A stretch of DNA of 64,000 nucleotides from Methanosarcina acetivorans C2A (GTDB taxonomy: Archaea > Halobacteriota > Methanosarcinia > Methanosarcinales > Methanosarcinaceae). The position numbers were made by a program, and so were the translations under genes. Below the pieces are notes generated by a model, which was not told the origin of the DNA, did not search any database, and saw only the letters and a list, made by a program, of their open reading frames with translations. Within the stretch, counting starts at the first letter, position 1; every line of letters begins with the position of its first letter. The stretch lies in assembly GCF_000007345.1 (NCBI RefSeq), contig NC_003552.1, positions 2,976,001 through 3,040,000 on the forward strand. The letters are read 5' to 3'. Positions 1-64,000 of this stretch are shown here, in pieces.

Positions 1-2
1 CA

Positions 3-1709
3 TCCTTTGATTCCGAAAATCTGGAACTTGCAGAACTCCTTATAGAGACTTTCGAACAGCATGTGGGAAAAACATACGGAGACCTCCTGGCTGAACTTGA
101 AGGATATGAAGAGATGAATTACCGCTTCATCAGGGGGCTTTCCCAGCTTCTTGGCAGGCGGGCTGTGGTTGAAACCTCTTCGGCTGTTGACCCCTCCAGA
201 GCCAGGGAAGCTGTTTTTGAAGCCTGTGGGGGGATGGCACTTTCTCCTGTCGAAAGAAAAGAGGCGCTTCAAAAAGCCGCGGAAAAGCTTTCGATTTCAG
301 TCCCGGAACTTGAAAAATCCCTCTGGGCTGACCTTGAAGAAAACCAGTTCCTTAAAGAATTCAATCCCCTTTCCCCTGCGGAACTCCTCAGGCAGTACAA
401 CATCTCCCTGACCCAGACCCTCCTTTTCCGCGCTGTTGATCTGGATATCTGGATCACAGGCGATTTCCAGAAAGTCCTCTGGAAGATCCTCAGGTCCGGG
501 CTTATGTATTCCCTGGAAGACGCTGAAGAGGAAACCGGTGAAAAAGAAGAAGCTAAGGAGCTAAAGGCTGTCCACCTCCATCTCGAAGGGCCAGCTTCCC
601 TTTTCCGGATGTCGGAAAGGTACGGGAATTCCTTTGCAAAACTCTTCCCGACTCTCCTGCGAACAAAAGGCTGGAGCCTGAAAGCAGGCATTCTCCACAA
701 AGGTTTTCAGGGAAAACGCATCCTCGAGTTTACCCTTGACAGCTCGAAAGCAGCTTTTAAACCCTCATCCGAAGCAGTCCGATATTCGGAAGCTCTCTAT
801 TCCGGGCTTAAACTTGAGGAAACACGGGAAAGATACAAAACCGGAAAAAAAAGCGGAATAGTAGGAGAAGGTGAGATAGGATTTGCGGAAGAGGAAGCCG
901 AGATTCGGGAAATAGCCGCCGAAGAAGCAAGCTATGACAGTACACTTGAACAGGCATTCGGTAGCCTCAGTTTGGGGAGCTGGAAGGCAAAAAGGGAACC
1001 CACAATTCTCAAAGCCGGAAAACACGCTTTTGTCCCGGACTTTTCTCTGCAGAGGAATAGTTTGAAGGTATATCTGGAAATTGTAGGCTTCTGGACTCCG
1101 GAATACCTTGAAAAGAAAGTTGAGAAACTCAAAGAAGTGAAGGAACCCCTTATTCTCCTGATTGACAGAAAATTGAAATGTTCTGAAAAAGACTTCCCTG
1201 CCCAGGAAGTAATTTTCTTTGACAAAAAAATCCCGGCAAACGAAGTCATGAAGGTGCTTCGGAAATACGAGGAAAAGAAGCTTCGTGAAGAGAAATCAAT
1301 ACTGCAGGAGATGGAAATTCCTCTTTCCGGAGAACTGATAAGCCTCGATGAAATCGCAGCTGAAAAAGGAGTCCTGCTCGATGCTTTAAAGGAAGTGATT
1401 GCAGCCAGGCTTAAAAAGTCCGGGGAAGCTGAAGAAGCAGGGAGATTCATAGAATCCGAAGAATTGGAAAAATACAGGGATTATGTACTCCTTGAAAACT
1501 TTGTAATCCACAAACAATTGCTTGAGAAAATAGATAAGGAACTTGAAAAACCCAGGGTCGTGGAGACATATGCAGATGCGGTAAAAGTCTTTAAGGGCTT
1601 CAGGCTTGACAGCAGTCTCTATTATCCCTTGCTGGAAGAACTCGGGTATCGGGTTATCTGGGCAGGGTTGAGTGAAGAGGATGCTAAAGTCAAAAAAGTT
1701 AAGCAATGA
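3..1709 (+). CDS. bax1: Bax1-like nuclease, DUF790 family (5' end outside window)
   Basis: The reading frame is already open at the first bases (codons from base 3 read SFDSENLELAELLIETFE), so the true start lies upstream and the GTG at 63 is internal. The protein matches the archaeal DUF790 family, called Bax1 because it binds the XPB helicase; it is a structure-specific nuclease used with XPB in DNA repair. About residues 315-400 (counted from the GTG) form a PD-(D/E)xK-like core with VPDF, a following YLEIVGFW strand and a lysine-rich helix. The C-terminal part is charged and helical. In related genomes the XPB gene sits directly upstream, which would be just outside this window. Family assignment is from sequence pattern; the nuclease role is family knowledge. 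Confidence 0.85.
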   Translation, partial: SFDSENLELAELLIETFEQHVGKTYGDLLAELEGYEEMNYRFIRGLSQLLGRRAVVETSSAVDPSRAREAVFEACGGMALSPVERKEALQKAAEKLSISVPELEKSLWADLEENQFLKEFNPLSPAELLRQYNISLTQTLLFRAVDLDIWITGDFQKVLWKILRSGLMYSLEDAEEETGEKEEAKELKAVHLHLEGPASLFRMSERYGNSFAKLFPTLLRTKGWSLKAGILHKGFQGKRILEFTLDSSKAAFKPSSEAVRYSEALYSGLKLEETRERYKTGKKSGIVGEGEIGFAEEEAEIREIAAEEASYDSTLEQAFGSLSLGSWKAKREPTILKAGKHAFVPDFSLQRNSLKVYLEIVGFWTPEYLEKKVEKLKEVKEPLILLIDRKLKCSEKDFPAQEVIFFDKKIPANEVMKVLRKYEEKKLREEKSILQEMEIPLSGELISLDEIAAEKGVLLDALKEVIAARLKKSGEAEEAGRFIESEELEKYRDYVLLENFVIHKQLLEKIDKELEKPRVVETYADAVKVFKGFRLDSSLYYPLLEELGYRVIWAGLSEEDAKVKKVKQ

Positions 1710-2353
1710 CTGGACTCTAAATTACAGACACTTCTGTATCGTACAACCTTACTCTCTTTATCAAGTCATTTTTGTCCCGCTCGACTCAGGAGATCGGTTT
1801 TTCCCAAAAAAAAGGAAAAGAATGAGAAATGAGAGAAAAAGAAAGAGAAAAAGAAAAGAAATAGTGTAAAAGCCAAAAAGTAAAAGCTGATGAGGATGCT
1901 TGTGGATAAGAAAGAGAATCAAAGAGACTAAAGCGGTAGAAATTCCGGTCTTATTTCTCCATTTCTTCTGCTTTGGCATGAAAGTCATTTCATTTACTTT
2001 CATTATTTGTGCCTGTTATTCGAAGAACATCATGTGTGTTTTTTCTTTTGTGAAGGGCCGCCAGACAAGCTGGCGGAGGCTCTAATATTTTCCAATGAAT
2101 TGAAAAATATTTTCAGAGTAAATGAAAGTATTCTCTCAGCCCGGAAATATTTTCTCATCTGTTGTTCTTTTAATTGCTATCCGGCTTTTGGGTCGCTTTT
2201 TATCGGGCTAATGGCTAACCCAGCTCATTGAGGCTCAGAGAAAGATGAAACGAAGATTCCCTCTCGATCCCGGAATAGAGCAAACAGCTAATCAAAGACC
2301 ACCTGAAAATCAACTTTAAGATAAAATCAACTTTAAGGTAAAAATTAAAATTA
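1710..2353. repeat. Intergenic region with copy A of a dispersed repeat
   Basis: About 640 bases without a gene. Bases 1745-1815 (CGTACAACCTTACTC, then CCCGCTCGACTCAGGAG and a TTTCCC tail) recur at about 44376-44450 and 61187-61260. Bases 2052-2090 contain a hairpin (CCGCCAG-acaag-CTGGCGG) that also recurs, slightly changed, at 61483-61507. The stretch between is purine-rich low-complexity DNA (AAAGAGAAAAAGAAAAG). The ORFs that cross this region look like chance frames. Confidence 0.6.
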
Positions 2354-3696
2354 TAAATTAAGGCTCTTCGCTATTTCATGTGGGTAACCCAAATTTAAGT
2401 TTTCCTAATTTTAGATAGATCATATTAATAAAATATTGTATGTTTTTAAATCCTCTTGCATTTCTTTTTTGCAACTGTACAATACTGTTAATTCCTTCGA
2501 GGATTCCATTTGTTATCTTTGAGTCGAAATAATTCAATATCCCATCCCAATGCTTTTTGACCGTATTTGCTGCTTCAGTTATTGGAGTTATCCTGCTATG
2601 AGTTGCCCAGAAATACCATTTTTTGAGATATTGTGTAGCTTCTTTCCTATTTTTAGAATCCCAAAACTCTTGAAGACTTAACTTTACATTATATGCTCTT
2701 ACCGTTTTCAGTTTTTGATTCTTAAGAGCTAGAAACCTTTCTTTTTGCTTTTCACTCAAATTCCCTTCATTTTTGAGCCATAAGTACTTACTATTCTTCA
2801 ATTCTTTTATCGTTGATTGTTCCTGTTTTCTAACTTCATCAACTGCTTCATTCATCATTTTCATTACATGGAACTTATCAAACGTAATTTTTGCATCTGG
2901 AAATTCACTTGAAATTCCATTAATGAAGGCTGGTGACATATCACAGCTAATGGATCGAATCATGGTGGGTTTCCCACCATGATTTATTAAGTCCTTATTA
3001 AATCTGGTAAGAGTCGAAGAGTCTTTTCCTTCACAAACATACATAACCTTTGATTTTTCGATATCAGCTACTATAGTAACGTATTTATGTCCTTTTTTAA
3101 ACGAAGTTTCATCAATACCAATTTTTGAAACTTTTGAAAAGTTCTCTTTTGCTCGTGATTTCTTGACATAATAGATTATGACTCGCCAAATTCTTGTATC
3201 GTGTTCATCAAGCATTATAGCTACTTTTAATATTGGCATGCTTTGTGCTAGTGTTATGATAATAGCATCCATAAGAAGAGTAAACCCACTTTGTTTACGA
3301 GCCCAAGGAACTTCGATTTGATGAACTCCGCAGTCATCACATTTAACTCTTGGAACTCTGCAATGCAAATAGGTCTTATATTCAAAGAAATTGAGGTGAC
3401 GCCATACTTTATCAATAGTATCATGGATGGAACAGTTCGCACCACTACATTTAGGGCAAGGAAATTTAGATCCTTTTTTAAAATCGATCCAAATATCAAG
3501 TTGCTTTAATTCGGGATTAAAATCGATATCCTTAATGTACCAGGGATCTTCGATATTCAAAGCTTTCTGAAAAAGTTCGTTGTAAATGGTCGATCAAACT
3601 CCTGCAATTATATGAATAAAAGAAGTGATTACTAAATTATATTTTAATTGCGTTATATTAAATTACCCATACAAAACAGCGAAGAGCCTAAATTAA
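2354..3696 (-). mobile_element. ISL3-family insertion sequence with 8-bp target duplication
   Basis: The element itself runs 2362-3688 (1327 bp). Its ends are inverted repeats: GGCTCTTCGCTATTTCATGT at the left and GGCTCTTCGCTGTTTTGTAT (reverse complement) at the right, both followed by GGGTAA. It is flanked by a perfect 8-bp direct repeat TAAATTAA (2354-2361 and 3689-3696), the duplication length typical of the ISL3 family. It carries one transposase gene and nothing else. Perfect ends and duplication suggest a recent, potentially active insertion between bax1 and porB. Confidence 0.95.
2376..3560 (-). CDS. ISL3-family transposase
   Basis: 394 aa, full length for the family. The N-terminus has a zinc-finger-like cluster (CPKCSG near residue 35, CDDCG near residue 75) used for end recognition, followed by a helix-turn-helix region and the DDE_Tnp_ISL3 catalytic domain, which has IGIDETSFKKGHKY (first Asp around residue 149) and DKFHVMK (second Asp around 228). 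The start used is TTG at 3560; no ATG is available between it and the upstream in-frame stop at 3596-3594. It fills nearly all the space between the element's inverted repeats. It catalyses cut-and-paste movement of the element. No frameshift or internal stop is visible. Confidence 0.93.
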   Translation of the reverse strand: MNIEDPWYIKDIDFNPELKQLDIWIDFKKGSKFPCPKCSGANCSIHDTIDKVWRHLNFFEYKTYLHCRVPRVKCDDCGVHQIEVPWARKQSGFTLLMDAIIITLAQSMPILKVAIMLDEHDTRIWRVIIYYVKKSRAKENFSKVSKIGIDETSFKKGHKYVTIVADIEKSKVMYVCEGKDSSTLTRFNKDLINHGGKPTMIRSISCDMSPAFINGISSEFPDAKITFDKFHVMKMMNEAVDEVRKQEQSTIKELKNSKYLWLKNEGNLSEKQKERFLALKNQKLKTVRAYNVKLSLQEFWDSKNRKEATQYLKKWYFWATHSRITPITEAANTVKKHWDGILNYFDSKITNGILEGINSIVQLQKRNARGFKNIQYFINMIYLKLGKLKFGLPT

Positions 3697-3707
3697 AATC
3701 CAGGTTT

Positions 3708-4598
3708 TCACTGAAGCCCGTAATACTCAATATTCCAGTCCGCCATAGCCTGGATCTTCTTGATTTCTTCTTCGCCGCCCTCCATGGTAAAAAGGTGTTG
3801 GAATCTTTTTTGAGCTCTCAGGTACTCTTCAACAGGTCTTGGATTTTTGATCTTCCTGGCCTGCGTTATTTGCCCGTTTTCCATCTCATACAAGGGCCAG
3901 AGACAGGTCTCGACGGCAAGCCTGGCAACTTCCAGGGTTTTGGAGGTATCAAAACCCCAGCCCGTGGTACAGGGGGCGTGGGCATGGATGTAAGTCGGGC
4001 CCATGATTTCGGTTGCTTTCTTGACTTTCCTTATCATGTCCCGCGGGAAGCCGATTGTGGTCGTAGCTACGTAAGGGGAACCGTGAGCTGCCATGATGGC
4101 AGGCATGTTCTTTTTTGGAAGAGGGTTCCCGAAGGAGAATTTTCCTGGAGGGCTTGTTGTGGTAGAGGCATCAAAAGGAGTTCCGCTGCTGCGCTGGACT
4201 CCGGTGTTCATGTAGGCTTCATTGTCCATACAGATGTAAGTAAAGTCATGACCCCGCTCAAAAGCGCCCGAGATAGACCGGATCCCTATATCCATTGTAG
4301 CACCATCGCCTGCGATAGCTATGACCTTGATATCGTCCTTTTTGCCAAGGGCTTTTAAGCCGGCCTCAACCCCTGAAGCCACTGCACCTCCGTTTTCAAA
4401 AAGGGAATGGATCCAGGGAACCTGCCAGGCGGATTTCGGGTAAGGTGTGGATGTGACTTCAAGACAGCCTGTAGGGTTAACGATAATACAGTTGGGACCT
4501 GCTCCCATTAGTGCGAATTTTGCAGCAAAAATATCACAGCAGCCCGGGCAGGCACTGTGCCCGGATGTAATATAGGTTTTCGGTGCGGTTTTACTCAT
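3708..4598 (-). CDS. porB: Pyruvate synthase (pyruvate:ferredoxin oxidoreductase) beta subunit, orphan copy
   Basis: 296 aa, normal length. It belongs to the beta subunit that binds thiamine diphosphate and joins acetyl-CoA, CO2 and reduced ferredoxin to form pyruvate, or runs the reverse. Visible features are the N-terminal cluster-ligand motif SACPGCCD (residues 15-22), a cysteine near residue 44 (TGCLEV), the diphosphate-binding GDGATMDIG followed by DNEAYMNTGVQRS, and a late cysteine in HAPCTTGW. Methanosarcina por genes normally sit in a gamma-delta-alpha-beta cluster, but here no other subunit lies next to it: upstream is repeat-rich intergenic DNA and downstream is an insertion sequence. 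It may serve as a second beta subunit or be a leftover. The frame is intact. Confidence 0.9.
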   Translation of the reverse strand: MSKTAPKTYITSGHSACPGCCDIFAAKFALMGAGPNCIIVNPTGCLEVTSTPYPKSAWQVPWIHSLFENGGAVASGVEAGLKALGKKDDIKVIAIAGDGATMDIGIRSISGAFERGHDFTYICMDNEAYMNTGVQRSSGTPFDASTTTSPPGKFSFGNPLPKKNMPAIMAAHGSPYVATTTIGFPRDMIRKVKKATEIMGPTYIHAHAPCTTGWGFDTSKTLEVARLAVETCLWPLYEMENGQITQARKIKNPRPVEEYLRAQKRFQHLFTMEGGEEEIKKIQAMADWNIEYYGLQ

Positions 4599-5200
4599 AG
4601 CAATTCCTCTTCCAAATCCGGATATCTTTTAAGGGTGATTCAGGACACTACAGCTTTCCTGTTTCTTATTAGCCATTCAACCTGCTACTCAGCAACCATT
4701 CAATGTTTAACAAATGGTCAATAAAATGGTCAATAAAATGGTCAATAAAATGGTCAATAAAATGGTCATAAGCCACAATCAATTAATCAATCATCAGGAA
4801 AACTGCTGTTAATTGAACTGATTTGAGTTATTCGACCCTGCAATCCTGTCAGATTTGCAATTCTATCAGGCCCCAGATGCCATCTCCCAAATGCCATCTC
4901 CAAGTACCTGACATTTATCCCCACCAAGTATATAATTTCCATCCATATATAATATTGGCTGAATGTTATGGAAAGTCCCAGAAGTATCAGGGACGAACAG
5001 TTAGAAAAAAGTGGTTCTTTCGCAGATTAAAGGAACAGGAAGAAAAGCCGGCTGGAATCCATTTAATCCATTATACTGTCTGCGCCCTCAAGATAAAGGC
5101 TGTTTTGGTCCCGAACCTCGAGGTAACTAAAATTATTTGAAAGTATTCCGACTCTCCTCACGAAAACTCTTCCCATTTGTCTGCTGTAATTAAATAAACT
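4599..5200. other. Intergenic region between porB and a small gene
   Basis: AT-rich, with the 12-bp tandem repeat listed separately. A plus-strand ORF at 4823-5140 has unnatural composition, no ribosome binding site and no recognisable domain, so I do not call it. The porB promoter should lie in about 4600-4700, but I see no clear TATA box. Confidence 0.4.
4706..4767. repeat. 12-bp tandem repeat, five copies
   Basis: The unit AAAATGGTCAAT repeats five times head to tail, with the outer copies slightly changed. It lies 110-170 bases upstream of porB, so a change in copy number could alter promoter spacing. Confidence 0.9.
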
Positions 5201-5392
5201 TCAGACCTCGATTCCATCCATTTTTACGATGAAGTTTACCTCAACTTTCGAAACGTTGAGGTTGGATTCAAGGTCCGCTTCGTATTCTATAAGTAAGTTC
5301 TTAATGACAGTTTCCAAAGAATGTTTTAAATCGTTGACGGTTTCATCCATCAAGATCGTTTTTTCAGCTTCAGTCAGGTTCGAAAGAGCCAT
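5201..5392 (-). CDS. Small acidic protein of unknown function
   Basis: 63 aa starting MALSNLTEAEKTILMDETVN and ending in VKMDGIEV. The ATG at 5392 is chosen over a TTG one codon upstream because GGGAGTGG lies 8-12 bases before it. The sequence is mostly helical and amphipathic with a beta-like end, and its composition is normal for a cytosolic protein. I do not recognise a family. It stands alone between porB and a MITE. That it is a real gene is inferred from ribosome binding site and composition. Confidence 0.6.
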   Translation of the reverse strand: MALSNLTEAEKTILMDETVNDLKHSLETVIKNLLIEYEADLESNLNVSKVEVNFIVKMDGIEV

Positions 5393-6292
5393 CAAACACC
5401 ACTCCCAAAAATTTATTTTTGAATTGATTTCGACTTTTTCTCAATCCCACTTTTTTATAATCCCACTTTTTTATAATCCCAACACTTTTTTCTCTCATAT
5501 AACTGTTTTTAATCTTAACACTGTTTTTTAGTTACTAAGAACCTATCCGAAAAGTGCTGCAGTTTGCTATAACTTTTACATTGGGCAATACGCAACCGGA
5601 AGGGAACCCGGATATTATAGCCTTCTCGTAATCTTTGCAACATGCCATTATCGACTTTTCGGATAGGCTCTAAGGTCTTAATTCAAACCCTGTTTTTCGT
5701 GGATTCATTCGGAAACACAAGTACTCCTTCCAACCACGAACGGGCAGGAATTATGTGACCTTTATCCTCTTACCTTCCCATTTTGTCCGATGCTTGCTAT
5801 GAAAGCTGCAATATCACTAGAAATTTTCTTAATATTTGAAATGACATGTTGTCCCCAGCAACTATCGATCTTTTGTTGCTCAATGGTATTATATTTTACC
5901 AATAGTATAATCGTTATAATTGCATAAATACTTATTCTGTATAAAAAAGAGATCAAAAGGCATAATTTAAATGAAAGTAAGCAGAATGTTTAAATATAAT
6001 TATTTTCTTTAAATTTAAAATGTAATAAAAAATATGAGCTAGTAGACAGCTTTACTATTTTAAAAAAATGTCAATAAAAAGTGGAAAAAAGCTGTGAGAA
6101 AACTCAACAAATCTTCATATTCGGGGCAAAAAAATTTACAATTAGAAGACTAAAGATGTAAATTTCAAAAATAAGTATCCGAATTTCAGAATATTGCTCA
6201 GTGAGTTTTTAAACCAGTATTTTCAGCTACTCTTTCTTTCCAGATACACTCTCCCTTTCCGGATACTCTTCCCGCCCGGCTGCTTAAACTGG
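5393..6292. other. AT-rich intergenic region holding a MITE
   Basis: About 900 bases without a convincing gene. It contains the 132-bp MITE at 5539-5670 and very AT-rich DNA at 5880-6200. A repeated TCCCACTTTTTTATAA (5445-5480) occurs just upstream of the small gene. The minus-strand ORF at 5762-5956 has no good ribosome binding site and is rejected. Confidence 0.4.
5536..5673. mobile_element. MITE with terminal inverted repeats and TAA duplication
   Basis: A 132-bp non-coding element (5539-5670). Its ends are GAACCTATCCGAAAAGT and, in reverse complement, GAGCCTATCCGAAAAGT, one mismatch in 17. A direct TAA flanks it on each side (5536-5538 and 5671-5673). It encodes nothing, so it must depend on a transposase elsewhere. 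The end sequence and short duplication resemble IS5-group elements; that assignment is inferred. Confidence 0.85.
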
Positions 6293-6961
6293 TCAGTTTT
6301 TCACGTTTCCGCAAACAACAACTTCAACTGGAAATCCCCAGCTGCTAATCTCGGTTGCATCCAGGATACGAAAACCAGCTTTTTCCAGCATTTCCCTGAC
6401 AAAAATGGGCCTGCAGTCAACATAATTCGGAAATTTTCTGTGAGCCCATTCATAGAGCTTCAACATTGGAGTGGGATCATGTTTTTGTTTCATGGCTACA
6501 ACACAAAGCCTTCCGTCTTTTTTGAGCACTCGCTGGCATTCCTTCAAAACCAGAGGGATCTCAGGAGTGTCAAAAAGCTCAAGTGTGAAGATCATAAAAA
6601 TCGCATTAAAGGAAGAATCCGGAAAAGGGAGATTAAAAGCGTCTCCATTTACCAGCTGCACCCATTTTGAAAACCCTGCTTTTTCTACTTTTAAGCGGGT
6701 TATTTCACACATTTTTTCAGAGATGTCAATTCCATAGACTTTTCCGGAATTTCCGACTGCTTGGGCGAGTTTGAGGATACCCTGACCTGTCCCGAAGCCG
6801 ATTTCAAGTATTATTTCTCCGGGGGCAGCTTGCAGCTTCTGCAGTCCGGTATCTATAAACTCTCCCTCAAAAGGACTGGCAAATAAATCATACCATTTGC
6901 TCAACCGGTCATAACTGCTTTTAGCTGCCTTTTTTGAGCGAGTAACTCTGCTTACATCCAT
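6293..6961 (-). CDS. Class I SAM-dependent methyltransferase
   Basis: 222 aa, UbiE/COQ5-like. Motif I is ILEIGFGTGQG (residues 51-61), the acidic residue that binds ribose is in VYGIDISEKM, a NGDAFNLPFPDSSFN segment follows (motif II area), and RVLKKDGRLCVV is the usual post-motif strand. The N-terminal SYDRLSKWYDLFASPFE helix resembles quinone and arsenite methyltransferases, but the substrate cannot be told. No CxxC arsenite ligands are seen. Single gene with AT-rich upstream DNA; likely cytosolic. Confidence 0.85.
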   Translation of the reverse strand: MDVSRVTRSKKAAKSSYDRLSKWYDLFASPFEGEFIDTGLQKLQAAPGEIILEIGFGTGQGILKLAQAVGNSGKVYGIDISEKMCEITRLKVEKAGFSKWVQLVNGDAFNLPFPDSSFNAIFMIFTLELFDTPEIPLVLKECQRVLKKDGRLCVVAMKQKHDPTPMLKLYEWAHRKFPNYVDCRPIFVREMLEKAGFRILDATEISSWGFPVEVVVCGNVKN

Positions 6962-7078
6962 TCAAGAATCTTCCAGTCCTGTCCTTTTTACAGTCCCTGC
7001 CCTCTTACAGTTTCTGTCTTTCTTCCAGTTCCTGCCCTGACCTGCCTTAGATGAAAGTTTATTCCACGGGAGGGGATT

Positions 7079-7888
7079 TTATTCCACGTATTCCACGTTC
7101 CTTTTCACAGGCCGGAAGAGTTTCATGAACTCGTGCACATCTTCGGGAAAATCCGTGCTTACGGAAAGCCCTAGTTCTTTAGCTTCTCCGGCTGAGAGGG
7201 GGGTACTATGGATCATTTCTCCACTGACCAGCTTTTCAACCACCTCATCGAGCCTGCTTTTTCCTTCAGGCCCTGCCTCTACCTTGCCTTCAAGGAGCTC
7301 TTTTGCAACATTCCGGGTAAGTTTGAGGGCTTTTCTGGAGATATCGCTCATTACAAGAGTGGTGTCTTCTGCTTTTTCTTTCTTCGTTTCTGCAGCATAG
7401 ATCCAGGAAGGAGCAGGGAAAACCCCACGCATAAGATCCCCTACCTGCGGGTCGATAGGTCCTATGACAGCATCTTTATCCATTACAATCTCGTCTGCTG
7501 CAAGGGCGATAATTGTGCCCCCTGAGAGTGAGTAGTGGGGGATGAGCACACGGGTCTTTTTAGAGTGATTCTTCAGGGCACGTGCTATCTGGATACTTGC
7601 ATGGAGCTGCCCGCCGGAGGTGTGCAGGATCAGCTCAAGGGGGGAGTCCCTATATTTCCTTATCCAGCGCAGGATCTGTTCGGCATCCTCCTCGTCTATA
7701 AACTGGTAAGCAGGCAGCCCGAAAAAAGAGATGGCTTCCCGCCTGTGAATCATTGTCAGCACCTTACAGCCGTGCCGGCTCTCCATAGCTTTCAGTTTTG
7801 CCATACGCCGCATCTGGATCCTTTTAAGCTGGGTCTGCGGATAGATCACCGCGTAGAAAAACAGGATTAAAAACAAAAGAGTTGCCAA
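7079..7888 (-). CDS. Membrane-anchored SDH-family serine protease (SppA/ClpP-like)
   Basis: About 269 aa of the SDH_sah family. An N-terminal membrane segment (LLFLILFFYAVIYP) is followed by a ClpP/crotonase-fold domain. HTSGGQLHA resembles the oxyanion region and HYSLSGGTIIALAADEIVMD places the nucleophilic serine in the S-G-G/T motif; VIGPIDPQ follows. The start is uncertain: TTG at 7888 is the only usual start codon close by, but the frame stays open upstream (residues LATVDSTTISFWD) and an AGGGGGA lies near 7935, so translation may begin about 12 residues earlier at a rare codon. It probably trims membrane proteins or signal peptides. Confidence 0.82.
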   Translation of the reverse strand: MATLLFLILFFYAVIYPQTQLKRIQMRRMAKLKAMESRHGCKVLTMIHRREAISFFGLPAYQFIDEEDAEQILRWIRKYRDSPLELILHTSGGQLHASIQIARALKNHSKKTRVLIPHYSLSGGTIIALAADEIVMDKDAVIGPIDPQVGDLMRGVFPAPSWIYAAETKKEKAEDTTLVMSDISRKALKLTRNVAKELLEGKVEAGPEGKSRLDEVVEKLVSGEMIHSTPLSAGEAKELGLSVSTDFPEDVHEFMKLFRPVKRNVEYVE

Positions 7889-8121
7889 ATCCCAGAAACT
7901 GATTGTCGTGCTGTCAACGGTAGCCAGAAAAACTTCCCCCTTAGATTCCCCTCAAAATTTCCCCGTTAATTTCCCGCAGGTAGCGCCAAAAATAACCGGA
8001 TGATGAGATTCAAACCCCCGGGCTTAATACCTTTATTAACATTGTCTTTCCAGCTATTAACTATTCGCTAACTATTAGCCTATCTTCAGAGTTGAAAATA
8101 AGAAATAAATCCGGACCAAGT

Positions 8122-8166
8122 ACCATAAACCTGGTTACCATAAGCCTGGTTACCATAAGCCTATAA
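8122..8166. repeat. 15-bp tandem repeat, three copies
   Basis: The unit ACCATAAGCCTGGTT repeats three times with small changes, ending about 25 bases before the start of the radical SAM gene. Confidence 0.75.
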
Positions 8167-8189
8167 CCAATGCAGACAAATATTTCCAT

Positions 8190-9278
8190 ATGGCAGCCCC
8201 GAAGTACCTGAAACGTTATCTTATGGTGCAGGGAAATGAAATGCCTGCCCTCTCAAGGATAACTGAGAGAATTTCAGTCGAGTTCGATCCGGAAATGGAG
8301 CTTGAAGAACTCAGAGATATCCATAAAGCAAACATCCAGGAATACAGGAAACTGCGGGAAAATCTTGATTTCGAAGCCGTGGAAGCCCTTGCCTACCCGG
8401 ATATTTCGGACAGGTTGAAGCTGTATACCGAAAGCTTTCTTGATATCCCTGAAGCCAGCCCCTCTCTCATGGACCTCAAAGTTGCAATTGTGGACAGGAT
8501 GCTTGAAAACTGCACCTGCTGCGAGCGCCGCTGCGAGATAAACAGGAAAAAGGGTGAAAAAGGCTTCTGCCGGCTGACTGATGTTTCCCACTACGCCTCG
8601 GAATTCCTGCATATGGGGGAAGAACCCGAACTTGTCCCCTCCCACACGATTTTTTTTACCGGCTGCGTCTTTGCCTGCATCTACTGCCAGAACTGGGACA
8701 TCTCCGCCTGCCCGGAATGCGGGACCGAAGTCGATCCCCGAAAACTCGCAAAGCTTGTTGACATCCGGAGGCTGCACGGGGCAAAAAACGTAAACTTCGT
8801 AACCCCATCCCCGCACCCGCACACCGTCCTGAAAATCGTGCGGGAAATGTCGTCAAACACCCCGGTCATCTGGAACTCGAACATGTATCACTCAAAAGAA
8901 ATCGCCGAAATCCTTGAAGGTGTGGTGGATGTCTACCTCGGAGATTTCAAATATGGCAACAACGCCTGTGCCCTGAAATTTTCAAAGGTGAAAAACTACC
9001 TGGAAGTTGTCCAGCCCAACTTCGAGTTCGCCTACGAAACAGCCGAAATCCTCCTCCGCCACCTCGCCCTCCCAGGCCATATCGAGTGCTGCACAAGGCC
9101 GATTGCCGAATGGGTCGCAGAACACACCCCGCATATCAGGTTCAACCTTATGTTCCAGTACAGGCCCTGCTACAGGGCAATGGAATACCCGGACCTCGGA
9201 AGGCATCTGACCCTGGAAGAACAGACAGCTGCGATTGATATAGTGAGGGGAGCGGGGATTGAGGATTTGCTGATTTAA
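8190..9278 (+). CDS. Radical SAM protein, PflA-like with an extra cysteine cluster
   Basis: 362 aa. The radical SAM cluster site CVFACIYC (Cys 159, 163, 166) follows TGC and is continued by QNWDIS, as in pyruvate formate-lyase activating enzyme homologues. Upstream is a second cysteine group, CTCCERRC with CEIN and GFCR (residues 108-127), as in archaeal and bacterial family members of unknown substrate. More cysteines occur in CPECGTEVD and IECCTRPI. It should bind [4Fe-4S] and cleave S-adenosylmethionine; the target is unknown. No clear Shine-Dalgarno site precedes ATG 8190. Upstream lies a short 15-bp tandem repeat. Single gene, no operon partner. Confidence 0.85.
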   Translation: MAAPKYLKRYLMVQGNEMPALSRITERISVEFDPEMELEELRDIHKANIQEYRKLRENLDFEAVEALAYPDISDRLKLYTESFLDIPEASPSLMDLKVAIVDRMLENCTCCERRCEINRKKGEKGFCRLTDVSHYASEFLHMGEEPELVPSHTIFFTGCVFACIYCQNWDISACPECGTEVDPRKLAKLVDIRRLHGAKNVNFVTPSPHPHTVLKIVREMSSNTPVIWNSNMYHSKEIAEILEGVVDVYLGDFKYGNNACALKFSKVKNYLEVVQPNFEFAYETAEILLRHLALPGHIECCTRPIAEWVAEHTPHIRFNLMFQYRPCYRAMEYPDLGRHLTLEEQTAAIDIVRGAGIEDLLI

Positions 9279-9381
9279 CCGAGCGTGAAACCGGGCTAAG
9301 TCTCAAATTAAGTCAAATGTCAGACCACTTTTTGATTCCATTTCTAATTTTCCGGCATCTTTCTTATTATTCATTTCATAG

Positions 9382-9786
9382 GACCCAGTTTTCGTCAATG
9401 CTCTGAGACCTGAAGAGGTCCGCATACTCTACCGTGATGAACACGGCTACACCCGGACAGTCCCAGCGGCAGATATTCGTGTCATTCCGGAATTTATAGA
9501 AGCTGGGGCTTCATTGGGATGCCTGTGGCTGGAAGGGCGTTTTGGTCTGAGAGACCCGCTGGTAAACCGTGGAGCTCATCACGTAAAGGTGGAAAGCCAT
9601 GAATACCGTAACATCTGGACCTTGAACGGCTCACGAAACAGGTCGGCTACTTCGAAGGAGGCTTGCGAAAAATTGCTTGCGAAAAATTGCTTGCGAAAAA
9701 TTGCTTGCGAAAAATTGCTTGCGAAAAATTGCTTGCGAAAAATTGAAGGGCTGCTAGAAGAGATCATCGGAGGAGGCGAAAGATGA
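9382..9786 (+). pseudogene. Fragment of an unrecognised gene with internal 14-bp repeats
   Basis: An open frame begins right after a TAG (9379-9381) without a start codon and reads DPVFVNALRPEEVRILYRDE and onwards to WLEGRFGLRDPLV, which looks like real protein (balanced composition, preferred codons). Its C-terminal part is built from a tandem 14-bp DNA repeat that yields the peptide ACEKLLAKNCLRKI twice. It ends with TGA at 9784. I read it as the 3' part of a gene that lost its beginning. I do not recognise the family. It lies at the left edge of the defence island. Confidence 0.45.
9661..9744. repeat. 14-bp tandem repeat, six perfect copies
   Basis: GCTTGCGAAAAATT repeats six times without change. 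Because 14 is not a multiple of three, three units give one 14-residue peptide period, and loss or gain of one unit would shift the frame. Confidence 0.97.
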
Positions 9787-9828
9787 AGCTTGCAGGTTGT
9801 GGAAAAGAGATTTATGTATTACTGTCAC

Positions 9829-10017
9829 AGTTATTTAAAGAAGGAATTGTCGTGACACTGTCACGACAATTGAACCAGATACATTTCAGTTTACCAAGTG
9901 GGAAATTGTGCAAGAGTCTCTTGCACAAAGTCACAGATACCACAATCTGTTAACCATCGAAGAACCTGGGAAAAAAGAAAGTAAATTTCTGGGAAAAATT
10001 GTCTGGAGAAATGTATA
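9829..10017 (+). pseudogene. DUF1016-like gene fragment with two perfect hairpins
   Basis: The DNA reads GIVVTLSRQLNQIHF in one frame, which matches IVAALRRQLSWTHF in the intact DUF1016 gene just downstream, and in another frame KWEIVQESLAQSHRYHNLL, which resembles a further part of the same family. At DNA level it contains two perfect stems: 9845-9871 (AATTGTCGTGAC-act-GTCACGACAATT) and 9907-9929 (TTGTGCAAGA-gtc-TCTTGCACAA). The upstream region of the next gene, including its GGAG site at about 10004, is part of it. I infer a decayed copy. Confidence 0.5.
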
Positions 10018-11220
10018 ATGAGCCGCAAGGACAGCCAGGAACTTGGCCCGGCTTCAAATAACTCTCTGCTGCTGGAAGATATTCGTCATATGATCGAAGC
10101 GACTCGCTCTGCAGTGGCTACTACCGTTAACGCCGGGCTGACAACACTCTACTGGAATATCGGCAAACGCATCCATGAGGAGATCCTCAAAGGTGAACGA
10201 GCAGAATACGGGCAGGAAATTGTCGCCTCACTGGGTCGAGAATTGGCAACTGAATACGGCAATGGATTTTCAGAGAAAAACCTGCGCCGGATGATCCAAT
10301 TTGCTGAGGTATTCCCTGAGGAGAAAATTGTCGCCGCACTGAGGCGACAATTAAGCTGGACTCATTTCAAGACGCTTATTCCTATCGAAGATCTCCTCAA
10401 ACGCGACTTTTATGCCGAAATGTGTCGGGTCGAACGCTGGAGCACTCGAACACTGCAAGAAAGAATAGATTCCATGCTGTATGAGCGCACAGCCATTTCA
10501 CGCAAGCCTGAAGAAGTGATCCGTCATGAACTTGCCAACCTGAGAGAGCAGGACCAATTAACGCCTGAACTTGTTTTCCGGGACCCCCATGTCCTCGACT
10601 TCCTCGGCCTGAAAGACCTTTATCTGGAAAAGGACCTGGAAGATGCCATCCTGCGTGAACTTGAGTTTTTTCTGCTGGAACTTGGTGTCGGATCCGCCTT
10701 TGTAGCTCGGCAGCGGCGCACCCAGATTGACGACGAAGATTTTTACATTGACTCCCTTTTCTACCACCGTTCCTTGCACAGGCTTATAGCTACTGACCTA
10801 AAGTTTGGAAATTTCAGAGCCGAATTCAAAGGCCAGATGGAACTCTACCTGCGCTGGCTGGACAAATATGAAAGGCAACCGGGAGAAGAGTCCCCGCTCG
10901 GAATCATTCTCTGCGCCGGAAAGAAAGAAGAACAAATAGAACTTCTGGAACTGAACCGTTTCGGAATACATGTGGCTGAATATCTGACTGAACTGCTGCC
11001 CCGTGAACTGCTGGCTGAAAGGCTACAGCATGCTGTTAAGAGAACAAAGGCCTTTTCGGTACGCCTGTTTCTTCCGGGCGGAGACCCGGATGGCGTCAAG
11101 ACTGTGGAGAAGTCTAACTGGAAAGTAAAAAGGATGGTAATTAAAATATCTCTATTTATTGGGGCCTGCTCACGTCCTGAATTTAGAGCAACGAGCTTTT
11201 GGAAGTTTTGGGCGGTATGA
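10018..11220 (+). CDS. DUF1016/YhcG-family PD-(D/E)xK nuclease
   Basis: 400 aa. Residues 15-165 are the N-terminal DUF1016 helical domain (TLYWNIGKRIHEEIL; EKNLRRMIQFAEVFPEE; LSWTHFKTLIPI; EMCRVERWSTRTLQERIDSMLYERT). Residues 185-345 are the nuclease domain with DFYIDSLFYHRSLHRLIATDLKFGNF, which supplies the D...(D)xK residues, and GIILCAGKK. ATG 10018 follows GGAG. The last ~45 residues after RTKAF do not look like the family and may come from a frameshift or a replaced 3' end. Such genes are common next to restriction loci and are thought to act in defence or on recombination intermediates. Confidence 0.85.
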   Translation: MSRKDSQELGPASNNSLLLEDIRHMIEATRSAVATTVNAGLTTLYWNIGKRIHEEILKGERAEYGQEIVASLGRELATEYGNGFSEKNLRRMIQFAEVFPEEKIVAALRRQLSWTHFKTLIPIEDLLKRDFYAEMCRVERWSTRTLQERIDSMLYERTAISRKPEEVIRHELANLREQDQLTPELVFRDPHVLDFLGLKDLYLEKDLEDAILRELEFFLLELGVGSAFVARQRRTQIDDEDFYIDSLFYHRSLHRLIATDLKFGNFRAEFKGQMELYLRWLDKYERQPGEESPLGIILCAGKKEEQIELLELNRFGIHVAEYLTELLPRELLAERLQHAVKRTKAFSVRLFLPGGDPDGVKTVEKSNWKVKRMVIKISLFIGACSRPEFRATSFWKFWAV

Positions 11221-11303
11221 AGGCTTAATCTGAAATAAACAACCGAAATTACCTTATCTTGTAGGCAATTATAAGATACAAAAATAAGTTTTGAGGCTCC
11301 TCG

Positions 11304-12848
11304 ATGACTCAAGTATTCAGGATATTCGTAAGTTCAGTGCAGAAAGAACTTGAAGATGAGCGACTCATCATTCAAAATCTTGTGAGCACTGACCCTTTCC
11401 TGTCAGCACATTGCACTCCCGTGCTTTATGAGTATGAGCCTGCATCTCCGGATAAGGCAATTGAGGGCTGTCTTAAAACTCTTGACAGTTGCCAGGTATA
11501 TTTGCTCATAATTGGGGTACAATATGGCACTTTTACCGGAGAACTTTCGATAACTCACACCGAGTATCACAGGGCAAGGGAAGAGAAGCTGCCAATTCTT
11601 GCTTTCATTAAGGGCAGCAGGGAAATGGACCGTGAGGAAGGAACCGATGCTTTCCTGAGAGAACTTGAAGTTGATGGTTTTAAGTACAAACGCTTCGGGA
11701 ATGTAATCGAACTCCAGAAGGAAGTTCGAGAGGCACTGGTAAAGCTTCTTAAAGACAGATTTGGTATTGCTCCGACCAGCGATGAAAATTTGATTGCAAA
11801 GCAAACTATCGAGGCCACTTCTACTTTTGAATCGCAGCCGCTCACTCGAATTCTCTGGAAGGATCTTGATCATAAAGTAGCTCGCCAGCTTGTAGCAGCG
11901 GCTGAAAACAGAAAAGAAGATGAGTTATCTTCTGCCGACTTACTGGCTGGAGCAATGCTGCGCGGCCTTATCTGGGCTTCCCCGGGATCGGAGGAATATT
12001 ACGCTACTGCCGCAGGGATAGTACTGCTGGCAAAAGACCCATCTGCGGTTTTTCCTCAGTGCAGGGTGCTTGCAGATGCTTATCGGGGATCCGAACCAGA
12101 TGGAGAACCGCGTGATCATGAAGACATCAGGGGACCGATGCCCCTGGTCATTGACCGGGCAGTTGCTTTCATTGACCGTAACACCCGACATCCTATGAAA
12201 GTTATTGGACTAAACAGGGTTCGTGTTGGTGAATACCCTGTCGAGGCCCTTCGAGAAGCTCTTGTGAACGCTGTCGCCCACAGGCAGTACGAGGATGCCG
12301 GGAGAAAGATCATTCTTGAGGTATTCCCTGACAGGGTGATCGTCTCCAGTCCCGGTCTCCCACCAGCCCCTATCACACTTGCCAATTTACGTAAAGGAAA
12401 TTACAGGCCCTGCTCGCGAAACCCTGTGCTGGCCCAGTGCCTTTCCTATTTCCACAGGATAGAGGAGCGCGGTAGCGGTTTCAGGCGTATGCGAGACCAG
12501 ATGCTAAATCATGGCCTGGATAAGCCCCTCATAGGAACTGATACCGGATATTTCCAGGTAACCTTCCCAGGACCAGGCGAGAATCTCGACCGCATCCTGG
12601 TACCTGAAACCATACTACTGGTGACGCCTGCTATTGAAGTTCAATTGAATGAGAGGCAGAAGGAAATTTTGAAGCATGTAGCTGTAACCGGCTCTGTGAC
12701 AACCGGCTGGTGTATGGAAACTTTGAATATCTCAAGGGATACTGCTCACCGGAATCTTGTCGATCTGGTCAAAAGGAATATCTTAGTGAGTCAGGGTTCT
12801 GGAAGAGGAGTAATCTATGTATTGAGAGAAAATATTTCGGATTCTTAA
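11304..12848 (+). CDS. DUF4062 / HATPase_c_4 putative transcriptional regulator
   Basis: 514 aa. Residues 1-165 are a DUF4062 domain (RIFVSSVQKELEDER, then GVQYG and a REEKLPILAFI strand), a TIR-like fold seen in NTPases and defence proteins. Residues 175-430 resemble the C-terminal half of the AlbA/HATPase_c_4 regulators (ALREALVNAVAHRQYEDAGRK, VIVSSPGLPP, RNPVLAQCLSYF, ERGSGFRRM). Residues 450-510 form a winged helix. The usual AlbA_2 domain at the N-terminus is replaced by DUF4062. ATG 11304 is the first start; ribosome binding is weak. It stands just downstream of the DUF1016 gene, in the same direction. Confidence 0.8.
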   Translation: MTQVFRIFVSSVQKELEDERLIIQNLVSTDPFLSAHCTPVLYEYEPASPDKAIEGCLKTLDSCQVYLLIIGVQYGTFTGELSITHTEYHRAREEKLPILAFIKGSREMDREEGTDAFLRELEVDGFKYKRFGNVIELQKEVREALVKLLKDRFGIAPTSDENLIAKQTIEATSTFESQPLTRILWKDLDHKVARQLVAAAENRKEDELSSADLLAGAMLRGLIWASPGSEEYYATAAGIVLLAKDPSAVFPQCRVLADAYRGSEPDGEPRDHEDIRGPMPLVIDRAVAFIDRNTRHPMKVIGLNRVRVGEYPVEALREALVNAVAHRQYEDAGRKIILEVFPDRVIVSSPGLPPAPITLANLRKGNYRPCSRNPVLAQCLSYFHRIEERGSGFRRMRDQMLNHGLDKPLIGTDTGYFQVTFPGPGENLDRILVPETILLVTPAIEVQLNERQKEILKHVAVTGSVTTGWCMETLNISRDTAHRNLVDLVKRNILVSQGSGRGVIYVLRENISDS

Positions 12849-13557
12849 ATCATCCGATAATCATCCGATTTTTCGTCAAAATCATCCGATTTCAGGGAAA
12901 TAAATCTGCAAAATATATAAAAAGATATAACATATTCGTTAAGATATCGTAAACCTAAATCCATTAATCGTAAAGTCAAAGCCGAGTTGTGAAAACAAGG
13001 GACATCCTGTACTGATCACTCCCTGCCTTCAACATCCAAAAGTGCGACGCCTGAAATCATCCGGAACGAGTTAAACTTTTTTGTAAGTTCCTACCCTTAC
13101 AGTCTTTAAATTACTCTCTGATCCTTTACGACACCCGTTTTTATTTTTTCCATTTTATAGGACCCCGGGCTCTCACCGGTCGGCGGAGACGACCGGCCTT
13201 CTCATGATGAAAATGTAAATGAAAAAGATGCAGACTGAAAAACGACAACCCTATTTTTCTGGCCTGTGCCTGACCTGCTTCAGATACAGAAACTGAAAGA
13301 AAAGGAATAAGTTAAGATGGAAGAGACTATCCTTAAATTCGAAAAAATGATGAAAAAGAGCAAGAGTTAAGAAGATTAGCAGGTATACCTGAATAGAAAA
13401 TCTTCACTGAATAAAATTAGAAGCTGATCGAAACCCTCATTATGATACTAATTGTGAACAGATGTCAGGCTAAAAAATGAGTGAAAATAACGTTAATCGA
13501 ACCGTAACTAAGAAACAGTATACAAGGCTGCATGTCGGGCTTACAGAGGAATAAAAA
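12849..13557. other. Intergenic region upstream of hsdM
   Basis: About 700 bases with no convincing gene. AATCATCCGAT occurs three times in 12847-12892, right after the preceding stop codon. A GC-rich inverted repeat CCGGTCG-gcggaga-CGACCGG lies at about 13178-13198. The rest is AT-rich and should hold the hsdM promoter; AGAGGAAT at about 13547 is the hsdM ribosome binding site. Confidence 0.45.
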
Positions 13558-15094
13558 ATGATCACTGGTGAACTGAAAAACAAAATCGACCGCATATGGG
13601 ACACTTTCTGGTCCGGCGGGATAGCCAACCCCCTCGAAGTTATCGAACAAATTACCTACCTGCTGTTTTTACGGAGGCTGGACGACCTCCACACCCTGGA
13701 AGAAAACAAATCAGCCCGGCTCAAACGCCCGATGGAACGCCGGATTTTCCCCGAAGGCGAGGACGACAAAGGCCGCCCCTACGAGGACCTGCGCTGGTCC
13801 CGTTTCAAAAACTTCGCCCCGGCAGAGATGTATACGGTTGTCAGCGAACACGTCTTCCCCTTCCTGCGAACCCTGGGCGGAGACGACTCCACCTATGCCA
13901 AACACATGGAAGGCGCCCGTTTCACCATACCCACGCCCGCCCTGCTCTCAAGAGTGGTGGACCTTCTCGACGACGTACCCATGGAAGACCGCGACACCAA
14001 AGGCGACCTCTATGAATACGCTCAGCAAGATAGCAACCGCCGGGCAGAACGGCCAGTTCCGGACCCCACGCCACGTTATCCGCCTGATGGTGGAACTTAC
14101 TTCCCCGCAGCCGACAGACATCATATGTGACCCCGCATGCGGGACAGCCGGATTTCTGGTATGTGCAGGCGAACACCTGCGGGAACACCACCCGAATATC
14201 CTGCACGACGAAAAGCTGAAACAGCACTTCCACCGCGGGATGTTCCACGGTTTCGATTTCGACAACACCATGCTCCGCATAGGCAGCATGAATATGCTCC
14301 TGCACGGCGTGGAAAACCCGGATATCCGCTACCGCGACTCCCTTGCCCAGGACTATGCCAGCGACGAAGAAGCCTACACGCTTGTCCTTGCAAATCCTCC
14401 TTTTGCCGGATCGCTGGACTATGAGAGCACATCAAAGGAACTCCTGAAGGTCGTAAAGACCAAAAAGACCGAACTGCTTTTCGTTGCCCTTTTCATGCGC
14501 CTGCTCAAACCCGGAGGTCGGGCTGCTGTTATCGTTCCTGACGGTGTGCTTTTCGGCTCAAGCAAAGCCCATAAGGAGCTTCGCCGGATGCTTGTCGAGG
14601 AGCAGAAGCTTGATGCCATTGTTTCCCTTCCGGGCGGCGTTTTCAAGCCCTATGCAGGGGTTTCTACTGCCATCCTCCTTTTCACGAAAACAAATTCAGG
14701 AGGCACGGATCATGTCTGGTTCTACGATATGCAGGCCGACGGCTGGAGCCTTGACGATAAACGGAGCCCGCTTCTGAGCGAGGACAAACTGGGTCCTGTC
14801 CCTTCAACCGGACTTTCCGAGGAGGAGCACGCCAGAAATAACCTTCCTGATGTCCTTGCCCGCTGGCAGGAACGCAATTCCGGCGAACTCAAACGTGAGA
14901 GAACCGAGCAGAGTTTCTGCGTGCCAAAAGCCGACATCGCAGCCCAGAGTTACGACCTTTCCCTCAACCGCTACAAGGAAGTTGTGCATGAGGAAGTGGA
15001 ATACAGAGCCCCGAAAGAGATACTCGAAAGCCTCGCAAAGCTGGAAGCTGAGATTCAGCAGGGGATGAAAGAACTGGAAGGGATGCTAGGATGA
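13558..15094 (+). pseudogene. hsdM: Type I restriction-modification DNA methyltransferase subunit, frameshifted
   Basis: The first frame starts at ATG 13558 (MITGELKNKIDRIWDTFW, the HsdM N-terminal domain) and runs well to DLYEYA near 14020. There the family sequence continues in another frame as [20 protein letters not shown]. The DNA reads GAATACGCTCAGC where GAATACATGCTCAGC would be expected, so two bases appear to be lost. The second frame carries the SAM motif DPACGTAGF, the catalytic NPPF (ANPPFAGS, adenine-N6 type) and the C-terminal domain to 15094. The stop overlaps hsdS by ATGA. Either the gene is inactive, or this is a sequencing error or a reversible switch. Base composition is more GC-rich than the genes after it. 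Confidence 0.9.
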
Positions 15095-16266
15095 GTCCTT
15101 GGCCACATCAACCAATTATCTCTCTTGGAACAATCATCACAGGCTCGACTCCAAAAACCTCTGAGGAGCATTTCTATGGTGGGGACATCCCTTTCGTAAC
15201 ACCTGCTGAGCTTGATCAAACTGATCCTATTATGAATGCTGCAAGAACCTTGAGTGAAACAGGTTCTCAAGAATCACGCTTGCTTCCAGAAGGTACAGTT
15301 ATGGTCTGCTGTATAGGTTCTCTGGGGAAAGTAGGAATTGCAGGAAGAACAGTTGCAAGTAATCAGCAAATCAACTCTGTAATTTTTGATCCCAAAATCA
15401 TTTGGCCCCGTTTTGGTTTTTATGCCTGCCGTCTACTGAAATCCAGACTTGAAGTATTGGCACCCGCAACGACAGTACCCATTGTCAACAAGTCAAAGTT
15501 TGGACAACTTGAAATTCCTGTTCCTCCCTTACCAGAGCAAAAAAGAATTGCAGATATTCTGGACCGTGCGGAGGCTCTTCGAGCTAAACGTCGAGTAGCT
15601 CTTGAACATCTTGATGAACTTACTCAAGCTATTTTCATAGATATGTTCGGTGACTCAGTATCAAATCCAATGGGATGGAAGAGATATCCTTTAAAACACT
15701 GTGTAAATCATATTCAAATCGGTCCTTTTGGATCACTTCTGCATAAAGAGGACTACGTTTTCGGTGGTATTCCACTCATAAATCCTACGCATATTGAAAA
15801 TGGGAAAATTGTTCCCGACGTAAACCAGTCTATCACTGTGCAAAAACTTGCTGAACTTCAACTTTACCAACTTCAACAAGGTGATGTGATCATGGGTCGT
15901 CGAGGAGAAATGGGTCGGTGCGCAATCGTGGGGTCAGAGCACAATGGAACGCTCTGTGGCACAGGATCACTTTTTATCCGTCCTGATGAGAGCAAAGCTA
16001 TTGCTATGTACCTTCAAGCAACGCTTTCAAGTGAGAGTATGCGTAAGCATTTGGAAGGGTTTTCACTTGGAGCCACACTACCGAATTTGAATCGAGGAAT
16101 TGTTGGAGAATTGGCTATTTCTCTGCCACCAATTGAATTGCAAAAAGAATTCAGCCATCACATTGAATCCATTGAGAAATTAAAAACAACTTACAAATCC
16201 TCGTTGACAGAGATTGATGAGCTTTTCTTATCTCTTCAATATCGCGCCTTCAGGGGGGAACTGTAA
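15091..16266 (+). CDS. hsdS: Type I restriction-modification specificity subunit
   Basis: 391 aa with the standard two-half structure. Target-recognition domain 1 covers about residues 1-150 ([11 protein letters not shown]...FVTPAEL), a conserved spacer helix 150-195 ([20 protein letters not shown] ...), domain 2 about 195-345 ([20 protein letters not shown]), and the distal helix to RAFRGEL. It tells HsdM and HsdR which bipartite DNA site to bind. The start ATGA overlaps the hsdM stop. Its AT-rich codon use differs from the GC-rich hsdM, fitting a replaced specificity gene. Frame is intact. Confidence 0.93.
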
Positions 16267-16268
16267 CC

Positions 16269-17099
16269 ATGCGAGGGGAATTTATTGAGGTTTGGTCTGA
16301 AACATGGAGGGAGATATGGAGTAAACTAACATTGCAGAAAGATGCGCCAAGTGACTTATTTTGTGAGCTTTATGATGAGCTTGTACTTGCCTTGAAGAAA
16401 AAACCTCCCGTTGAAAAGATAGCAGAAATCACCAATGATCCTGAAAAAAGTGAAGAGATATTTGTCAATACTAAATCTGAAGACTTTTCTAGTGAGTGGG
16501 CACTACTTAGATTTCTTGAAAGTACCAATGAGGTTTTATACGATCTTGGCGGTGATCCTCTTTCCAACTATTACTTTAATCTGCTCGAAGCATTCATCGA
16601 GAAGTTCAATCTGCGTTACGATCTAAGGAAACCTTGCATGCTTTGTCCAACATTACCGGGCCTATTTACAAGTCTCTTATGTGATCTACGGAATGCAACC
16701 AGTCAAGACGTCTACCTCAATAATCATATGAAAGACTTTGAGAATTCCATTCGAGACCTGCGAATTGATTGTTCGGACACACGAATTAAGACGTGTATTC
16801 AGAAGCAAGTTAACTTGTTAGAAGCAATAGGTCGTCGATATCCTGGGGTCAAAGAAAAAACAATCGGTAAAATTTGCGACCAGCTTCAAACGTGGCCTCA
16901 TGAAACAGTCAAAGAAGCCATGAAAAGTATTTACAGATTCACTTGTGATTATCCAGGAATTAGACACTCAGGTACTATAGAAAGTGCTACTCGTGATATA
17001 GAGATGAAAGATATGGTCGCAGTATCCATTTTGTTGATAGGATTTGTGCCTTATTTAACCAATAAACTCGACGCTGAAGTCCTATACCGAGGGAGATAA
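16269..17099 (+). CDS. Unrecognised protein inside the type I restriction operon
   Basis: 276 aa; I cannot assign a family. It is mostly helical and charged (begins MRGEFIEVWSETWREIW). Its last third, YPGIRHSGTIESATRDIEMKDMVAV followed by a hydrophobic stretch, resembles the C-terminal part of abortive-infection-like proteins, in which a conserved arginine/histidine-glycine pair precedes a hydrophobic helix; this resemblance is weak. It sits 2 bp after hsdS with AGGGGGGAA as ribosome binding site and its TAA directly touches the next ATG, so it belongs to the same operon. Cysteines at CMLCP are not a clear metal site. Confidence 0.7.
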   Translation: MRGEFIEVWSETWREIWSKLTLQKDAPSDLFCELYDELVLALKKKPPVEKIAEITNDPEKSEEIFVNTKSEDFSSEWALLRFLESTNEVLYDLGGDPLSNYYFNLLEAFIEKFNLRYDLRKPCMLCPTLPGLFTSLLCDLRNATSQDVYLNNHMKDFENSIRDLRIDCSDTRIKTCIQKQVNLLEAIGRRYPGVKEKTIGKICDQLQTWPHETVKEAMKSIYRFTCDYPGIRHSGTIESATRDIEMKDMVAVSILLIGFVPYLTNKLDAEVLYRGR

Positions 17100-19208
17100 A
17101 TGAAAGCCACCGAAGCCAAACTTCTTGATTTTCTCAGAAAATCCCCTCAGTTTGTGATTCCCATATACCAGCGCACATACTCATGGACTGAAAAAGAGTG
17201 CAAGCAGCTATGGGATGATATTCTTCGTACAGGCAGTAACGATGATATCTCAGCTCACTTTATAGGTTCTATCGTCTACATAGAAAAAGGGATTTATCAG
17301 GTGTCCAGTCAGTCTCCTCTGCTCGTAATCGACGGCCAGCAGCGTTTGACCACAGTAACCCTGCTGATAGCTGCTCTTTCCAGAGCGCTTGACCAATTGG
17401 ATGAAGAAAAACGTGAGCCTCTGGATGGATTTTCTCCGCGCAAACTGCGCAATTATTATCTGCTCAACCCGGAAGAAGAAGGAGAAAGGCACTACAAGCT
17501 TATCCTGTCGCAGACAGATAAAGACTCACTCACCTCTATTGTCGGCAGCAGAGAGCAGCCAAAAGAGTACTCTCTGAGGGTGATGGAGAATTTCAAACTT
17601 TTTGAATCATGGATTGCCGGGTGTAAAGACGATCTCATGCCCCTGTGTAAAGGGCTAGCCAAGCTTGTAGTGGTGGATATTGCACTTAACCGCGATCAGG
17701 ACAACCCGCAGCTTATTTTTGAAAGCATGAACTCAACCGGTAAAGAGCTCAGCCAGGCTGACCTGATCCGCAACTATATTCTGATGGGGCTGGAACCGCA
17801 GTTGCAGACAAGGCTTTATGAACAGTTCTGGCGGCCAATGGAAGTGGATTTTGGACAGGAAGCCTACAGTGACCAGTTCGACGGTTTCATGCGCCACTAT
17901 TTGACTGTTAAAACCGGAGAGATTCCCAGAATAGGGGAAGTGTATGAGGCGTTTAAAGTTCACGCCAGTTCCACAAAAACGGCATATGCAGGAGTAGAAG
18001 CGCTTGTAGCCGACATCCAGACCTTTTCCCGCTACTTCTGCGCTATGGCGCTCGGAAAAGAGAAAGATCCGAATTTGAAACTTGCATTCAACGACTTACG
18101 CGAGCTTAGAGTAGATGTAGCTTATCCATTCTTGCTCGAACTTTATTATGACTATGCAACCGGAATACTCTCAAGAGAAGATTTTGTTGCAGCAGTTCGG
18201 CTGATCGAATCCTATGTGTTCCGGCGTGCTATCTGTTCTATTCCCACAAACTCGATGAACAAGACCTTTGCAACCTTTTCCAGATATCTAAAAAAGGATC
18301 ATTATCTCAAAAGCATCCAAGTACACTTTTTTCAGTTGCCTTCATATCGCCGCTTTCCAAACGATGAGGAGTTCCAGCGTGAATTGAAAATCCGGGACAT
18401 CTACAACTTCCGAAGCCGCAGCTATTGGATCAGACGTTTGGAAAACTACGGACGTAAAGAACGTGTGCAGGTAGATGAGTACACTATCGAGCATATAATG
18501 CCTCAGAATGAGAATCTCCCCACTGCCTGGGAAACAGAACTTGGCATAGAGTGGAAACGAATTCATGAAACGTGGCTGCATACCCTTGGCAACCTCACAC
18601 TCACTGGCTACAATTCAGAATATAGTGACAGGGCTTTCACAGAGAAACGTGACATACCTGGCGGTTTTAAGGAAAGCCCGCTCAAACTCAATAAAGGACT
18701 TGGTCAGCTCGACCGGTGGAATGAAGAGACTATCAAAGAAAGGGCAAGCAGGCTGGCAGAAATAGCTCTTAATGTATGGGCAATGCCAAAACTGACTACC
18801 GATACCCTTGAGGCGTACAGGCCAAAGGCTACAGCATCTGGTTACACAATTGAAGACCATCCATACCTGTTAACGGGAACAGTGCATGAGCTTTTCGAAG
18901 CCTTCCGCAAGGAAGTCTTGGCTCTTGATCCCTGTGTAACCGAGGAGTATCTCAAGCTTTATGTCGCCTATAAAGCTGAGACTAATTTTGTGGATGTGGT
19001 ACCACAAGCTAAACGGCTGATCCTGTCGCTCAATCTGCCTTTTTCTGATATAAACGACCCAAGAGGACTCTGCAAGGATGTTTCCGATGTTGGTTGCTGG
19101 GGTAATGGCGACGTAAAAGTAGGCCTAGGATCACTGAACGAACTGCCCTATGTAATAGGTCTGGTGCGGCAATCTTTCGAACACCAGATGGGTAACGGAG
19201 GATATTAA
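17100..19208 (+). CDS. GmrSD-like DUF262/DUF1524 protein with C-terminal DUF5655
   Basis: 702 aa. The N-terminal ParB-like DUF262 domain has IPIYQRTYSWTEKECKQLWD (residues 19-38) and VIDGQQRLTTVTLL (about 76-89), which bind and hydrolyse nucleotide in the type IV restriction enzyme GmrSD. The HNH-type DUF1524 domain has EHIMPQN (from about 463) and HTLGNLTLTGYNSEYSDRAF. The last ~110 residues fit DUF5655. These proteins act on modified phage DNA, or as the DNA-damage part of related systems. The gene follows the previous stop directly and its TAA overlaps the hsdR start by one base. Frame intact. Confidence 0.88.
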   Translation: MKATEAKLLDFLRKSPQFVIPIYQRTYSWTEKECKQLWDDILRTGSNDDISAHFIGSIVYIEKGIYQVSSQSPLLVIDGQQRLTTVTLLIAALSRALDQLDEEKREPLDGFSPRKLRNYYLLNPEEEGERHYKLILSQTDKDSLTSIVGSREQPKEYSLRVMENFKLFESWIAGCKDDLMPLCKGLAKLVVVDIALNRDQDNPQLIFESMNSTGKELSQADLIRNYILMGLEPQLQTRLYEQFWRPMEVDFGQEAYSDQFDGFMRHYLTVKTGEIPRIGEVYEAFKVHASSTKTAYAGVEALVADIQTFSRYFCAMALGKEKDPNLKLAFNDLRELRVDVAYPFLLELYYDYATGILSREDFVAAVRLIESYVFRRAICSIPTNSMNKTFATFSRYLKKDHYLKSIQVHFFQLPSYRRFPNDEEFQRELKIRDIYNFRSRSYWIRRLENYGRKERVQVDEYTIEHIMPQNENLPTAWETELGIEWKRIHETWLHTLGNLTLTGYNSEYSDRAFTEKRDIPGGFKESPLKLNKGLGQLDRWNEETIKERASRLAEIALNVWAMPKLTTDTLEAYRPKATASGYTIEDHPYLLTGTVHELFEAFRKEVLALDPCVTEEYLKLYVAYKAETNFVDVVPQAKRLILSLNLPFSDINDPRGLCKDVSDVGCWGNGDVKVGLGSLNELPYVIGLVRQSFEHQMGNGGY

Positions 19209-22200
19209 TGACCAACTTTGCCTTTCTCGAAACCGAATGGCCTTCTCTGTATGAGGCAGCCGAAAAAGCCTCAAATGCAGTTTATCCTGACCCTCGCACT
19301 GCCTGTTTTTACGCTCGCAGGGCTCTGGAACTGGCTGTGCAGTGGATGTATAAACATGATTATACACTGCTCCTGCCGTATCAGGATAATTTGAGTGCTC
19401 TTGTCCATGAGCCCACATTCAAGAAAGCTGCGGGAGAGGCAATCTTCAACAAAGCGCGTATCATAATCCGGCTTGGAAACCAGGCCGTGCACAGCAACAG
19501 CACAGTTCTGCTGCATGATTCATTAACAGCCGTGAGTGAGCTTTTCCACATCAGCTACTGGCTTGCCCGCACCTATGCCCGGAAAGAAAAGCCTGAACCC
19601 GGGCTGAGCTTCAATCCTGACGAACTGCCGAAAACAACCGTCCCGAAGCAGACGATAGAGCAGCTCCAGAAACTGGAAGCAAGCCTTCAGGAAAAGGACG
19701 AAAAACTCTCTGAGCTCTTGGCCGACAAATCCGCAATGGACGAAGAACTCAAACGCCTGCGGGCCGAGGTCGCAAAAGCAAAAGAAGCTTCAACCTTGCT
19801 ACCGGACACCCACGATTATTCCGAAGCTGAGACCCGCAAAAGCTTGATCGACCTCCTGCTTAAAGAAGCCGGCTGGCCCCTAGACAAAACTCAGGACAAG
19901 GAATTTGAAGTATTGGGCATGCCAAACAAAAACGGAGTCGGCTATGTAGACTACGTGCTCTGGGGCGACGACGGAAAGCCCCTTGCCCTCGTGGAAGCAA
20001 AACGCACCACAAAAGACCCGCAGGTCGGCCAGCAGCAGGCAAAACTCTACGCCAACTGCCTCGAAAATCAGTTCGGGCAAAGACCGGTGATCTTTTACTC
20101 AAACGGGTATGAAACCTGGATCTGGGACGATTCCCTATATCCGCCGAGGCAGGTGCAGGGATTCTACAAAAAAGCCGAACTGGAACTCCTCATCCAGCGG
20201 CGCAGCAGTCGCAGACCTCTCTCCGAAGCAGAAATTAACTCCGCCATTGTCGAACGCTACTATCAAACCCGTGCCATCCGCCGTATCGGGGAAGCCTTCG
20301 AGCAGGACAACGACAGAAAAGCTCTGATAGTAATGGCAACAGGCGCCGGCAAAACCCGCACGGTCATTGCACTCTGCGACCTCCTGATGCGCTGCAACTG
20401 GGTTAAACGTGTGCTCTTCCTTGCCGATAGGGTGGCTCTGGTCAATCAGGCGGTAAACGCCTTCAAACGGCACCTCCCCGATTCCGCACCTGTAAACCTT
20501 GTCACGGAAAAGGACACGGAAGGCAGGGTGTTCGTTTCAACCTATCCTACAATGATGAAACAGATAGAAGAAATAAACGGTGGACAGCGCCGTTTTGGAG
20601 TCGGACACTTTGACCTTGTGATTATTGACGAAGCCCACCGCTCGGTCTTCAAAAAATACAGAGCGATTTTCGATTACTTTGATTCCCTCCTTGTGGGCCT
20701 TACAGCAACGCCCAAAAATGAAATCGAACGTAATACCTACAGCCTCTTTGACCTCGAACCCGGGGTTCCTACCGACGCCTACCAGCTCGAAGAAGCCGTA
20801 AAAGACGGTTTCCTTGTCCCTCCAAAAGCGGTTTCAGTGCCCCTGAAATTCCAGCGCCAGGGGATTAATTACGATGAGCTCTCCGATGAGGATAAGGAGC
20901 AGTGGGAAGCTCTGGACTGGGGGGACGAGGACGGCGAAATCCCTGAAAGGGTGGAAGCCGAAGCCGTCAACAAATGGCTGTTTAACAAGGACACCGTGGA
21001 CAAAGTGCTGGCACACCTGATGGAGAGGGGCCTGAAAGTCGCTGGCGGTGACCGCCTGGGCAAGACCATTCTCTTTGCCAAAAATCAGGCTCATGCTGAG
21101 TATGTTGCCGAAAGGTTCAATGTCAACTATCCGCATTTCAAAGGTGAATTCGCCCGCGTTATCACTTTCAAGACCGAATATGCCCAGAGCCTGATAGACA
21201 ATTTTTCGATCAAGGAAAAAGACCCCCACATTGCTCTCTCGGTAGACATGCTTGATACCGGGATCGATGTGCCGGAAGTAGTGAATCTTGTATTCTTCAA
21301 ACTGGTGCGCTCAAAGACAAAGTTCTGGCAGATGGTAGGGCGCGGAACCAGGCTCTGTCCTGACCTTTTCGAACCGGGAGAAGACAAACGGTTCTTTTAT
21401 CTTTTCGATTACTGCCAGAACCTGGAGTTCTTCAGCCAGAACCCGGAAACCACTGAAGGTGCACTGGGCGATTCTCTTGGCACACGCCTGTTCAAATCAC
21501 GACTTGAATTACTCTCTGAACTGGACAAAAAACTGGAAGCTGACAGCGATTGTGAAGTCGGTACAGAAACCCGTGAAATCTATGGCGAACCGATAACAGA
21601 AGCCGAAGTTCGCCACTCAATTGCCGAAACGCTGCACAGTGAAATTGCCTCGATGAATCTGGACAATTTCGTCGTGCGTCCCAAACGGCGGCTGGTCGAG
21701 AGATACTCAAGATCCGAAGCCTGGTTAAAGCTGTCGGGAGAAGACCTCTCCGAGCTTTCACATGAAGTTGCCGGCCTGCCCTCGGAGATGGAACCGGAGG
21801 CTGAAGAGGCAAAGCGTTTTGACCTTCTTGTCCTGAACCTACAGCTGGCTTTACTGCGTGCTGAACCCGCCTTTGAACGTTTGCGTAACCAGGTGAGAGA
21901 CATTGCTGGTCTCCTTGAAGAAAAATCAGCCATCCCGATGGTACGCGATCAGATGGCTCTGATTCTGGATGTGCAGACCGACGAATGGTGGGAAAATGTT
22001 ACAACTCCCATGCTGGAAACGCTTAGACGGCGTCTCCGTGACATTGTGAAACTGATTGAAAAACACCGCAGAAAGCCTATTTACACAGATTTCGAAGACG
22101 AAATGGGCAGTGAAAACAATGTTGAATTGCCTGGCTTTGCTGCAGCCGGAGATTTCGAAAAGTTTCGTGCCAAGACCCGGGCCTTCCTCCTGGAACATCA

Positions 22201-22648
22201 GGACCAGGCCGTCATCCATAAGCTCAGGATGAACAAGCCATTGACTGCAGCTGATCTCGATGAGCTGGAGCGGATACTTTCTGAAAGCGGATTGGGAGGA
22301 CCGGAAGAAATTGCCCATGCCAAAGAGGTATCAAACGGACTTGGCCTCTTCGTACGCTCCCTGATAGGACTTGATAGGGAAGCTGCAAAACAGTCTTTTG
22401 CCAGATTCCTGGCAGGTAAGACTCTGGTTGCAAACCAGATAGAGTTCATAAACCGGATAATTGACCATCTTACCGAACACGGAGCAATGGATGCTGCATT
22501 GCTTTACGAGTCTCCATTTACTGACCTTACGCCACAGGGTCCTGATGGGCTTTTCACCTCTGCCCAGGTGGATGAGTTGATAGCAGCGCTGGAACAGATT
22601 ACAGCAACAGCACTTGTTTTCTCGAGTTCGCAACAGATCACTGCTTGA
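19208..22648 (+). CDS. hsdR: Type I restriction endonuclease subunit
   Basis: 1146 aa. Residues 10-115 are a DUF4145 domain, 150-195 a coiled coil, and 205-330 the HsdR N-terminal nuclease with DYVLWGDDGKPLALVEAKRT (D...ExK). The helicase motor follows: Walker A ATGAGKTRT (near 376), DEAH in VIIDEAHRS (near 472), GLTATP, and motif VI MVGRGTRLCPD. A long C-terminal domain binds the methyltransferase core. It translocates and cuts unmodified DNA together with HsdM and HsdS. It appears intact, so with hsdM frameshifted the cell could be left with an uncoupled nuclease, although HsdR needs HsdM for loading. Confidence 0.95.
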   Translation: MTNFAFLETEWPSLYEAAEKASNAVYPDPRTACFYARRALELAVQWMYKHDYTLLLPYQDNLSALVHEPTFKKAAGEAIFNKARIIIRLGNQAVHSNSTVLLHDSLTAVSELFHISYWLARTYARKEKPEPGLSFNPDELPKTTVPKQTIEQLQKLEASLQEKDEKLSELLADKSAMDEELKRLRAEVAKAKEASTLLPDTHDYSEAETRKSLIDLLLKEAGWPLDKTQDKEFEVLGMPNKNGVGYVDYVLWGDDGKPLALVEAKRTTKDPQVGQQQAKLYANCLENQFGQRPVIFYSNGYETWIWDDSLYPPRQVQGFYKKAELELLIQRRSSRRPLSEAEINSAIVERYYQTRAIRRIGEAFEQDNDRKALIVMATGAGKTRTVIALCDLLMRCNWVKRVLFLADRVALVNQAVNAFKRHLPDSAPVNLVTEKDTEGRVFVSTYPTMMKQIEEINGGQRRFGVGHFDLVIIDEAHRSVFKKYRAIFDYFDSLLVGLTATPKNEIERNTYSLFDLEPGVPTDAYQLEEAVKDGFLVPPKAVSVPLKFQRQGINYDELSDEDKEQWEALDWGDEDGEIPERVEAEAVNKWLFNKDTVDKVLAHLMERGLKVAGGDRLGKTILFAKNQAHAEYVAERFNVNYPHFKGEFARVITFKTEYAQSLIDNFSIKEKDPHIALSVDMLDTGIDVPEVVNLVFFKLVRSKTKFWQMVGRGTRLCPDLFEPGEDKRFFYLFDYCQNLEFFSQNPETTEGALGDSLGTRLFKSRLELLSELDKKLEADSDCEVGTETREIYGEPITEAEVRHSIAETLHSEIASMNLDNFVVRPKRRLVERYSRSEAWLKLSGEDLSELSHEVAGLPSEMEPEAEEAKRFDLLVLNLQLALLRAEPAFERLRNQVRDIAGLLEEKSAIPMVRDQMALILDVQTDEWWENVTTPMLETLRRRLRDIVKLIEKHRRKPIYTDFEDEMGSENNVELPGFAAAGDFEKFRAKTRAFLLEHQDQAVIHKLRMNKPLTAADLDELERILSESGLGGPEEIAHAKEVSNGLGLFVRSLIGLDREAAKQSFARFLAGKTLVANQIEFINRIIDHLTEHGAMDAALLYESPFTDLTPQGPDGLFTSAQVDELIAALEQITATALVFSSSQQITA

Positions 22649-22674
22649 GGATTCTATTTTGAACTGATTCATAG

Positions 22675-22795
22675 GGTTATGAACAAATTGTCGCCGCACT
22701 GCGGAGACAATTGAGTTGAACACACCTCAGATCGCTCATCTTCCATGAAAATAAATATGAAATTGTGCAGCAGCTTGCTGCATAATCTACTTTTT
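22675..22795 (+). pseudogene. Second DUF1016-like fragment
   Basis: Right after hsdR the DNA reads EQIVAALRRQLS, a stop, then THLRSLIFHENKYEIVQQLAA and a stop. This copies the IVAALRRQLSWTHF region of the intact DUF1016 gene at 10.3 kb. Like it, the DNA is palindromic (22684-22710, AATTGTCGCC...GGAGACAATT, one mismatch), and a second stem TGCAGCA-gct-TGCTGCA follows near 22768. It is a decayed remnant at the right side of the restriction genes. Confidence 0.6.
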
Positions 22796-22809
22796 TTTGC
22801 CTGTATACA

Positions 22810-23611
22810 TCAGGATAAATCATTCAATAAAAATTGGCTTTCAGCAACCTGTTTAATAATCCCTTTCTTGACAAGTACTTTAATCGCTTTTCTAACATCC
22901 CTGGAGTCCATATCCTGACTTAGCTCTTCAAAAGTCTTATTCCCGCCCTTCAGTCTTTCAATAAGCATCTGGGCCAGCATGTCCTGATAAGCGAGATCGT
23001 GCAGTTCACCAATGACAGAGTGAGAGATTTTGTATCTGTCTGCGAACTCCTCCAGCCCGTCGAAGAAAAAGACTATCCAGGCAAAAGTTCGGTCCTGTTC
23101 ATTTTGCCAGAGGATTTCATTCCTGATGACGTCAAAGTCCAGGCCCCTGGTAAAAAGTGTGTACATATCCTCACGGTCCCGGTCTCTTGAGGTAACGCTT
23201 TTAAAAACGAAGATATCTTCGGGAGCCAGCATGTATACTGAAATTTTTTCCATGGAAAAAACTCAATGGAACGTTTAACCATTGATTCGGAAAGCTGCAG
23301 GCCATTGCAGACTACCTGAACGAAGATATCCCACCGGAAGCCATCGGAATTTTCGAGTATGGCACTTGTATTCATTTTGGCATAGGCTACCCGGACGCAG
23401 GGGACGAAATAGCCCATGGATAAAAGTGTGTTTCTGGTGAGTTCAAGTTCTCGGGTTGACCTGAGACAACATCGATGTCTTTTGTGGCGACCTTGAGGTT
23501 CTGGAAGCTCATGGCTCCACCGCCGATAAGATAAAGGTCGACATGCTCGGGAAGCCTGTCATTGAGTTTCTTAAACTCGGTTTCCAGATAGGTTCTTCTG
23601 AAGGTCGCCAT
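22810..23611 (-). pseudogene. Nucleotidyltransferase (DUF6036-like), broken by frameshifts
   Basis: Three frames carry successive parts of one protein. ATG 23611 starts MATFRRTYLETEFKKLNDRL with the nucleotidyltransferase motif LIGGGAMSF and ATKDIDVV (the D-x-D pair). Near 23400 the frame moves to NTSAILENSDGFRWDIFVQVV. Near 23255, in a run of T, it moves to KISVYMLAPEDIFVFKSVTS and DREDMYTLF, ending at 22810 with a winged-helix-like tail. At least two frameshifts. The gene follows the HTH regulator by 2 bp, the usual layout of antitoxin-like regulator plus nucleotidyltransferase pairs. Confidence 0.75.
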
Positions 23612-23613
23612 GT

Positions 23614-24528
23614 TTACACCAAGCTTTCAAGCAGTTCCTGATATTCATTCCAGGGAAGAACAAAGTCGCTTCTTTTCTCTTTTTTGTCGATATACTCAAG
23701 AAGGTTCCTGACGTGAGCTTCAATATCGTAATAAATGGCATACTTTAACAAATTTTTTGATCCAAGCCTGGGGACAAGTGCAAGAGCATATGAATTGTAA
23801 ATAGGGCTGTAAGGGTCGATTAAAATTGTATGGATAAAGAATTCTTCTTCACATGGTGATTTTTTCCTGAAGAAGTAGTATTTCATGTCGGTTATCACAT
23901 CGAAGCCGTAATTAGGGAAAATACTGATAGCTGTAGGGTGGATTTTATTTTTCAAATCTGATCCAAAATCAGTGTTCAGGTTTTCCGCTTTGAACAGAAA
24001 TTCCGGACCTCTTTGCCATATCAACATCCCATTTTGAGAAACAGCTCTCAGGTTCATATTTGTCTTATACTTAAAATAATTGTCAACAAAGTTTTCAAAA
24101 AGGGTCTGGCGGCTGCTCAGGAGAAACTTGCTATTTGCCTTAATCACGATCCCGTATTTTGCAAGTCTTGATATTGCCGCAGATACCGTAGATCTATCAA
24201 GACCAGTTATTTCAGAGACCTCAGTAATACTGCGCGGAGGTTCCAATACGGAGATAACGTGCAAAGAAGAAGGAGTTAAAAGTTTGCTCAATGGGAGCAT
24301 TGGAAACTCATTTAAAATATCTACCAGAGATTGTGCATGCAGCGAATCCGAGCGTCGGACGAATACATGGTTTCCCTTTTTTTCTTTAAGCACGAAGCCT
24401 TCACTTTCTAGCGAACTTATAGCTTTCGATACTGTAGAATGATGCAGGCTTAAAAGCTCTGCAAGATCCGATATGTTCATCGGCTCTTTAAGATATTTAA
24501 ATATGGAAATCTCCGTTGGATTCAACAT
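23614..24528 (-). CDS. Double winged-helix transcriptional regulator
   Basis: 304 aa. Two HTH domains are visible: residues 1-60 (MNISDLAELLSLHHSTVSKAI) and about 90-150 (SITEVSEITGLDRSTVSAAI), both MarR/ArsR-like, followed by a ~150-residue C-terminal domain of unknown fold that contains FRKKSPCEEEFF and ends NEYQELLESLV. The ATG at 24528 has no Shine-Dalgarno site but a TATA-like GTATATATAG lies about 20-30 bases upstream, so the mRNA is probably leaderless. A perfect palindrome covers the start codon, which suggests self-repression. The downstream partner is a nucleotidyltransferase that is now broken. Confidence 0.8.
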   Translation of the reverse strand: MLNPTEISIFKYLKEPMNISDLAELLSLHHSTVSKAISSLESEGFVLKEKKGNHVFVRRSDSLHAQSLVDILNEFPMLPLSKLLTPSSLHVISVLEPPRSITEVSEITGLDRSTVSAAISRLAKYGIVIKANSKFLLSSRQTLFENFVDNYFKYKTNMNLRAVSQNGMLIWQRGPEFLFKAENLNTDFGSDLKNKIHPTAISIFPNYGFDVITDMKYYFFRKKSPCEEEFFIHTILIDPYSPIYNSYALALVPRLGSKNLLKYAIYYDIEAHVRNLLEYIDKKEKRSDFVLPWNEYQELLESLV

Positions 24529-24537
24529 TATGTTGAA
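24521..24537 (-). promoter_or_regulatory. Palindromic operator over the regulator's start codon
   Basis: TTCAACAT-t-ATGTTGAA is a perfect 17-bp palindrome that includes the regulator's ATG (24526-24528). On the minus strand a TATA-like element lies just upstream (about 24547-24556). Binding here would block initiation. The role is inferred from position and symmetry. Confidence 0.65.
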
Positions 24538-24966
24538 AAAAGTTCACATACTATATATACAATATGGCGAAAATTCCACACAAAATAATTACACAAATGG
24601 GCAACAATTGATAAATTCCAGAAAAATGAGAAAAATAGTAAAAAATTCGCATTTTACTTGAAAAGATGTATCTCATCAAAAGGATTTGCTTGGAGTTCTA
24701 TCTGTATGAACCGTGAAAAACGCAGAATTTACTCTATATCAGGGATTTTAAGAGCTAATTTGGGGCTCCAGAGTATAATTTTAGTTATATAATAACGCTT
24801 TTATATTATCTGGCCGTTTATTTGTCCGGGAGTATGTCTGGAACGGGGAGACGGAGCATTCTACATGACCAGTTACAGGATGGGAGATCATTATTCATCC
24901 CATCAATGATTTAACAGGCATACTTCTTCTACATTAAAATTGTCGCTTTTAAGGGGGAATAAGCTG
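24538..24966. other. Intergenic region between divergent regulator and sod genes
   Basis: About 430 bases, divergent promoters. AT-rich left half with the regulator's TATA element; a TATA-like TTATATAATAAC at 24786-24797 probably serves the superoxide dismutase gene. A 26-codon ORF at 24834-24914 (MSGTGRRSILHDQ...) lies in the putative leader; its ribosome binding site is weak and I do not call it. Confidence 0.4.
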
Positions 24967-25503
24967 ATGAAAACCGGACTGATATTATTGATGATCATCT
25001 CGACAGTACTGATGTTTGCAACCGTGGGCTCTGCCCAGGATAACTCCACAGACAGTGCTGCAGCTGTCATGAAGGACGCGAATGGCAGTACTGTAGGGTT
25101 TGCTACCTTTACCAAGGACGACTTTGGCATGGTTCGGATTCAGGTCTTTGCTAGCAACCTGACGCCGGGCCTTCATGGCATCCACATCCACGAGAAAGCG
25201 AACTGCACCGGGCCGTCTTTCACTTCTGCAGGCGGACACTACAACCCTCTGGGCAAAGAGCATGGGTTTAACAACCTGAAAGGTCCCCATGCAGGAGATC
25301 TGCCCAATCTCGTAGTAGGGCAGGATGGTACGGGATATATGGATGTCACCACTAACCTTGTGACGTTATCTCCCGGAAATACCACGCTATTTCCGGCCAA
25401 CGGCACTTCACTGGTTATCCATGCCGACCCTGACGACCAGATAACCAATCCTTCCGGCAACAGTGGTGCGCGGATTGCCTGCGGGGCCATCGAGAAAAGA
25501 TAA
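24967..25503 (+). CDS. sodC: Secreted Cu/Zn superoxide dismutase
   Basis: 178 aa from ATG 24967, chosen because AAGGGGGAA lies just upstream. Residues 1-23 form a signal peptide (LILLMIISTVLMFATVGSA), so the enzyme acts outside the membrane. All key residues are present: Cu ligands His73, His75, His91, His152; Zn ligands His91, His99, His108, Asp111; disulfide Cys80-Cys172; catalytic Arg169. It converts superoxide to oxygen and peroxide. The family is common in bacteria and eukaryotes but uncommon in archaea, so transfer from bacteria is likely. Single gene; its strict-anaerobe host makes it notable. Confidence 0.95.
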   Translation: MKTGLILLMIISTVLMFATVGSAQDNSTDSAAAVMKDANGSTVGFATFTKDDFGMVRIQVFASNLTPGLHGIHIHEKANCTGPSFTSAGGHYNPLGKEHGFNNLKGPHAGDLPNLVVGQDGTGYMDVTTNLVTLSPGNTTLFPANGTSLVIHADPDDQITNPSGNSGARIACGAIEKR

Positions 25504-25748
25504 GTTTTTCCTTAACCCTTATTTTTTTTAAATCTTTGCGAGAATACTAACCCGGTATAACCTGGTAAGCTGCGGAGAAAAACGGCGCCCAGGACCTGAA
25601 CTCGTCCAGAACCCGAACTCTTGCTATTTTTCGGACTACCGGGAGAACTGGAGAACTTGGATACCGAATATGCAACACCTTAAATTTCTAACATAGGCTG
25701 ATGTGAATAATAATATTTATAACCTCATTAAGTGTATCCACAGGGTTG

Positions 25749-26984
25749 ATGGTAGACAATCTGGCTGCGGATAAATACAGTGTGCCTGTTGAAAGCATTT
25801 TTCAGATTCATGAATCTCCCTGCAAAATCGTTCTCGCAATAACCGGGGGCGGGGCAGAAATTCTTGGGGAACTTCTCCGCCACGGCAGCGGCTCTGCAAC
25901 AGTACTGGATGCAGTCGTTCCGTACAGTATGGAGGCTATGGATCGCTTCCTTGGCAGGAAGCCTGAAAAGTACTGTTCTGAAAAAACTGCGAGGTTGATG
26001 GCAATGGTCGCCTACCAGCGAGCTCTGGACCTCTCTAAAGGCGAAGAGTCTGCAGCCCATGATGTAGTCGGGATCGGAGCGACCTGCAAGCTTAAAGCGG
26101 CAAACGAGCGGAAAGGAAGAAAACATGTGGTCCACGTCGCCATCCAGGCAGCCTGTAAAACAGGCGTCATCACACTAGAACTGGCCGCGGATAGGACAAG
26201 GGAAAAGGAAGAAAAAATTGCCGCGTTCCTGATTTTCAATGTGCTTGCCCGCCACAGTGGCGTTCCTGAAGTTGATTTACCGGGCAGGATTGGGACCGGG
26301 GACGAAAGAAAGGAAGAGATAACTGAAAAATATGAGTCCGTTTCCGAGCCTGTTGGAAACCTGCTTAAACAAAAAATATGCAGCCAGAAAGGTCCTGACA
26401 AAACCCCGGATATGGCAAGAATAGATTTAAATGAGGGAAAATCTTCTGCTGAGCCCGATAAGGTCAGGCTCGTGTTTCCCGGCTCTTTTGACCCCTGCCA
26501 CAGAAATCATGTTTTTATGGCAAAACTGGCTTCGGAGAAACATGGGGAGCCTGTCCATTTTGAAATTTCTTTGACAAACGTCGACAAGCCACCCATAGAT
26601 TTTATCTCGCTGAATCAAAGGCTTGACTCGTTAAGGAAATACAGAGACGAAGCTTTCGTGGGTGGGGTTTGCCTGACCAATGCACCACTTTTCCTGCAAA
26701 AAGCCGATCTTTTCCCGAACAGCACTTTCATCATAGGAGCCGATACCTTCAACAGGCTGTTTGACGCAAAATACTATGGCGGAAAAGTGGATATCTCTGC
26801 CATTCTAAGGCATTTCAGGGAAAAGAATATACGGTTCATGGTGTTTCAGAGAAAATCCGTCGAAATGTCCGTCAACCCTGAGGTCCTTAAGTTTTGTGAG
26901 ATTGTTCCGATGGACGAATATGAAGATGATGGAATTTCTTCGACAGAAATCAGAAGAAAGCAGGAAGAAAATAAAGGAAATTAA
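25749..26984 (+). CDS. CinA C-terminal domain fused to a nucleotidyltransferase
   Basis: About 411 aa from ATG 25749 (a TTG one codon earlier is possible). Residues 1-180 resemble the CinA_C/PncC amidohydrolase fold, known to deamidate nicotinamide mononucleotide: KIVLAITGGGAEILGELLRHGSGSATV, DAVVPYSMEAMDRFLG, SAAHDVVGIGATCKL. A linker follows. Residues about 238-405 resemble the NadD/NMNAT fold: VFPGSFDPCHRNHVFMA (a variant of the H-x-G-H motif, here CHRNH), IGADTFNRLF and the C-terminal ISSTEIRRK. Fusion of both activities would link NMN or NaMN chemistry to NAD formation. That role is inferred. No frame damage. Confidence 0.8.
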   Translation: MVDNLAADKYSVPVESIFQIHESPCKIVLAITGGGAEILGELLRHGSGSATVLDAVVPYSMEAMDRFLGRKPEKYCSEKTARLMAMVAYQRALDLSKGEESAAHDVVGIGATCKLKAANERKGRKHVVHVAIQAACKTGVITLELAADRTREKEEKIAAFLIFNVLARHSGVPEVDLPGRIGTGDERKEEITEKYESVSEPVGNLLKQKICSQKGPDKTPDMARIDLNEGKSSAEPDKVRLVFPGSFDPCHRNHVFMAKLASEKHGEPVHFEISLTNVDKPPIDFISLNQRLDSLRKYRDEAFVGGVCLTNAPLFLQKADLFPNSTFIIGADTFNRLFDAKYYGGKVDISAILRHFREKNIRFMVFQRKSVEMSVNPEVLKFCEIVPMDEYEDDGISSTEIRRKQEENKGN

Positions 26985-27322
26985 AGGCCTTTTTAAAGGA
27001 ATTAGAACCTTTTGAGCTGCCCATTGAATGACATAACTGTAAAATCTCTATAAACTTCTGATCCAATTTCACGTAGCTCCTGATCCTATTTCACGTTTTA
27101 ATTTCAGATTTTCAAGTTGAAAATTCCTTTTTTGGAAGAAAGGAGTGTTGTTTTACTACTGTCATATTACTGTCATGCTTTTCTCAAACACTGCTAACAT
27201 CACAATATTTTTGCTTTGTTTTTAGAAAAATATATCTATTAGGAGTAGGAAAGAACTTACCGATTTCCGATTTTGGAATTCCATTCACAGCTATTTTAAG
27301 ATGAAAAAAAGGACGAAAAAAA
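26985..27322. promoter_or_regulatory. Long upstream region of the dimethylamine operon
   Basis: About 340 bases between two genes on the same strand. A doubled TCCTATTTCACGT/TCCAATTTCACGT motif occurs at 27060-27096, and a TATA-like AAAAATATATC at about 27225-27235 would give a leader of roughly 70 bases before mtbC. Long leaders are common for Methanosarcina methylamine genes. A weak AAGGACG precedes the mtbC start. Confidence 0.45.
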
Positions 27323-27964
27323 ATGGCAGATATTGAAGGATTACTCCACGAGGTTGCCGATGCGGTAATCTCCTGTAAAAAAGAAAAGGTGCTCGAGGCG
27401 GTGGAAAAAGCCAGAGCTGAGGTCCCACCGGAAGAGATTATTGAAAAAGGGCTTTCTGCTGGTATGAACCAGGTGGGGGTTCTCTTTGAGAGGGGGAAAC
27501 TCTTCCTGCCCCATGTGATGATGGCAGCAGATGCAATGACAACAGGCGTCAAGCTCCTTGAGGCTGATCTCCCGGCAGGGGCTGAAAAGAAGCTTGGAGT
27601 TATTGTTAACGGGACTGTGGAAGGCGACGTCCACGACATAGGGAAGTCGATCGTCTCGACCATGCTGCAGTCCGCTGGTTTTGAAGTCCATGACATAGGC
27701 AGGGACGTTCCTATCAGAGATTTTATTGAAAAGGCAAAGGAAACCGATGCCGATATGATAGGGATTTCCGCCCTTATGACCACGACCCTTCAGGGGCAGA
27801 GGGACGTTATTGAGCTTCTGAAAGAAGAAGGGCTGCGCAGCCGGGTCAAGGTCATGGTCGGAGGAGCTCCTGCAACCCAGGCCTGGGCAGATAAAATAGG
27901 TGCTGACTGCTACGCCGAAAACGCAAGCGAAGCCGTGGCAAAGGCAAAGGAACTGCTGCTCTGA
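27323..27964 (+). CDS. mtbC: Dimethylamine corrinoid protein
   Basis: 213 aa, the usual size. Residues 1-90 are the helical cap (MtbC/MttC-type B12-binding-2 domain). Residues 92-213 are the Rossmann cobalamin domain with GTVEGDVHDIGKSI, in which His104 is the lower axial ligand to cobalt, then ISALMTT and VMVGGAPAT. It takes the methyl group from dimethylamine through MtbB and passes it to the MtbA-type methyltransferase that methylates coenzyme M. It is first in the operon with mtbB and a permease. Assignment to dimethylamine, not mono- or trimethylamine, rests on the linked mtbB. Confidence 0.93.
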   Translation: MADIEGLLHEVADAVISCKKEKVLEAVEKARAEVPPEEIIEKGLSAGMNQVGVLFERGKLFLPHVMMAADAMTTGVKLLEADLPAGAEKKLGVIVNGTVEGDVHDIGKSIVSTMLQSAGFEVHDIGRDVPIRDFIEKAKETDADMIGISALMTTTLQGQRDVIELLKEEGLRSRVKVMVGGAPATQAWADKIGADCYAENASEAVAKAKELLL

Positions 27965-28119
27965 ACCCCGATTCCAATCTAAATTTGGTCAACCAAAATT
28001 AATCGTTCCAGGTTTAGTCAATCGAAATAAATCATTCCAGAACTGGTTAATCCGGTTTAACCATTCGGATTTGGCCAGTCCGATTTTAATCAGTTAAATT
28101 TGAGCAATGGAGGATAAAA
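27965..28119 (+). other. mtbC-mtbB spacer with inverted repeat
   Basis: 154 bases between two co-transcribed genes, with degenerate repeats of the type GGTCAATC/GGTTAATC and an inverted repeat TGGTTAA-tccggt-TTAACCA at 28044-28063. GGAGG at 28108-28112 is the mtbB ribosome binding site. It could form an RNA structure that separates expression of the two genes; this is inferred. Confidence 0.5.
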
Positions 28120-29523
28120 ATGGCAACTGAATACGCTTTGAGGATGGGTGATGGCAAAAGGATCTACCTCACAAAAGAAAAAATCCTCAGTGAGATAGAA
28201 GCCGGCTCGTCAAATGCCGCTGATCTGGGAGATATCCCTGATCTCAGTACGGATGAAATGAAAAAGCTCGCTGAAATCCTTATGATGCCCGGAAAGGCCG
28301 TGAGTGTCGAACAGGGGATGGAAGTCCCGGTTACTCATGATATAGGCACGATCCGGCTTGATGGGGACCAGGGTAACAGCGGCGTTGGGATCCCCTCCAG
28401 CCGTCTGGTAGGCTGCATGACGCATGAGAGGGCATTTGGCGCCGACACAATGGAACTCGGACACATCGACTACAGTTTCAAGCCGGTCAAACCCGTTGTC
28501 TCTAACGAGTGCCAGGCAATGGAAGTCTGCCAGCAGAACATGATCATTCCCCTTTTCTACGGCGCAATGCCCAACATGGGGCTTTACTACACTCCAGACG
28601 GACCCTTCGAGAACCCCGGTGATCTTATGAAGATGTTCAAGATCGATAAGGCAAGGGAGTCCATGGAACACGCAGCAGACCATCTGACCAGGGACACGGT
28701 CTGGGTTATGCAGAAACTCTTTGCCTCGGGCGCGGACGGTGTCAACTTTGATACAACTGCTGCCGCCGGAGATGCTGATATGTACGGCACCCTCCGGGCC
28801 GTGGAAGTTCTCAGGGCTCAATTTCCGGAGATGTACATTGAGGTGGGCATGGCAGGCGAGATGGTGCTCGGGATGCACGGGGAACTGGAGTACGATGAAG
28901 TTCGGCTTGCCGGGCTCTGGCCGCATGAACAGGCTCCTCTGATTGCAAAAGCCGGAGCAAACGTCTTCGGGCCTGTGGTCAACACCAACACCAGCAAGAC
29001 CTCAGCCTGGAACCTGGCAAGGGCTGTTACCTTCATAAAGGAGGCAGTAAAAGCGTCCCCGATTCCCTGTCATGTGAACATGGGTATGGGAGTGGGCGGA
29101 ATTCCCATGCTTGAAACTCCTCCTGTAGATGCGGTTACTAGGGCAAGTAAGGCAATGGTCGAAGTTGCCGGTGTCGATGGCATATAGATCGGGGTCGGCG
29201 ACCCTCTGGGTATGCCGATTTCCCACATAATGGCTTCAGGTATGACCGGGATAAGAGCTGCAGGCGACCTGGTCGCAAGGATGGAGTTTTCAAAGAACAT
29301 GCGCATAGGAGAGGCAAAAGAGTACGTGGCAAAGAAACTTAACGTTGACACCATGGACCTTGCAGACGAGCACGTTATGCGCGAACTCAGGGAAGAGCTT
29401 GACATTGGTGTCATCACTTCCGTACCCGGAGCTGCAAAGGGCATTGCTGCGAAGATGAACATTGAGAAACTGCTCGGGATCAAGATCAATTCCTGTGAAA
29501 CGTTCAGGGCACAGCTTGCCTGA
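28120..29523 (+). CDS. mtbB: Dimethylamine methyltransferase with in-frame amber (pyrrolysine) codon
   Basis: 467 aa when the TAG at 29185-29187 (codon 356) is read as pyrrolysine; the next stop is the TGA at 29521. The sequence before and after the TAG (VAGVDGI and [13 protein letters not shown]) is uninterrupted family sequence, and codon 356 is the known pyrrolysine site of MtbB. The enzyme moves one methyl group from dimethylamine to the Co(I) corrinoid of MtbC; the pyrrolysine ring activates the amine. GGAGG lies 8 bases before ATG. Genes for pyrrolysine synthesis are not in the window. The 355-residue ORF ending at the TAG is not the true end. Confidence 0.97.
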
Positions 29524-29564
29524 ATCAGGGGCTTAAACTAATCTTTTAAAAAATGGTGATATCT

Positions 29565-31070
29565 ATGGACGACAACACCCATTCTTCTCAAATCGACTGG
29601 CAGTATGCCGAGGAATGCAGCAGAGCAAGCTGTGACTTAAAAGAACTCGAAAGATCCATTGACTGGAAACAGGGGCTTGCAATTGCTCTCGGGGTCCCCT
29701 TACTGATCCTCCCCTCTATCGGTTACTTTACAGGTTACGTCTGGGCTTTTTCAATAATTATCTGGGCCCTGACTATTTTCCTGGGTTTTTTCCAGAACCT
29801 TGCCTTCGGAGAACTTGCAACCGTCTTTCCGAAAGCTTCAGGCCTGCCGGGCTACACCCAGACTGTTTTTGGCTCGAGTTCGAACAGTAACAATAAAGGC
29901 AAATTCAAGTTTGGAAAATTCATAGGCGGATTCAGTGCCTGGAGTTACTGGTTCGGCTGGAGCCCGGTGCTTGCAATCTATGCGATCCTCATCGGAAGTT
30001 ACCTCAAAGGGCTTGTACCTGCCTTTTCAGGAGTTCCGGATACTCTGCTCTCTTTGATGGTAGGAGCCCTGATTTTCGGATCCCTTGCAATCATTAACTC
30101 AAAAGGGCTCAAAAACGGAGCAATGGCCGGATACATCCTTGCTGTTGTTTCCCTGATTCCTCTCATTGTTATTACCGTTGCCCCGTTCCTGACGGGAGAC
30201 TTCCACCTTGCCAACATCACAAGCTCCTGGTTCCCAACAGACTGGACCTGGGACATGAAACACATCCTTATCCTCTTCGGGATCTTTGCAATGGCTGAAT
30301 GGAGCGCCTGTGCCTGGGAAACCGCAGCAATTTACGGGCCCGAATATAAAAACCCGAATACCGACACCCCCAAAGCCCTGCTGGTCTGCGGAGGAATCTG
30401 CCTTGTGCTCTACGTGCTGGTCCAGACCTCGGTTATAGGCACCCTTGGAGTTGAAGGTGTACTTTCCGAACCCATATCTCCGATGCTCCCCATAGCCAAC
30501 CTTACCCTGGGCGCACTTGGAGCCTCAATTGCAATTATCATGCTTGTAGGGGCAATGCTTCTTATCATCCAGACCGCCTTCCTCTCTTCGGCAAGGTCGA
30601 TCTACTCGATGTCAACCGAAGGTAATTTGCCGGCTGTCCTGAGCAAATTGAACTCCCACGGGCACCCTATGAACGCAATGATTGCCGATGCCCTGTTCAA
30701 TATGGGCCTTATCCTGCTCGGAACCCCGACCGCAATCCTTGCAGCTTCTGCTATCGGGTATATCTTCGCAAACGGGATCAGCCTCTATACCTATGTCAAG
30801 GTCAGAAACGACCCCAAACTCTCAAAACTGGATAGGCCCTTTAAAGCCCCCAATGGCTGGAAAAACGTGGCAATGGCAACTGCCATCCTGAACATCCCCT
30901 TCTTCCTTGTGGGAATCATTTATCTTAACAGCCTCGAACTCGGCTGGGCCACCACCGGAGTCGGTTTCTTTGTGCTCTGTCTCTATGTCCCGCTCTGGTT
31001 CTACTCTCAGAGAGAAACAAGAAAGACCGAAGAAAAAATGGCTGCAGAAAAAGAAGCGGTTATCGTCTGA
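29565..31070 (+). CDS. mtbP: Methylamine permease, amino acid-polyamine-organocation family
   Basis: About 501 aa from ATG 29565, chosen over ATG 29553 because GGTGAT lies directly before it. About twelve membrane segments are seen, from LAIALGVPLLILPSIGYFTG to VGFFVLCLYVPLWFY. Segment 1 and the stretch FGIFAMAEWSACAWETAAIYG resemble APC transporters. Placed 40 bases after mtbB and in the same direction, it most likely imports dimethylamine. The charged tail (RETRKTEEKMAAEKE) is cytosolic. The symbol is by operon context; substrate is inferred. Confidence 0.85.
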   Translation: MDDNTHSSQIDWQYAEECSRASCDLKELERSIDWKQGLAIALGVPLLILPSIGYFTGYVWAFSIIIWALTIFLGFFQNLAFGELATVFPKASGLPGYTQTVFGSSSNSNNKGKFKFGKFIGGFSAWSYWFGWSPVLAIYAILIGSYLKGLVPAFSGVPDTLLSLMVGALIFGSLAIINSKGLKNGAMAGYILAVVSLIPLIVITVAPFLTGDFHLANITSSWFPTDWTWDMKHILILFGIFAMAEWSACAWETAAIYGPEYKNPNTDTPKALLVCGGICLVLYVLVQTSVIGTLGVEGVLSEPISPMLPIANLTLGALGASIAIIMLVGAMLLIIQTAFLSSARSIYSMSTEGNLPAVLSKLNSHGHPMNAMIADALFNMGLILLGTPTAILAASAIGYIFANGISLYTYVKVRNDPKLSKLDRPFKAPNGWKNVAMATAILNIPFFLVGIIYLNSLELGWATTGVGFFVLCLYVPLWFYSQRETRKTEEKMAAEKEAVIV

Positions 31071-31193
31071 ATATCAGGATGGAAAATTGCTCAACTAAAA
31101 AAACGAAGCTTCAATGAAAAAGATGCCTGACCTTTCTCCGGAGCTTTCCTGAGTCTGAGAAGCGAGAAGAAAGGTTCGGAAACGAAAATCAAG

Positions 31194-31224
31194 CCGGAAC
31201 CTTCCTGTTCCGGTATCTTTTTTT
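31194..31224 (+). terminator. Terminator of the dimethylamine operon
   Basis: CCGGAAC-cttcct-GTTCCGG (31194-31213) is a perfect 7-bp stem, followed by TATCTTTTTTT. It lies about 120 bases after the permease stop. Confidence 0.7.
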
Positions 31225-31438
31225 CAGTTCCTGCATTTTTCTGGATTCTCTTCTTTACGGGTGGTTACTTATCTACTATTGACCATTTCCAGGACCCGGA
31301 AAAAAGCTTTATTTGTTCTCTGCCTGCACTGCGTTTGACTTTGACCGGCCTGTCAGAAAAAAAGTAATCTGCAAATCAGTTATGGTAGTGAACAAAATTA
31401 TAAGGAGCGGGAAAGTCAGGTTGTAAGAGATAGAATGA
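31225..31438. other. Intergenic region between convergent genes
   Basis: No gene seen. It separates the permease operon from the convergent ATPase gene. Confidence 0.4.
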
Positions 31439-32758
31439 TTATTCCAGCATCCACTTCCATACCGAATTAATTACTATTCTTTTCTTTTCCCCGTCTTCAT
31501 CCGGGATCTCAATGACTCCCTCATCGTCCATGGTGAGGATAAGCCCCTCATTAAGTCCGTATACTTCCATAGCTTCCAGGAGCCCGAGGACCTCTCTTTC
31601 CCTTGTAGCCGGGTTTCCGAAGTAGACCGAGACCTGAACCGCAGCCTTAACTGCCGGGTTGCCTTCTTCGGTTAGGAGGAAATCACATTCTCGCTTGTCC
31701 CGGAAGTATGAGACCTGATTGCCCTGCCTGAGCAGTTCGAGAAATACAAGGTTTTCAAATCGTAGCCCCAGGCTGTCCGGATAATTGGGGAAGACCGTCT
31801 TGAAGAAACCCGTATCTCCGGCGTAAACTTTACATGGGACTTTTCTTTCCTGGTTATTTTCTTTTTCGTTTCCGTTTTCGGATGCGTGGTTAAACAGAGG
31901 AGTCCGGTACAGCAAAAAGGCTTCTTCCAGATAGTCAAGGTAGGCGCGGACGGTATCCTCGCTCTCGATCCCACTCGCTTTTTTCAGGGTATCGAGGGAG
32001 TACTCCGAAGCCATGTTTGAGATCAGGAAAACTGCAAGTTTTTTCAGCCCTTCCGCATCCTGAATATTATATCCGGAAATAATCCCGTTATTTAAAGTTT
32101 CTTCAAAATACTCCCGGGAAAGCATGGAATTTCCGTCTTTTATTACAGCGGGAAAGCCTCCGTTTTCAAAATATTTAAGGAACAGGCACAGCATCTCATC
32201 GCATCGGGAAGGCGTAAGAAAGTTGGGTCTCGGGACCCTGAGCCCTTTCAGGGTCAGGTATTCTTTAAAGGAAAAAGGCAAAAGTTTGAGGACCCTGGTC
32301 CTGCCTGCAAAGCGAGAAGAAAGCTCCGGATTGAGGAGACCTGCGGAAGATGAAGTTATGAAAACTCCTGCCCCTTCCCTGTAAAGCCTGTCAACCCAGT
32401 TCTCCCACCCCGGGAAATTGTGAACTTCATCTAAAAAATAGTAGATCTGTTCGGCTTCATTTTCATTTCCTTTTAAGTAAACTTCAGCCGCAATTTCTTC
32501 GATTTCCTGAAAACATTCGGGTCCCAATTCTTTAAACCTGCTGTCTGCGAAATTAATGTAGATCTTCACACCCTGCACAAGACCTGCGACATACTTTAAG
32601 AAGGACGTCTTGCCCGCATGGAGCGGACCATAGATCAAATTGATCTCACGCCCATCCAGGCAGGGAGAAAACGGAATATTGCGCGGGATTAGATTAGAGG
32701 GGCTCTGGAAAAAGGTTTGATGGTCAAGAACCAGGGGGAGAATTTCGAGTCTTTGCAT
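31439..32758 (-). CDS. AAA-type ATPase with DUF4143 domain
   Basis: 439 aa. Walker A is YGPLHAGKTS (Lys50), Walker B YYFLDEVHNF (about 105-114), and sensor-like VFITSSSAGLL follows. Then comes the family hallmark LKLLPFSFKEYLTLKG and the C-terminal DUF4143 nuclease-like fold (DTGFFKTVFPN, FENLVFLELLRQGNQVSYFRDKRECDFLL, where E-x-D lies near the active site). Such ATPases are widespread in archaea and have no firm function. No Shine-Dalgarno site precedes ATG 32758, but CTATATAG lies about 30 bases upstream, so a leaderless mRNA is likely. Confidence 0.85.
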   Translation of the reverse strand: MQRLEILPLVLDHQTFFQSPSNLIPRNIPFSPCLDGREINLIYGPLHAGKTSFLKYVAGLVQGVKIYINFADSRFKELGPECFQEIEEIAAEVYLKGNENEAEQIYYFLDEVHNFPGWENWVDRLYREGAGVFITSSSAGLLNPELSSRFAGRTRVLKLLPFSFKEYLTLKGLRVPRPNFLTPSRCDEMLCLFLKYFENGGFPAVIKDGNSMLSREYFEETLNNGIISGYNIQDAEGLKKLAVFLISNMASEYSLDTLKKASGIESEDTVRAYLDYLEEAFLLYRTPLFNHASENGNEKENNQERKVPCKVYAGDTGFFKTVFPNYPDSLGLRFENLVFLELLRQGNQVSYFRDKRECDFLLTEEGNPAVKAAVQVSVYFGNPATREREVLGLLEAMEVYGLNEGLILTMDDEGVIEIPDEDGEKKRIVINSVWKWMLE

Positions 32759-35057
32759 ATGATCGTAATAATTTTGGAGGTAAAACTATATAGTTATTCT
32801 GGAACAGCCTTACATGCTCAAGAAAATTTTAAAAGTTTCGATCATTAAAAAGGAGAAAACACAGTTGAATTTCGAATTGCTAGGACACTTTCCTGTAGTT
32901 TCATTGTGCCTGAACAGAAAAAAACGCTTTTAAGTGCAAACCAGTTTAAATTTCGTCTGATAATGCCAGATTATTTCAAATTAGTGCTTATTTTCAAGTT
33001 ATCAGTAAGATAAATGTTCCACTGAAAAATAGCTTTTAACTTCCTGCCTCAAAAACAGAGCAAATAACTGAGATCGTAAAAATAACAATGTGGAAATATT
33101 GAGATGTAAGATAAATTTTTTTCCATAGATTTGATAGATGGATAAGGTCAACCGAATGCGATTCAACTTAAAAAAAATATGAGATATGTCGCAATGTAGA
33201 AAATATATAGTTTCATTAATTTTCCGAAACCTTTCCAAAGTTTTAATCTTTTTTAGGCTCATATGTCGTTTTCTGTTTTCCACATCTCGTACACACAAAA
33301 TACTTTTCCCTTACATTTGAAGCATAGATGTTCAAACCTCCGCTTCTTTTCCACTTATGAAGCCCTATAAGGCACAAAATGCTTCTCCGTGAAGGTTTTC
33401 CGGAAACCCTGGATGGAGCCCTGTAAGCCAGGTAATCACCCTCATATAATGAATTCTTCTAACCTGAAATTTCAAGCTGAATATACTGGACAAGCTGAAT
33501 ATACTGGAATAACTTTATTATCAATAATATTATTTAATTGTTATTCTAACCCGAGTTCCGCTAGTTTAGAGTTATTCAGAGAGCAGAGAAACAATATTCA
33601 TCATGCAAGTTGCGAAGAACCCAGAAAAGCTCCTTTCTTTTCATTCTACCTTTTTATACATTCACAAGACCCTGCCTAAAGTTTTAAAAGTCAGGAACAG
33701 TATTCTCAAGATAGTAGAAGAATCCAGATTAAACGAGCCCTGTAGAGAATGTTTAGGAAGGTATCGGGCATCCGACCGCTCCAATAAGTTTTGAAATATG
33801 AAATTCATTAAAAAGATTCTGAACTCTATTTAACCTTTATTTGCTATTTAGTTTATTTCTAAGAATTTTTATCTCCATTTATCTTGTTTAAATACTCTAA
33901 TGAGAAATTTAAGTAGAATTATTGCGGAAAATTTTTGATTAAATTATTCATTCTGTTAAATTATATATATATGGAGTAGGAATGATATGGTAGTATCCAT
34001 ACATATAAAAGGATATGATGAGACGCTCTTCACCTCAGTGTTACAATCCATATCCACCCCTGGTTATAGGGAAGTCGTTAAGGTGATGGGTGATGGAAAG
34101 AACAGAAAAAACGGATCTCAGGCAGAGTAGACGTGGTAGATAAAAAGTGGTAGAAAAAGTGCGTGGCAGACAATCGAAAATGCCTCAAAAGTCTGCAAGC
34201 CTGCTCCTTCCGGTGGAAAGGTAAAAGCAAAAAGGATGAAACAAGCAGAAACGTTTTTTATACGCCTCAAAACTGTACATACAAGGCCTCAGCTATGTAC
34301 AACAACACCTTAAAAACTGCTGCTTGCTCCTCCTGAAACCTGTATTTCAACCTTCCTTCTCCTCTTTCCATTTTTCAATCTTGTTAAAAGTTTAGAACCT
34401 GAAAACTTTTGGAATTCTTTTGTATGAGTAGTCCAGACCACATGTAAAACAAGAAAAATTTACATAATGATTCTTCGTTTTTGCTTTACTTCCTTTCCCA
34501 GATTAAGAATAGTTGAGTTCCCATAAAAGTTATCCGGAAAATTATATATAACAATAAAAGCCAATCATATTCTGTATTTCTGTGACGCAGAAATACATGA
34601 AGAAGTTCTTCGCTACCATTACGATCATCACTCCACCCTGGCGTTCAATGAGTGGGTCGTTTCATAGATGGGCGAAGGACCGAAAGAAAATTGGGCAATA
34701 GATGATAAGAAAGTGGTAGAGTAAGGCCAAAAAGCCTTATATTAGATGCGGTGGAAAGGAAAAAAATGTTTGATGAAGTCGTATCCATCCGGACTGATGC
34801 CTCATCATGTATCGCATGAAACGCCTCAACCTTGTGCGATACTTGGATACAAACATCTGCCTGATAGCTGTTTTTAGCCTTTCCACCATTTCTGCCGACC
34901 TGAAACTGTTTTTCAGCTTAACAAAAAGGGGATATCACCTTTTTTACTCCATGCATAAGCACTGTACGGATCAATTTTCAATACTTTCCCATAAAATTTA
35001 ATGCTTCGCTATATCTCTCACTTATGCGGACCCCCAACATATATTTGCACTTTAGAT
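32759..35057. other. Gene-poor AT-rich region with gene remnants and hairpins
   Basis: 2.3 kb. No complete gene is seen. It holds an 18-bp direct repeat CAAGCTGAATATACTGGA (about 33475-33510), a short ORF resembling the start of a glycosyltransferase (33987), and two perfect inverted repeats: GTATTTCTG-tgacg-CAGAAATAC (34574-34596) and GTATCGCA...TGCGATAC (34809-34842). A frame at about 34585-34665 reads DAEIHEEVLRYHYDHHST, which looks like a protein fragment. GTGGTAGA and GGTGGAAAGG motifs recur at 34132-34220 and 34710-34760. I take this to be decayed genes. Confidence 0.45.
33987..34130 (+). pseudogene. Possible remnant of a family 2 glycosyltransferase (N-terminal part)
   Basis: A 47-codon ORF starts MVVSIHIKGYDETLFTSVLQ and continues to PGYREVVKVMGDG. 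This fits the beginning of GT2 enzymes, in which a V-S-I-x-I strand is followed by a helix, a Y-x-E-V-x-V strand and an acidic residue plus glycine. GGAG and AGGA lie just upstream, and TTATATATATA lies before that, so a promoter is still there. The frame then stops. Assignment is tentative. Confidence 0.35.
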
Positions 35058-35258
35058 TTAACTTTCAACTTTTTTTCGATTTGCTGCATCCACATAAAAT
35101 TCAGCATATCCGCAATCTAAACAAACATGAACTGTAAATTCGCGCATGGGCCCGGTAAAATAGCATTCGTTATCAGACTCGTAACCTATACGTTCTCCAA
35201 TTATATGGCCTATATCGAGATTTTCGCTCCCGCATTTTGGACATTTTCCCTTCTTCAT
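35058..35258 (-). CDS. Small zinc-ribbon protein
   Basis: 66 aa from the ATG at 35258 (MKKGKCPKCGSEN); an in-frame ATG at 35309 would add 17 residues, and one at 35273 would add five. The internal start is preferred because zinc ribbons normally begin a few residues before the first CxxC. Ligands are CPKCG near the start and CLDCGYAEFYVD near the end. The family (archaeal zinc-ribbon proteins of about 65-90 aa) has no known function; a nucleic-acid or protein-contact role is likely. Single gene in AT-rich surroundings. Confidence 0.75.
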   Translation of the reverse strand: MKKGKCPKCGSENLDIGHIIGERIGYESDNECYFTGPMREFTVHVCLDCGYAEFYVDAANRKKVES

Positions 35259-35309
35259 TTTACAGTACCCCATGTCATCAATGAAATTTGATTTTGTAGA
35301 AATTTTCAT

Positions 35310-35831
35310 AAGTACTTTTTTACGAAAAATTAGTAAATCTGACTGTAAAATTACCCCTCATTTTTTGCTCCGCAAAAAGAATTAGCATTTCATATCCCCA
35401 CCGAAGCATTTCATATCCCCACCGAATATTTATATTTCTCATTGAATAATATAGTTGTCATCGAACAATTATATTTGTTTTCAATTCGATATATTAAATT
35501 TTTTGAGGTCCTATTTTTTAGCATTCCCATACGCTTCCGGAGCTGAATTGGCTTTTCTCAACCTTTTTGTCATTGTTCATATTCTCAAGTCATCTTGTCG
35601 ACCCTTGAAAAACTGTTCTTTCCTCCAAAAACTGTTCTCTCCTCCAAAAACTGTTCTTCCCTCCAATAGTTCAGATGGGACAATAAACGATTCAAATAAT
35701 CTACAGATAAAAAAAGCATAAATTAGATATAATATCGAAGTAAAGGACTAATGAAGAAAAAACATGAAATTAAAAATGAAATTGAACCAAAAACAGGAGA
35801 AATAAATCGGCATATAAAACAGGAGAATTCA
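35310..35831. repeat. Intergenic region with two small direct-repeat arrays
   Basis: Bases 35385-35426 hold two copies of a 21-bp unit AGCATTTCATATCCCCACCGA. Bases 35608-35665 hold three copies of about 18 bp, AAAACTGTTCTTTCCTCC. AGGAGAA at about 35820 is the ribosome binding site of the next gene. The plus-strand ORF at 35455 looks like chance. Confidence 0.6.
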
Positions 35832-36434
35832 ATGAAAAAATTGAATGTCCTCTTGATATTATCTGCAATGTTTACGCTGCTTTATATCCCAGGTCCGGCA
35901 GTTGCTTTGCTGGTCCCGGAAGCTGCCGAAATCCCCTACCAGATTAATGCCTCGGACAGAATAGTTATCGGCACGGTAAGTGGGATTGACATTCACTATG
36001 ACCATACAATCTTCACAATTACAGTTGATGAGTGGCTCTATAACCCTCTACCCGCAAAAACCATAGACGTGAGAACCGAGACCGGAAAGTATCTCTGGAC
36101 TGAAGACCAGGCAGAATTCACCCTTAACGAGTCTGTACTCCTCATGCTCAGGGACGAAGACCCCGAGAAGCAGCTTTTCAGAGTCTCTATTGGCTTTCCT
36201 GGAAAACACTCTGCATCAGACAGGGGAGCTGTAATTGAAGAGCTGAAGGTTCAGGGAAAATGGCAGGAAGAAAATCAGACCGGAAATACGGAAACGGCAG
36301 GTGAGCAGCCAGCAGGTCCAAATTCCCCCTCAGATACGGAAAACATTCCTTTCACAGGCATTCTGTGGGCAGCTGCAGCAATGCTCGGAGCAGTTGAATT
36401 TGCTGGGAAGAAAAAGAAGTATAATGACCGTTAA
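35832..36434 (+). CDS. Secreted protein anchored by a C-terminal membrane helix
   Basis: 200 aa from ATG 35832, chosen because GGAGAA precedes it and because it begins directly with a signal peptide (KKLNVLLILSAMFTLLYIPGPAVA). A beta-rich domain follows (RIVIGTVSGIDIHYDHTIFT, VDEWLYNPLP, LLMLRDEDP), then a polar Thr/Glu/Pro/Ser linker (about 135-170), and a C-terminal IPFTGILWAAAAMLGAVEF helix with a KKKK stop. The layout matches archaeal surface proteins with a sorting-type tail. Function is unknown. An upstream extension to 35751 exists in frame but lacks a ribosome binding site. Confidence 0.75.
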   Translation: MKKLNVLLILSAMFTLLYIPGPAVALLVPEAAEIPYQINASDRIVIGTVSGIDIHYDHTIFTITVDEWLYNPLPAKTIDVRTETGKYLWTEDQAEFTLNESVLLMLRDEDPEKQLFRVSIGFPGKHSASDRGAVIEELKVQGKWQEENQTGNTETAGEQPAGPNSPSDTENIPFTGILWAAAAMLGAVEFAGKKKKYNDR

Positions 36435-36486
36435 AAAATGTAGCCATTACGAACTTTTCAAACAATATCGTAATGGCCATTAACGG
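36428..36486. terminator. Two-step inverted repeat at the 3' end of two convergent units
   Basis: CCGTTAA/TTAACGG encloses GCCATTACGA/TCGTAATGGC (10 bp perfect, 15-base loop). It overlaps the stop codon of the secreted protein and lies 60 bases after the 25-codon microgene on the other strand, so it may stop transcription from both sides. A related sequence, GACCATTTAAAATGTAGCCATTATGA, recurs at about 37133. Confidence 0.6.
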
Positions 36487-36545
36487 TGAATTAACATCCC
36501 ATAAGAGAGATATATTTCATCTGAGATAAGTATTGGACTCAGAGT

Positions 36546-36623
36546 TTAGCAGCAACGCCAGTAGAATCTGGGTACACAGCACCTAATTCTTATGCAGATA
36601 AAGCGGAAGAAAAAGAAACACAT
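36546..36623 (-). CDS. Microgene, 25-aa Cys/Arg/Phe-rich peptide (unit I)
   Basis: ATG 36623 to TAA 36546. The peptide begins MCFFFFRFICIRIR and ends VPRFYWRCC, with 5 Cys and 5 Arg among 25 residues and no acidic residue. A purine-rich GGGGGGAATTATAATG places six G at the spacing seen for the Shine-Dalgarno sites of the neighbouring microgenes. The MC start and the aromatic-cysteine content echo the unit II peptide. It lies about 300 bases downstream of conserved promoter module I. No homologue is known to me; coding status is inferred. Confidence 0.45.
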   Translation of the reverse strand: MCFFFFRFICIRIRCCVPRFYWRCC

Positions 36624-36706
36624 TATAATTCCCCCCATCTTTTATTTGATTTTTGTTTATCTTTCCATTGTGCGTAGCCTTCTGCAGTCAGAGTTATACA
36701 CTTATC

Positions 36707-36751
36707 TTACAACAAGAACTCACAGAGACTACGGCTAAGCTGAAAGTACAT
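36707..36751 (-). CDS. Possible microgene, 14-aa peptide (unit I)
   Basis: ATG 36751 to TAA 36707, MYFQLSRSLCEFLL. It follows AGGAGGTATAATATATG with GGAGG eight bases before the ATG, exactly the spacing of the unit II and III microgenes, and lies directly after promoter module I. With 14 codons it could be a decayed copy, a leader peptide or a real product. Confidence 0.35.
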   Translation of the reverse strand: MYFQLSRSLCEFLL

Positions 36752-36765
36752 ATATTATACCTCCT

Positions 36766-36979
36766 AAACCCCTTATCAACCCCCCAAATAAGTTTTATAC
36801 TCAAGGCAATTATTTTTAAAACTATTCTTAATCCTGATTTTAATTTGGAGATGAGTAGATTTTATTTTAATTGCCAGAGAGTATATAGCAAATTATAATA
36901 ATAATACTAATAACAATCAATTATATAAAACGACTAGAATAATTTGTTCTAATCATTAAATAGTCTTCGAAAATCCAGA
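36766..36979 (-). promoter_or_regulatory. Conserved promoter/leader module I
   Basis: Read on the minus strand: GATTTTCGAAGACTATTTAATG, an operator-like TAGAA-N7-TTCTA (36935-36951), a TATA box TTTTATATAA (36921-36930), then ATATACTCTCTGGCAATT, a spacer, AATTGCCTTGAGTATAA (an inverted GGCAATT/AATTGCC pair about 75 bases apart) and GGGGGGTTGATAAGG. The same order recurs in modules II and III. Confidence 0.75.
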
Positions 36980-37385
36980 CAAATATCTGATTAAGGTTCA
37001 GGATTTGCAGTAAGGAATTATTTTTATTAAATAATGTCAAGAATGTATTAGGGCACAAGCACCAGCCATTACATTATAAAAAAGACAATCAATAAGTTCC
37101 TTTTAAGCCTGGTAGAGATACTCCTCTACAGTGACCATTTAAAATGTAGCCATTATGACAGTTTCAAAACACTTCCAGCTGATTATTACTCAAATATAAA
37201 CAAAAACCTTACAGAAACCGTGTTTAAGCTGAAAATGTTAAAAAACTCAAAATGTATGGAACAGGGCAAAAAAGTAAGTGAGAAGCTCAAATGAAGTGAT
37301 CCGCCTCGTACTGGTATTCCCTATAATCCCTGAAAAAAGAAATGCACAACTAAATTTAGAAAAACAAACATACATAGTCATCAAT
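36980..37385. other. Spacer between units I and II
   Basis: AT-rich. A short inverted repeat CTGGTAGAGA-tactc-CTCTACAG lies near 37110-37133. No gene seen on either strand; this would be the upstream flank of module I and the end of unit II. Confidence 0.4.
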
Positions 37386-37419
37386 TCAAAAAAAGATAAT
37401 TTCTTAGAAATTATCTTTT
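37386..37419 (-). terminator. Terminator hairpin of unit II
   Basis: AAAAGATAATTT-cttag-AAATTATCTTTT is a perfect 12-bp stem (37391-37419). Read on the minus strand it is followed by more T (TTTTTTTGAATTG). It lies 69 bases after the second microgene of unit II. A similar flank, TCATCAATTCAA...CTTGAAAAGA, recurs after unit III near 38613-38667. Confidence 0.75.
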
Positions 37420-37487
37420 ATACTTGAAAAGACGACTATGGATTATATTTTTTTAAATTTGCTTATTATCGGGCTTAGCGGTTGTTA

Positions 37488-37601
37488 TTAACAACCGCCC
37501 CAGCCGCCACAACCGCCGCCCCAGCCGCAGCCGCAGCCACGACCCCAGAAGCGATGCCTGAAGCCCCAGCCCCAGTTGTTAAATCCAAATCCACAACACA
37601 T
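37488..37601 (-). CDS. Microgene, 37-aa Cys/Gly/Trp-rich peptide, copy 2
   Basis: ATG 37601 to TAA 37488. The peptide begins MCCGFGFNNWGWGFRHRFWG and ends GWGGGCGGWGGC; 16 Gly, 6 Cys and 6 Trp in 37 residues. GGAGG sits eight bases before the ATG (GGAGGTAAGTACAATG). The opposite strand shows an Ala/Pro-rich ORF that is only the antisense. The coding part and ribosome binding site are identical to copy 1 at 37679-37792. Cys and Trp codons are common here although both residues are rare by chance. Possible roles, all inferred: metal binding, or an aggregating or membrane-active peptide. No maturation enzyme is next to it. Confidence 0.65.
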   Translation of the reverse strand: MCCGFGFNNWGWGFRHRFWGRGCGCGWGGGCGGWGGC

Positions 37602-37651
37602 TGTACTTACCTCCGTCTAATTACCTTATTTATCTTATTTACCTATTCATT

Positions 37652-37818
37652 GCTTATTATCGGGCTCAATGGTTGTTATTAACAACCGCCCCAGCCGCCA
37701 CAACCGCCGCCCCAGCCGCAGCCGCAGCCACGACCCCAGAAGCGATGCCTGAAGCCCCAGCCCCAGTTGTTAAATCCAAATCCACAACACATTGTACTTA
37801 CCTCCGTCTGTTTACCTT
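37652..37818 (-). repeat. Direct repeat of about 165 bp (other copy 37462-37628)
   Basis: The repeat holds the 37-codon microgene, its ribosome binding site (AGACGGAGGTAAG) and about 25 bases after the stop codon. The coding part is identical between copies; a few differences occur only after the stop (GGGCTTAGCGGTTG versus GGGCTCAATGGTTG). Confidence 0.9.
37679..37792 (-). CDS. Microgene, 37-aa Cys/Gly/Trp-rich peptide, copy 1
   Basis: ATG 37792 to TAA 37679. It is identical in coding sequence and ribosome binding site to the copy 191 bases further on, and comes first after promoter module II. Identity across the gene with differences only outside suggests recent duplication or gene conversion that keeps the peptides equal. 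Six cysteines (residues 2, 3, 23, 25, 31, 37) could form disulfides or bind metal. There is no signal peptide. Confidence 0.65.
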   Translation of the reverse strand: MCCGFGFNNWGWGFRHRFWGRGCGCGWGGGCGGWGGC

Positions 37819-37903
37819 ATTTTCACACTCATTATTGCACATTAAAGGAAAATGAATTCATTAAAATTAAGTGCCTATTTTCCTAATGGTGTGTACCTTC
37901 CTG

Positions 37904-38100
37904 ATTAAACCCTTATCAACCCCCAATAAGTGTTGTACTCACGGCAATTTTTGAAACCATTCTTCGTACTGATTTTATTTGGAGAGGAGCAGATTTGATT
38001 TTAATTGCCAGAGAGTATATACCTAAATAATAATAATAAATTATATAAAAAGGATAGAATAAATTTTTCTAAACATTAAATAGTCTTCGAAAATCCGGGT
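37904..38100 (-). promoter_or_regulatory. Conserved promoter/leader module II
   Basis: Same order as module I on the minus strand: GATTTTCGAAGACTATTTAATG, operator TAGAA-N7-TTCTA (38055-38071), TATA box TTTTATATAA (38041-38050), TATATACTCTCTGGCAATT, AATTGCCGTGAGT, GGGGGTTGATAAGGG. It lies about 110-310 bases before the first 37-codon gene. Confidence 0.75.
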
Positions 38101-38726
38101 AAACAGCCGACTGAGATTGAAGGTTTTCTTCTATTCTTAATTTTGAAGGTAATAATTCTTAAAACTTCTCAATAACACCGGAGATTCAGTCTTTAATTTA
38201 CTATTCAAGCAAGAAAAATTTTTTTTTTTGGATAAATAAGCTCTATTCTTAAATTAAATCAATATAAAGTTTCTTAACGGAACTGATTTTGCTGAAAAAA
38301 AATAGTAACATTTTCCAATATTAAACATCAAAACTTCAGTCTTTTCTTCAGAAAATTCATTTCTTTAGAAGTGGAACATGGGATTGATGGATTTTCGATT
38401 TATTCCATTTCATTCCCAACTTCAATTCTTCATTCCCGCTTAGATTTATTCCAGTGCCTTCAAATCTCGAGTAAGTAAAGAAAAGGAGAAAAAAGAACAA
38501 ATAAAGAAGCATGAAAAATACGGTTTCAACCGTAAAAATTACCCGGATCATATGTCACAAACCATGACAGAAAGATATGTAGTTACCAGCCCATAAAAAA
38601 TAAGAAATCGTAGCCATCAATTCAAGGTAAAAAGAAACCATGATTTTATCCTTATATCTTGAAAAGATGGCAAATGAAACAATTGCTTTTCAGTTAAGTG
38701 ACCAATTAATCCGTATCCAGTGTTAT
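38101..38726. other. Spacer between units II and III
   Basis: AT-rich, with poly-T/A runs (38220-38230). The minus-strand ORF at 38357-38551 is hydrophobic but lacks a ribosome binding site. Near 38613-38667 is the flank shared with the unit II terminator region, which would end unit III. Confidence 0.4.
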
Positions 38727-38810
38727 TTAATCCCAGCCAGCCCAGATGTAGAGTTGGGTGCTCTCATAATAGGCGACGATTTTGTTGTAATATAAACTAA
38801 AGAATCCCAT
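38727..38810 (-). CDS. Microgene, 27-aa aromatic peptide, copy 2 (unit III)
   Basis: ATG 38810 to TAA 38727. The peptide begins MGFFSLYYNKIVAYYEST and ends LYIWAGWD; 10 of 27 residues are aromatic. GGAGG lies eight bases before the ATG (GGAGGAATATACAATG). Compared with copy 1 it has one silent change (Asp GAT/GAC) and one conservative change (Val/Ile), the pattern expected for selected protein. No known family. Confidence 0.65.
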   Translation of the reverse strand: MGFFSLYYNKIVAYYESTQLYIWAGWD

Positions 38811-38904
38811 TGTATATTCCTCCAGATTTCAATTCTTGTTCAATAGTTAGAAAACAATTTTTTTTCTTAGTTCAAACAGCTATTATTATCCATTCCAGTG
38901 TTAT

Positions 38905-38988
38905 TTAGTCCCAGCCAGCCCAGATGTAGAGTTGGGTGCTCTCATAATAGGCGATGATTTTGTTGTAATATAAACTAAAGAATCCCAT
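38905..38988 (-). CDS. Microgene, 27-aa aromatic peptide, copy 1 (unit III)
   Basis: ATG 38988 to TAA 38905, with Ile at position 12 where copy 2 has Val. The same GGAGG with 8-base spacing is present. It is first after promoter module III. The duplicated block spans about 110 bp and includes the ribosome binding site and about 10 bases after the stop. The peptide is amphipathic with Tyr/Trp clusters, so membrane or surface contact is possible, but this is a guess. Confidence 0.65.
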   Translation of the reverse strand: MGFFSLYYNKIIAYYESTQLYIWAGWD

Positions 38989-39121
38989 TGTATATTCCTC
39001 CAAATTTTAATGTGTTCTTCGTGATATGTTCTTCTTGTCTTGTATATTCATGTACATTAGTTGAAAAGAATGGAGTTTTGTGAACTTAGAATAATCTCCC
39101 AATGGCTTGTAATTCTCCGAT

Positions 39122-39322
39122 CAAACTCTTTATCAACCCCCCAACACCAAGATTATACTCATGGCAATTATTTTTAGAAATTAGTCTGGACACTTATCTT
39201 CATTTGTAAGCCCACAGACTAAATTTTAATTGCTTCAGAGTATAAATAAAAATATATACGTAACACATATAAAATCAACAGAATTAACAATACTTACCAT
39301 TAAATAGTGCTTGAAAATCTGG
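39122..39322 (-). promoter_or_regulatory. Conserved promoter/leader module III
   Basis: A more diverged copy: GATTTTCAAGCACTATTTAATGG, TATA box ATTTTATATG (39266-39275), TTTATACTCTGAAGCAATT, AATTGCCATGAGTATAA, GGGGGGTTGATAAAG. The TAGAA-N7-TTCTA operator is degenerate here. It precedes the unit III microgenes by about 130-330 bases. Confidence 0.7.
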
Positions 39323-39680
39323 AAGAATAAAAGGGGAATAAAGGATCCAACTTATAAATTTAAGTTACAGGTTATAAATTTGAGAGTGTACAGGTGAAAT
39401 AAAGCTTTTACCCCTCTTTTCTGCAAATAAGGGAAAAGTAAAACAGTTCATGAAAAATAAAGGGTAAAAAGCATAATAAAATATGATATAAAGCTTTGAA
39501 ACCTCTTAATATAACTGAAAAAACGAGTAACCTCTTCTATTTATTAACTATATAACTTAGGTTTTTTTCTTTTCAAGTGTGGTATTTTCCCGGAGAAAAA
39601 TTTTTGGACAATTATATTAAGATAATTATTTTAATCTGTAAGTTCCCCACATCCTTACATCCGCAGGCACCATTAACCCG
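39323..39680. other. Intergenic region upstream of unit III and downstream of mptE
   Basis: AT-rich, with a short direct repeat TTATAAATTTAAGTTACAGG/TTATAAATTTGAG near 39352-39385. No gene seen. Confidence 0.4.
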
Positions 39681-40349
39681 TTAAATCCCAAACATCCCGA
39701 TTAATTCTTTCGCCCAATTCAGCTTCTTTTTCTTAATCGGATTCACCATTGGGTCTTCAAAATCAAATCCAACCAGCCGGATGCTTTTCGCCCCGAACTC
39801 TCTTGCAACAAAAACGCATCGGTCCCCATCACTGAACCCACCGAAGTTATACACTCGATCGAAAGGCCTGGCCTGTGTCGTTGCAATAAAGCGTACGAAC
39901 CGGGGCACATATTTTTCCAGCTTATCCCTATTATCCCCATGGGCATGGATAAGGACTATTGAACCCTGCTGGCAGGCAAGGATCTCTTTTTCAATATCAG
40001 CTTCGGAATTGCCGTCAAGGTCGGTACAGATGACTTCAGGCGCGCATCCCAGATCCATCAGGACGGCAGCAGCCCCGTCGGCTGCAATTATTGTAAAAAC
40101 AGAAAGATCGAGCTTTAAAAGCTCATTTCTTAGTCCCGGAGCATTCCCACAGACCAGAACAGGTTTTCCTGAGATCCTGTCTTTGAGCTCGGAAAGGCTT
40201 ACAGTGTTTTTCTCGGATAGAAGGGAGGAAAGGAGGCGGGCTGCCTCTTCATCACCTGTACGGTCGAACCCGAAGTCTTCAAGAATTCGTTCATAGATGG
40301 GCTCCCAGGCAGCAAAATCCGTATAAATCACTCCTTTCCTGTTTTTCAT
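39681..40349 (-). CDS. mptE: 6-hydroxymethyl-7,8-dihydropterin pyrophosphokinase, MptE-like
   Basis: 222 aa. The DUF115/MptE family makes 6-hydroxymethyl-7,8-dihydropterin diphosphate for tetrahydrosarcinapterin, the C1 carrier of methanogenesis. Motifs seen: PVLVCGNAPGLRNEL (nucleotide-binding loop), ADGAAAVLMDLGCAPEVICTDLDG (acidic metal site), VLIHAHGDNRDKL, and FGGFSDGDRCVFVAREFGA. It lies 52 bases after ileS on the same strand and may be co-transcribed. Length is typical and the frame is complete. Confidence 0.88.
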   Translation of the reverse strand: MKNRKGVIYTDFAAWEPIYERILEDFGFDRTGDEEAARLLSSLLSEKNTVSLSELKDRISGKPVLVCGNAPGLRNELLKLDLSVFTIIAADGAAAVLMDLGCAPEVICTDLDGNSEADIEKEILACQQGSIVLIHAHGDNRDKLEKYVPRFVRFIATTQARPFDRVYNFGGFSDGDRCVFVAREFGAKSIRLVGFDFEDPMVNPIKKKKLNWAKELIGMFGI

Positions 40350-40401
40350 TTCCGAACTTGGATTTTCTTATCGAGTTTCGATCTGAAACTTTATTGCAGA
40401 G

Positions 40402-43400
40402 TTATTTCTTTGCAATTCCCATTTTCATAGCTGTGCCTTCAACATCCCAGTCCTTTACAAGGGTTCCGGAAACCTCTATGCTGCTGCCGAGATCAAAGAC
40501 ATCGGCTCTAACCTCTTCTGCAATCAGGTCCTTCAAGGTTTCAACGAGCGCTAAGACCTTTTCGGCCTCGATCCTGACAGAGACGCGGATGTTTTCGTCC
40601 ACAACAAGGTCGAGTTCCTTCCTCATGTCCTGAAGCCTGCGGATGACTTCCCTTGCATATCCTTCAGCCTCGAGTTCGGGAGTAAGGTTTGCGTCTACGT
40701 AAACAAGGCCTGCATCCGACTCAGCACTGGCTGTGCCTTCGGGCAGGGTTTCTTTGAAGTTTGCCATGCCGGAGGTGACTGGAACAGTGGTCCCGTCAGC
40801 CAGTGTGAGTTCAAACTCCCCGGTTTCGGCAAAGGCTTTCTTTAAAGTAAAACCCTCGACTTTCTGCAGGGCAGGGATAACCCTTCCGGCATCCTTCTTG
40901 AAAACAGGTCCGATCTTGCCCGGGTCAGGGATGACCTCAAGCCCGAGTTCGTCCCAGCTCTTGCCAACCCCGGTGAGCACAATGGCTTTGGAATTGGTCT
41001 GGTCCATAAGTACGGAACCCAGCCTGTTAACTGCCTTTGCTGCAGCCTCGCTTTCAGGTGAAACAATAATCCTTGATACGGGCCACCTGAGTTTTCTTCC
41101 TGCCTTCTGGCGGGCATTTGAAGCAGCCTCCACGATCGAGCGAACAGTGTCCATGGCTACTTCGAGTTCGGGATCAAGATAGGTATCGTTGACCTTAGGC
41201 CAGTCGCACATGTGCACGGATTCGGGGGCATTCGGGTCCACGTTCCGGATCAGGTTCTGGTACATCTCTTCAGCCAGGTAGGGCATGAAAGGCGAGATCA
41301 GCTTTGTGATTGTTACATAGACCTCGTAAAGTACGCAGTAAGCTGCAAGCTTGTCCGGGTCGTCAGCTTCGGTCCAGGTCCTCGGACGGATAAGCTGGAT
41401 ATACCAGCGGGAGAGGTCTTCAAGGGCAAACTCCAGAATCTCACGGACTGCCTTATGGAGGAGGTACCCGCTCATTGCTTCGTTCACGGCTTTTATCACG
41501 GATTGGGCTCTTGAGAGAATCCACCGGTCTTCTTCCCGCAGGGCATCTTTTACGGAATCCAGGCTGACCTGCATCGGGTCAAAGTTATCAAGCGCCATAT
41601 ACGGGAGCGGAAACCTGAAAACGTTCCAGAGGATATTGATAGAACGGTGGACGGTTTCTACCTCTTCCAAATTGTACTTCAGGTCTTCCCAGGGCGCGCT
41701 TGAGGAAAGTACGTAGGCACGCAGTGTGTCTGCCCCCAACCTATCGATAATGTCCAGGGGAGATACCACGTTTCCAAGGCTCTTGGACATCTTCTTTCCG
41801 CCTGCATCCAGAGTAAAGCCGTGCATGAGCACACTTTTATAAGGTGCCCGACCAAAGCCAACCATACTTGCCCCGAGCTGGGAATAGAACCAGCCGCGAG
41901 TCTGGTCATGTCCTTCGGTTACGAAATCAGCAGGCCACCATTCATCAAACTGATCATGCGTCTGCGGGAACTTCAGGGTTGCCCAGGAAGCAACAGCCGA
42001 GTCAAACCAGACATCGAAAACGTCTTCAACCCGCTTTTTCTCCCCTCCGCACTCACAGGGCACGGTAACCCTGTCCACATAGGGACGGTGCAGTTCGATG
42101 TCCCCGCTTAACCCTGCCTTTTCGAGCAGTTCGGCCTTTGTCCCTATTACCTCAAGTTTTCCGCACTTCTTACATTTCCAGACAGGGAGCGGAATTCCCC
42201 AGTAGCGCTGCCTGGAGATGCACCAGTCTCTTGCCCCTTCGACCCATGTCCTGAAACGGGCTGAACCCGCCCAGTCAGGGTACCAGTCAACAGCATCTAT
42301 TTCCTCGAGCATCTTTTCCTTGATCTCGGTGATCTTGAGGAACCACTGTTCGGTTGCAAGGTAGATGATGGGAGTCTTGCAGCGCCAGCAGTGCCCGTAC
42401 CTGTGAGTGACCGTCCCTTCGGCAAGGAGCCTGTTGCGGGCCTTGAGGTCTTCGATGACAATGGGGTTTGCTTCCCTGACATTCTTACCTGCGTACTCCC
42501 CGGCTTCTTCGGTATAGGCGCCGTTTGAGCCCACAGGACAGAGGATCGGAAGCTTGTGCTTAACCCCGAGGTTAAAGTCGTCCATACCGTGCCCCGGAGC
42601 TATATGTACGCAGCCGGTATTTTCTACGGTTACGAAATCAGCAAGGTAGACCCCGTGCTTTATCTCATTCTGGATGGGCACCAGGTCTCCGACAGGGCTT
42701 TCGTATTCGAGCTTTGTGAGCTCTTCTCCGAGCATTGTCTCAAGCACTTTAAAGTCCGCATACCTTCCCTGTTTGAGGACATTTTTGATCAGTTCCGTGG
42801 CCGCGATCAGGATCTCTTCCGAGCCGTCCTGCCGGATTGCCCGGAATTTTGAGTATTCGTAAGCCGGATGAACGGCTACGGCTACGTTTGCAGGAATTGT
42901 CCAGGGCGTGGTTGTCCAGATAACTATGAAAGTGTTTTCTTCGCCCTTGACCTTGAACTTAACATAGATCGAAGGGTCAGTCCGCTCGGAATATTCTACT
43001 TCGGAATCGGCAATTGCAGTTTCACAGCGCGGGCACCAGTTTACCGACCGTTTGCCCACTTCAAGGAGGTCTTTTTCATGGGCCTGTTTGAGAGTCCACC
43101 AGGCAGCCTCGATGTAGTCGTCTTTTAAGGTCATGTAGGGTTCCGGCCACTGCATCCAGACCCCGAGCCTCTGGAACTGCTCGGTCATTGCCTGTTTCTG
43201 TGTAATGGCAAATTCCTTGCATTTCTCGATGAAATTCTCTACCCCAAAGCTCTCAATATCCTTCTTGGACTTAAAACCAAGCACACCTTCGACCCTTACC
43301 TCGATAGGGAGGCCGTGCATATCCCAGCCGGGGCGCTCAAGGATGTAGCGGTTGTTCATGGAGTAATAGCGGAGAATGGTATCTTTAATGATTTTATTCC

Positions 43401-43578
43401 AGGCAGTCCCCAGGTGGATATGTCCTGTAGTATACGGGGGGCCGTCAACAAAAAAAAGTCTTTTTCCGGTCTTGCGTCTCTCCCGGGTTTTCCGGTAGGC
43501 ATCGCTGTCTTCCCAGAACTGCGTTACTTTTTTTTCTATTTGTTCTGCATTGTATTTGGCAGTGATTTCTTTTATCAT
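40402..43578 (-). CDS. ileS: Isoleucyl-tRNA synthetase
   Basis: 1058 aa, normal for archaea. Class I signatures: HIGH as GHIHLG (residues 52-57) after DGPPYTT, and KMSKS (near 595). The editing domain lies between ([14 protein letters not shown]), and [13 protein letters not shown] and [16 protein letters not shown] are family blocks. A CxxC zinc pair occurs in [15 protein letters not shown] lies upstream of ATG 43578. It charges tRNA-Ile in the cytosol. No oddity seen. Confidence 0.97.
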
Positions 43579-44649
43579 ATGGGGGTCTCCCTGATGAAAG
43601 ATAAACTGAAATAAACGTCGCCTGTGCAGGACCTACCCTGCGGCTGGCGGACGACTCTTGATAAATTGACAACCAGCAAATGGTGACAATACTAATACTA
43701 ATTTTAATATTTAGAAACTGCTACTGAAACTGATAACCAGTAAGCTCTAACCAATAAGCTCTAAACAGCGAGCTCTATACAGCACACTCTGATTTCAGGG
43801 CAAATTTCAGGGTAAATTACTGGTCAGCATACTATAACAAAGCTCTGATCTGTAAGTACCGAAGCTGCAATAAATAATCTACTGTAAAGTGTATCTGATA
43901 TTCTTTACCGACCGCTTATACATGTACTTAAGACAGGTATCTGACGTACAAAATATTCCTATCCGTAAAAGCGAAACTGCACTTTTCCGACGGATAAAAG
44001 GAGCCACCGCACGCCAATCAGTTTATTCAGTATTACTGTACTCAATTTAAGCTTTATTGTACCAGCGGAAAAAACAGTCCGGTGTTCGCTCACGGCACCA
44101 GTGCACATCCTTAGTTGCACCACCCGAGTTTCGCTTCGGGATCACAGGAAATCGGAGATTTCCTGGGAGTTGCGATGTAATCGCAACAGCACGAGGTCCG
44201 TTTCACTCGCTTTCGCTCGTTCAAGCGGACTAACTTATTGACAAGTAACATTATGTTCATCTCCGTCAAGCAGACAATTTATGGTGAGAAGTGAGCTGTG
44301 CTCAAGCTGAATACTCGATGCTTAGAGACTTGAGCTTCGCTCAAGAAGTCAAATTTTATAGATATCTCTGAACCGTACAACCTTATTCACTATACTGAGT
44401 CGTTCTTGCCCCGCTCGACGCAGGAGAGCGGTCTTTCCCAAGAAGACAAAAAAGAAGAGAAAACGAGTCACAAAAAATGAACATGAAATTCTTCAAATGA
44501 CAGGCAGAAAGAGATGAAAGAACTTTTCAGATTGCAATACTTTCGTTCCAAAGAAGAAAATGGAGAAAAAGGGAAGAGTTGCCAGGGCATACCCTGCGCC
44601 CTCATTAAGTAATCTCCAATATTAAAATCTCATTCAGGTTCCCATAACC
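43579..44649. repeat. 1-kb intergenic region with copy B of the dispersed repeat and many hairpins
   Basis: Bases 43730-43800 repeat AAGCTCTAACCA-like units. Bases 44140-44210 contain successive small hairpins: CCCGAGTTTCGCTTCGGG, AGGAAATCggAGATTTCCT, GTTGCGAtgtaATCGCAAC. Bases 44200-44350 contain AGCTTCGCT-type mini-palindromes, including CTTGAGC-ttc-GCTCAAG (44330-44346). Bases 44376-44450 match copies A and C. No gene is seen. Confidence 0.65.
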
Positions 44650-45894
44650 TTAAAATTCTGCTCCTTCGGCATTTTCCGATCTCACAGACCCTGATCCATC
44701 GGCTTCAGATCTGCCGGGTTCCTGTTCACCGGATTTTGATTCGCCTTCCGATTTACCGGATTCAAGTCCATCGGACTCCATTTCACCTGATTTTGGTACA
44801 GATAATATCGATTCATCTTGTCCTGGGCCGATTCCGGTTTCAGGTTCTCCGGGAACTTTGTCGAAAAAAGGAATATTTGAGTCGGCAAACCAGGCTTCAA
44901 GGAAACTCAGTAAATGGTATTTCAGGAAAACTGCCAGTGGTACGCTTAGCAACATCAGAGTTACGAAGATCAGTAGCAGTTCTACAATGGCGAAGGGGAT
45001 AAGGAGTATCCAGTTAAGAGGCTCTGATATGAAAGTCGAGAGGAGGAAATACAGAATCCCGTCGATAATAAGGAAAAGAATAATCAGTCCCAGAATCAGC
45101 AGTCCGAAAATGATTACTGCCAGGATGGTTACCCCGATTCCGAGAAGGAGTCTGATAAACCAATAAACCAGGACTTGCTGCCAGCTTTTTCTGAAATTCC
45201 TGTAGACCATCTTCAAAGCCGAAAGAATACCGGTTTCCCTGTAAATGGCGAGGGGAATTGCAAGACTTATGAAAGAGTTTACGACTACCCCGAGCAGGGC
45301 AAGCAGAATAACTACAACAAAAAACCAGAATAATCCACCTATCAAAAGAGGAAAAGAAAAGTCAGAGGACTCCTTAAGGATTATCGAAATAAAAGGCAGG
45401 AAAGCCAGTGCAAAGAGTACAAAGAAAATCAGCGCAAGGGCTAAACGTACGAGTAAAAGGTTGAACCCTTTACCAATGAATTTTTTTGAATAAGCCCAGA
45501 AAAGTACCTCGTTCTTTACAAGGGATTCCACAAAAACAAACTCCATGACACTGGAAATATAGGAAAAAATCAGAGCTAAAAGAAGAAAAAAAGCTATTAT
45601 TGCAGCTATAATTCCCAGGAAGGAGGTTGACTGAGTATAATTAAAGCCAAGCCAGGATATGCCGGAAGAAAAGTCAACGATCCTTCCCGGATCAATGTTC
45701 GAGATATCGTTTCTGACATCTTCGGAGCTCAGCTGATAGTTGGTGCCCGAACCTCCGTAATTGTATCCCATCCCGCCAACAAAAAAGATGATGATTGCAA
45801 GCTTTACCCACTTCCAGAAATCAAAAGGCTCGAAAAGGGCTGTTCTTGTTCTTGAAAAAGCCTTATCTACCGCATCTATCCCATACCAGCTCAT
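44650..45894 (-). CDS. Polytopic membrane protein of the DUF7544-like type
   Basis: 414 aa. About six membrane segments: WVKLAIIIFFVGGMGY, a long stretch near residue 95 (IIAAIIAFFLLLALIFSY), two near 150-215, and two near 240-325. The N-terminal MSWYGIDAVDKAFSRTRTALFEPFDFWKW is the usual opening of this archaeal family. The last ~70 residues form an acidic Ser/Glu/Gly/Pro tail that is probably cytosolic and disordered. Function is unknown. No ribosome binding site is obvious; AAACTTTATATT lies directly upstream, so a short leader is likely. Confidence 0.75.
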   Translation of the reverse strand: MSWYGIDAVDKAFSRTRTALFEPFDFWKWVKLAIIIFFVGGMGYNYGGSGTNYQLSSEDVRNDISNIDPGRIVDFSSGISWLGFNYTQSTSFLGIIAAIIAFFLLLALIFSYISSVMEFVFVESLVKNEVLFWAYSKKFIGKGFNLLLVRLALALIFFVLFALAFLPFISIILKESSDFSFPLLIGGLFWFFVVVILLALLGVVVNSFISLAIPLAIYRETGILSALKMVYRNFRKSWQQVLVYWFIRLLLGIGVTILAVIIFGLLILGLIILFLIIDGILYFLLSTFISEPLNWILLIPFAIVELLLIFVTLMLLSVPLAVFLKYHLLSFLEAWFADSNIPFFDKVPGEPETGIGPGQDESILSVPKSGEMESDGLESGKSEGESKSGEQEPGRSEADGSGSVRSENAEGAEF

Positions 45895-46249
45895 AATATA
45901 AAGTTTATTTCGGAAAATAAATAATTATCCGAAGAGTAAAATATGGACAAATCTCAGAAAATTTCAGAGAATCCCAGATCAGCGCCAAACTATCGGTTTC
46001 AAGCGTCTGAATATCAGGAATCACAGCAATCACGTATCAGGAATTACAACAATCACGTATCAGGAATTACAACAATCACGTATCAGGAATTACAGCAATT
46101 ACACATTATAGCAAATTTTCCTGGTACCTTTTCTTTCTCAGTACCTTTTCTTTCTCAAAAACCGACATGACGTTTTCAGCCAAACCCTGAAGAACTCTGC
46201 TTTTCTCACCTTCTGCGCAGATCAGGTAATGATACCTGAAATCTTCCCT
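45895..46249. other. Intergenic region between the N-ATPase operon and the membrane gene
   Basis: Holds the 23-bp tandem repeat listed separately. A doubled CAGTACCTTTTCTTTCTCA (about 46121-46157) follows. No gene seen. Confidence 0.5.
46012..46103. repeat. 23-bp tandem repeat, four copies
   Basis: The unit TATCAGGAATTACAACAATC plus ACG repeats at 46012, 46035, 46058 and 46081; outer copies have one to three changes. It lies downstream of the ATP synthase operon. Confidence 0.95.
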
Positions 46250-47146
46250 TCAGTCGGGGCTACGAGATCGGGACAGCGCTTCAAAGCCGGCGATGACTTC
46301 AAACAGTTCTTCGTCAATTCCACTCTGGCGCAGGCGATAAAATGAACCGCTGAAATCTTCCAGCAATTCATCGATATTTTTGTCAGCACGCTGCATCGCA
46401 GCCAGGCGGCTTGCGTTTTCGCTCGCAAGGGACTCGGCACATGCTCGGAAAAGAGAAACGAAAAGATATTCCCGGATGAGAGCCCTCAAAGTCTCCGTGC
46501 TATCTCCCATTACCTCAGGCAGGTTCTTTGTTGGCCAGGGATTTTTAGCCAGATCGCGCCGCCAGGTCTCGTCCAGGGGCAGCAGGCGCTGACTGACAGG
46601 CTCGTAGGTAGCTCGGGTTTTATGGCGGTTGTAAAACAGGTAAAGTTCAGCGTTTTCATCCTGGTTGCGGAATTTTTCGTTCTCCACAAGAATCTGCCCT
46701 ATGAGCGGAGTAATGCCTTTGACGGAATTCGGGACTGTAAAGAGTCCGATCAGGGGCAAACCCGCATCTATCAGGCGCGAATAAACACGTTCCCCGACAG
46801 CCCAGACCCGAGCTTTGTCCGGCAAAGCCGCCAGTTTCTTGACTGCGTAATCAGCTATAATATCATTGAACTGGCCCACAAGCCCCTGATCCGAACCGAA
46901 CACGACCGCAGCAACATAACCGGAATTCTTCTGCCCTGGCCGCTCTGCAGGAAAGGAAAGTGCAATTTCCCGAAAGCACACCTCCAATCCCATTTCCACT
47001 GTACGATAGTAGTCTGACAGAGCACTCACCGATTTCTCGTATTGTCCAATATTCGAGGCCGCCAGGGTCTTCATCGTGCGGACGACCGATTGAAGCTCGT
47101 TTGCTCTATCAATCTTTTTGCGCAGGCTTTCCGTGGTTTCGCTCAT
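46250..47146 (-). CDS. atpG: N-type ATP synthase gamma subunit
   Basis: 298 aa, last gene of the operon. The N-terminal helix ([24 protein letters not shown], shaft) and C-terminal helix ([23 protein letters not shown]) form the central shaft; the middle Rossmann-like part has [13 protein letters not shown]. The start ATG overlaps the end of atpA by ATGA. It couples rotation of the membrane ring to catalysis. Divergent from standard F1 gamma, as is usual for N-ATPases. Confidence 0.9.
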
Positions 47147-48744
47147 ACGTTCTCCTTAGTTTCCTGCATGGATTTGGCTTCGGTTTTGACTTCCGGCTTA
47201 GTAATAGTAACAGGTTTGGACTCAGGCCGGAAGCGTTCCAGTGCTTTGCGTGCAATCTCAAGAATTATTTCACGGTCCCTGTCACTCAATTCTGCATCGG
47301 CATTGAACCGCTCACGTACTTCCGCCGGGATATCCGCGACCGCCGCACGCAGGGAATGTTCGGCGTCTATTATCCGGTCAAGCGGCACGCTGTCAAAGAG
47401 TTTTGCATCCAGCGCAAGCAGGATGACGATTTGTTCAGGTACGGGCACAGGAGAAAATTCCGGCTGTTTGAGAAGGGCACGGATCCTTCGCCCATGCTCG
47501 ATAATCTTGCGGGTGTTTTCATCCAGTCTGGCGCCAAACCGGGTAAACGCTTCGAGTTCTTCAAACTGTGAATAGGCAAGCTTCAGGGCACCGGCCACTT
47601 CGCGGTAAACAGCAAGCTGTGCTTTTCCCCCTACTCGGGAAACGGACTTCCCGACATCAACTGCAGGCAGTACGCCCAGTTCGAAAAGCGAAGGCGAAAG
47701 ATAGATCTGTCCGTCTGTGATCGAAATAAGGTTAGTCGGAATATAGGCGGAAATATTCTGGGCTTCGGTCTCGATAATAGGAAGAGCTGTAAGGGAACCA
47801 CCCCCGAGTTCCCCGAGCAGGTGGGTTGCACGCTCCAGTAACCGTGAGTGAATGTAAAAGATATCCCCGGGATATGCTTCACGCCCCGGAGGACGGCGAA
47901 GCAGGAGGGAAAGTTCGCGATAGGCGCGTGCATGATTAGTTAGATCGTCGTAAACAATCAGCACGTCCCGGCCCGCTTCCATAAAATATTCTGCAATGCT
48001 GGTTGCGGCGTAAGGAGCAATATATGTCAGCCCGGACGGATCATTGCCTTCGGTCACGACAACAACAGTGTAATCCATTGCACCCTTTTCACGCAGGGTT
48101 GCTACTGCCCTGGCAACTGCCGATGCGCGCTGACCGATTGCGCAATAAACGCACAGGACATTATAATCGCGCTGGTTAAGGATAGTATCGATTGCAATTG
48201 CAGTTTTACCTGTCTGACGGTCGCCCAGAATCAACTCTCGCTGGCCGCGTCCGATTGGTATTAACGCATCAATTACTTTGATCCCTGTCTGAAGAGGCAC
48301 TGTAACCGGAGCACGATCCATGATTGGCGCGCTGGAGCGCTCGATCGGCAGGCGCTTACCGGAGATTACCGGGCCTTTACCATCGAGTGGCCTACCAAGA
48401 GGGTCAATAACGCGCCCGAGCAGACTTTCGCCTACTGAAACGTCCATAACCCGGCCTGTGCGTTCGACTTCATCCCCCGCATGCAGATGCGAGTATTCGC
48501 CCAGTAGAATGACCCCGACTTCTTTTTCGTCCACATTAAACGCAATCCCGAACACATCGCCCGGGAACTTGACAATTTCCTCGTAACCCACACCGGGAAG
48601 GCCGGAGACATTGGCTATGTCTGTGGAGACTGTCAGGATGGTGCCCACCTCCCGCGGAGTGAGAGTCGGAGTGGATGATTTACGCACCTGGTTTATTTCA
48701 TTAAAAGCGTTGTTAAAAACATCCTTTAGTCTTTCAGGTTCCAT
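47143..48744 (-). CDS. atpA: N-type ATP synthase alpha subunit
   Basis: 533 aa. Walker A GDRQTGKT (174-181) carries the Q typical of alpha, and the family segments [12 protein letters not shown] and [18 protein letters not shown] are clear. The tail ([21 protein letters not shown]) is a lineage-specific extension. It forms the alpha3beta3 head with atpD. It starts 13 bases after atpF. Confidence 0.94.
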
Positions 48745-48757
48745 GGTAATCGACTCG

Positions 48758-49747
48758 TTATTCGGGCTCCGGTGCGGGATTGACTATTTTAGTCTCAGCT
48801 TTCTGTCCAGGCTCAGATTCCTGTTCAGACTCAGATTCCTGTTCAGACTCAGATTCCTGTTCAGGCTCAGCTTTCTGTTCAGGTTCAGATACATCAGATG
48901 TTGACTCAGGCCTGGCTGTGGCTTTGGGTTCGGATTTCGACTCCGTTTCGCCCTGTTTAAGCACAGGTTCGGTCCGGGCCTCACTCCGGGGTTGCTCTTG
49001 CAGGAGCTCATCGATGCCTTCTTCCAGCGATGAGAGATAACCTGCGATGCTCCAGGCCACTTTTTGCCCGTTTGCGGTTAACTCAATACCACTGACAAGA
49101 TCCGGTACGGTCTCGAAACAGACTTGAACCTCGATGCCAAGAGTCTCCTTGATCGTCTTTTTTATCAGTTCACGCTGCGCCTGCGGAAGATCGAATGCAG
49201 TGCGAACAAGCACCGGGCTTGAAGCCAGGGCAAGCACAGAGACCAGCTGCTCTTTCTCTTTACCTTCAAGTTCGCGCAGCTTTTTGGCAAACATGTCAAC
49301 TGTGCGTTCTTCCAGATCCGTTCCAGCCAGGTCCTGCAGCGCCTTTCGAGCAATGGCAAATACTTCCTGCTGAGCCCGCCGGCTGATTGCCCGGTTTAAG
49401 TTCTGTTTATCATTTCTCAAAGCCTCTTGCTGTTTTGCCCTCAAATCGGAGGCTTCTTTCCGGGCTTCTTCGAGAAGCCGCTGACGTTCGGATTTCGCTT
49501 CATCCTTTGCCCTGCTCAGGAGCGCAGCACGCTGCTGGTCGAACTCCTCGTTCTTCTGCTTGAACTCTTCTTTCTCTTTTTGCGCTTCTGCCTCTTTCGC
49601 ATCGGCATCTGCAAGCTCGGCTGCGACCCTCTTCTCACGCTCATCGATGGCGTTGAGAATAGGTTTGTAAAGGAAGCGCTTCAGCAACCACACCAGTATG
49701 AGGAAGTTAAGCACCTGGGCAATGACAGTGAACCAATCGATCAGCAT
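48758..49747 (-). CDS. atpF: N-type ATP synthase b subunit with long acidic tail
   Basis: About 329 aa from ATG 49747, chosen because AGAGGA lies 9 bases before it and the protein then begins with its membrane helix ([20 protein letters not shown]). A longer in-frame start at 49831 would overlap atpE and is not used. Residues 40-160 form a coiled coil ([19 protein letters not shown]), followed by an F1-delta-like part (about 170-245), consistent with the lack of a separate atpH gene. The last ~75 residues are a Glu/Ser/Pro/Gln tail with QESESE repeats. It is the stator stalk. Confidence 0.9.
48803..48890. repeat. 18-bp in-frame repeat inside atpF
   Basis: GTTCAGACTCAGATTCCT repeats about four times with small changes and encodes the E-x-E-Q-E-S-E-type tail. 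Because 18 is divisible by three, copy changes alter tail length without breaking the frame. Confidence 0.85.
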
Positions 49748-49767
49748 AGACGGTGTTCCTCTGCAGC

Positions 49768-50043
49768 TCAGACAGTTGCTGTATTCCAGAACGGGTTGGC
49801 GAAGATCAAAATCATCGAGACCACGAAACAATAGATAGACAGGGACTCTATCATAGCCAGGCCCACGAAAAGGGTCCTGGTAATGGTTGCGGAAGCATCG
49901 GGTTGCTGTGCCAGCGAACTTAGAGCCGTTGCAACAGCCCTTCCTTCCCCAATTGCAGGTCCGAGAACTCCAATGCCTATCGTTAAGCCGGAGGTGGCAA
50001 TTGATGCCACCGCAATTATAGTCGTATAAGTATCAAGAGTCAT
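49768..50043 (-). CDS. atpE: N-type ATP synthase c subunit (Na+-binding ring)
   Basis: 91 aa with two membrane helices. The ion site residues visible are Glu33 in PAIGEGRA, and Glu66, Ser67 and Tyr71 in MIESLSIY. A Glu at 33 replaces the Gln found in Na+ rings such as Ilyobacter, giving two carboxylates per subunit, a feature described for N-ATPase rings. GGAGA precedes the ATG. It forms the rotating ring; Na+ preference is from family knowledge. Confidence 0.94.
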   Translation of the reverse strand: MTLDTYTTIIAVASIATSGLTIGIGVLGPAIGEGRAVATALSSLAQQPDASATITRTLFVGLAMIESLSIYCFVVSMILIFANPFWNTATV

Positions 50044-50081
50044 GGTGTCTCCTTCCGTTGTTAGAGTTATTGTTTCAATTC

Positions 50082-50771
50082 TTATTCTCCGGTTTCACGT
50101 CTGGACTTGCCGGTTCGCGTGGCGGCGGTAATGTAAACCGTTGCCAGGACACTGAAAATGTAAGCCTGGACCATGCCGATGAGCAAGCCGAGAGCAGTCA
50201 TTATTATCGGAAAAATGAAAGGGGCTATTGTCAGCAGGATGGCGATGATCATAGACCCGCTCATAATATTCCCGAACAGACGGATTGCCAGGGCCAGCGT
50301 GCGGGAGAGTTCGCTGATGATATTAAACGGCAGCATGAGGATCGTAGGTTCCGTGTACGACCTGAGATAGCTACCAAGCCCCTGCTCTTCTATACCGAAA
50401 ATTGGTACGGCCACAAATACGCATAGTGCGAGCGCAGCCGTGGTAGATAGAGAGCCTGTTGGAGGTTCATAGCCCGGAATAATGATGCAGAGATTTGCTA
50501 CGGCAATAAACAGAAAGAGCGTGCCCAGAAAGCCCAGATACTTCTGCGGCCGCTCCAGCCCAACATCTTCGATTTGTTTTAAAATACCCGTGACAATGAT
50601 TTCCAGCATATTCTGCCAGCGGGAACGTTGCAGATCAGGGGAAAGTTTGTCTGTAATAATTTTTGAGCCGACTACCATTACCAGCATCAGTCCCCAGGTA
50701 TACACAATCGTAGCGTTGAGTTTGATAAAGCCGTACTGCCAGAAAATCAGCTCATCAGGACTAAGTCGCAT
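50082..50771 (-). CDS. atpB: N-type ATP synthase a subunit
   Basis: 229 aa with about six membrane segments. The essential arginine is in LSRTLALAIRLFGNIMSG, the classic a-subunit helix, followed by ALGLLIGMVQAYIFSVLATVYI. It forms the ion half-channels next to the c ring. GGAGG is placed well before ATG 50771, inside the end of atpR, whose stop overlaps it by 11 bases. Confidence 0.94.
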   Translation of the reverse strand: MRLSPDELIFWQYGFIKLNATIVYTWGLMLVMVVGSKIITDKLSPDLQRSRWQNMLEIIVTGILKQIEDVGLERPQKYLGFLGTLFLFIAVANLCIIIPGYEPPTGSLSTTAALALCVFVAVPIFGIEEQGLGSYLRSYTEPTILMLPFNIISELSRTLALAIRLFGNIMSGSMIIAILLTIAPFIFPIIMTALGLLIGMVQAYIFSVLATVYITAATRTGKSRRETGE

Positions 50772-51075
50772 GCCCGGCCTCCTTTGCCAATTGGTTCGAC
50801 TCTTCTTCCGGGGCTCTGGTGAGCCTGGTCACTATACGGCGCATGATAAAAAATCCAAGTAAGCACATGAGCAGCCTATCCCAGTGTCCGCCTGAAGCAA
50901 AATAAAATCCAGCAACAGCAATGCCAGTCCGCAGCAGCAGACTGCCGAAGAACCAGAGTGCAGGTTGTCCGGATAAAAGGCCCTTCCGAACAGTCCACCA
51001 GAGGCCGCCGAAGAAAAAAGCCCCGAGTAAAAAGCCAGCCACCAGAGCCGAGATCAGATTGAAAACTTCACTCAT
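50761..51075 (-). CDS. atpR: N-ATPase AtpR membrane subunit
   Basis: 104 aa, three membrane segments (ISALVAGFLLGAFFFGGLWW; LWFFGSLLLRTGIAVAGFYF; LLMCLLGFFIMRRIV). Matches the AtpR family found only in N-type ATPase operons; a conserved arginine pair in the membrane (LLLRT and MRRIV) may interact with the c ring. AGGAGG precedes the ATG; the gene overlaps atpQ and atpB. It may help assembly of the ring. Confidence 0.9.
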   Translation of the reverse strand: MSEVFNLISALVAGFLLGAFFFGGLWWTVRKGLLSGQPALWFFGSLLLRTGIAVAGFYFASGGHWDRLLMCLLGFFIMRRIVTRLTRAPEEESNQLAKEAGHAT

Positions 51076-51398
51076 TGTTATCCTCCTGTTCCTCTTGCAT
51101 TTCCTTATGCTCCCTGGCTATCCAGTGCCATGCATTCAAGCAGCCTGCAAGCAGGCCGATAATTAGCATCGTAAGCGTCCAGGAAAAGCTAGCTGGATAA
51201 TTTTTGTCCAGCCAGAGCCCAAGGGCCGCCCCAAGCAGCGTGGGAATCGCCACAGACCAGCCGATAAGCCCCATCATACCCAGACCGAGCCAGACAGTCC
51301 GATTCACGTCACGTTGCGCTTTGAGTTTGCGTTCAGCTTTTCTCCCGACATGGCGGGCTAGGGGAGGGTCGGCCTTTGAGGGTTTTTCTTTCGATCTG

Positions 51399-51406
<8 letters not shown>
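51068..51406 (-). CDS. atpQ: N-ATPase AtpQ (AtpI-like) membrane subunit
   Basis: 112 aa. A basic N-terminal segment (ARHVGRKAERKLKAQRDVNR) is followed by two membrane helices (WLGLGMMGLIGWSVAIPTLL and FSWTLTMLIIGLLAGCLNAW) and a charged tail. It resembles AtpI/AtpQ-type assembly proteins. Its position between atpC and atpR is the standard N-ATPase order. The start overlaps atpC by 8 bases. Confidence 0.88.
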
Positions 51407-53808
<2,402 letters not shown>

Positions 53809-54297
53809 ATGAGTGAGTTAATTGTTTTTGCGTTTCCGAATGAGACCGGCGCGTCTGAAATGGATGAAGCTATAAACCAGCTTAAAAAGGAAGAGTTGAT
53901 AGTTCTTGATGATGCTGCCACTGTTGTTCGCAAACCTGACGGTAAAATAAAGGTTAAACAAGCAACAAACCTCGTTGGTGCGGGTGTGTTAGGGGGAGCA
54001 TTTTGGGGCATGCTGATAGGACTCTTTTTCTGGATGCCCTGGCTCGGGCTGGCAGTTGGTGCTGTTGCCGGTGCAATCACCAGCAAACTTTACGATTATG
54101 GAATCAACGATGACTTCATCAAAGAAGTGGGTGAAACCATTAAACCGGGTGGATCTGCCCTTTTTCTTTTGATTTCAAAATGGACGGAAGACAAAGCTCT
54201 TGAAAAACTGAACAAATTCAATGCAACAATAGTGAGAACATCCCTCTCAAAAGAAGATGAACTAAAGCTTAAAGCAGCTTTTGGTGCAGGCGAATGA
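53809..54297 (+). CDS. DUF1269-family membrane protein
   Basis: 162 aa from ATG 53809, chosen because AAGGAGAT lies 8-15 bases before it. Residues 1-50 form an alpha/beta domain (ELIVFAFPNETGASEMDEAINQL), residues 65-100 a glycine-rich hydrophobic hairpin (GAGVLGGAFWGMLIGLFFWM, LAVGAVAGAITS), and the rest a second alpha/beta part (GSALFLLIS...). The family is linked to general stress in bacteria; role unknown here. Single gene facing away from the ATP synthase operon. Confidence 0.8.
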   Translation: MSELIVFAFPNETGASEMDEAINQLKKEELIVLDDAATVVRKPDGKIKVKQATNLVGAGVLGGAFWGMLIGLFFWMPWLGLAVGAVAGAITSKLYDYGINDDFIKEVGETIKPGGSALFLLISKWTEDKALEKLNKFNATIVRTSLSKEDELKLKAAFGAGE

Positions 54298-54455
54298 TCG
54301 GGTAATAATATGAAAATCGTTGTCTCCTGTTCTGTATCTGCCAGAAGAATACAGCAATAAATGAGGCCCTCGGAGACATCGACATTATTGAAAATACGCT
54401 CTTTTCGATTTAAGATAATAATGTCATTAATCCTTTTTTTCAATAATCCTCTTTT

Positions 54456-54965
54456 TCAATAATCTTCTTGCTCAACAATCCTCTTGCTCAACAAACTTCT
54501 AGCAGTCTCAGCATCAAAAATTTTTATCATTGAGATATGCTCTATGTTAGCTTCAAGAAAAGTTTCCCTATAAGCAACAAACCCAAACTTTTCATAAAAG
54601 CTTACAGCATGGGTCTGTGCGTGAATGTGGACAGCTCCTGCCTCAAGTTCAACAGCTTTTTCCAGAAGCTTTTCCACAACGAGTTTGCCGATCTGCTTTC
54701 CCCTGCATTCCTTCAGGACGGAAATCCTCCCGATAAGCCAGGTTTTTTCATTACTAAAAAACCTGCCTGTGGCAACCGGTCTGTCAGATGCATATACAAC
54801 TATATGTCGGGAGCTAAGATCAGCTTCGTCAAGTTCCTCTGCTTCGGAAATGTTTTGTTCTTTTATGAAAACTTCCCTGCGGACGTAAAAAGCATCTTCC
54901 AGCTCATCAGAGTTTTTTCCATCAATCCATTTTGTCTTCAGTGCAAGGCCGGGTTTCTTTTCCAT
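54456..54965 (-). CDS. GNAT-family N-acetyltransferase
   Basis: 169 aa. The acetyl-CoA loop CRGKQIGKLV (87-96, R/Q-x-x-G-x-A/G type) follows LIGRISVLKE, and the C-terminal HAQTHAVSFYEKFGFVAY block is classic for GNATs of the ElaA/YjcF group. AGAGGT lies just upstream of ATG. Substrate unknown. Nearby DNA downstream has repeated CAATAATCCTCTTT. Confidence 0.88.
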   Translation of the reverse strand: MEKKPGLALKTKWIDGKNSDELEDAFYVRREVFIKEQNISEAEELDEADLSSRHIVVYASDRPVATGRFFSNEKTWLIGRISVLKECRGKQIGKLVVEKLLEKAVELEAGAVHIHAQTHAVSFYEKFGFVAYRETFLEANIEHISMIKIFDAETARSLLSKRIVEQEDY

Positions 54966-55150
54966 CCATGGACCTCTTTTTGTAGTTCCGGGGATCCTCT
55001 TTTTTGAAAAAAATTCTAAGGATAAACACTTTTACATGTAATTCCGGGAAGATTGTAAAACACATAGATAATTTCTTGAAAGTGAGTTCAGTCAGGAAAT
55101 GATAATAAGTTCATGTCAAAATTAAAGGAATCGGGTCAAAAGTAGATTAA

Positions 55151-55244
55151 CGGGCCCGCCGCGATTCGAACACGAGTCAATGGGTATCTTCGTAAGAATC
55201 TTACTTCGAAGCCCATTAGGATATCCTGGCTACCCCACGAGCCC
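55151..55244 (-). tRNA. tRNA-Arg (anticodon TCG) with a short intron
   Basis: Read on the minus strand, acceptor GGGCTCG pairs with CGGGCCC, T8 and A14/G15/G18/G19 are in place, the anticodon stem ATGGG pairs with CCCAT, and the T arm is TCGTG-TTCGAAT-CGCGG. The anticodon loop reads CTTCGA, then an insert of about 20 bases (55183-55202), then A38; the anticodon is TCG. The insert can form the bulge-helix-bulge needed by the archaeal splicing endonuclease (TTCG/CGAA and TAAG/CTTA helices). Discriminator is G; CCA is not encoded. The D stem has one unusual extra base, so the isotype is inferred mainly from the anticodon. Confidence 0.85.
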
Positions 55245-55776
55245 GCGGTGCCGCAGTAGTGATTGTAACTATCCATATTAAAGGTTTCTCTCAGAATTAA
55301 GAAAAGAGGACAGAAAAGAAGAGCAGGTTCAAAAGTAGATCTTTGAGGAAAATATTTGAGAAGTTGAACAGTGTAAATAAAAAGTTATATTGAATGAAAA
55401 TAATGGGAAAATTTAGGGCTCAAAGTAAGCCAAAGTTAAAGAAATATTCCCGAAACAAAAAGGAAATATACCGCATACATAACTTTTATATTACAAAAGT
55501 TCTTTTAATATGTAAAAAGTAATTTTCGGCATCATATCATTATCAGTATTGAAATGCAGAAACAGGACATGCCAAAATCTGTATCAGTAAAATTAAACCG
55601 AGAATTACTACATCTCAGGCTATAAACAAATAATGAATATATTTTTTAAGTTGGAAAACTGTTGAGATTATTTGAGAATTTTCTGTAACTTATAACATAT
55701 TGTGCAACCAATACAACGTCTTCGGCAGCGTGGGGAAAACAGGGCAAAATACACAGAAGAATGAAGGTATATAAAA
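55245..55776. other. Intergenic region upstream of the KaiC-like gene
   Basis: About 530 AT-rich bases between the divergent tRNA gene and the ATPase gene. No gene or clear repeat. GAAGGT at about 55764 is the next ribosome binding site. Confidence 0.4.
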
Positions 55777-56499
55777 ATGGAGAGGGTTTCAACAGGCATA
55801 GAAGAGCTTGACAGGAAATTGATCGGGGGTTATCCTGTGAACAAAGCAATCCTGATAACAGGGGTGGCAGGGAGTGGAAAAACTATCTTTGGAATCCATT
55901 TCATTTACAGGAGCTGTGTTGAGGGAAGAAAATGCCTGATGATCGCAACCGAAGAAACTCCTGAAGATATCCTCTACCAGGCGCAAATGCTGGGGCATGA
56001 CCTTAAACCGTACTATGAAAGCGGGCAGCTCACCATAGAAAACATATTCGAGAGCCGTTCGGAAAGTATAGGACAGACAAGGTATGGGTTTAAACCCGAA
56101 AGCCTGGACATTGAACTTCCTAACCTTATGGAATTCATACGTGAAGGAACAGAATGCCTTGTAATAGATAACCTGGGCACTTTTGCCCTGAGAGTTTCCA
56201 AGAAAAAGCTAAGAGACCAGTTTGACGGACTGGCCTATCTCGTGAGAAAGAAAGGCTGTACTACTCTCTTAATTATGGACGAGTCGGCATACAACCTGAC
56301 TCACCAGCTTGCCGAATACTCAGTCTACGGCTCTATACGCCTCCTGGTAAAAGAGAACGCATATCTTGGAAAAATGGAGCGTTATCTGTGCATACCCAAG
56401 ATGCGCAGTACTCCTATTTCACCGGATATGTCGATTTTTGAGATAGCATCCGAAGGAATCAAGATTCATGAACCAGATGGAGGAAGCTTTATTGAATGA
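55777..56499 (+). CDS. KaiC-like RecA-superfamily ATPase
   Basis: 240 aa, one KaiC domain. Opening STGIEELDRKLIGGYPVNKA is typical. Walker A is GVAGSGKT (29-36), Walker B ECLVIDNLGTF, and the C-terminal MRSTPISPDMSIFEI block is present. It lacks the second domain of KaiC. It precedes and overlaps a response regulator by about 30 bases, and a paralogue of 241 aa lies at 57.9-58.6 kb on the other strand, so both probably act in signalling. Target is unknown. Confidence 0.85.
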   Translation: MERVSTGIEELDRKLIGGYPVNKAILITGVAGSGKTIFGIHFIYRSCVEGRKCLMIATEETPEDILYQAQMLGHDLKPYYESGQLTIENIFESRSESIGQTRYGFKPESLDIELPNLMEFIREGTECLVIDNLGTFALRVSKKKLRDQFDGLAYLVRKKGCTTLLIMDESAYNLTHQLAEYSVYGSIRLLVKENAYLGKMERYLCIPKMRSTPISPDMSIFEIASEGIKIHEPDGGSFIE

Positions 56500-57346
56500 G
56501 AAAAACAAACCCAAAGTCCTGATCGTAGACGACAAGAAGGAAAATGTAGAACTCATGGAAGCCTACCTTGCCGTGGAACCTTATGATGTAATCACTGCCT
56601 ACGGGGGAAAAGAGGCATTTCAGAAAGTAAAGGAAGAAAAGCCGGATATTATCCTTCTGGATGTCATGATGCCTGAAGTCAACGGTTATGAGGTCTGCAA
56701 AATTCTCAAAGGAAATCCCGAAACCCAATTCATTCCGGTCCTGATGCTTACGGCCCTTTCGGAACTTGAAGACAGGATAAGAGGGATTGAGGTAGGAGCC
56801 GATGATTTCCTTACAAAGCCCATAAACAGACTCGAACTCAAGACCAGAGTAAAATCCCTCCTCAGAGTCAAATGCCTTCACGACAGACTGGTTGCCGACC
56901 GTGACAGCCTGGAAATAAAGAACCGGGTACAGAGCATCCTTACAGCTGTAATTCCGACCCTGCTCCAGTTTGTCTCAAACGAAGAAAAAAAGGTCATAAT
57001 AAATCAGATGACAGGCATGGTCGAAAAAACACTTCTTGAAATGTACAATTTTAATGATAAGGAGATGGACCTGGCTTATGCAGGAACTGTCTGCGCTGAC
57101 ATAATGAACCAGCTGGGAGGAACCTTTTCCGCGACCATGGGTGAAAACGAAAAACGCTGGATAGTCAAAGGAACAAAATGCCCCTGGAAAGGAGAAGAAG
57201 CCCGCAAAAACCCCATCCTCTGCACGCTTACCAGAAAGATCTTTTCAAACATAACTATGAAAGTAGATTCAAGCTACAGTCTCGAAGCTCTGAAAACCAT
57301 AGGAAACAGGAATGACTGCTGCGAATTTATCATAAAAGCAGCATAA
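56468..57346 (+). CDS. Response regulator with methanogen-type output domain
   Basis: 292 aa by ATG 56468. A TTG at 56492 has GGAGG exactly 8 bases upstream and may be the real start (284 aa). Residues 15-135 are a receiver domain with Asp-Asp 21-22, phosphoacceptor Asp65 in IILLDVMMPE, and the TKP lysine near 117. Residues 140-292 form a domain with AYAGTVCADIMNQLGG, KGTKCPW and CEFIIK; it resembles the MetOD1-type output domain seen in methanogen signalling proteins. No HTH is seen, so it likely acts by protein contact, perhaps with the KaiC-like ATPase translated just before it. Confidence 0.85.
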   Translation: MNQMEEALLNEKNKPKVLIVDDKKENVELMEAYLAVEPYDVITAYGGKEAFQKVKEEKPDIILLDVMMPEVNGYEVCKILKGNPETQFIPVLMLTALSELEDRIRGIEVGADDFLTKPINRLELKTRVKSLLRVKCLHDRLVADRDSLEIKNRVQSILTAVIPTLLQFVSNEEKKVIINQMTGMVEKTLLEMYNFNDKEMDLAYAGTVCADIMNQLGGTFSATMGENEKRWIVKGTKCPWKGEEARKNPILCTLTRKIFSNITMKVDSSYSLEALKTIGNRNDCCEFIIKAA

Positions 57347-57904
57347 TATCTTCATTCAATTCGTTTCAACCTTAATTTCTATCCTTTCTGAATTTAGCTC
57401 AATCATTCCAACTTTAATTTCTATCCTTTCTGAATTTAGCTCAACCATTCCAACTTTAATTCATATCCTTTCTGAATTTCGTCCAATCATTCCAACCTTA
57501 ATTCCTATACTTTCTGAATTTCGTTCAATCATTCCAACCTTAATTCCTATACTTTCTGAATTTCATTTTTATATTGGTTTTAACCCTCATTTTCCAGACT
57601 TTCTTATATTTCGGACCATTATATTTCGGACAATTATATTTTGACTTATCATATATTCGGTTTGTTATACCTTCAATTAATTACAGTTGTAGCCTTCAAT
57701 TAATAAAATTACAGTTTATAGATCAACTTGAAATTAACTGAGCAAACTAATTTAAAAATAAAATATTAATTTTTCCTTAACTGTAAGTAATAATACCGAT
57801 CAATTCCAGGCTCTAAAAAAATAGAGAGAAAAGAAAGAAGCTCCTGCCTCATATATCCTTATTTCCGCTGCCTCAAAAGCTCACTTTTTTGTTTCAAAAA
57901 CCTG
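57347..57904. repeat. Intergenic region with a 42-bp tandem repeat, five copies
   Basis: CTATCCTTTCTGAATTT (or close variants) recurs at 57379, 57421, 57463, 57505 and 57547, an exact 42-bp period, together with CAATCATTCCAACTTTAATT. Repeated TATATTTCGGACCATTATATTTCGG follows (57605-57660). It separates convergent KaiC-like genes. Confidence 0.9.
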
Positions 57905-58630
57905 TCAGAAATGTCGGGAGTTTTTCATACCTGAGATGATTCTTATTCCCTGTGGAGTAATGTCAAAGAGGGAATATTTGACCGGCACCGGTGTATTTCT
58001 CATTTTCTCAATGTAGAGATATTGCTTTGTTTTTCCCGAACTGTAATTTTCCTGTGTTGTTAGCCTTATCAGCCCGAAAACCATATAACCTGTAAGCCTG
58101 TGGGTCAGGTGGTAAGAGTCCTCGTCCATGACAAAGAGGCTTGTACATCCATTTTTCAGGAGGATAATGCTTATTGAGCTGAATTCATCGGCAAACTCCT
58201 TTATATCATGATTTATTGCCATTACTCCGATGTTGTCAATGACCACAACGTCGGCTTCCGATGACATTGAGCTCAGATATTCGATTATGTCCGTATCCAC
58301 GGCGCAGAGCCCTTTTCCGAATTTTGAAACGCTTTTTATCTTGTTCATCTTGTCTTCGAAGATATTCCTTATGTGGAGCTGACCGTTTTCAAGGAAAGGC
58401 TCCAGATTAAGCTTGAAGCTACGGGCCTGAGTGAGGATATCTGCGGTAAGTTCTCTGGTAAGAACAAGTATGCATTTTTCGCCTTCCTGGCAGCTCCTGT
58501 GAAGGAAATGAAGCCCAAGGATGGTTTTACCCGAACCTGGGGGCCCGGTAACCAGAATACTTTTTCCTTTAGGATACCCTCCATCTGTCAGTAAATCCAA
58601 CCCTTCTACTCCGGTAGACAAACTCTCCAT
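57905..58630 (-). CDS. KaiC-like RecA-superfamily ATPase, paralogue
   Basis: 241 aa, clearly related in length and order to the 240-aa copy: SLSTGVEGLDLLTDGGYP, Walker A GPPGSGKT (29-36), Walker B VVVIDNIGVM, YHLTHRLTGYMVFG, and MRNTPVPVKYSLFDITPQGI. The matching phrase in the first copy is YNLTHQLAEYSVYG. GAGATGTGAT precedes the ATG. It has no adjacent response regulator. Likely a signalling ATPase. Confidence 0.84.
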   Translation of the reverse strand: MESLSTGVEGLDLLTDGGYPKGKSILVTGPPGSGKTILGLHFLHRSCQEGEKCILVLTRELTADILTQARSFKLNLEPFLENGQLHIRNIFEDKMNKIKSVSKFGKGLCAVDTDIIEYLSSMSSEADVVVIDNIGVMAINHDIKEFADEFSSISIILLKNGCTSLFVMDEDSYHLTHRLTGYMVFGLIRLTTQENYSSGKTKQYLYIEKMRNTPVPVKYSLFDITPQGIRIISGMKNSRHF

Positions 58631-59086
58631 GCTATCACATCTCTAAGCGCGATAAGTTTTTTAAAGCGAAAATAACTTCTCATTAATTTGATTAAGTAAA
58701 TCACGTACTTACTATAAAAAATAAGTATGTGTTTTAACAGATTATATTTTCCCCAATACATCTATTCCTGAAAAACTAAATTAAGTTATTAGAAAAAATG
58801 CCTCAAAAAATTGCAGGGAAAGGTAGTTACAAAAGCAAATAAAGTTACAGGTGGTTACAAAAGCGAATGGAGTCACAGATGGTTACAAAAGCAAACAGAG
58901 TAGCAGATGGTTACAAAAGCAAACAGAGTTTTACAAAATCACAAATAAGAGTAAACAGTTCAAATCACAGGAACTGAAAGTACAGAAACCAAATAAAGCC
59001 CTTAAATAAATAACTGAAAAAACAGGAACAGATAAGAACAAGAATTTTTAAAAACCGGACTTTTAGTTGTGCTGATTTACCGGCAA
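58631..59086. repeat. Intergenic region with a 28-bp tandem repeat, four copies
   Basis: GTTACAAAAGCAAACAGAGT with an eight-base tail repeats at 58826, 58854, 58882 and 58910 with an exact 28-bp period. No spacers separate the units, so it is not a CRISPR array. The remainder is AT-rich without a gene. Confidence 0.92.
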
Positions 59087-59764
59087 TTAATCAAGATATT
59101 TCTCCTTAAACTCCGTGATCTGCTTGCTGCTTCCAACTACTGCTACTATATCCCCTGCCCTGAGTACGGTCTGTTTGTTAATGGCGGTGCTGACAAGTCC
59201 TCCGCGCTCAATACCTATTACAGTGCACCCGATCTTTCTTTCGAGGTCCAGTTCTTCTATTGATTTTTTGTCAAGGTAAGAGCCTTTCTCGATGTGGTGC
59301 TTTTCGATTTCTATGCCCTCGTAAAGCATTATATCTTCATCGATCCTGCAGACTTTCCCGATACAGTTTGCACTCATTTTGGCCAGCAACTGGCCTGCAA
59401 CTATGGAAAGAGACCCAACATAGTCCGCTCCTGCCTTATAAATCTTATCAATGGATTTTACAGAGTTTGCCCTTGCCACGATGGTAGCTTCAGGGTTAAG
59501 CCCCCTGCAAATAAGGGTTGCGAAAATAACATTGGTATCATCATTCAGGGCCACAAACACAAAGGATGCGGTTTTTACTCCGGCTGCGACTATAACCTCC
59601 TCATCCGCCCCATTGCCCACGAGATGTTCGAATACCACATTCTCAAAAACCTTCTCGTTGGAGTCCACAACTACGAAGCGGAACGGTCCTCCAGAGAGTT
59701 CACTCACAATGCTCTTTCCAACGTCTCCGTACCCGAGTATTACAAGATGCCCTTTTGACTCCAT
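59087..59764 (-). CDS. TrkA-like NAD-binding K+ transport regulator
   Basis: 225 aa. TrkA-N/RCK domain: VILGYGDVGKSIVSEL (NAD-type glycine loop), acidic FVVVDSNEK, VALNDDTNVIFATLICR. C-terminal TrkA_C part: GSYLDKKSIEELDLERKIGCTVIGI. It lacks a membrane part. It lies 66 bases after the K+ channel gene, in the same direction, so it likely forms a gating partner or controls a Trk/Ktr transporter. Confidence 0.86.
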   Translation of the reverse strand: MESKGHLVILGYGDVGKSIVSELSGGPFRFVVVDSNEKVFENVVFEHLVGNGADEEVIVAAGVKTASFVFVALNDDTNVIFATLICRGLNPEATIVARANSVKSIDKIYKAGADYVGSLSIVAGQLLAKMSANCIGKVCRIDEDIMLYEGIEIEKHHIEKGSYLDKKSIEELDLERKIGCTVIGIERGGLVSTAINKQTVLRAGDIVAVVGSSKQITEFKEKYLD

Positions 59765-59830
59765 CGTTAATCCCTGAGAGTTTTTAAATAAATTTTGACT
59801 GTTGTGTCACAAACGAATGTGCCATAAAAT

Positions 59831-60874
59831 TCAATGTGTAAGTTTCTTCAGTTTTGCAAGCTCTTCCGGCGTTCCCACAGCCAGCAGGACGGAGTTGCCC
59901 CGAATAACATCATCTTCTTTAGGGTTAAAAGAAAGAGCCCCGCTTTTCCAGATTCCAACAATTCTTGCGCCGGTCAGCCGCTGGCTGGATACCTCCTTAA
60001 GGGTTTTGCCTATCAGCGGGCTCTTGATGTAAACCGGAAATTCCGTGACATGCACCCCTTTGAAGATTTCAGTGGTTCCTGTCACCCGGCTTACAAGCCT
60101 ATCCATAGCTTTTCTACCGATAAACTGCCCGAACATTGATTTGGGTGATACAACCATGTCTGCACCGGCGTATTTCAGGTATTTTGAGTTTGACCTATCC
60201 TCAACGATGGCTACAATACTAAGGTGCTGAAACTCTCGGGCAGTCAGCACGATGTTTGCATTCCTCTCATCCGACTTGTTGGCTATAAGTATCCTGGCTT
60301 TTTCAATATTCCCATTGAGAAGAGTCTGCTTATCACTCAGAGTCCCGAAAATGCAGGGGATGTCCCTGTAAACAAGTTCTTTAATTACGTCTTCCTCGTC
60401 CTCGATTATTATGAAAGTTATTTCCTGCTCTGCCAGTTCGTCAATAAGGGTCTCAACCAGCTGGTTATACCCGCAGATGATGATATGGTCTTTCATGCTG
60501 GAAGGGACTTTCCTGGGCAGCCTGAATTTGATAATTCTGTCCATCCAGGGGGTGATAACATAAGTCGCAAGAAAACCTGAAATCAGAATAATTCCCGTGA
60601 CCTGGACGACTATGGAGAAGAGTCTTCCCAGCAGCGAGGCAAAGACTACATCACCGTACCCTACCGTTGCAATGGTAGTGGTAGCCCAATAAATAGCTGT
60701 AACAGCGTTTGCATTTTCCGGCTGGTTTTCAAAAATCATAATATATTTAAAAAGCAGAATATAAATAATGAGCAGGAGCAAAGCTGCAAGCTTGTATGCC
60801 AGATTGGGCCTTTTGCGCATGATTTTTCGAAACTTTGATCTGCGACTCGGCTTTTTTTTCACAAAAGAAAACAT
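59831..60874 (-). CDS. RCK-domain potassium channel, MthK-like
   Basis: 347 aa. Basic N-terminus, membrane helix 1 at about 28-47 (LAALLLLIIYILLFKYIMIF), pore helix TAIYWATTTIA, selectivity filter TVGYGD (70-75), helix 2 at about 84-108, RCK-N domain (IIICGYNQLVETLIDELAEQ; IIIEDEEDV; IFGTLSDKQTL) and RCK-C to the end. Two membrane helices and a filter fit a tetrameric K+ channel gated by ligand binding to the RCK ring. AGGGC precedes ATG. Operon with the TrkA-like gene. Confidence 0.92.
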   Translation of the reverse strand: MFSFVKKKPSRRSKFRKIMRKRPNLAYKLAALLLLIIYILLFKYIMIFENQPENANAVTAIYWATTTIATVGYGDVVFASLLGRLFSIVVQVTGIILISGFLATYVITPWMDRIIKFRLPRKVPSSMKDHIIICGYNQLVETLIDELAEQEITFIIIEDEEDVIKELVYRDIPCIFGTLSDKQTLLNGNIEKARILIANKSDERNANIVLTAREFQHLSIVAIVEDRSNSKYLKYAGADMVVSPKSMFGQFIGRKAMDRLVSRVTGTTEIFKGVHVTEFPVYIKSPLIGKTLKEVSSQRLTGARIVGIWKSGALSFNPKEDDVIRGNSVLLAVGTPEELAKLKKLTH

Positions 60875-61899
60875 TTTTTGCGCCCTGCCTTATTTTTACT
60901 GCTGAACCAGGTAAAAAACCTATAATCTTTATTAATATCTCTATACTCTTTATTAATATCTTATGTTTTGGCCGAGTTGTGCCAGCAGAGTTGTGCCAGC
61001 AGAGTTGCGGCTCTGCAGTGCGCTGTCTGTTTCGCTCCGCTCAAGCAGACTAATTTGCAGATAAAATCAGGAGCTTCGCTTAAGCAGACTATTTGTGGGA
61101 AGAAATGAGCTTCGCTCAAGCGGACTACTTGATAGCTTAGAGGCTGGGCTTCGCTCAAGCGGCCAAATCCATAGATCCATCTGATCCGTACAACAGTATT
61201 CGCTGTGCCTGTCGTTCTTGTCCCGCTCGACGCAGGAGAGCGGTTTTCCTACAAATAAGAAGAAGAGAAAAGGCAAATGTAATTTGTGTCTGCTTTTTGC
61301 TGCATTTTCAAATATCCTATATAGGACTTACGCAGTTGAATTTAAAACCACGAGCGAGAAAGACTTAACTGTATAAACTAGAATAATGTTGATGAGCTCG
61401 CATGTGCCTGATTTTTTTATTTCAAGTGCGTATAGTCCTACTATACTTTCCTTCCATTAATTTTCTTCTTTTTATGAAGAGTCGCCAGATAGGCTGGTGG
61501 AGGCATTATGCTTACACAATTCAGAAACGGTTTTCAGGGTTAAGGAATGAATTCCTTTAGTCATGAGGTGTTTTTCCAATTTCCTTATTTCTTTCAATTG
61601 CACGATCTTTTTAGATTACTATTTATCTTTTATAGAGGGAAGGCCGGTCCGGAACCAGCGCGGCGAAGGGAGAGAAAACTGAGGGATTCGATCGCTGGAT
61701 ATCCTGAATTAAAAATAACTGATCGATCAAAAACCACCGGAACTAAAAAAGAAGCGAAAAAACGGGAAAGAGACTTTAAGTTCCCGATTTTCGGATTTCC
61801 GAATTATTCAAATTTACCTGCTGCTTAATTTGCAGTTGTTTTCATTCAGATTTTGTTCATTTTGAGCTGTCCCGTTTTCACTGTTCCCGGTTCAGACTA
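60875..61899. repeat. 1-kb intergenic region with copy C of the dispersed repeat
   Basis: 61020-61165 contains four GAGCTTCGCTCAAGCGGAC-type units, each able to form TGAGC-ttc-GCTCA stems. 61187-61260 matches copies A and B (CCGTACAAC...CCCGCTCGACGCAGGAGAGCGG). 61475-61512 matches the A hairpin (CGCCAGATAGGCTGGTGG). The ORF at 61547-61828 has the composition of intergenic repeat DNA and is not called. Doubled CTTTATTAATATCT lies at 60925-60960. Confidence 0.65.
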
Positions 61900-63723
61900 T
61901 TACATCCACTGCCCGATGAAAGGGCCGAATATCATGAAGAGGAACGAGAGCAAGATCAGCATGGAGAAGCTTGCCGTGATGGAGTTTGAAACCCTTTCCG
62001 AAACTGCTTCATTCCTTGTAAACCGGTAGATAAGGGAGTAAGTATAGTCCCTGAACACATGGCCACCGTCGAGAGGGACGGCAGGCAGGCAGTTGAACAG
62101 GCCTACGTAAAAGTTCAGCCAGCCAATCCAGAGCAGGGAGTTTGCAATCCAGAAAATTCCGACTCCTAGAGGCTCTGCCCAGCCAACAGGCTGATAGAAC
62201 TGAGCGATTGTGCCTGAAAAGCCGCGGAAGCCTTCCCCTGCAAACCCGTAGATAGGAAGCCCGAAAAGGATGATCCAGCCCACGGGCTGGTTAAGGAAGG
62301 AAGGAATCTGCTTCAGTGCCTCAAGATAGGATTCGGACTGGGGCATCCAGATGGAAACCCCAAGCATCTGGCACTCAAGTACTCCGTTGCTTCCGTAAAT
62401 CACTCCAAGGAAACCGTTTTCACCTCCCGAAGGATTGGAAATTAGCTCGACCTCAAAGACAGCAGTGCCGTTTTCAGTAAGTTCTCCCGTATAATTTGCA
62501 GAGGGGAGCATCTCTACTTCTATGGTCTGGTTTGCCTCTGTTCCTTCCATGAAGTCAATGAAACTTGCAATGCTTCGCATTCTTGTATCGTTAATCCGGA
62601 GCATTGTCATTCCGGGCTCGATTCCTGCAGCTTCTGCAGGGCTTCCTTCCACAACCCCTCCTATAGGCACTCCACTGAAACATTCCTCCGATGAGGAAGG
62701 CGCCTTCAGGTCATAAACTGAAACGACCCCGTCTTTTGAGGCATGGACATGCAGAGTGTCTCCGGGTTCGACGTTCTCGAGATAGGAGAGAAAGTCCATG
62801 CCTGTTGAGACGGGCGTGTCATTGACCTGTGTAATTATCATGTCTTCCTGAAGCCCTGCAAGCTGAGCTGGGGAACTTTCGTTTATGCCCACGATCATGG
62901 CATCACTGAGAGGAGCAATCGCCCCCAGCACGGGTCCGAAAAAGAGCAGGAGAGCTATGAAAGCAACGCAGAAATTAGCCATAACTCCGGCAGCAAGGAT
63001 GCGGGCTCTCTGAGTCCTTGTGGCAATTACTGCCGACTCAGGCTTTGCTTCTGGTCCAGAAACATCGGTTTTCCCGTTTTTCATTTCTTTTAGCTGTTTT
63101 TCTTTTTCTTCTTTTTGCCGCTGTTCCCACTCTTCAATTTCCTCAATTGTTGCCGTTAGCGGCAGCTCTTTTTTTACTTCTTCTTTTTTGCCGAAAAGCT
63201 GCTCGTCATCAGGTTCCGCAAAACCCCCAATAGGAACAAGAGCAAGCAGGATTCCCATGGATTTGACCCTGATGTTTTCAACCCGGCAGAGGATTGCATG
63301 GGAAAACTCGTGGACTATAAGCGTAACTATGAGGGCGATCACACCCCAGGTGAAGGGAATAAACTCGTTTACTCCGGGGATCAAAAGGATATTCCTGGGG
63401 GCGTTATACTTTCCAGGCTCTGGCACGCTGTCGTTCAGAAATGAAGTATAAAGTGCAAGATCCGAAACAGCAATGACCAGGAACATGGCAATCATGCCGA
63501 CAAACATCATCAGGATCCCGATGTTTGCAAAAACTCTCCAGTAACGTTTCGGTCGGGCAAGTACATCCAGTAGCTTAAGCCCTTTTGTTGTCCTGATCAT
63601 AAGGATAGGAAGAGGCCCGAAAGTGCTTATGTTATACTTTTCCAGAATTCCTTTTCTGTCAAGAGCAGAAATAAGGAACCAGTATATTAAAAAAATACCC
63701 AGTATAATGCTTGTGCCACTCAA
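61900..63723 (-). CDS. Site-2 protease family membrane metalloprotease with PDZ domains
   Basis: 607 aa from TTG 63723, supported by GGAG seven bases upstream. Zinc site HEFSH (138-142) lies in a membrane helix; the third ligand is in NCLPAVPLDGGH near the C-terminus. Between them are a charged cytosolic loop (EEIEEWEQRQKEEKEKQ), a membrane helix (RILAAGVMANFCVAFIALLL) and two PDZ-like modules (SPAQLAGLQEDMIITQVNDT; GSPAEAAGIEPGMTMLRIND). It cleaves proteins inside or near the membrane; target is unknown. No operon partner is seen. Confidence 0.92.
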   Translation of the reverse strand: MSGTSIILGIFLIYWFLISALDRKGILEKYNISTFGPLPILMIRTTKGLKLLDVLARPKRYWRVFANIGILMMFVGMIAMFLVIAVSDLALYTSFLNDSVPEPGKYNAPRNILLIPGVNEFIPFTWGVIALIVTLIVHEFSHAILCRVENIRVKSMGILLALVPIGGFAEPDDEQLFGKKEEVKKELPLTATIEEIEEWEQRQKEEKEKQLKEMKNGKTDVSGPEAKPESAVIATRTQRARILAAGVMANFCVAFIALLLFFGPVLGAIAPLSDAMIVGINESSPAQLAGLQEDMIITQVNDTPVSTGMDFLSYLENVEPGDTLHVHASKDGVVSVYDLKAPSSSEECFSGVPIGGVVEGSPAEAAGIEPGMTMLRINDTRMRSIASFIDFMEGTEANQTIEVEMLPSANYTGELTENGTAVFEVELISNPSGGENGFLGVIYGSNGVLECQMLGVSIWMPQSESYLEALKQIPSFLNQPVGWIILFGLPIYGFAGEGFRGFSGTIAQFYQPVGWAEPLGVGIFWIANSLLWIGWLNFYVGLFNCLPAVPLDGGHVFRDYTYSLIYRFTRNEAVSERVSNSITASFSMLILLSFLFMIFGPFIGQWM

Positions 63724-64000
63724 GGAAATTCTCCGAAATTATTAAGCTGAACCAATCATAGGGTTTGGATTATGAGAGATTGAATGTGAGATATTAATGT
63801 GATAGATATAAAATTAAAGGTAGGGATTTTACCATTGGCAGTAGGGATTTTACCATTGGCAGTAGGGATTTTACCGTAGGCAATAGGGATTTTTACCATC
63901 GGCATAACTGTTGATCAATTGGTCGATTAAACTGTTAAGCAATTACAACTGTATATAGAACATGCCTTCCATAAAGAAGTTGACGCCAGCAACCTCTAGA
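63724..64000. repeat. Intergenic end of window with a 21-bp tandem repeat, four copies
   Basis: GTAGGGATTTTACCATTGGC plus A repeats four times from 63820 to 63904, the last copies diverged. It lies about 100 bases upstream of the site-2 protease gene. No gene is seen to the end of the window. Confidence 0.9.

Follow-up and report, generated by a model that had tools for sequence, protein, structure and literature searches.

A recurrent promoter-leader module precedes clusters of dissimilar putative microprotein genes in Methanosarcina

Results

Three homologous modules and their downstream microORFs

The window analysed here is a stretch of 64,000 nucleotides from Methanosarcina acetivorans C2A (contig NC_003552.1, positions 2,976,001 to 3,040,000), and coordinates given below without further specification refer to it. 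Three modules of ~200 bp lie on its minus strand at 36766-36979 (M1), 37904-38100 (M2) and 39122-39322 (M3). A sequence check upheld these places, which an earlier note on this DNA had assigned to the modules, as well as the order of elements that it had claimed: each module has, in this order, a conserved upstream element, a TATA box, an arm of the form TATACTC..GGCAATT, the segment AATTGCC..GAGTATA and a GGGGG-TTGATAA box (the G-box). The strings said to be common to all three are near-exact in M1 and M2, but those of M3 have diverged (TTTTCAAGCACTATTTAATG, TATACTCTGAAGCAATT), and the identity of M3 over the repeat blocks is 65-73%. With M1 as the query against the whole 5,751,492-bp genome, M2 was matched at E=2.5e-50 and M3 at E=6e-13, with no match beyond these two at E≤0.001. 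Judged by these sequence comparisons, the three modules are homologous and do not resemble one another by chance.

Three further features had gone unremarked in the earlier note. The segment AATTGCC..GAGTATA lies 50-60 nt past TATACTC..GGCAATT and is complementary to it, so that the two are the arms of a single RNA stem (P1); M1 has ~14 additional bases between its TATA box and this stem; and additional, diverged copies of the module occur in this genome at a distance of 1.8 Mb.

Read along the minus strand, M3 begins with the upstream promoter element (39279-39319), placed by the promoter alignment, and the TATA box TTTTATAT (39267-39274), whose TATAT is invariant across 47 aligned promoters. 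The P1 5' arm (39215-39244) pairs in the predicted fold with 39154-39188 (duplex z=-2.7), and its start is predicted to lie at or near the transcription start, which was deduced from the position of the TATA box. The P1 3' arm CAGACTAATTTCTAAAAATAATTGCCATGAGTATA (39154-39188) is supported by the predicted fold, by the alignment of leader subtype S1 (see below) and by duplex energy, and the G-box GGGGGGTTGATAAAGAGTTTGAT (39120-39142) is conserved 3' of P1. M2 has the same layout, with the upstream element at 38053-38095 and the TATA box TTTTATATAA at 38041-38050 (both from the promoter alignment), the P1 arms at 38003-38019 (5') and 37936-37949 (3'), each backed by the S1 alignment and duplex energy, and the G-box GGGGGTTGATAAGGGTTT, again conserved 3' of P1, at 37907-37924. 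The corresponding features of M1 are the upstream element (36934-36975) and TATA box TTTTATATAA (36921-36930), likewise placed by the promoter alignment, the P1 5' arm (36869-36885) and 3' arm (36796-36811), both from the predicted fold and the S1 alignment, and the G-box GGGGGGTTGATAAGGGGTTT (36766-36785), conserved 3' of P1 here as well. Elsewhere in the window, Rfam places a PYLIS_2 pyrrolysine insertion element at 29185-29284 (E=3e-26).

Each module is followed on the same strand by small open reading frames (microORFs). Downstream of M3 lie MGFFSLYYNKIIAYYESTQLYIWAGWD (38905-38988), for which homologs were found, and a second copy, MGFFSLYYNKIVAYYESTQLYIWAGWD (38727-38810), each preceded by the Shine-Dalgarno (SD) sequence GGAGG. 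M2 is followed by MCCGFGFNNWGWGFRHRFWGRGCGCGWGGGCGGWGGC (37679-37792; SD GGAGG) and by a second copy of this 37-aa Gly/Cys/Trp-rich microORF (37488-37601), and M1 by MCFFFFRFICIRIRCCVPRFYWRCC (36546-36623), with GGGGGG before it. Two of the three units, those of M2 and M3, thus hold tandem duplicates, at 97% DNA identity in both cases. The peptides encoded behind the three modules, MCFFFFRFICIRIRCCVPRFYWRCC (M1), MCCGFGFNNWGWGF... (M2) and MGFFSLYYNKII/VAYYESTQLYIWAGWD (M3), are mutually unrelated in sequence, which bears out the claim that the modules are kept while the downstream peptides differ. A possible extra 14-codon uORF, MYFQLSRSLCEFLL, with GGAGG upstream, is present in M1 at 36706-36750; it is not conserved in the nearest relative module (L032).

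Distribution in the genus and a second locus

The earlier note had made its proposal depend on the presence of modules upstream of microgenes in relatives, and a search found them there. The M1 DNA query gave BLAST matches in 21 of 31 Methanosarcina genomes, mostly as clusters of 2-6. Profile searches of the fetched neighbourhoods yielded ~75 modules initially and 113 promoter matches once more loci had been added, for ~110 copies; because every locus was collected by homology, either to the module or to its peptides, these counts describe the family and are not a survey. The named related records that contain the module are from Methanosarcina, save one 3.4-kb contig (L145) filed under Candidatus Gastranaerophilales, which is probably mis-binned Methanosarcina DNA. 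As to a virus origin, viral contigs gave no exact match to the module pattern.

The main clusters lie mostly downstream of ileS-mptE; a Zn-ribbon ORF and an AAA_14/DUF4143 ATPase often come next. Several arrays (L037, L042, L046, L051, L054) contain decayed, frameshifted mptE fragments, which indicates that the arrays grow by segmental duplication. In the window, a small Zn-ribbon-like ORF, MCLIGLHKWKRSGGLNIYASNVREKYFVCTRCGKQKTTYEPKKD (33243-33377), recurs near the array, strongly conserved, in most of the genomes examined.

When the 27-aa YY peptide served as the sole query against the genus, a region at 4.85 Mb of this genome (G000:C1:4851300-4853600; L071) emerged, as did its equivalents in three relatives (L072, L073, L074). 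Two diverged modules lie in this second locus, together with 3-4 tandem 25-aa YYEAT peptides; the tandem peptides that the diverged modules head are MFFSLVYSQVIKYYEATCFKLVYCI and variants, MIFGLDLGILFAIVFEFDLGLLFGW and MFFYLDYTKITFYIEVVKLRIIYLSGYGALDR. Since the peptide query carried no module sequence, the second locus is an independent success of the link between module and microgene. A MacB-like ABC transporter adjoins it in divergent orientation. In this genome the leader model R1 matched no copies but the three in the window; it missed the second locus, whose arms differ, so a promoter model, R2, was needed.

The promoter layer

Promoters from both loci and all leader subtypes can be aligned (n=47), with the consensus TCCAGATTTTCAAnGACTATTtAATnnTAAGnAnnnnTTATTCTA followed by TTTATATAA and several invariant positions; the distance from TTC to TATA is 11 nt in 33 of the 47. 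Some copies show a suggestive dyad, TAAG.A...TTCTTA, that is not significant over the AT-rich background. In this genome the sequence-only promoter model gave seven significant matches: the three window modules, two at the second locus, and two upstream of alpha/beta-hydrolase genes (gene family by Pfam). The hydrolase matches (E 1.8e-11 and 2.8e-6) precede two different genes, at 1.19 Mb and 3.26 Mb (L125:4876-5776; L111:401-1564), and have no P1 nearby. Because the promoter also heads genes that lack the leader, promoter and leader are separable. The promoter marks out a small putative regulon: several operons of one genome have a common DNA element at a fixed promoter position, which is the general mark of a transcription factor regulon.

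The promoter model scored at E≤0.01 in 30 of the 31 Methanosarcina genomes. Among 186 genomes of the order, strong matches beyond the genus came only from one sister genus, in two of its genomes (G110, G113). In these two and in one Methanosarcina genome (G022) the promoter precedes a ~500-aa protein, MKKYVQVILLGVLFTVLTGTGLAQNETE..., with a signal-like N-terminus and no Pfam match; its short leader closes a P1-like stem (GGCTAATTTAG/CTAAATTAGCT) directly before the SD (L126, L127, L139), and the arrangement is duplicated in L126. Order-wide matches at E 0.002-0.01, in eleven genomes, are weak and were taken as chance.

The leader RNA layer

Aligning 65 leaders of all subtypes together with MAFFT gave no consensus fold; the leaders were instead aligned separately by subtype, namely S1 (which holds the window copies), S2 and S3. 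In S2, 94% of the P1 cells are paired, with compensatory CG/UA changes, and the whole structure is 88% paired, against 33-52% when the partner strand is slid. For S1 the value is 93%, against 32-54% slid. S3 leaders are 87% paired, with covariation no greater than in shuffles. The G-box is followed by a third helix (P3), for which support is good in S2 and which can also be seen in S3 and at the second locus. The TTG that follows the G-box might have opened a conserved upstream ORF, but this reading was dropped, because indels in P3 disrupt the frame in the alignments.

In a swap test, 5' arms paired with the downstream region of their own module outdid pairings with the regions of dissimilar modules by 4.4-5.7 kcal/mol, and did so in 90-91% of 98 modules. 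Arm sequences differ widely between subfamilies, which makes this cognate pairing hard to explain by conservation at the DNA level. P1 thus has the general hallmark of a conserved structured RNA, a helix kept through compensatory change, as seen in S1, in S2 and in the swap test. Leaders of some relatives also fold well below shuffles (z -4.6, -4.0, -4.2), while others are weaker (z -2.3, -1.6, -1.7). The window leaders are unremarkable in single-sequence folding against shuffles (z -0.6, +0.3, -1.5), and the minimum-energy fold of M2 lacks P1; given these weak z values, the case for RNA structure in the window rests on homology and not on energy. The exposed G-rich box in S1 and S3 could presumably pair with the 3' end of 16S rRNA (the anti-SD). 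The G-box is weaker in S2 leaders, so a common ribosome-loading role may not cover all leaders.

These data bear on whether the leader matters at all. It could be that only the promoter is functional, the resemblance among leaders being passive, carried along as the units duplicate, and the stem without function. The arrays do duplicate, as the ORF copies with 97% identity and the decayed mptE fragments attest; the window leaders fold no better than shuffles; and the hydrolase genes have the promoter without the leader. We nonetheless regard this explanation as unlikely, since the arms change in correlation between subfamilies and loci while pairing and position persist, and since the leader is kept although the peptides diverge completely.

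A leader of this length, with an internal hairpin (P2) and a conserved box, might instead be a riboswitch or thermometer that senses a ligand or temperature, in which a rearrangement of P1 and P2 exposes or hides the ribosome site; long structured 5' UTRs of methanogen relatives act in the cold response (PMC5378194). However, the sequence inside P1 shows poor conservation and varies in length from ~50 to ~200 nt, no invariant aptamer-like core other than the G-box is apparent, and no conserved alternative pairing that would mask the SD came to light. Nor is there a match in Rfam: over 36500-39500 nothing rose above chance at E≤1 (two miRNA matches lie far below threshold) and nothing reached the gathering threshold. 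We therefore consider a switch quite improbable.

Coding potential of the microORFs

An SD-preceded microORF of 18-85 codons lies downstream of 87 of 103 modules (84%; modules with sufficient flanking DNA, excluding promoters of genes other than microgenes), compared with 7% expected from dinucleotide-shuffled sequence and 1% on the opposite strand. In the Gly-rich ORFs the start and a C-terminal CC(I/V)TA(V/I)R motif are in one frame in 12 of 12 cases, across 10 different distances. The pN/pS values in four peptide families, 0.43-0.57, weakly back coding, and codon-position bias over a small sample of seven pairs is not significant (p=0.21). The three window peptides had no match in Pfam at E≤1, and eight representative microproteins had none in NCBIfam at E≤10. 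At locus L039 (genome G008) the ORFs are MCGCYSFFNLKWCFFKIKFFKCFQNFCGCR and MGFFSLYYSKVTVIYSKTTLSIFGWFF. The SD enrichment and the in-frame constraint suggest that the microORFs are likely to be coding. That they go untranslated, the units forming a structured small RNA family in which leader and downstream tract are the functional parts, is very improbable: sRNA-like transcripts often host sORFs in M. mazei (PMC11456600), and the codon-position signal is weak, but the excess of SD-microORFs (84% against 7%), the frame kept over variable ORF lengths and the peptide-level conservation between loci all point the other way.

Discussion

The promoter is conserved in every copy, P1 pairs, and the module is associated with microORFs at two loci. 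The earlier note had put the three window units under the control of a single regulator or a single RNA structure. This proposal is partly supported: both features exist and can be separated from each other, and either may control expression. We think it probable that each module serves a Methanosarcina microprotein regulon as a composite control cassette, which would combine one transcription factor with a leader that stabilises the mRNA, loads ribosomes, or does both. The upstream element TCCAGATTTTCAAnGACTATTtAATnnTAAGnAnnnnTTATTCTA, at a fixed distance from the TTTATATAA box, would be bound by a single transcription factor that switches all copies together. In the leader (~130-250 nt) the P1 stem would close the predicted 5' end of the message, followed by an exposed box of the GGGGG-TTGATAA type, in many copies by the further hairpin P3, and then by SD-preceded ORFs of about 20-80 codons, often duplicated in tandem. 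Most likely the 5' stem would shield these short mRNAs against decay from the 5' end, and/or the leader may give ribosomes a loading site, the exposed G-rich box being the part that would load them.

It is instructive to compare this arrangement with known systems. Archaeal transcription factor regulons have an upstream element beside BRE/TATA, at a fixed distance, in many promoters. The conserved element at a fixed distance upstream of TATA fits this pattern, but it matches no operator that the analysis could identify. Bacteria have multicopy small-peptide loci, among them type I toxin-antitoxin families, leaderless bacteriocins and phenol-soluble modulins. The Methanosarcina units are alike in their predicted tandem hydrophobic or aromatic peptides of 20-50 aa that lack signal sequences; the likeness to type I toxin-antitoxin and leaderless bacteriocin loci consists of the tandem peptides and the MacB-like transporter at the second locus. 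In contrast to the bacterial loci, the peptides here are diverse and not uniformly cationic.

Within the genus, a close parallel is provided by the spRNAs and sORFs of M. mazei (Prasse 2015; Tufail 2024, PMC11456600), short transcripts that encode largely unannotated proteins of ≤70 aa; half of the new small proteins are ≤30 aa (PMC11456600). The putative window microproteins would likewise be tiny and come from short transcripts, but the parts of PMC11456600 consulted describe neither a common promoter-leader module nor arrays of diverse microproteins under one. Long folded 5' UTRs are known from dRNA-seq of Methanolobus psychrophilus, where they were proposed to affect mRNA stability and translation (PMC5378194), and that paper also cites structured 5' UTRs in the mtaA and mtaC leaders of M. 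mazei zm-15. These resemble the present leaders in being long, folded and archaeal. They are, however, leaders of individual metabolic genes, whereas here one architecture, with compensatory change, is reused before unrelated microproteins at several loci. A search of the open-access literature, with supplements and key papers outside its range, returned no description of the module.

Assembly, metal binding or extracellular action could be the role of these peptides, which show Gly/Cys/Trp or alternating aromatic patterns. More tentatively, we consider a wider reading that is less likely than not: the genus may possess a fast-diversifying microprotein system built on one cassette, which would pair a dedicated regulator with structured leaders of a new, 5'-terminal class. 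Such leaders would give tiny mRNAs a long life or efficient ribosome loading. New peptide genes (Gly/Cys/Trp-rich, YY-type, alternating-hydrophobic) would be slotted into the cassette and then amplified, possibly as a secreted or self-assembling arsenal.

Orphan microproteins are a major blind spot in archaeal annotation, and the module joins a set of them into one probable regulon with a searchable signature. The DNA element offers bait for the regulator, and compensatory mutation, in a methanogen amenable to genetics, can test the role of the leader directly. Unrelated peptides have one control cassette in common, which makes the cassette a first handle on when and why these peptides are made. 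The occurrence of one standard cassette before many small clusters of very different tiny-protein genes suggests that Methanosarcina has a coordinated, largely undescribed microprotein system.

What the first reader, a model, noticed from the sequence alone, without database searches (positions are those of the whole stretch)
37462..37818. Tandem identical genes for a 37-aa Cys/Gly/Trp-rich microprotein
Seen: two identical minus-strand ORFs (37488-37601 and 37679-37792), each with GGAGG eight bases before ATG, 6 Cys, 6 Trp and 16 Gly in 37 residues, followed by a perfect hairpin terminator. They are too short for usual gene finders, and the opposite strand shows a misleading Ala/Pro ORF. Inference: real, strongly translated peptides, perhaps metal-binding or self-assembling.
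Basis: partly seen in the sequence, partly recalled or inferred. Interest (0 to 1): 0.9.

Follow-up and report, generated by a model that had tools for sequence, protein, structure and literature searches.

The report
Hidden tandem microprotein genes in Methanosarcina
The two identical 37-residue Cys/Gly/Trp-rich mini-genes are almost certainly real, and they are one unit of an overlooked family of tiny, often tandemly copied peptide genes that recur across methane-making Methanosarcina archaea behind a shared promoter; what the peptides do is unknown, with a membrane- or surface-acting role the leading guess.

Summary
In detail: two identical 37-codon ORFs, each with GGAGG 8 nt before ATG (true counts: 5 Trp, 15 Gly, 6 Cys). 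They form one cassette: conserved promoter, 5'-UTR hairpin with compensatory changes, two SD-led ORFs, strong 3' hairpin.

The window holds two more cassettes (two 27-aa Tyr/Phe-rich ORFs; one 25-aa Cys/Phe/Arg-rich ORF). The promoter element lies downstream of mptE in 22 of 29 Methanosarcina genomes. A second locus, also in this genome, carries up to ten 25-aa ORFs in some species.

Of 62 elements, 54 are followed 200-420 nt later by a GGAGG-led 20-110-aa ORF (random placement 2%, antisense 0). In the two best-sampled Cys/Gly/Trp types 232 of 240 indels keep frame and pN/pS is lowest in the predicted frame. No peptide matched Pfam, NCBIfam or PADLOC, and no report of the family was found in the searchable papers.

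Coding is well supported, but translation is not demonstrated. Function is inferred: leaderless aromatic-rich peptides acting at membranes or surfaces (about 30%); rivals are structural matrix, RNA-level or dual function, metal binding, type I toxin.

The parts
37981..38093 (-). Conserved promoter/leader element of the 37-aa unit: upstream box TTTTCGAAGACTATTTAATGTTTAG (38093 down to 38069), TATA box TTTATATAA (38049-38041), start of 5' UTR
   Evidence: nhmmer iteration over the fetched loci found 68 copies; alignment with invariant box and TATA; best hit of model R1 in its own genome, E 2.2e-21
37936..38017 (-). 5'-UTR hairpin (UACUC..GGCAAUU / AAUUGCC..GAGUA)
   Evidence: 91.8% of cells paired against at most 52% when slid, 8 of 13 pairs with two-sided changes; folded alone it gives this stem, z = -3.05. 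The whole-leader fold is not unusual (z = +0.5) and RNAalifold on the full gappy alignment found nothing
37679..37792 (-). 37-aa Cys/Gly/Trp-rich ORF, promoter-proximal copy; SD at 37801-37805
37488..37601 (-). 37-aa Cys/Gly/Trp-rich ORF, second identical copy; SD at 37610-37614
   Evidence: no promoter element between the two copies
37346..37466 (-). Long 3' hairpin, putative terminator or mRNA-stability element
   Evidence: -39.7 kcal/mol, z = -8.96; related sequence downstream of other units in several species
39212..39317 (-). Promoter/leader element of the unit next to mptE
   Evidence: E 1.4e-18
38905..38988 (-). 27-aa Tyr/Phe-rich ORF MGFFSLYYNKIIAYYESTQLYIWAGWD, SD GGAGG
   Evidence: aligned relatives in other Methanosarcina genomes
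38727..38810 (-). 27-aa Tyr/Phe-rich ORF, second copy (one residue different)
38585..38710 (-). 3' hairpin region of the 27-aa unit
   Evidence: z = -2.9; related sequence in other species
36847..36973 (-). Promoter/leader element of the third unit
   Evidence: E 5.1e-18
36546..36623 (-). 25-aa Cys/Phe/Arg-rich ORF MCFFFFRFICIRIRCCVPRFYWRCC (GGGGGG in place of GGAGG; less certain)
   Evidence: similar ORFs behind the element in other species (type E)
36428..36487 (-). 3' hairpin of the third unit
   Evidence: z = -5.9

Best explanation
The two 37-aa ORFs are real genes carried on one mRNA. That mRNA is one cassette of a Methanosarcina family: a shared promoter (upstream box plus TATA), a 5'-UTR hairpin, one to several SD-led microORFs of about 20-81 codons, and a 3' hairpin. 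The coding part varies (Cys/Gly/Trp-rich, Tyr/Phe-rich, Cys/Phe-rich and acidic-hydrophobic types) while the flanking signals stay recognisable; tandem near-identical copies raise output. The confidence given here applies to this part. Most likely job, inferred at about 30%: the peptides are leaderless, made in quantity when the shared promoter is active, and act at the membrane or cell surface, as multi-peptide leaderless bacteriocins or phenol-soluble modulins do; the Cys/Gly/Trp-rich ones would act as disordered, cationic, disulfide- and aromatic-sticky peptides.
For: Shown by computation: element beside mptE in 22 of 29 genomes. 54 of 62 elements are followed at +200-420 by a GGAGG-led 20-110-aa ORF, against 2.0% for random placement, 0/62 antisense and 11/61 upstream. 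In frame-blind alignments 66/68 and 166/172 indels are multiples of 3, with pN/pS 0.43 and 0.62 in frame against 0.83-1.77 and 0.91-1.21 out of frame for types A and B; pN/pS 0.32-0.49 on amino-acid-guided alignments. Hairpin covariation. A second array in the same genome and others. No promoter element between tandem ORFs. For the functional guess: every type is 17-48% aromatic and types A, C and E carry net charge +3 to +6; the R type is predicted as a single helix; arrays adjoin ABC transporter genes at the second locus and lie near them in G001; copy number and sequence vary greatly between species.
Against: No expression, ribosome-profiling or mass-spectrometry data were available. No exporter or immunity gene was recognised beside the mptE locus, and the ABC adjacency was not tested against chance. 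Acidic P peptides do not look like cationic antimicrobials. Selection on Q is weak (pN/pS 0.78, with one reverse frame equally low). Seven of 29 genomes showed no element beside mptE. Period-3 Gly-codon repeats inflate the share of in-frame indels.
Confidence: 0.85

Rival explanations
1. Structural matrix: the peptides are non-enzymatic building or glue material, disordered Gly/Cys/aromatic 'sticker' peptides cross-linked by disulfides, comparable in chemistry to keratin-associated proteins, in the envelope or the cytoplasm.
For: Low-complexity Gly/Cys/Trp/Tyr composition, predicted disorder of the 37-mer (pLDDT 46), multi-copy dosage, repeat-length variation among types A and B.
Against: No signal peptide was seen; Tyr/Phe- and Phe/Leu-rich types under the same promoter have quite different chemistry; the disorder prediction is weak evidence for a short peptide.
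Confidence: 0.25
2. RNA-level or dual-function system: the conserved leader and 3' hairpins are what matters and translation of the short ORF is a sensor or a by-product.
For: Leader hairpin with covariation, strong 3' hairpins, flanks recognisable while the peptide sequence varies. M. mazei has sRNAs reported to carry translated sORFs (PMC11456600).
Against: Frame conservation and pN/pS below 1; SD-led tandem cistrons without a separate leader each; whole-leader fold no stronger than shuffles (z = +0.5).
Confidence: 0.15
3. Metal- or cluster-binding peptides (metallothionein-like), through CxC repeats.
For: CGCG repeats in type B and Cys-rich type A and C peptides.
Against: Types P, R and D in the same cassette family have little or no Cys; many Trp/Phe residues; no metallothionein family match in Pfam.
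Confidence: 0.12
4. Type I toxin-antitoxin-like arrays: small membrane-acting peptides repressed by antisense RNA.
For: Intergenic tandem copies, structured leader, 25-32-aa hydrophobic peptides with a predicted helix.
Against: No consistent antisense promoter: TATA-like motif on the antisense strand in only 6 of 54 units. The Gly-rich types are unlikely to form a transmembrane helix.
Confidence: 0.1
5. RiPP precursors that are enzymatically modified (for example azole-containing, as in microcin B17).
For: Short Gly/Cys-rich sequences.
Against: No modification enzyme was recognised among the neighbouring genes that were annotated; no leader/core division.
Confidence: 0.05

Closest known systems
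Multi-peptide leaderless bacteriocins (aureocin A70, garvicin KS)
   Same: Several short peptides made without a leader; ABC transporter genes can adjoin (literature found; peptide details partly from own knowledge)
   Different: Archaeal; no immunity gene seen; Gly/Cys/Trp-rich and acidic types; unrelated peptide types share one promoter family; activity untested
Phenol-soluble modulin alpha operon of Staphylococcus
   Same: Tandem 20-25-aa leaderless peptides each with its own SD on one mRNA (own knowledge)
   Different: No sequence relation found in the family libraries; different amino-acid composition
Type I toxin-antitoxin arrays (Ldr, Ibs)
   Same: Intergenic tandem microORFs with structured leaders (own knowledge)
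   Different: No consistent antisense promoter found
Unannotated small proteins of Methanosarcina mazei found by Ribo-seq (PMC11456600)
   Same: Same genus, same size class; half of the 314 reported sORFs encode 30 aa or less

Membership tests
Protein-coding gene (as opposed to chance ORF) | Reading frame kept among homologues, synonymous changes favoured | tested here: met
   In-frame indels 232/240 for types A and B; pN/pS lowest in frame 0 among forward frames for all types tested
Leaderless bacteriocin | Short peptide without leader or signal sequence | tested here: inconclusive
   No leader seen by eye in 20-81-aa ORFs that start at the SD-matched ATG; no signal-peptide predictor was available
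Leaderless bacteriocin | Exporter and immunity genes nearby | tested here: inconclusive
   MacB/LolD-type ABC genes beside the second locus and DrrA/ABC-2-type genes near arrays of G001, none recognised beside the mptE locus; not tested against chance
Leaderless bacteriocin | Antimicrobial activity | not testable with these tools
   Needs a synthetic peptide assay
Type I toxin-antitoxin | Antisense RNA overlapping the toxin mRNA | tested here: not met
   No consistent antisense promoter: 6 of 54 units have an antisense TATA-like motif; transcripts themselves not testable
Metallothionein | Match to a metallothionein family model | tested here: not met
   No Pfam or NCBIfam match at E up to 10 for the 37-mer, up to 1 for the others
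Metallothionein | Metal binding | not testable with these tools
   Needs biochemistry
RiPP precursor | Modification enzyme (YcaO, radical SAM, other) encoded nearby | tested here: not met
   None among the neighbours annotated with Pfam in the window; not every neighbour in every species was annotated
Anti-phage defence protein | Match to a PADLOC model | tested here: not met
   Five peptides, no match at E up to 1

The most novel reading that the evidence does not exclude
Methanosarcina carries an undescribed kind of expression cassette in which one conserved promoter, leader hairpin and 3' hairpin drive interchangeable, tandemly multiplied microORFs of unrelated sequence: a diversifying archaeal peptide arsenal or peptide material encoded in what annotation treats as empty intergenic DNA.
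Probability: 0.45. Interest if true: 0.9.

Novelty: categorically new. Interest (0 to 1): 0.8.

Why it matters
If true, a large set of very short, tandem genes has been missed in a model archaeal genus. They share regulatory signals that make them easy to find, count and delete, so the function of a whole class of archaeal microproteins becomes testable with existing M. acetivorans and M. mazei genetics. The cassette logic (constant regulatory flanks, variable multi-copy coding core) also bears on how new short genes arise and diversify.

Tried and rejected
RNA family: Rfam found only PYLIS_2 in the window. Homology to known proteins: Pfam, NCBIfam, PADLOC and PDB sequences for one type C relative gave nothing. 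The pattern GGAGGTAAN5ATGTGYTGYGGN found only type C in two genomes, because the family is too diverse in sequence; the upstream element was the better probe. RNAalifold on the long gappy alignment returned no structure, so the stem was tested explicitly and as a short fold. The whole-leader fold is not unusual, so a large riboswitch-like fold is not claimed. The exact core pattern found nothing in viral contigs. Searching papers for six peptide strings found nothing.

Full report
Observation. Two minus-strand ORFs at 37488-37601 and 37679-37792 encode the same 37-aa peptide, each with GGAGG 8 nt before ATG, inside a 173-nt repeat of 97% identity. The peptide has 6 Cys, 5 Trp and 15 Gly. The palindrome at the stop codon is perfect only in the promoter-distal copy and lacks a T-run; a much stronger hairpin lies about 20-140 nt further on.

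Genome. The window is G000:C1:2976001-3040000 of a 5,751,492-bp genome. By size (own knowledge) this is M. acetivorans C2A; PYLIS_2 in the window fits. The own genome holds no further copy of the 37-mer.

Relatives. DNA similar to the pair occurs in 15 of 31 Methanosarcina genomes, largely in arrays of SD-led Gly/Cys/Trp-rich ORFs. Most arrays lie just downstream of ileS-mptE; the mptE assignment is supported by Pfam (E 1.5e-28), and ileS by class I synthetase domains. Types were named for convenience: A (25-35 aa, MWFGNCGWGG...), B (60-81 aa, with a central ITAVRAC or related motif), C (the window type), D (Tyr-rich, 26-27 aa), E (Cys/Phe), F and G (short aromatic), P, Q, R (second locus). 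These are working groups from alignments, not established families; the window peptide aligns with A and C only loosely.

Shared element. BLAST among upstream regions revealed one non-coding element about 190-300 nt before nearly all of these ORFs. Iterated nhmmer found 68 copies in the fetched loci, and an element lies beside mptE in 22 of the 29 genomes in which mptE was found. G006, G013, G015, G016, G017, G022 and G024 showed none in the stretch fetched, some of which end at contig edges. The alignment shows an upstream box TTTTCAAnGACTATTTAATGnTAAG, a TATA box TTTATATAA, and the start of a leader. The transcription start is inferred, not measured.

Do ORFs follow the element? Yes: 54 of 62 elements are followed at +200 to +420 by a GGAGG-led ORF of 20-110 aa; random placement gives 81/4000, the antisense strand 0/62, and the same distance upstream 11/61, the last raised by neighbouring array units. 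Misses include the window's 25-aa unit, whose SD reads GGGGGG.

Is the frame real? Amino-acid-guided alignments give pN/pS 0.32-0.49 across types; this favours similar proteins, so controls were run. Ungapped types: frame 0 is the lowest of the three forward frames for Q, R, P, D and F (0.78, 0.54, 0.49, 0.53, 0.44), but one reverse frame is about as low for Q, P and D, and Q is weak. Types A and B aligned as DNA without regard to frame: 66/68 and 166/172 internal gaps are multiples of three, and pN/pS is 0.43 and 0.62 in frame against 0.83-1.77 and 0.91-1.21 out of frame. Gly-codon repeats of period 3 inflate the gap figure, and the pairs are not independent.

RNA features. A stem UACUC-GGCAAUUA with UAAUUGCC-GAGUA is 91.8% paired over 34 sequences, against at most 52% for slid versions, with two-sided changes at 8 of 13 pairs; the isolated hairpin of the window unit folds this way with z = -3.05. 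The full leader is not unusually stable (z = +0.5), and two members lack one arm. The 3' hairpins of the three window units have z = -9.0, -2.9 and -5.9; the first two have related sequence downstream of other units in several species.

Other cassettes. In the window: element 39317-39212 with two 27-aa ORFs, and element 36973-36847 with a 25-aa ORF. Elsewhere in the own genome: an array at 4849-4855 kb with one P, four Q and one R ORF. Other species have up to three P plus seven Q ORFs there (L122, L133). In the family search (112 genomes) the model hit 30 of 31 Methanosarcina genomes, some only weakly, and three genomes of two other genera. In G036 and G039 the element stands before a 497-505-aa protein, and in the own genome one copy stands before an alpha/beta hydrolase, so the promoter is not exclusive to microORFs. 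An exact core pattern hit 11 stretches among 84,980 species' genomes, all Methanosarcina, and none in viral contigs.

Structure and families. No match in Pfam, NCBIfam or PADLOC for the peptides tested, nor in PDB sequences for one type C relative. AlphaFold gives the R peptide as one helix (pLDDT 81) and the 37-mer as disordered (pLDDT 46).

Function. Common features are small size, aromatic content of 17-48%, no recognisable leader, and multi-copy tandem arrangement. I commit to membrane- or surface-acting leaderless peptides at about 30%, followed by structural matrix (25%), RNA-level or dual function (15%), metal binding (12%), type I toxin (10%) and RiPP (5%). None is demonstrated. The ABC genes beside the second locus are suggestive only.

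Literature and novelty. The M. mazei Ribo-seq paper reports 314 unannotated sORFs, half of them of 30 aa or less (PMC11456600); its main text does not mention tandem or paralogous sORFs, and its tables could not be read here, so some of these ORFs may already be listed there. The novelty rating refers to the cassette family, not to the existence of small proteins in this genus, and rests on the openly licensed papers searched.

Noticed in passing
window 29185-29284 (+): Pyrrolysine insertion element PYLIS_2 (mtbB), E 3.3e-26, close to an amino-acid permease gene.
   Followed up: no
G011:C68:22730-23008, G004:C2:1395290-1395938, G001:C1:212738-213142, G003:C1:649546-649848: Broken partial copies of mptE, some lying among or near the microORF arrays; they suggest that arrays spread by duplication of the mptE-downstream region.
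   Followed up: no
G000:C1:3259201-3259292 (L080); G036 (L116), G039 (L115): The promoter element in front of ordinary genes: an alpha/beta hydrolase in this genome and a 497-505-aa protein in a related genus (the latter has no Pfam match). May point to the regulator or inducing condition.
   Followed up: partly
window 46250-53254 (-): Run of ORFs whose starts look like a bacterial-type F1Fo ATP synthase cluster (identification from memory, not tested).
   Followed up: no
L123 1570-3105: In the second locus of G009 the P and Q peptide ORFs alternate in a repeated P-Q-Q' order, hinting that the two peptides may work together.
   Followed up: no
G000:C1:1185676-1185769 (L079): A further element-like match (E 1.1e-7) with no clear SD-led microORF nearby.
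   Followed up: no

Follow-up and report, generated by a model that had tools for sequence, protein, structure and literature searches.

Tandem 27-residue microgenes of Methanosarcina acetivorans and a set of tiny, repeated, aromatic-rich peptide genes in most Methanosarcina

Two nearly identical open reading frames (ORFs) of 27 codons lie in tandem in the genome of Methanosarcina acetivorans C2A, and the question that they raise is whether frames this small are genuine genes and, if they are, what their peptides do. Most genes of fewer than 40 codons are missing from annotation, and proof that one of them is real is usually hard to obtain; Methanosarcina has working genetics and a published Ribo-seq protocol. 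We analyzed a stretch of 64,000 nucleotides, here called the window (positions 2976001-3040000 of this single-contig genome of 5,751,492 bases), and searched a set of 30 Methanosarcina genomes that includes its own. As set out below, the 27-residue genes belong to a set of very small, repeated genes for aromatic-rich peptides that is present in most Methanosarcina and had so far gone unnoticed.

The microgenes of locus I and their shared upstream element

A first-pass annotation had described two duplicated 27-residue ORFs with the same GGAGG-8-ATG arrangement and only two base differences between their coding parts, a description that we can confirm. Both copies of this family, termed B, are 84 nt long and differ at nucleotide 34 (GTC/ATC, codon 12, Val/Ile) and nucleotide 81 (GAT/GAC, codon 27, a silent Asp change); the peptides read MGFFSLYYNKI(V/I)AYYESTQLYIWAGWD, and the 8-nt spacer between GGAGG and ATG is AATATACA in both (Table 1). 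They are indeed rich in aromatic residues, although Phe, Tyr, and Trp make up exactly one third of the peptide (9 of 27) and not more than a third, as had been claimed. The repeat finder delimited a unit of 118 nt with 97% identity (38716-38833 versus 38894-39011) and a period of 178 nt, which extends from 23 nt ahead of the ATG to about 11 nt beyond the stop codon and leaves the remainder of the period unrepeated. Judged by sequence, the similarity of the two units is far above chance.

The B pair is followed by family A, which is Gly/Cys rich, and then by a third microgene, in an arrangement that we call locus I. Family A corresponds to the first duplicated family of the earlier annotation and consists of two DNA-identical ORFs of 37 codons. 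In M. acetivorans, locus I adjoins mptE (an MptE-like gene) and ileS and has no adjacent transporter. It also adjoins an ORF of 227 aa (35751-36434, plus strand) with, by eye, an apparent signal peptide, a C-terminal hydrophobic stretch, and a Lys-rich tail; this is a possible surface protein, without a match in Pfam or NCBIfam. A Phe-rich ORF comparable to the third microgene was seen in another genome (G019, L094:8549, MFFFPFKFFSFKFFPFRFRHGFRGFGCC).

Table 1. Features of locus I, in window coordinates
Feature	Position	Strand	Remark
Shared element upstream of B pair	39122..39326	minus	nhmmer match L103 9327-9123 and alignment
TTCT-N6-TTTATAT	39267..39283	minus	predicted upstream-box end and TATA box of B promoter
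Left arm of leader stem	39228..39244	minus	TATACTC..GCAATT
Right arm of leader stem	39156..39169	minus	AATTGCC.TGAGTA
Conserved leader motif	39130..39141	minus	GGGGGTTGATAA, downstream of stem
GGAGG + 8 nt	38989..39001	minus	ahead of B copy 1
Family B microgene, copy 1 in transcription order	38905..38988	minus	MGFFSLYYNKIIAYYESTQLYIWAGWD
GGAGG + 8 nt	38811..38823	minus	ahead of B copy 2
Family B microgene, copy 2 in transcription order	38727..38810	minus	MGFFSLYYNKIVAYYESTQLYIWAGWD
Shared element upstream of A pair	37907..38102	minus	nhmmer match L103 8103-7908
Predicted TATA boxes of the other two elements	38043-38059 and 36923-36939		correspond to that of B
Family A microgene, copy 1	37679..37792	minus	37 aa, Gly/Cys/Trp rich
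Family A microgene, copy 2	37488..37601	minus	DNA identical to copy 1
Perfect 14-bp inverted repeat	37391..37419		just beyond A pair; possible 3' end of A transcript (no transcript data)
Shared element upstream of third microgene	36765..36983	minus	nhmmer match L103 6984-6766
Third microgene	36546..36620	minus	MCFFFFRFICIRIRCCVPRFYWRCC; GGGGGG-8-ATG; own copy of shared promoter/leader element

The first-pass annotation had also argued that the presence of two unrelated duplications with one and the same layout points to a common function. The layout alone is weak evidence for this, and the inference gains its support from a similarity of three copies (36.8-37.0, 37.9-38.1, and 39.1-39.3 kb of the window) that the repeat finder detected. 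On the minus strand these align into one element of about 215 nt, with a copy ahead of each locus I unit (B pair, A pair, and third microgene), and they are the three BLAST-level copies in this genome. A profile built from the three window copies and iterated once located the element ahead of locus I units in the fetched species; its matches ahead of two further families, D and C, at a second locus (locus II) were weaker. Throughout the genus, almost all microgene units, whatever their family, have the element in front of them. The consensus, GACTATTATT..TAAGGA-N7-TTCT-N6-TTTATATAA, about 25 nt, a conserved TATACTC, and a base-paired leader, reads as an archaeal promoter, from which a transcription start about 25 nt downstream of the TATA box can be inferred.

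Of 61 copies of this element, 56 have a same-strand microgene with a Shine-Dalgarno site no more than 650 nt downstream; the corresponding figures are 14% for random positions and 1/61 for the opposite strand. Among the five exceptions, three are Gly/Cys-rich ORFs of 61 to 67 aa with the same GGAGG site, slightly above the length cut-off. ORFs of this kind were seen behind the element at L099:319, L100:3265, and L093:3264 (minus strand, approximate starts); they are longer versions of family A, and two species have the MGGFPFFKKFGGCGCGG start in common. Searches of the own genome with the promoter-core pattern returned the two locus II sites and isolated matches at 3259243 and 1185720 without a microgene behind them, which we treated as chance; strict patterns of this type miss variant locus I copies, and their counts are not a census. 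A scan for bacterial-type terminators and promoters stayed near shuffled expectation and is uninformative for an archaeon.

An element common to otherwise unrelated families is the strongest evidence in these sequences that the families belong together, as through it unrelated microgenes prove each other real. Since they share both promoter and RNA leader, a common function is likely, though inferred and untested. The promoter element further suggests an archaeal activator and an inducing condition, both unknown; that one dedicated activator or condition serves all copies is an inference.

The leader itself appears to be structured. The arms TATACTC..GGCAATTA and TAATTGCC..GAGTATA, compared across 16 leaders of locus I, have 93% of cells paired versus 28 to 45% in slid controls, and four pairs show double changes, a number reached by 1 of 500 shuffles. 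Several G-U pairs suggest that the stem is an RNA structure rather than a DNA dyad. The motif GGGGGTTGATAA recurs in the other two locus I leaders (37913-37924 and 36773-36784, minus strand), and G-rich motifs resembling it were noticed in the D and C leaders. Aligned by hand with the archaeal anti-Shine-Dalgarno sequence, it can pair, with one bulge, with the 3' end of 16S rRNA and could be a standby ribosome site. Rfam gave no match at gathering score for the window region and six related loci, and the spacers between copies fold no more stably than shuffles.

Distribution and coding constraint across Methanosarcina

Genome-wide discovery of the microgenes rested on searches. The B peptide of the window, used as a single query, found tandem microgenes in other species with E values from 5.6e-6 to about 0.1, in four copies with 182-nt spacing (G009), three (G010 and G026), or two (G019), behind GGAGG-type sites and with spacings mostly of 182 to 243 nt. 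The M. acetivorans genome itself contains a second array of four copies (4852332-4853102). In another genome (G008), three B copies (C1:433754-434210) and a family C gene (C1:432751-432846) all lie on the minus strand. Each B copy found has a GGAGG-type site and 25 to 27 codons. Profile searches placed family B in at least 21 of the 30 genomes, with one to seven copies each at two loci, and family C, a peptide of 32 to 44 aa with the motif MFFYLxYTKIT, in 22 of the 30; the E values of profile members are not independent, because the profiles were built from those members. Outside Methanosarcina, family C was found in none of 392 genomes sampled across the phylum.

Locus II follows a regular plan, with one to three copies of D (an alternating-hydrophobic companion family, as A is the Gly/Cys-rich companion), one to seven copies of B' at spacings of 129 to 365 nt, a gap of about 1 kb, and then C, and the array holds its place in most species. 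In one genome (G024) there is no significant match to the peptide profiles, yet the conserved place has two elements, both with a divergent microgene behind them. Past the last copy of an array comes either non-coding sequence or the next large gene in convergent orientation, and a role as leader peptides or attenuators failed its test, as no aromatic-metabolism gene lies downstream of them on the same strand.

Two other observations concern the B' copies. The longest array (L076:2282-3663, plus strand) has three D copies and then seven B' copies at a spacing of about 145 nt. Most of the B' copies at locus II (L073-L092) have upstream a conserved GTATAACGGGGGATAAACAAAAT..CAGGAAAAG.GTGGAGGG stretch, possibly a translation enhancer.

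The first-pass annotation had proposed a comparison of silent and replacement changes, with a homologous set in which replacements and frameshifts are as common as silent changes as the refuting outcome. For this test, the closest pairs were chosen to be disjoint, and the differences within each pair were redistributed randomly over one sequence in 2000 rounds. Silent changes numbered 59 in family B versus 41.1 expected and 47 in family C versus 30.2, values that none of the 2000 random placements reached in either family, and 28 in family D versus 23.8, which is not significant; purifying selection at the protein level is detected for B and C, with D not significant. Replacements make up 99 of the 165 differences in family B, frequent but conservative, and because they remain common, the constraint is real but modest, with a dN/dS moderately below 1 (approximately 0.5 to 0.6, from the observed/expected ratios). 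Divergent locus I pairs exceeded random placement in protein similarity (P < 0.05) in 14 of 15 cases in one subgroup and 6 of 6 in the other, although these pairs share sequences and hence are not independent; the closest locus I pairs, taken alone, contain too few changes to show selection. For the divergent pairs of the first subgroup, 67 to 93% of random placements created a stop, while the real pairs have none. Open frame and Shine-Dalgarno site are kept across species, the latter ahead of every copy. Because some of the homologues were found through the similarity of their open frames, the sample is biased against disrupted copies. With a silent excess in B and C and conservative replacements, the refuting pattern did not materialize.

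These results bear on the possibility that function resides in an RNA, either the leader or a small RNA, with the ORFs only incidental. In its favor, the leader shows conservation with covariation, and earlier small RNAs of Methanosarcina mazei were later shown to contain ORFs (PMC11456600). However, such an RNA would not account for the silent excess and conservative replacements in B and C, for the missing stops, or for a Shine-Dalgarno site ahead of every copy, and we regard it as very improbable. The integrity of the ORFs, the coding constraint on B and C, the shared element, the tandem copies, and the conservation across the genus are all present in the DNA, while translation is inferred. 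In our judgement these are very probably genuine translated microgenes that form a genus-specific, coregulated set (a regulon), albeit without transcript, ribosome, or mass spectrometry data.

Possible functions of the peptides

Homology offered no guide to function: Pfam, NCBIfam, PADLOC, and PHROGs (the last for five peptides) gave no family match for the peptides, IMG/VR viral contigs contained no relative of family C, and no signal peptides are apparent on the microgene products. As far as family C in IMG/VR and the five peptides in PHROGs go, nothing speaks for a phage- or plasmid-borne element. Family D alternates hydrophobic and polar residues (z of 10 at 180 degrees), family C has a strand-like periodicity at 160 degrees, and family B is mixed, with z scores that are inflated because the sequences are related. 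AlphaFold2 predicts a helix for family C (pLDDT 82, 22 sequences), in conflict with the strand-like periodicity, and therefore we leave the fold of the peptides open.

In the mechanism that we propose, the locus I promoter, with its conserved upstream box and TATA box, would drive transcription of a 5' leader, folded into a long-range stem, and of the two near-identical peptide genes behind it. Both of these genes have a strong Shine-Dalgarno site of their own, and the duplication would therefore be a dosage device. The same type of promoter/leader would drive the Gly/Cys-rich pair and the third microgene and, at the second locus, D, the one to seven copies of B', and C. The mechanism that we favor over the others, though only tentatively, is that the peptides are leaderless, aromatic, self-associating bulk products located at or outside the cell envelope, with a structural or membrane-active role.

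The absence of apparent signal peptides and the predicted helix of family C would also suit small regulatory proteins, intracellular or membrane bound, that bind a resident complex or membrane protein, with duplication setting dosage only. Methanosarcina is known to use small proteins in this way, as the M. mazei proteins MtrI and MtrR and the product of sORF_05 have been reported to bind a resident complex or membrane protein (PMC12774963, PMC13370731, PMC11456600). Unrelated families under one promoter, copy numbers from 1 to 7, and fast divergence fit poorly with a subunit-like partner, and this reading is unlikely, if still a serious one and only slightly behind that of bulk products at the envelope. 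We give considerably less credit to type I toxin-antitoxin-like arrays, in which short hydrophobic toxins are repressed by antisense RNA, as in ldr and ibs of Escherichia coli. Short hydrophobic peptides, tandem repeats, and long leaders would agree with them, but the peptides carry charged residues throughout, the alternation of family D described above is strand-like and does not suggest a simple transmembrane helix (family B is mixed in this respect, and AlphaFold2 gives family C a helix), the shared element was not seen in the opposite orientation, and nothing appeared in the defence and family libraries.

The case for bulk products outside the cell depends on export. Locus II is bordered in most species by two ABC systems. 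The divergent one combines a MacB/LolD-like ATPase with a MacB_PCD/FtsX permease and includes a 413-aa CARDB/NEW3 protein; the convergent one consists of an ABC-2 permease and a DrrA-type ATPase whose score lies above the curated TIGR01188 cut-off. In place of the convergent system, M. acetivorans and some relatives have a DEAD-box helicase. Multicopy, fast-divergent, genus-restricted peptides next to ABC transporters suggest export, for which the MacB-type and DrrA-type systems would be the candidates, and export through them is plausible but unproven. Copies of the transporters persist in four genomes in which no array was found (G006, G018, G020, and G021), so they do other work too. Most Methanosarcina genomes contain, at a distance of about 4 kb from the CARDB/NEW3 gene, a close paralogue of it (L078:7228-10000, plus strand; G000:C1:4859040-4860254), and the MacB-type operon may thus be duplicated.

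If exported, the peptides could instead be antagonistic, a bacteriocin-like or modified-peptide system that uses the flanking transporters. Genus restriction, fast evolution, multiple copies, and Cys-rich companions are in line with such a role, as are the best-known relatives of the adjacent transporters, which act in drug or peptide export (with the reservation that among these genes the drrA model alone passes its cut-off). Neither a modification enzyme nor an immunity gene was recognized among the flanking genes examined, locus I lacks a transporter, and the locus II array is place-stable in most species, unlike typical mobile bacteriocin loci; antagonism is thus doubtful, more so than a regulatory role. 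The fullest form of our proposal, a multicomponent leaderless peptide system (A, B, C, D, and others) that is coinduced by one promoter/leader type, exported, and assembled extracellularly, whether into envelope or aggregate material or in the form of membrane-active peptides, is speculative and somewhat less secure than the idea of self-associating bulk products by itself. Should peptides of this kind be exported and assemble, they would represent an archaeal peptide-secretion system unrelated to any described; secretion or self-assembly would in either case mean an unnoticed peptide system in an environmentally important methanogen.

Comparison with known systems

The closest match in genus and size class is found in M. 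mazei, for which the main text of a Ribo-seq study reports 314 translated unannotated sORFs, half of them of 30 aa or less and many intergenic (PMC11456600). In that main text, sORF_05 is the only one for which another copy in the genome is mentioned, located in a transporter operon, and tandem arrays are not described; the words "tandem," "aromatic," and "paralog" are absent from it. Orthologues of our microgenes may be among the 314. A full-text literature search with the peptide strings found no paper, with most subscription journals outside its coverage.

The ldr and ibs genes of E. coli are tandem type I toxin genes for short hydrophobic peptides, and the repetition of short hydrophobic peptide genes is what our arrays have in common with them. 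They differ in that no antisense gene was identified here (without transcript data), in that the Methanosarcina peptides are more polar and partly strand-like in pattern, and in that unrelated families share one promoter. Keratin-associated and chorion proteins are structural proteins rich in Gly, Tyr, and Cys, which family A alone resembles, with its GCGCGGW/GGY runs and lengths of up to 67 aa; this is an analogy of composition, and homology is not expected. The phenol-soluble modulins of Staphylococcus are leaderless peptides of 20 to 45 aa that form amphipathic helices, are encoded in several tandem copies, and leave the cell through Pmt, an ABC exporter that combines an ATPase with an ABC-2 permease. 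There is no sequence relation between the two systems, which belong to different domains of life, and in Methanosarcina the putative exporters are found at locus II only and export has not been shown; the likeness lies in leaderless short peptides encoded in tandem and, for the putative exporter at locus II, in the same ATPase and ABC-2 permease type.
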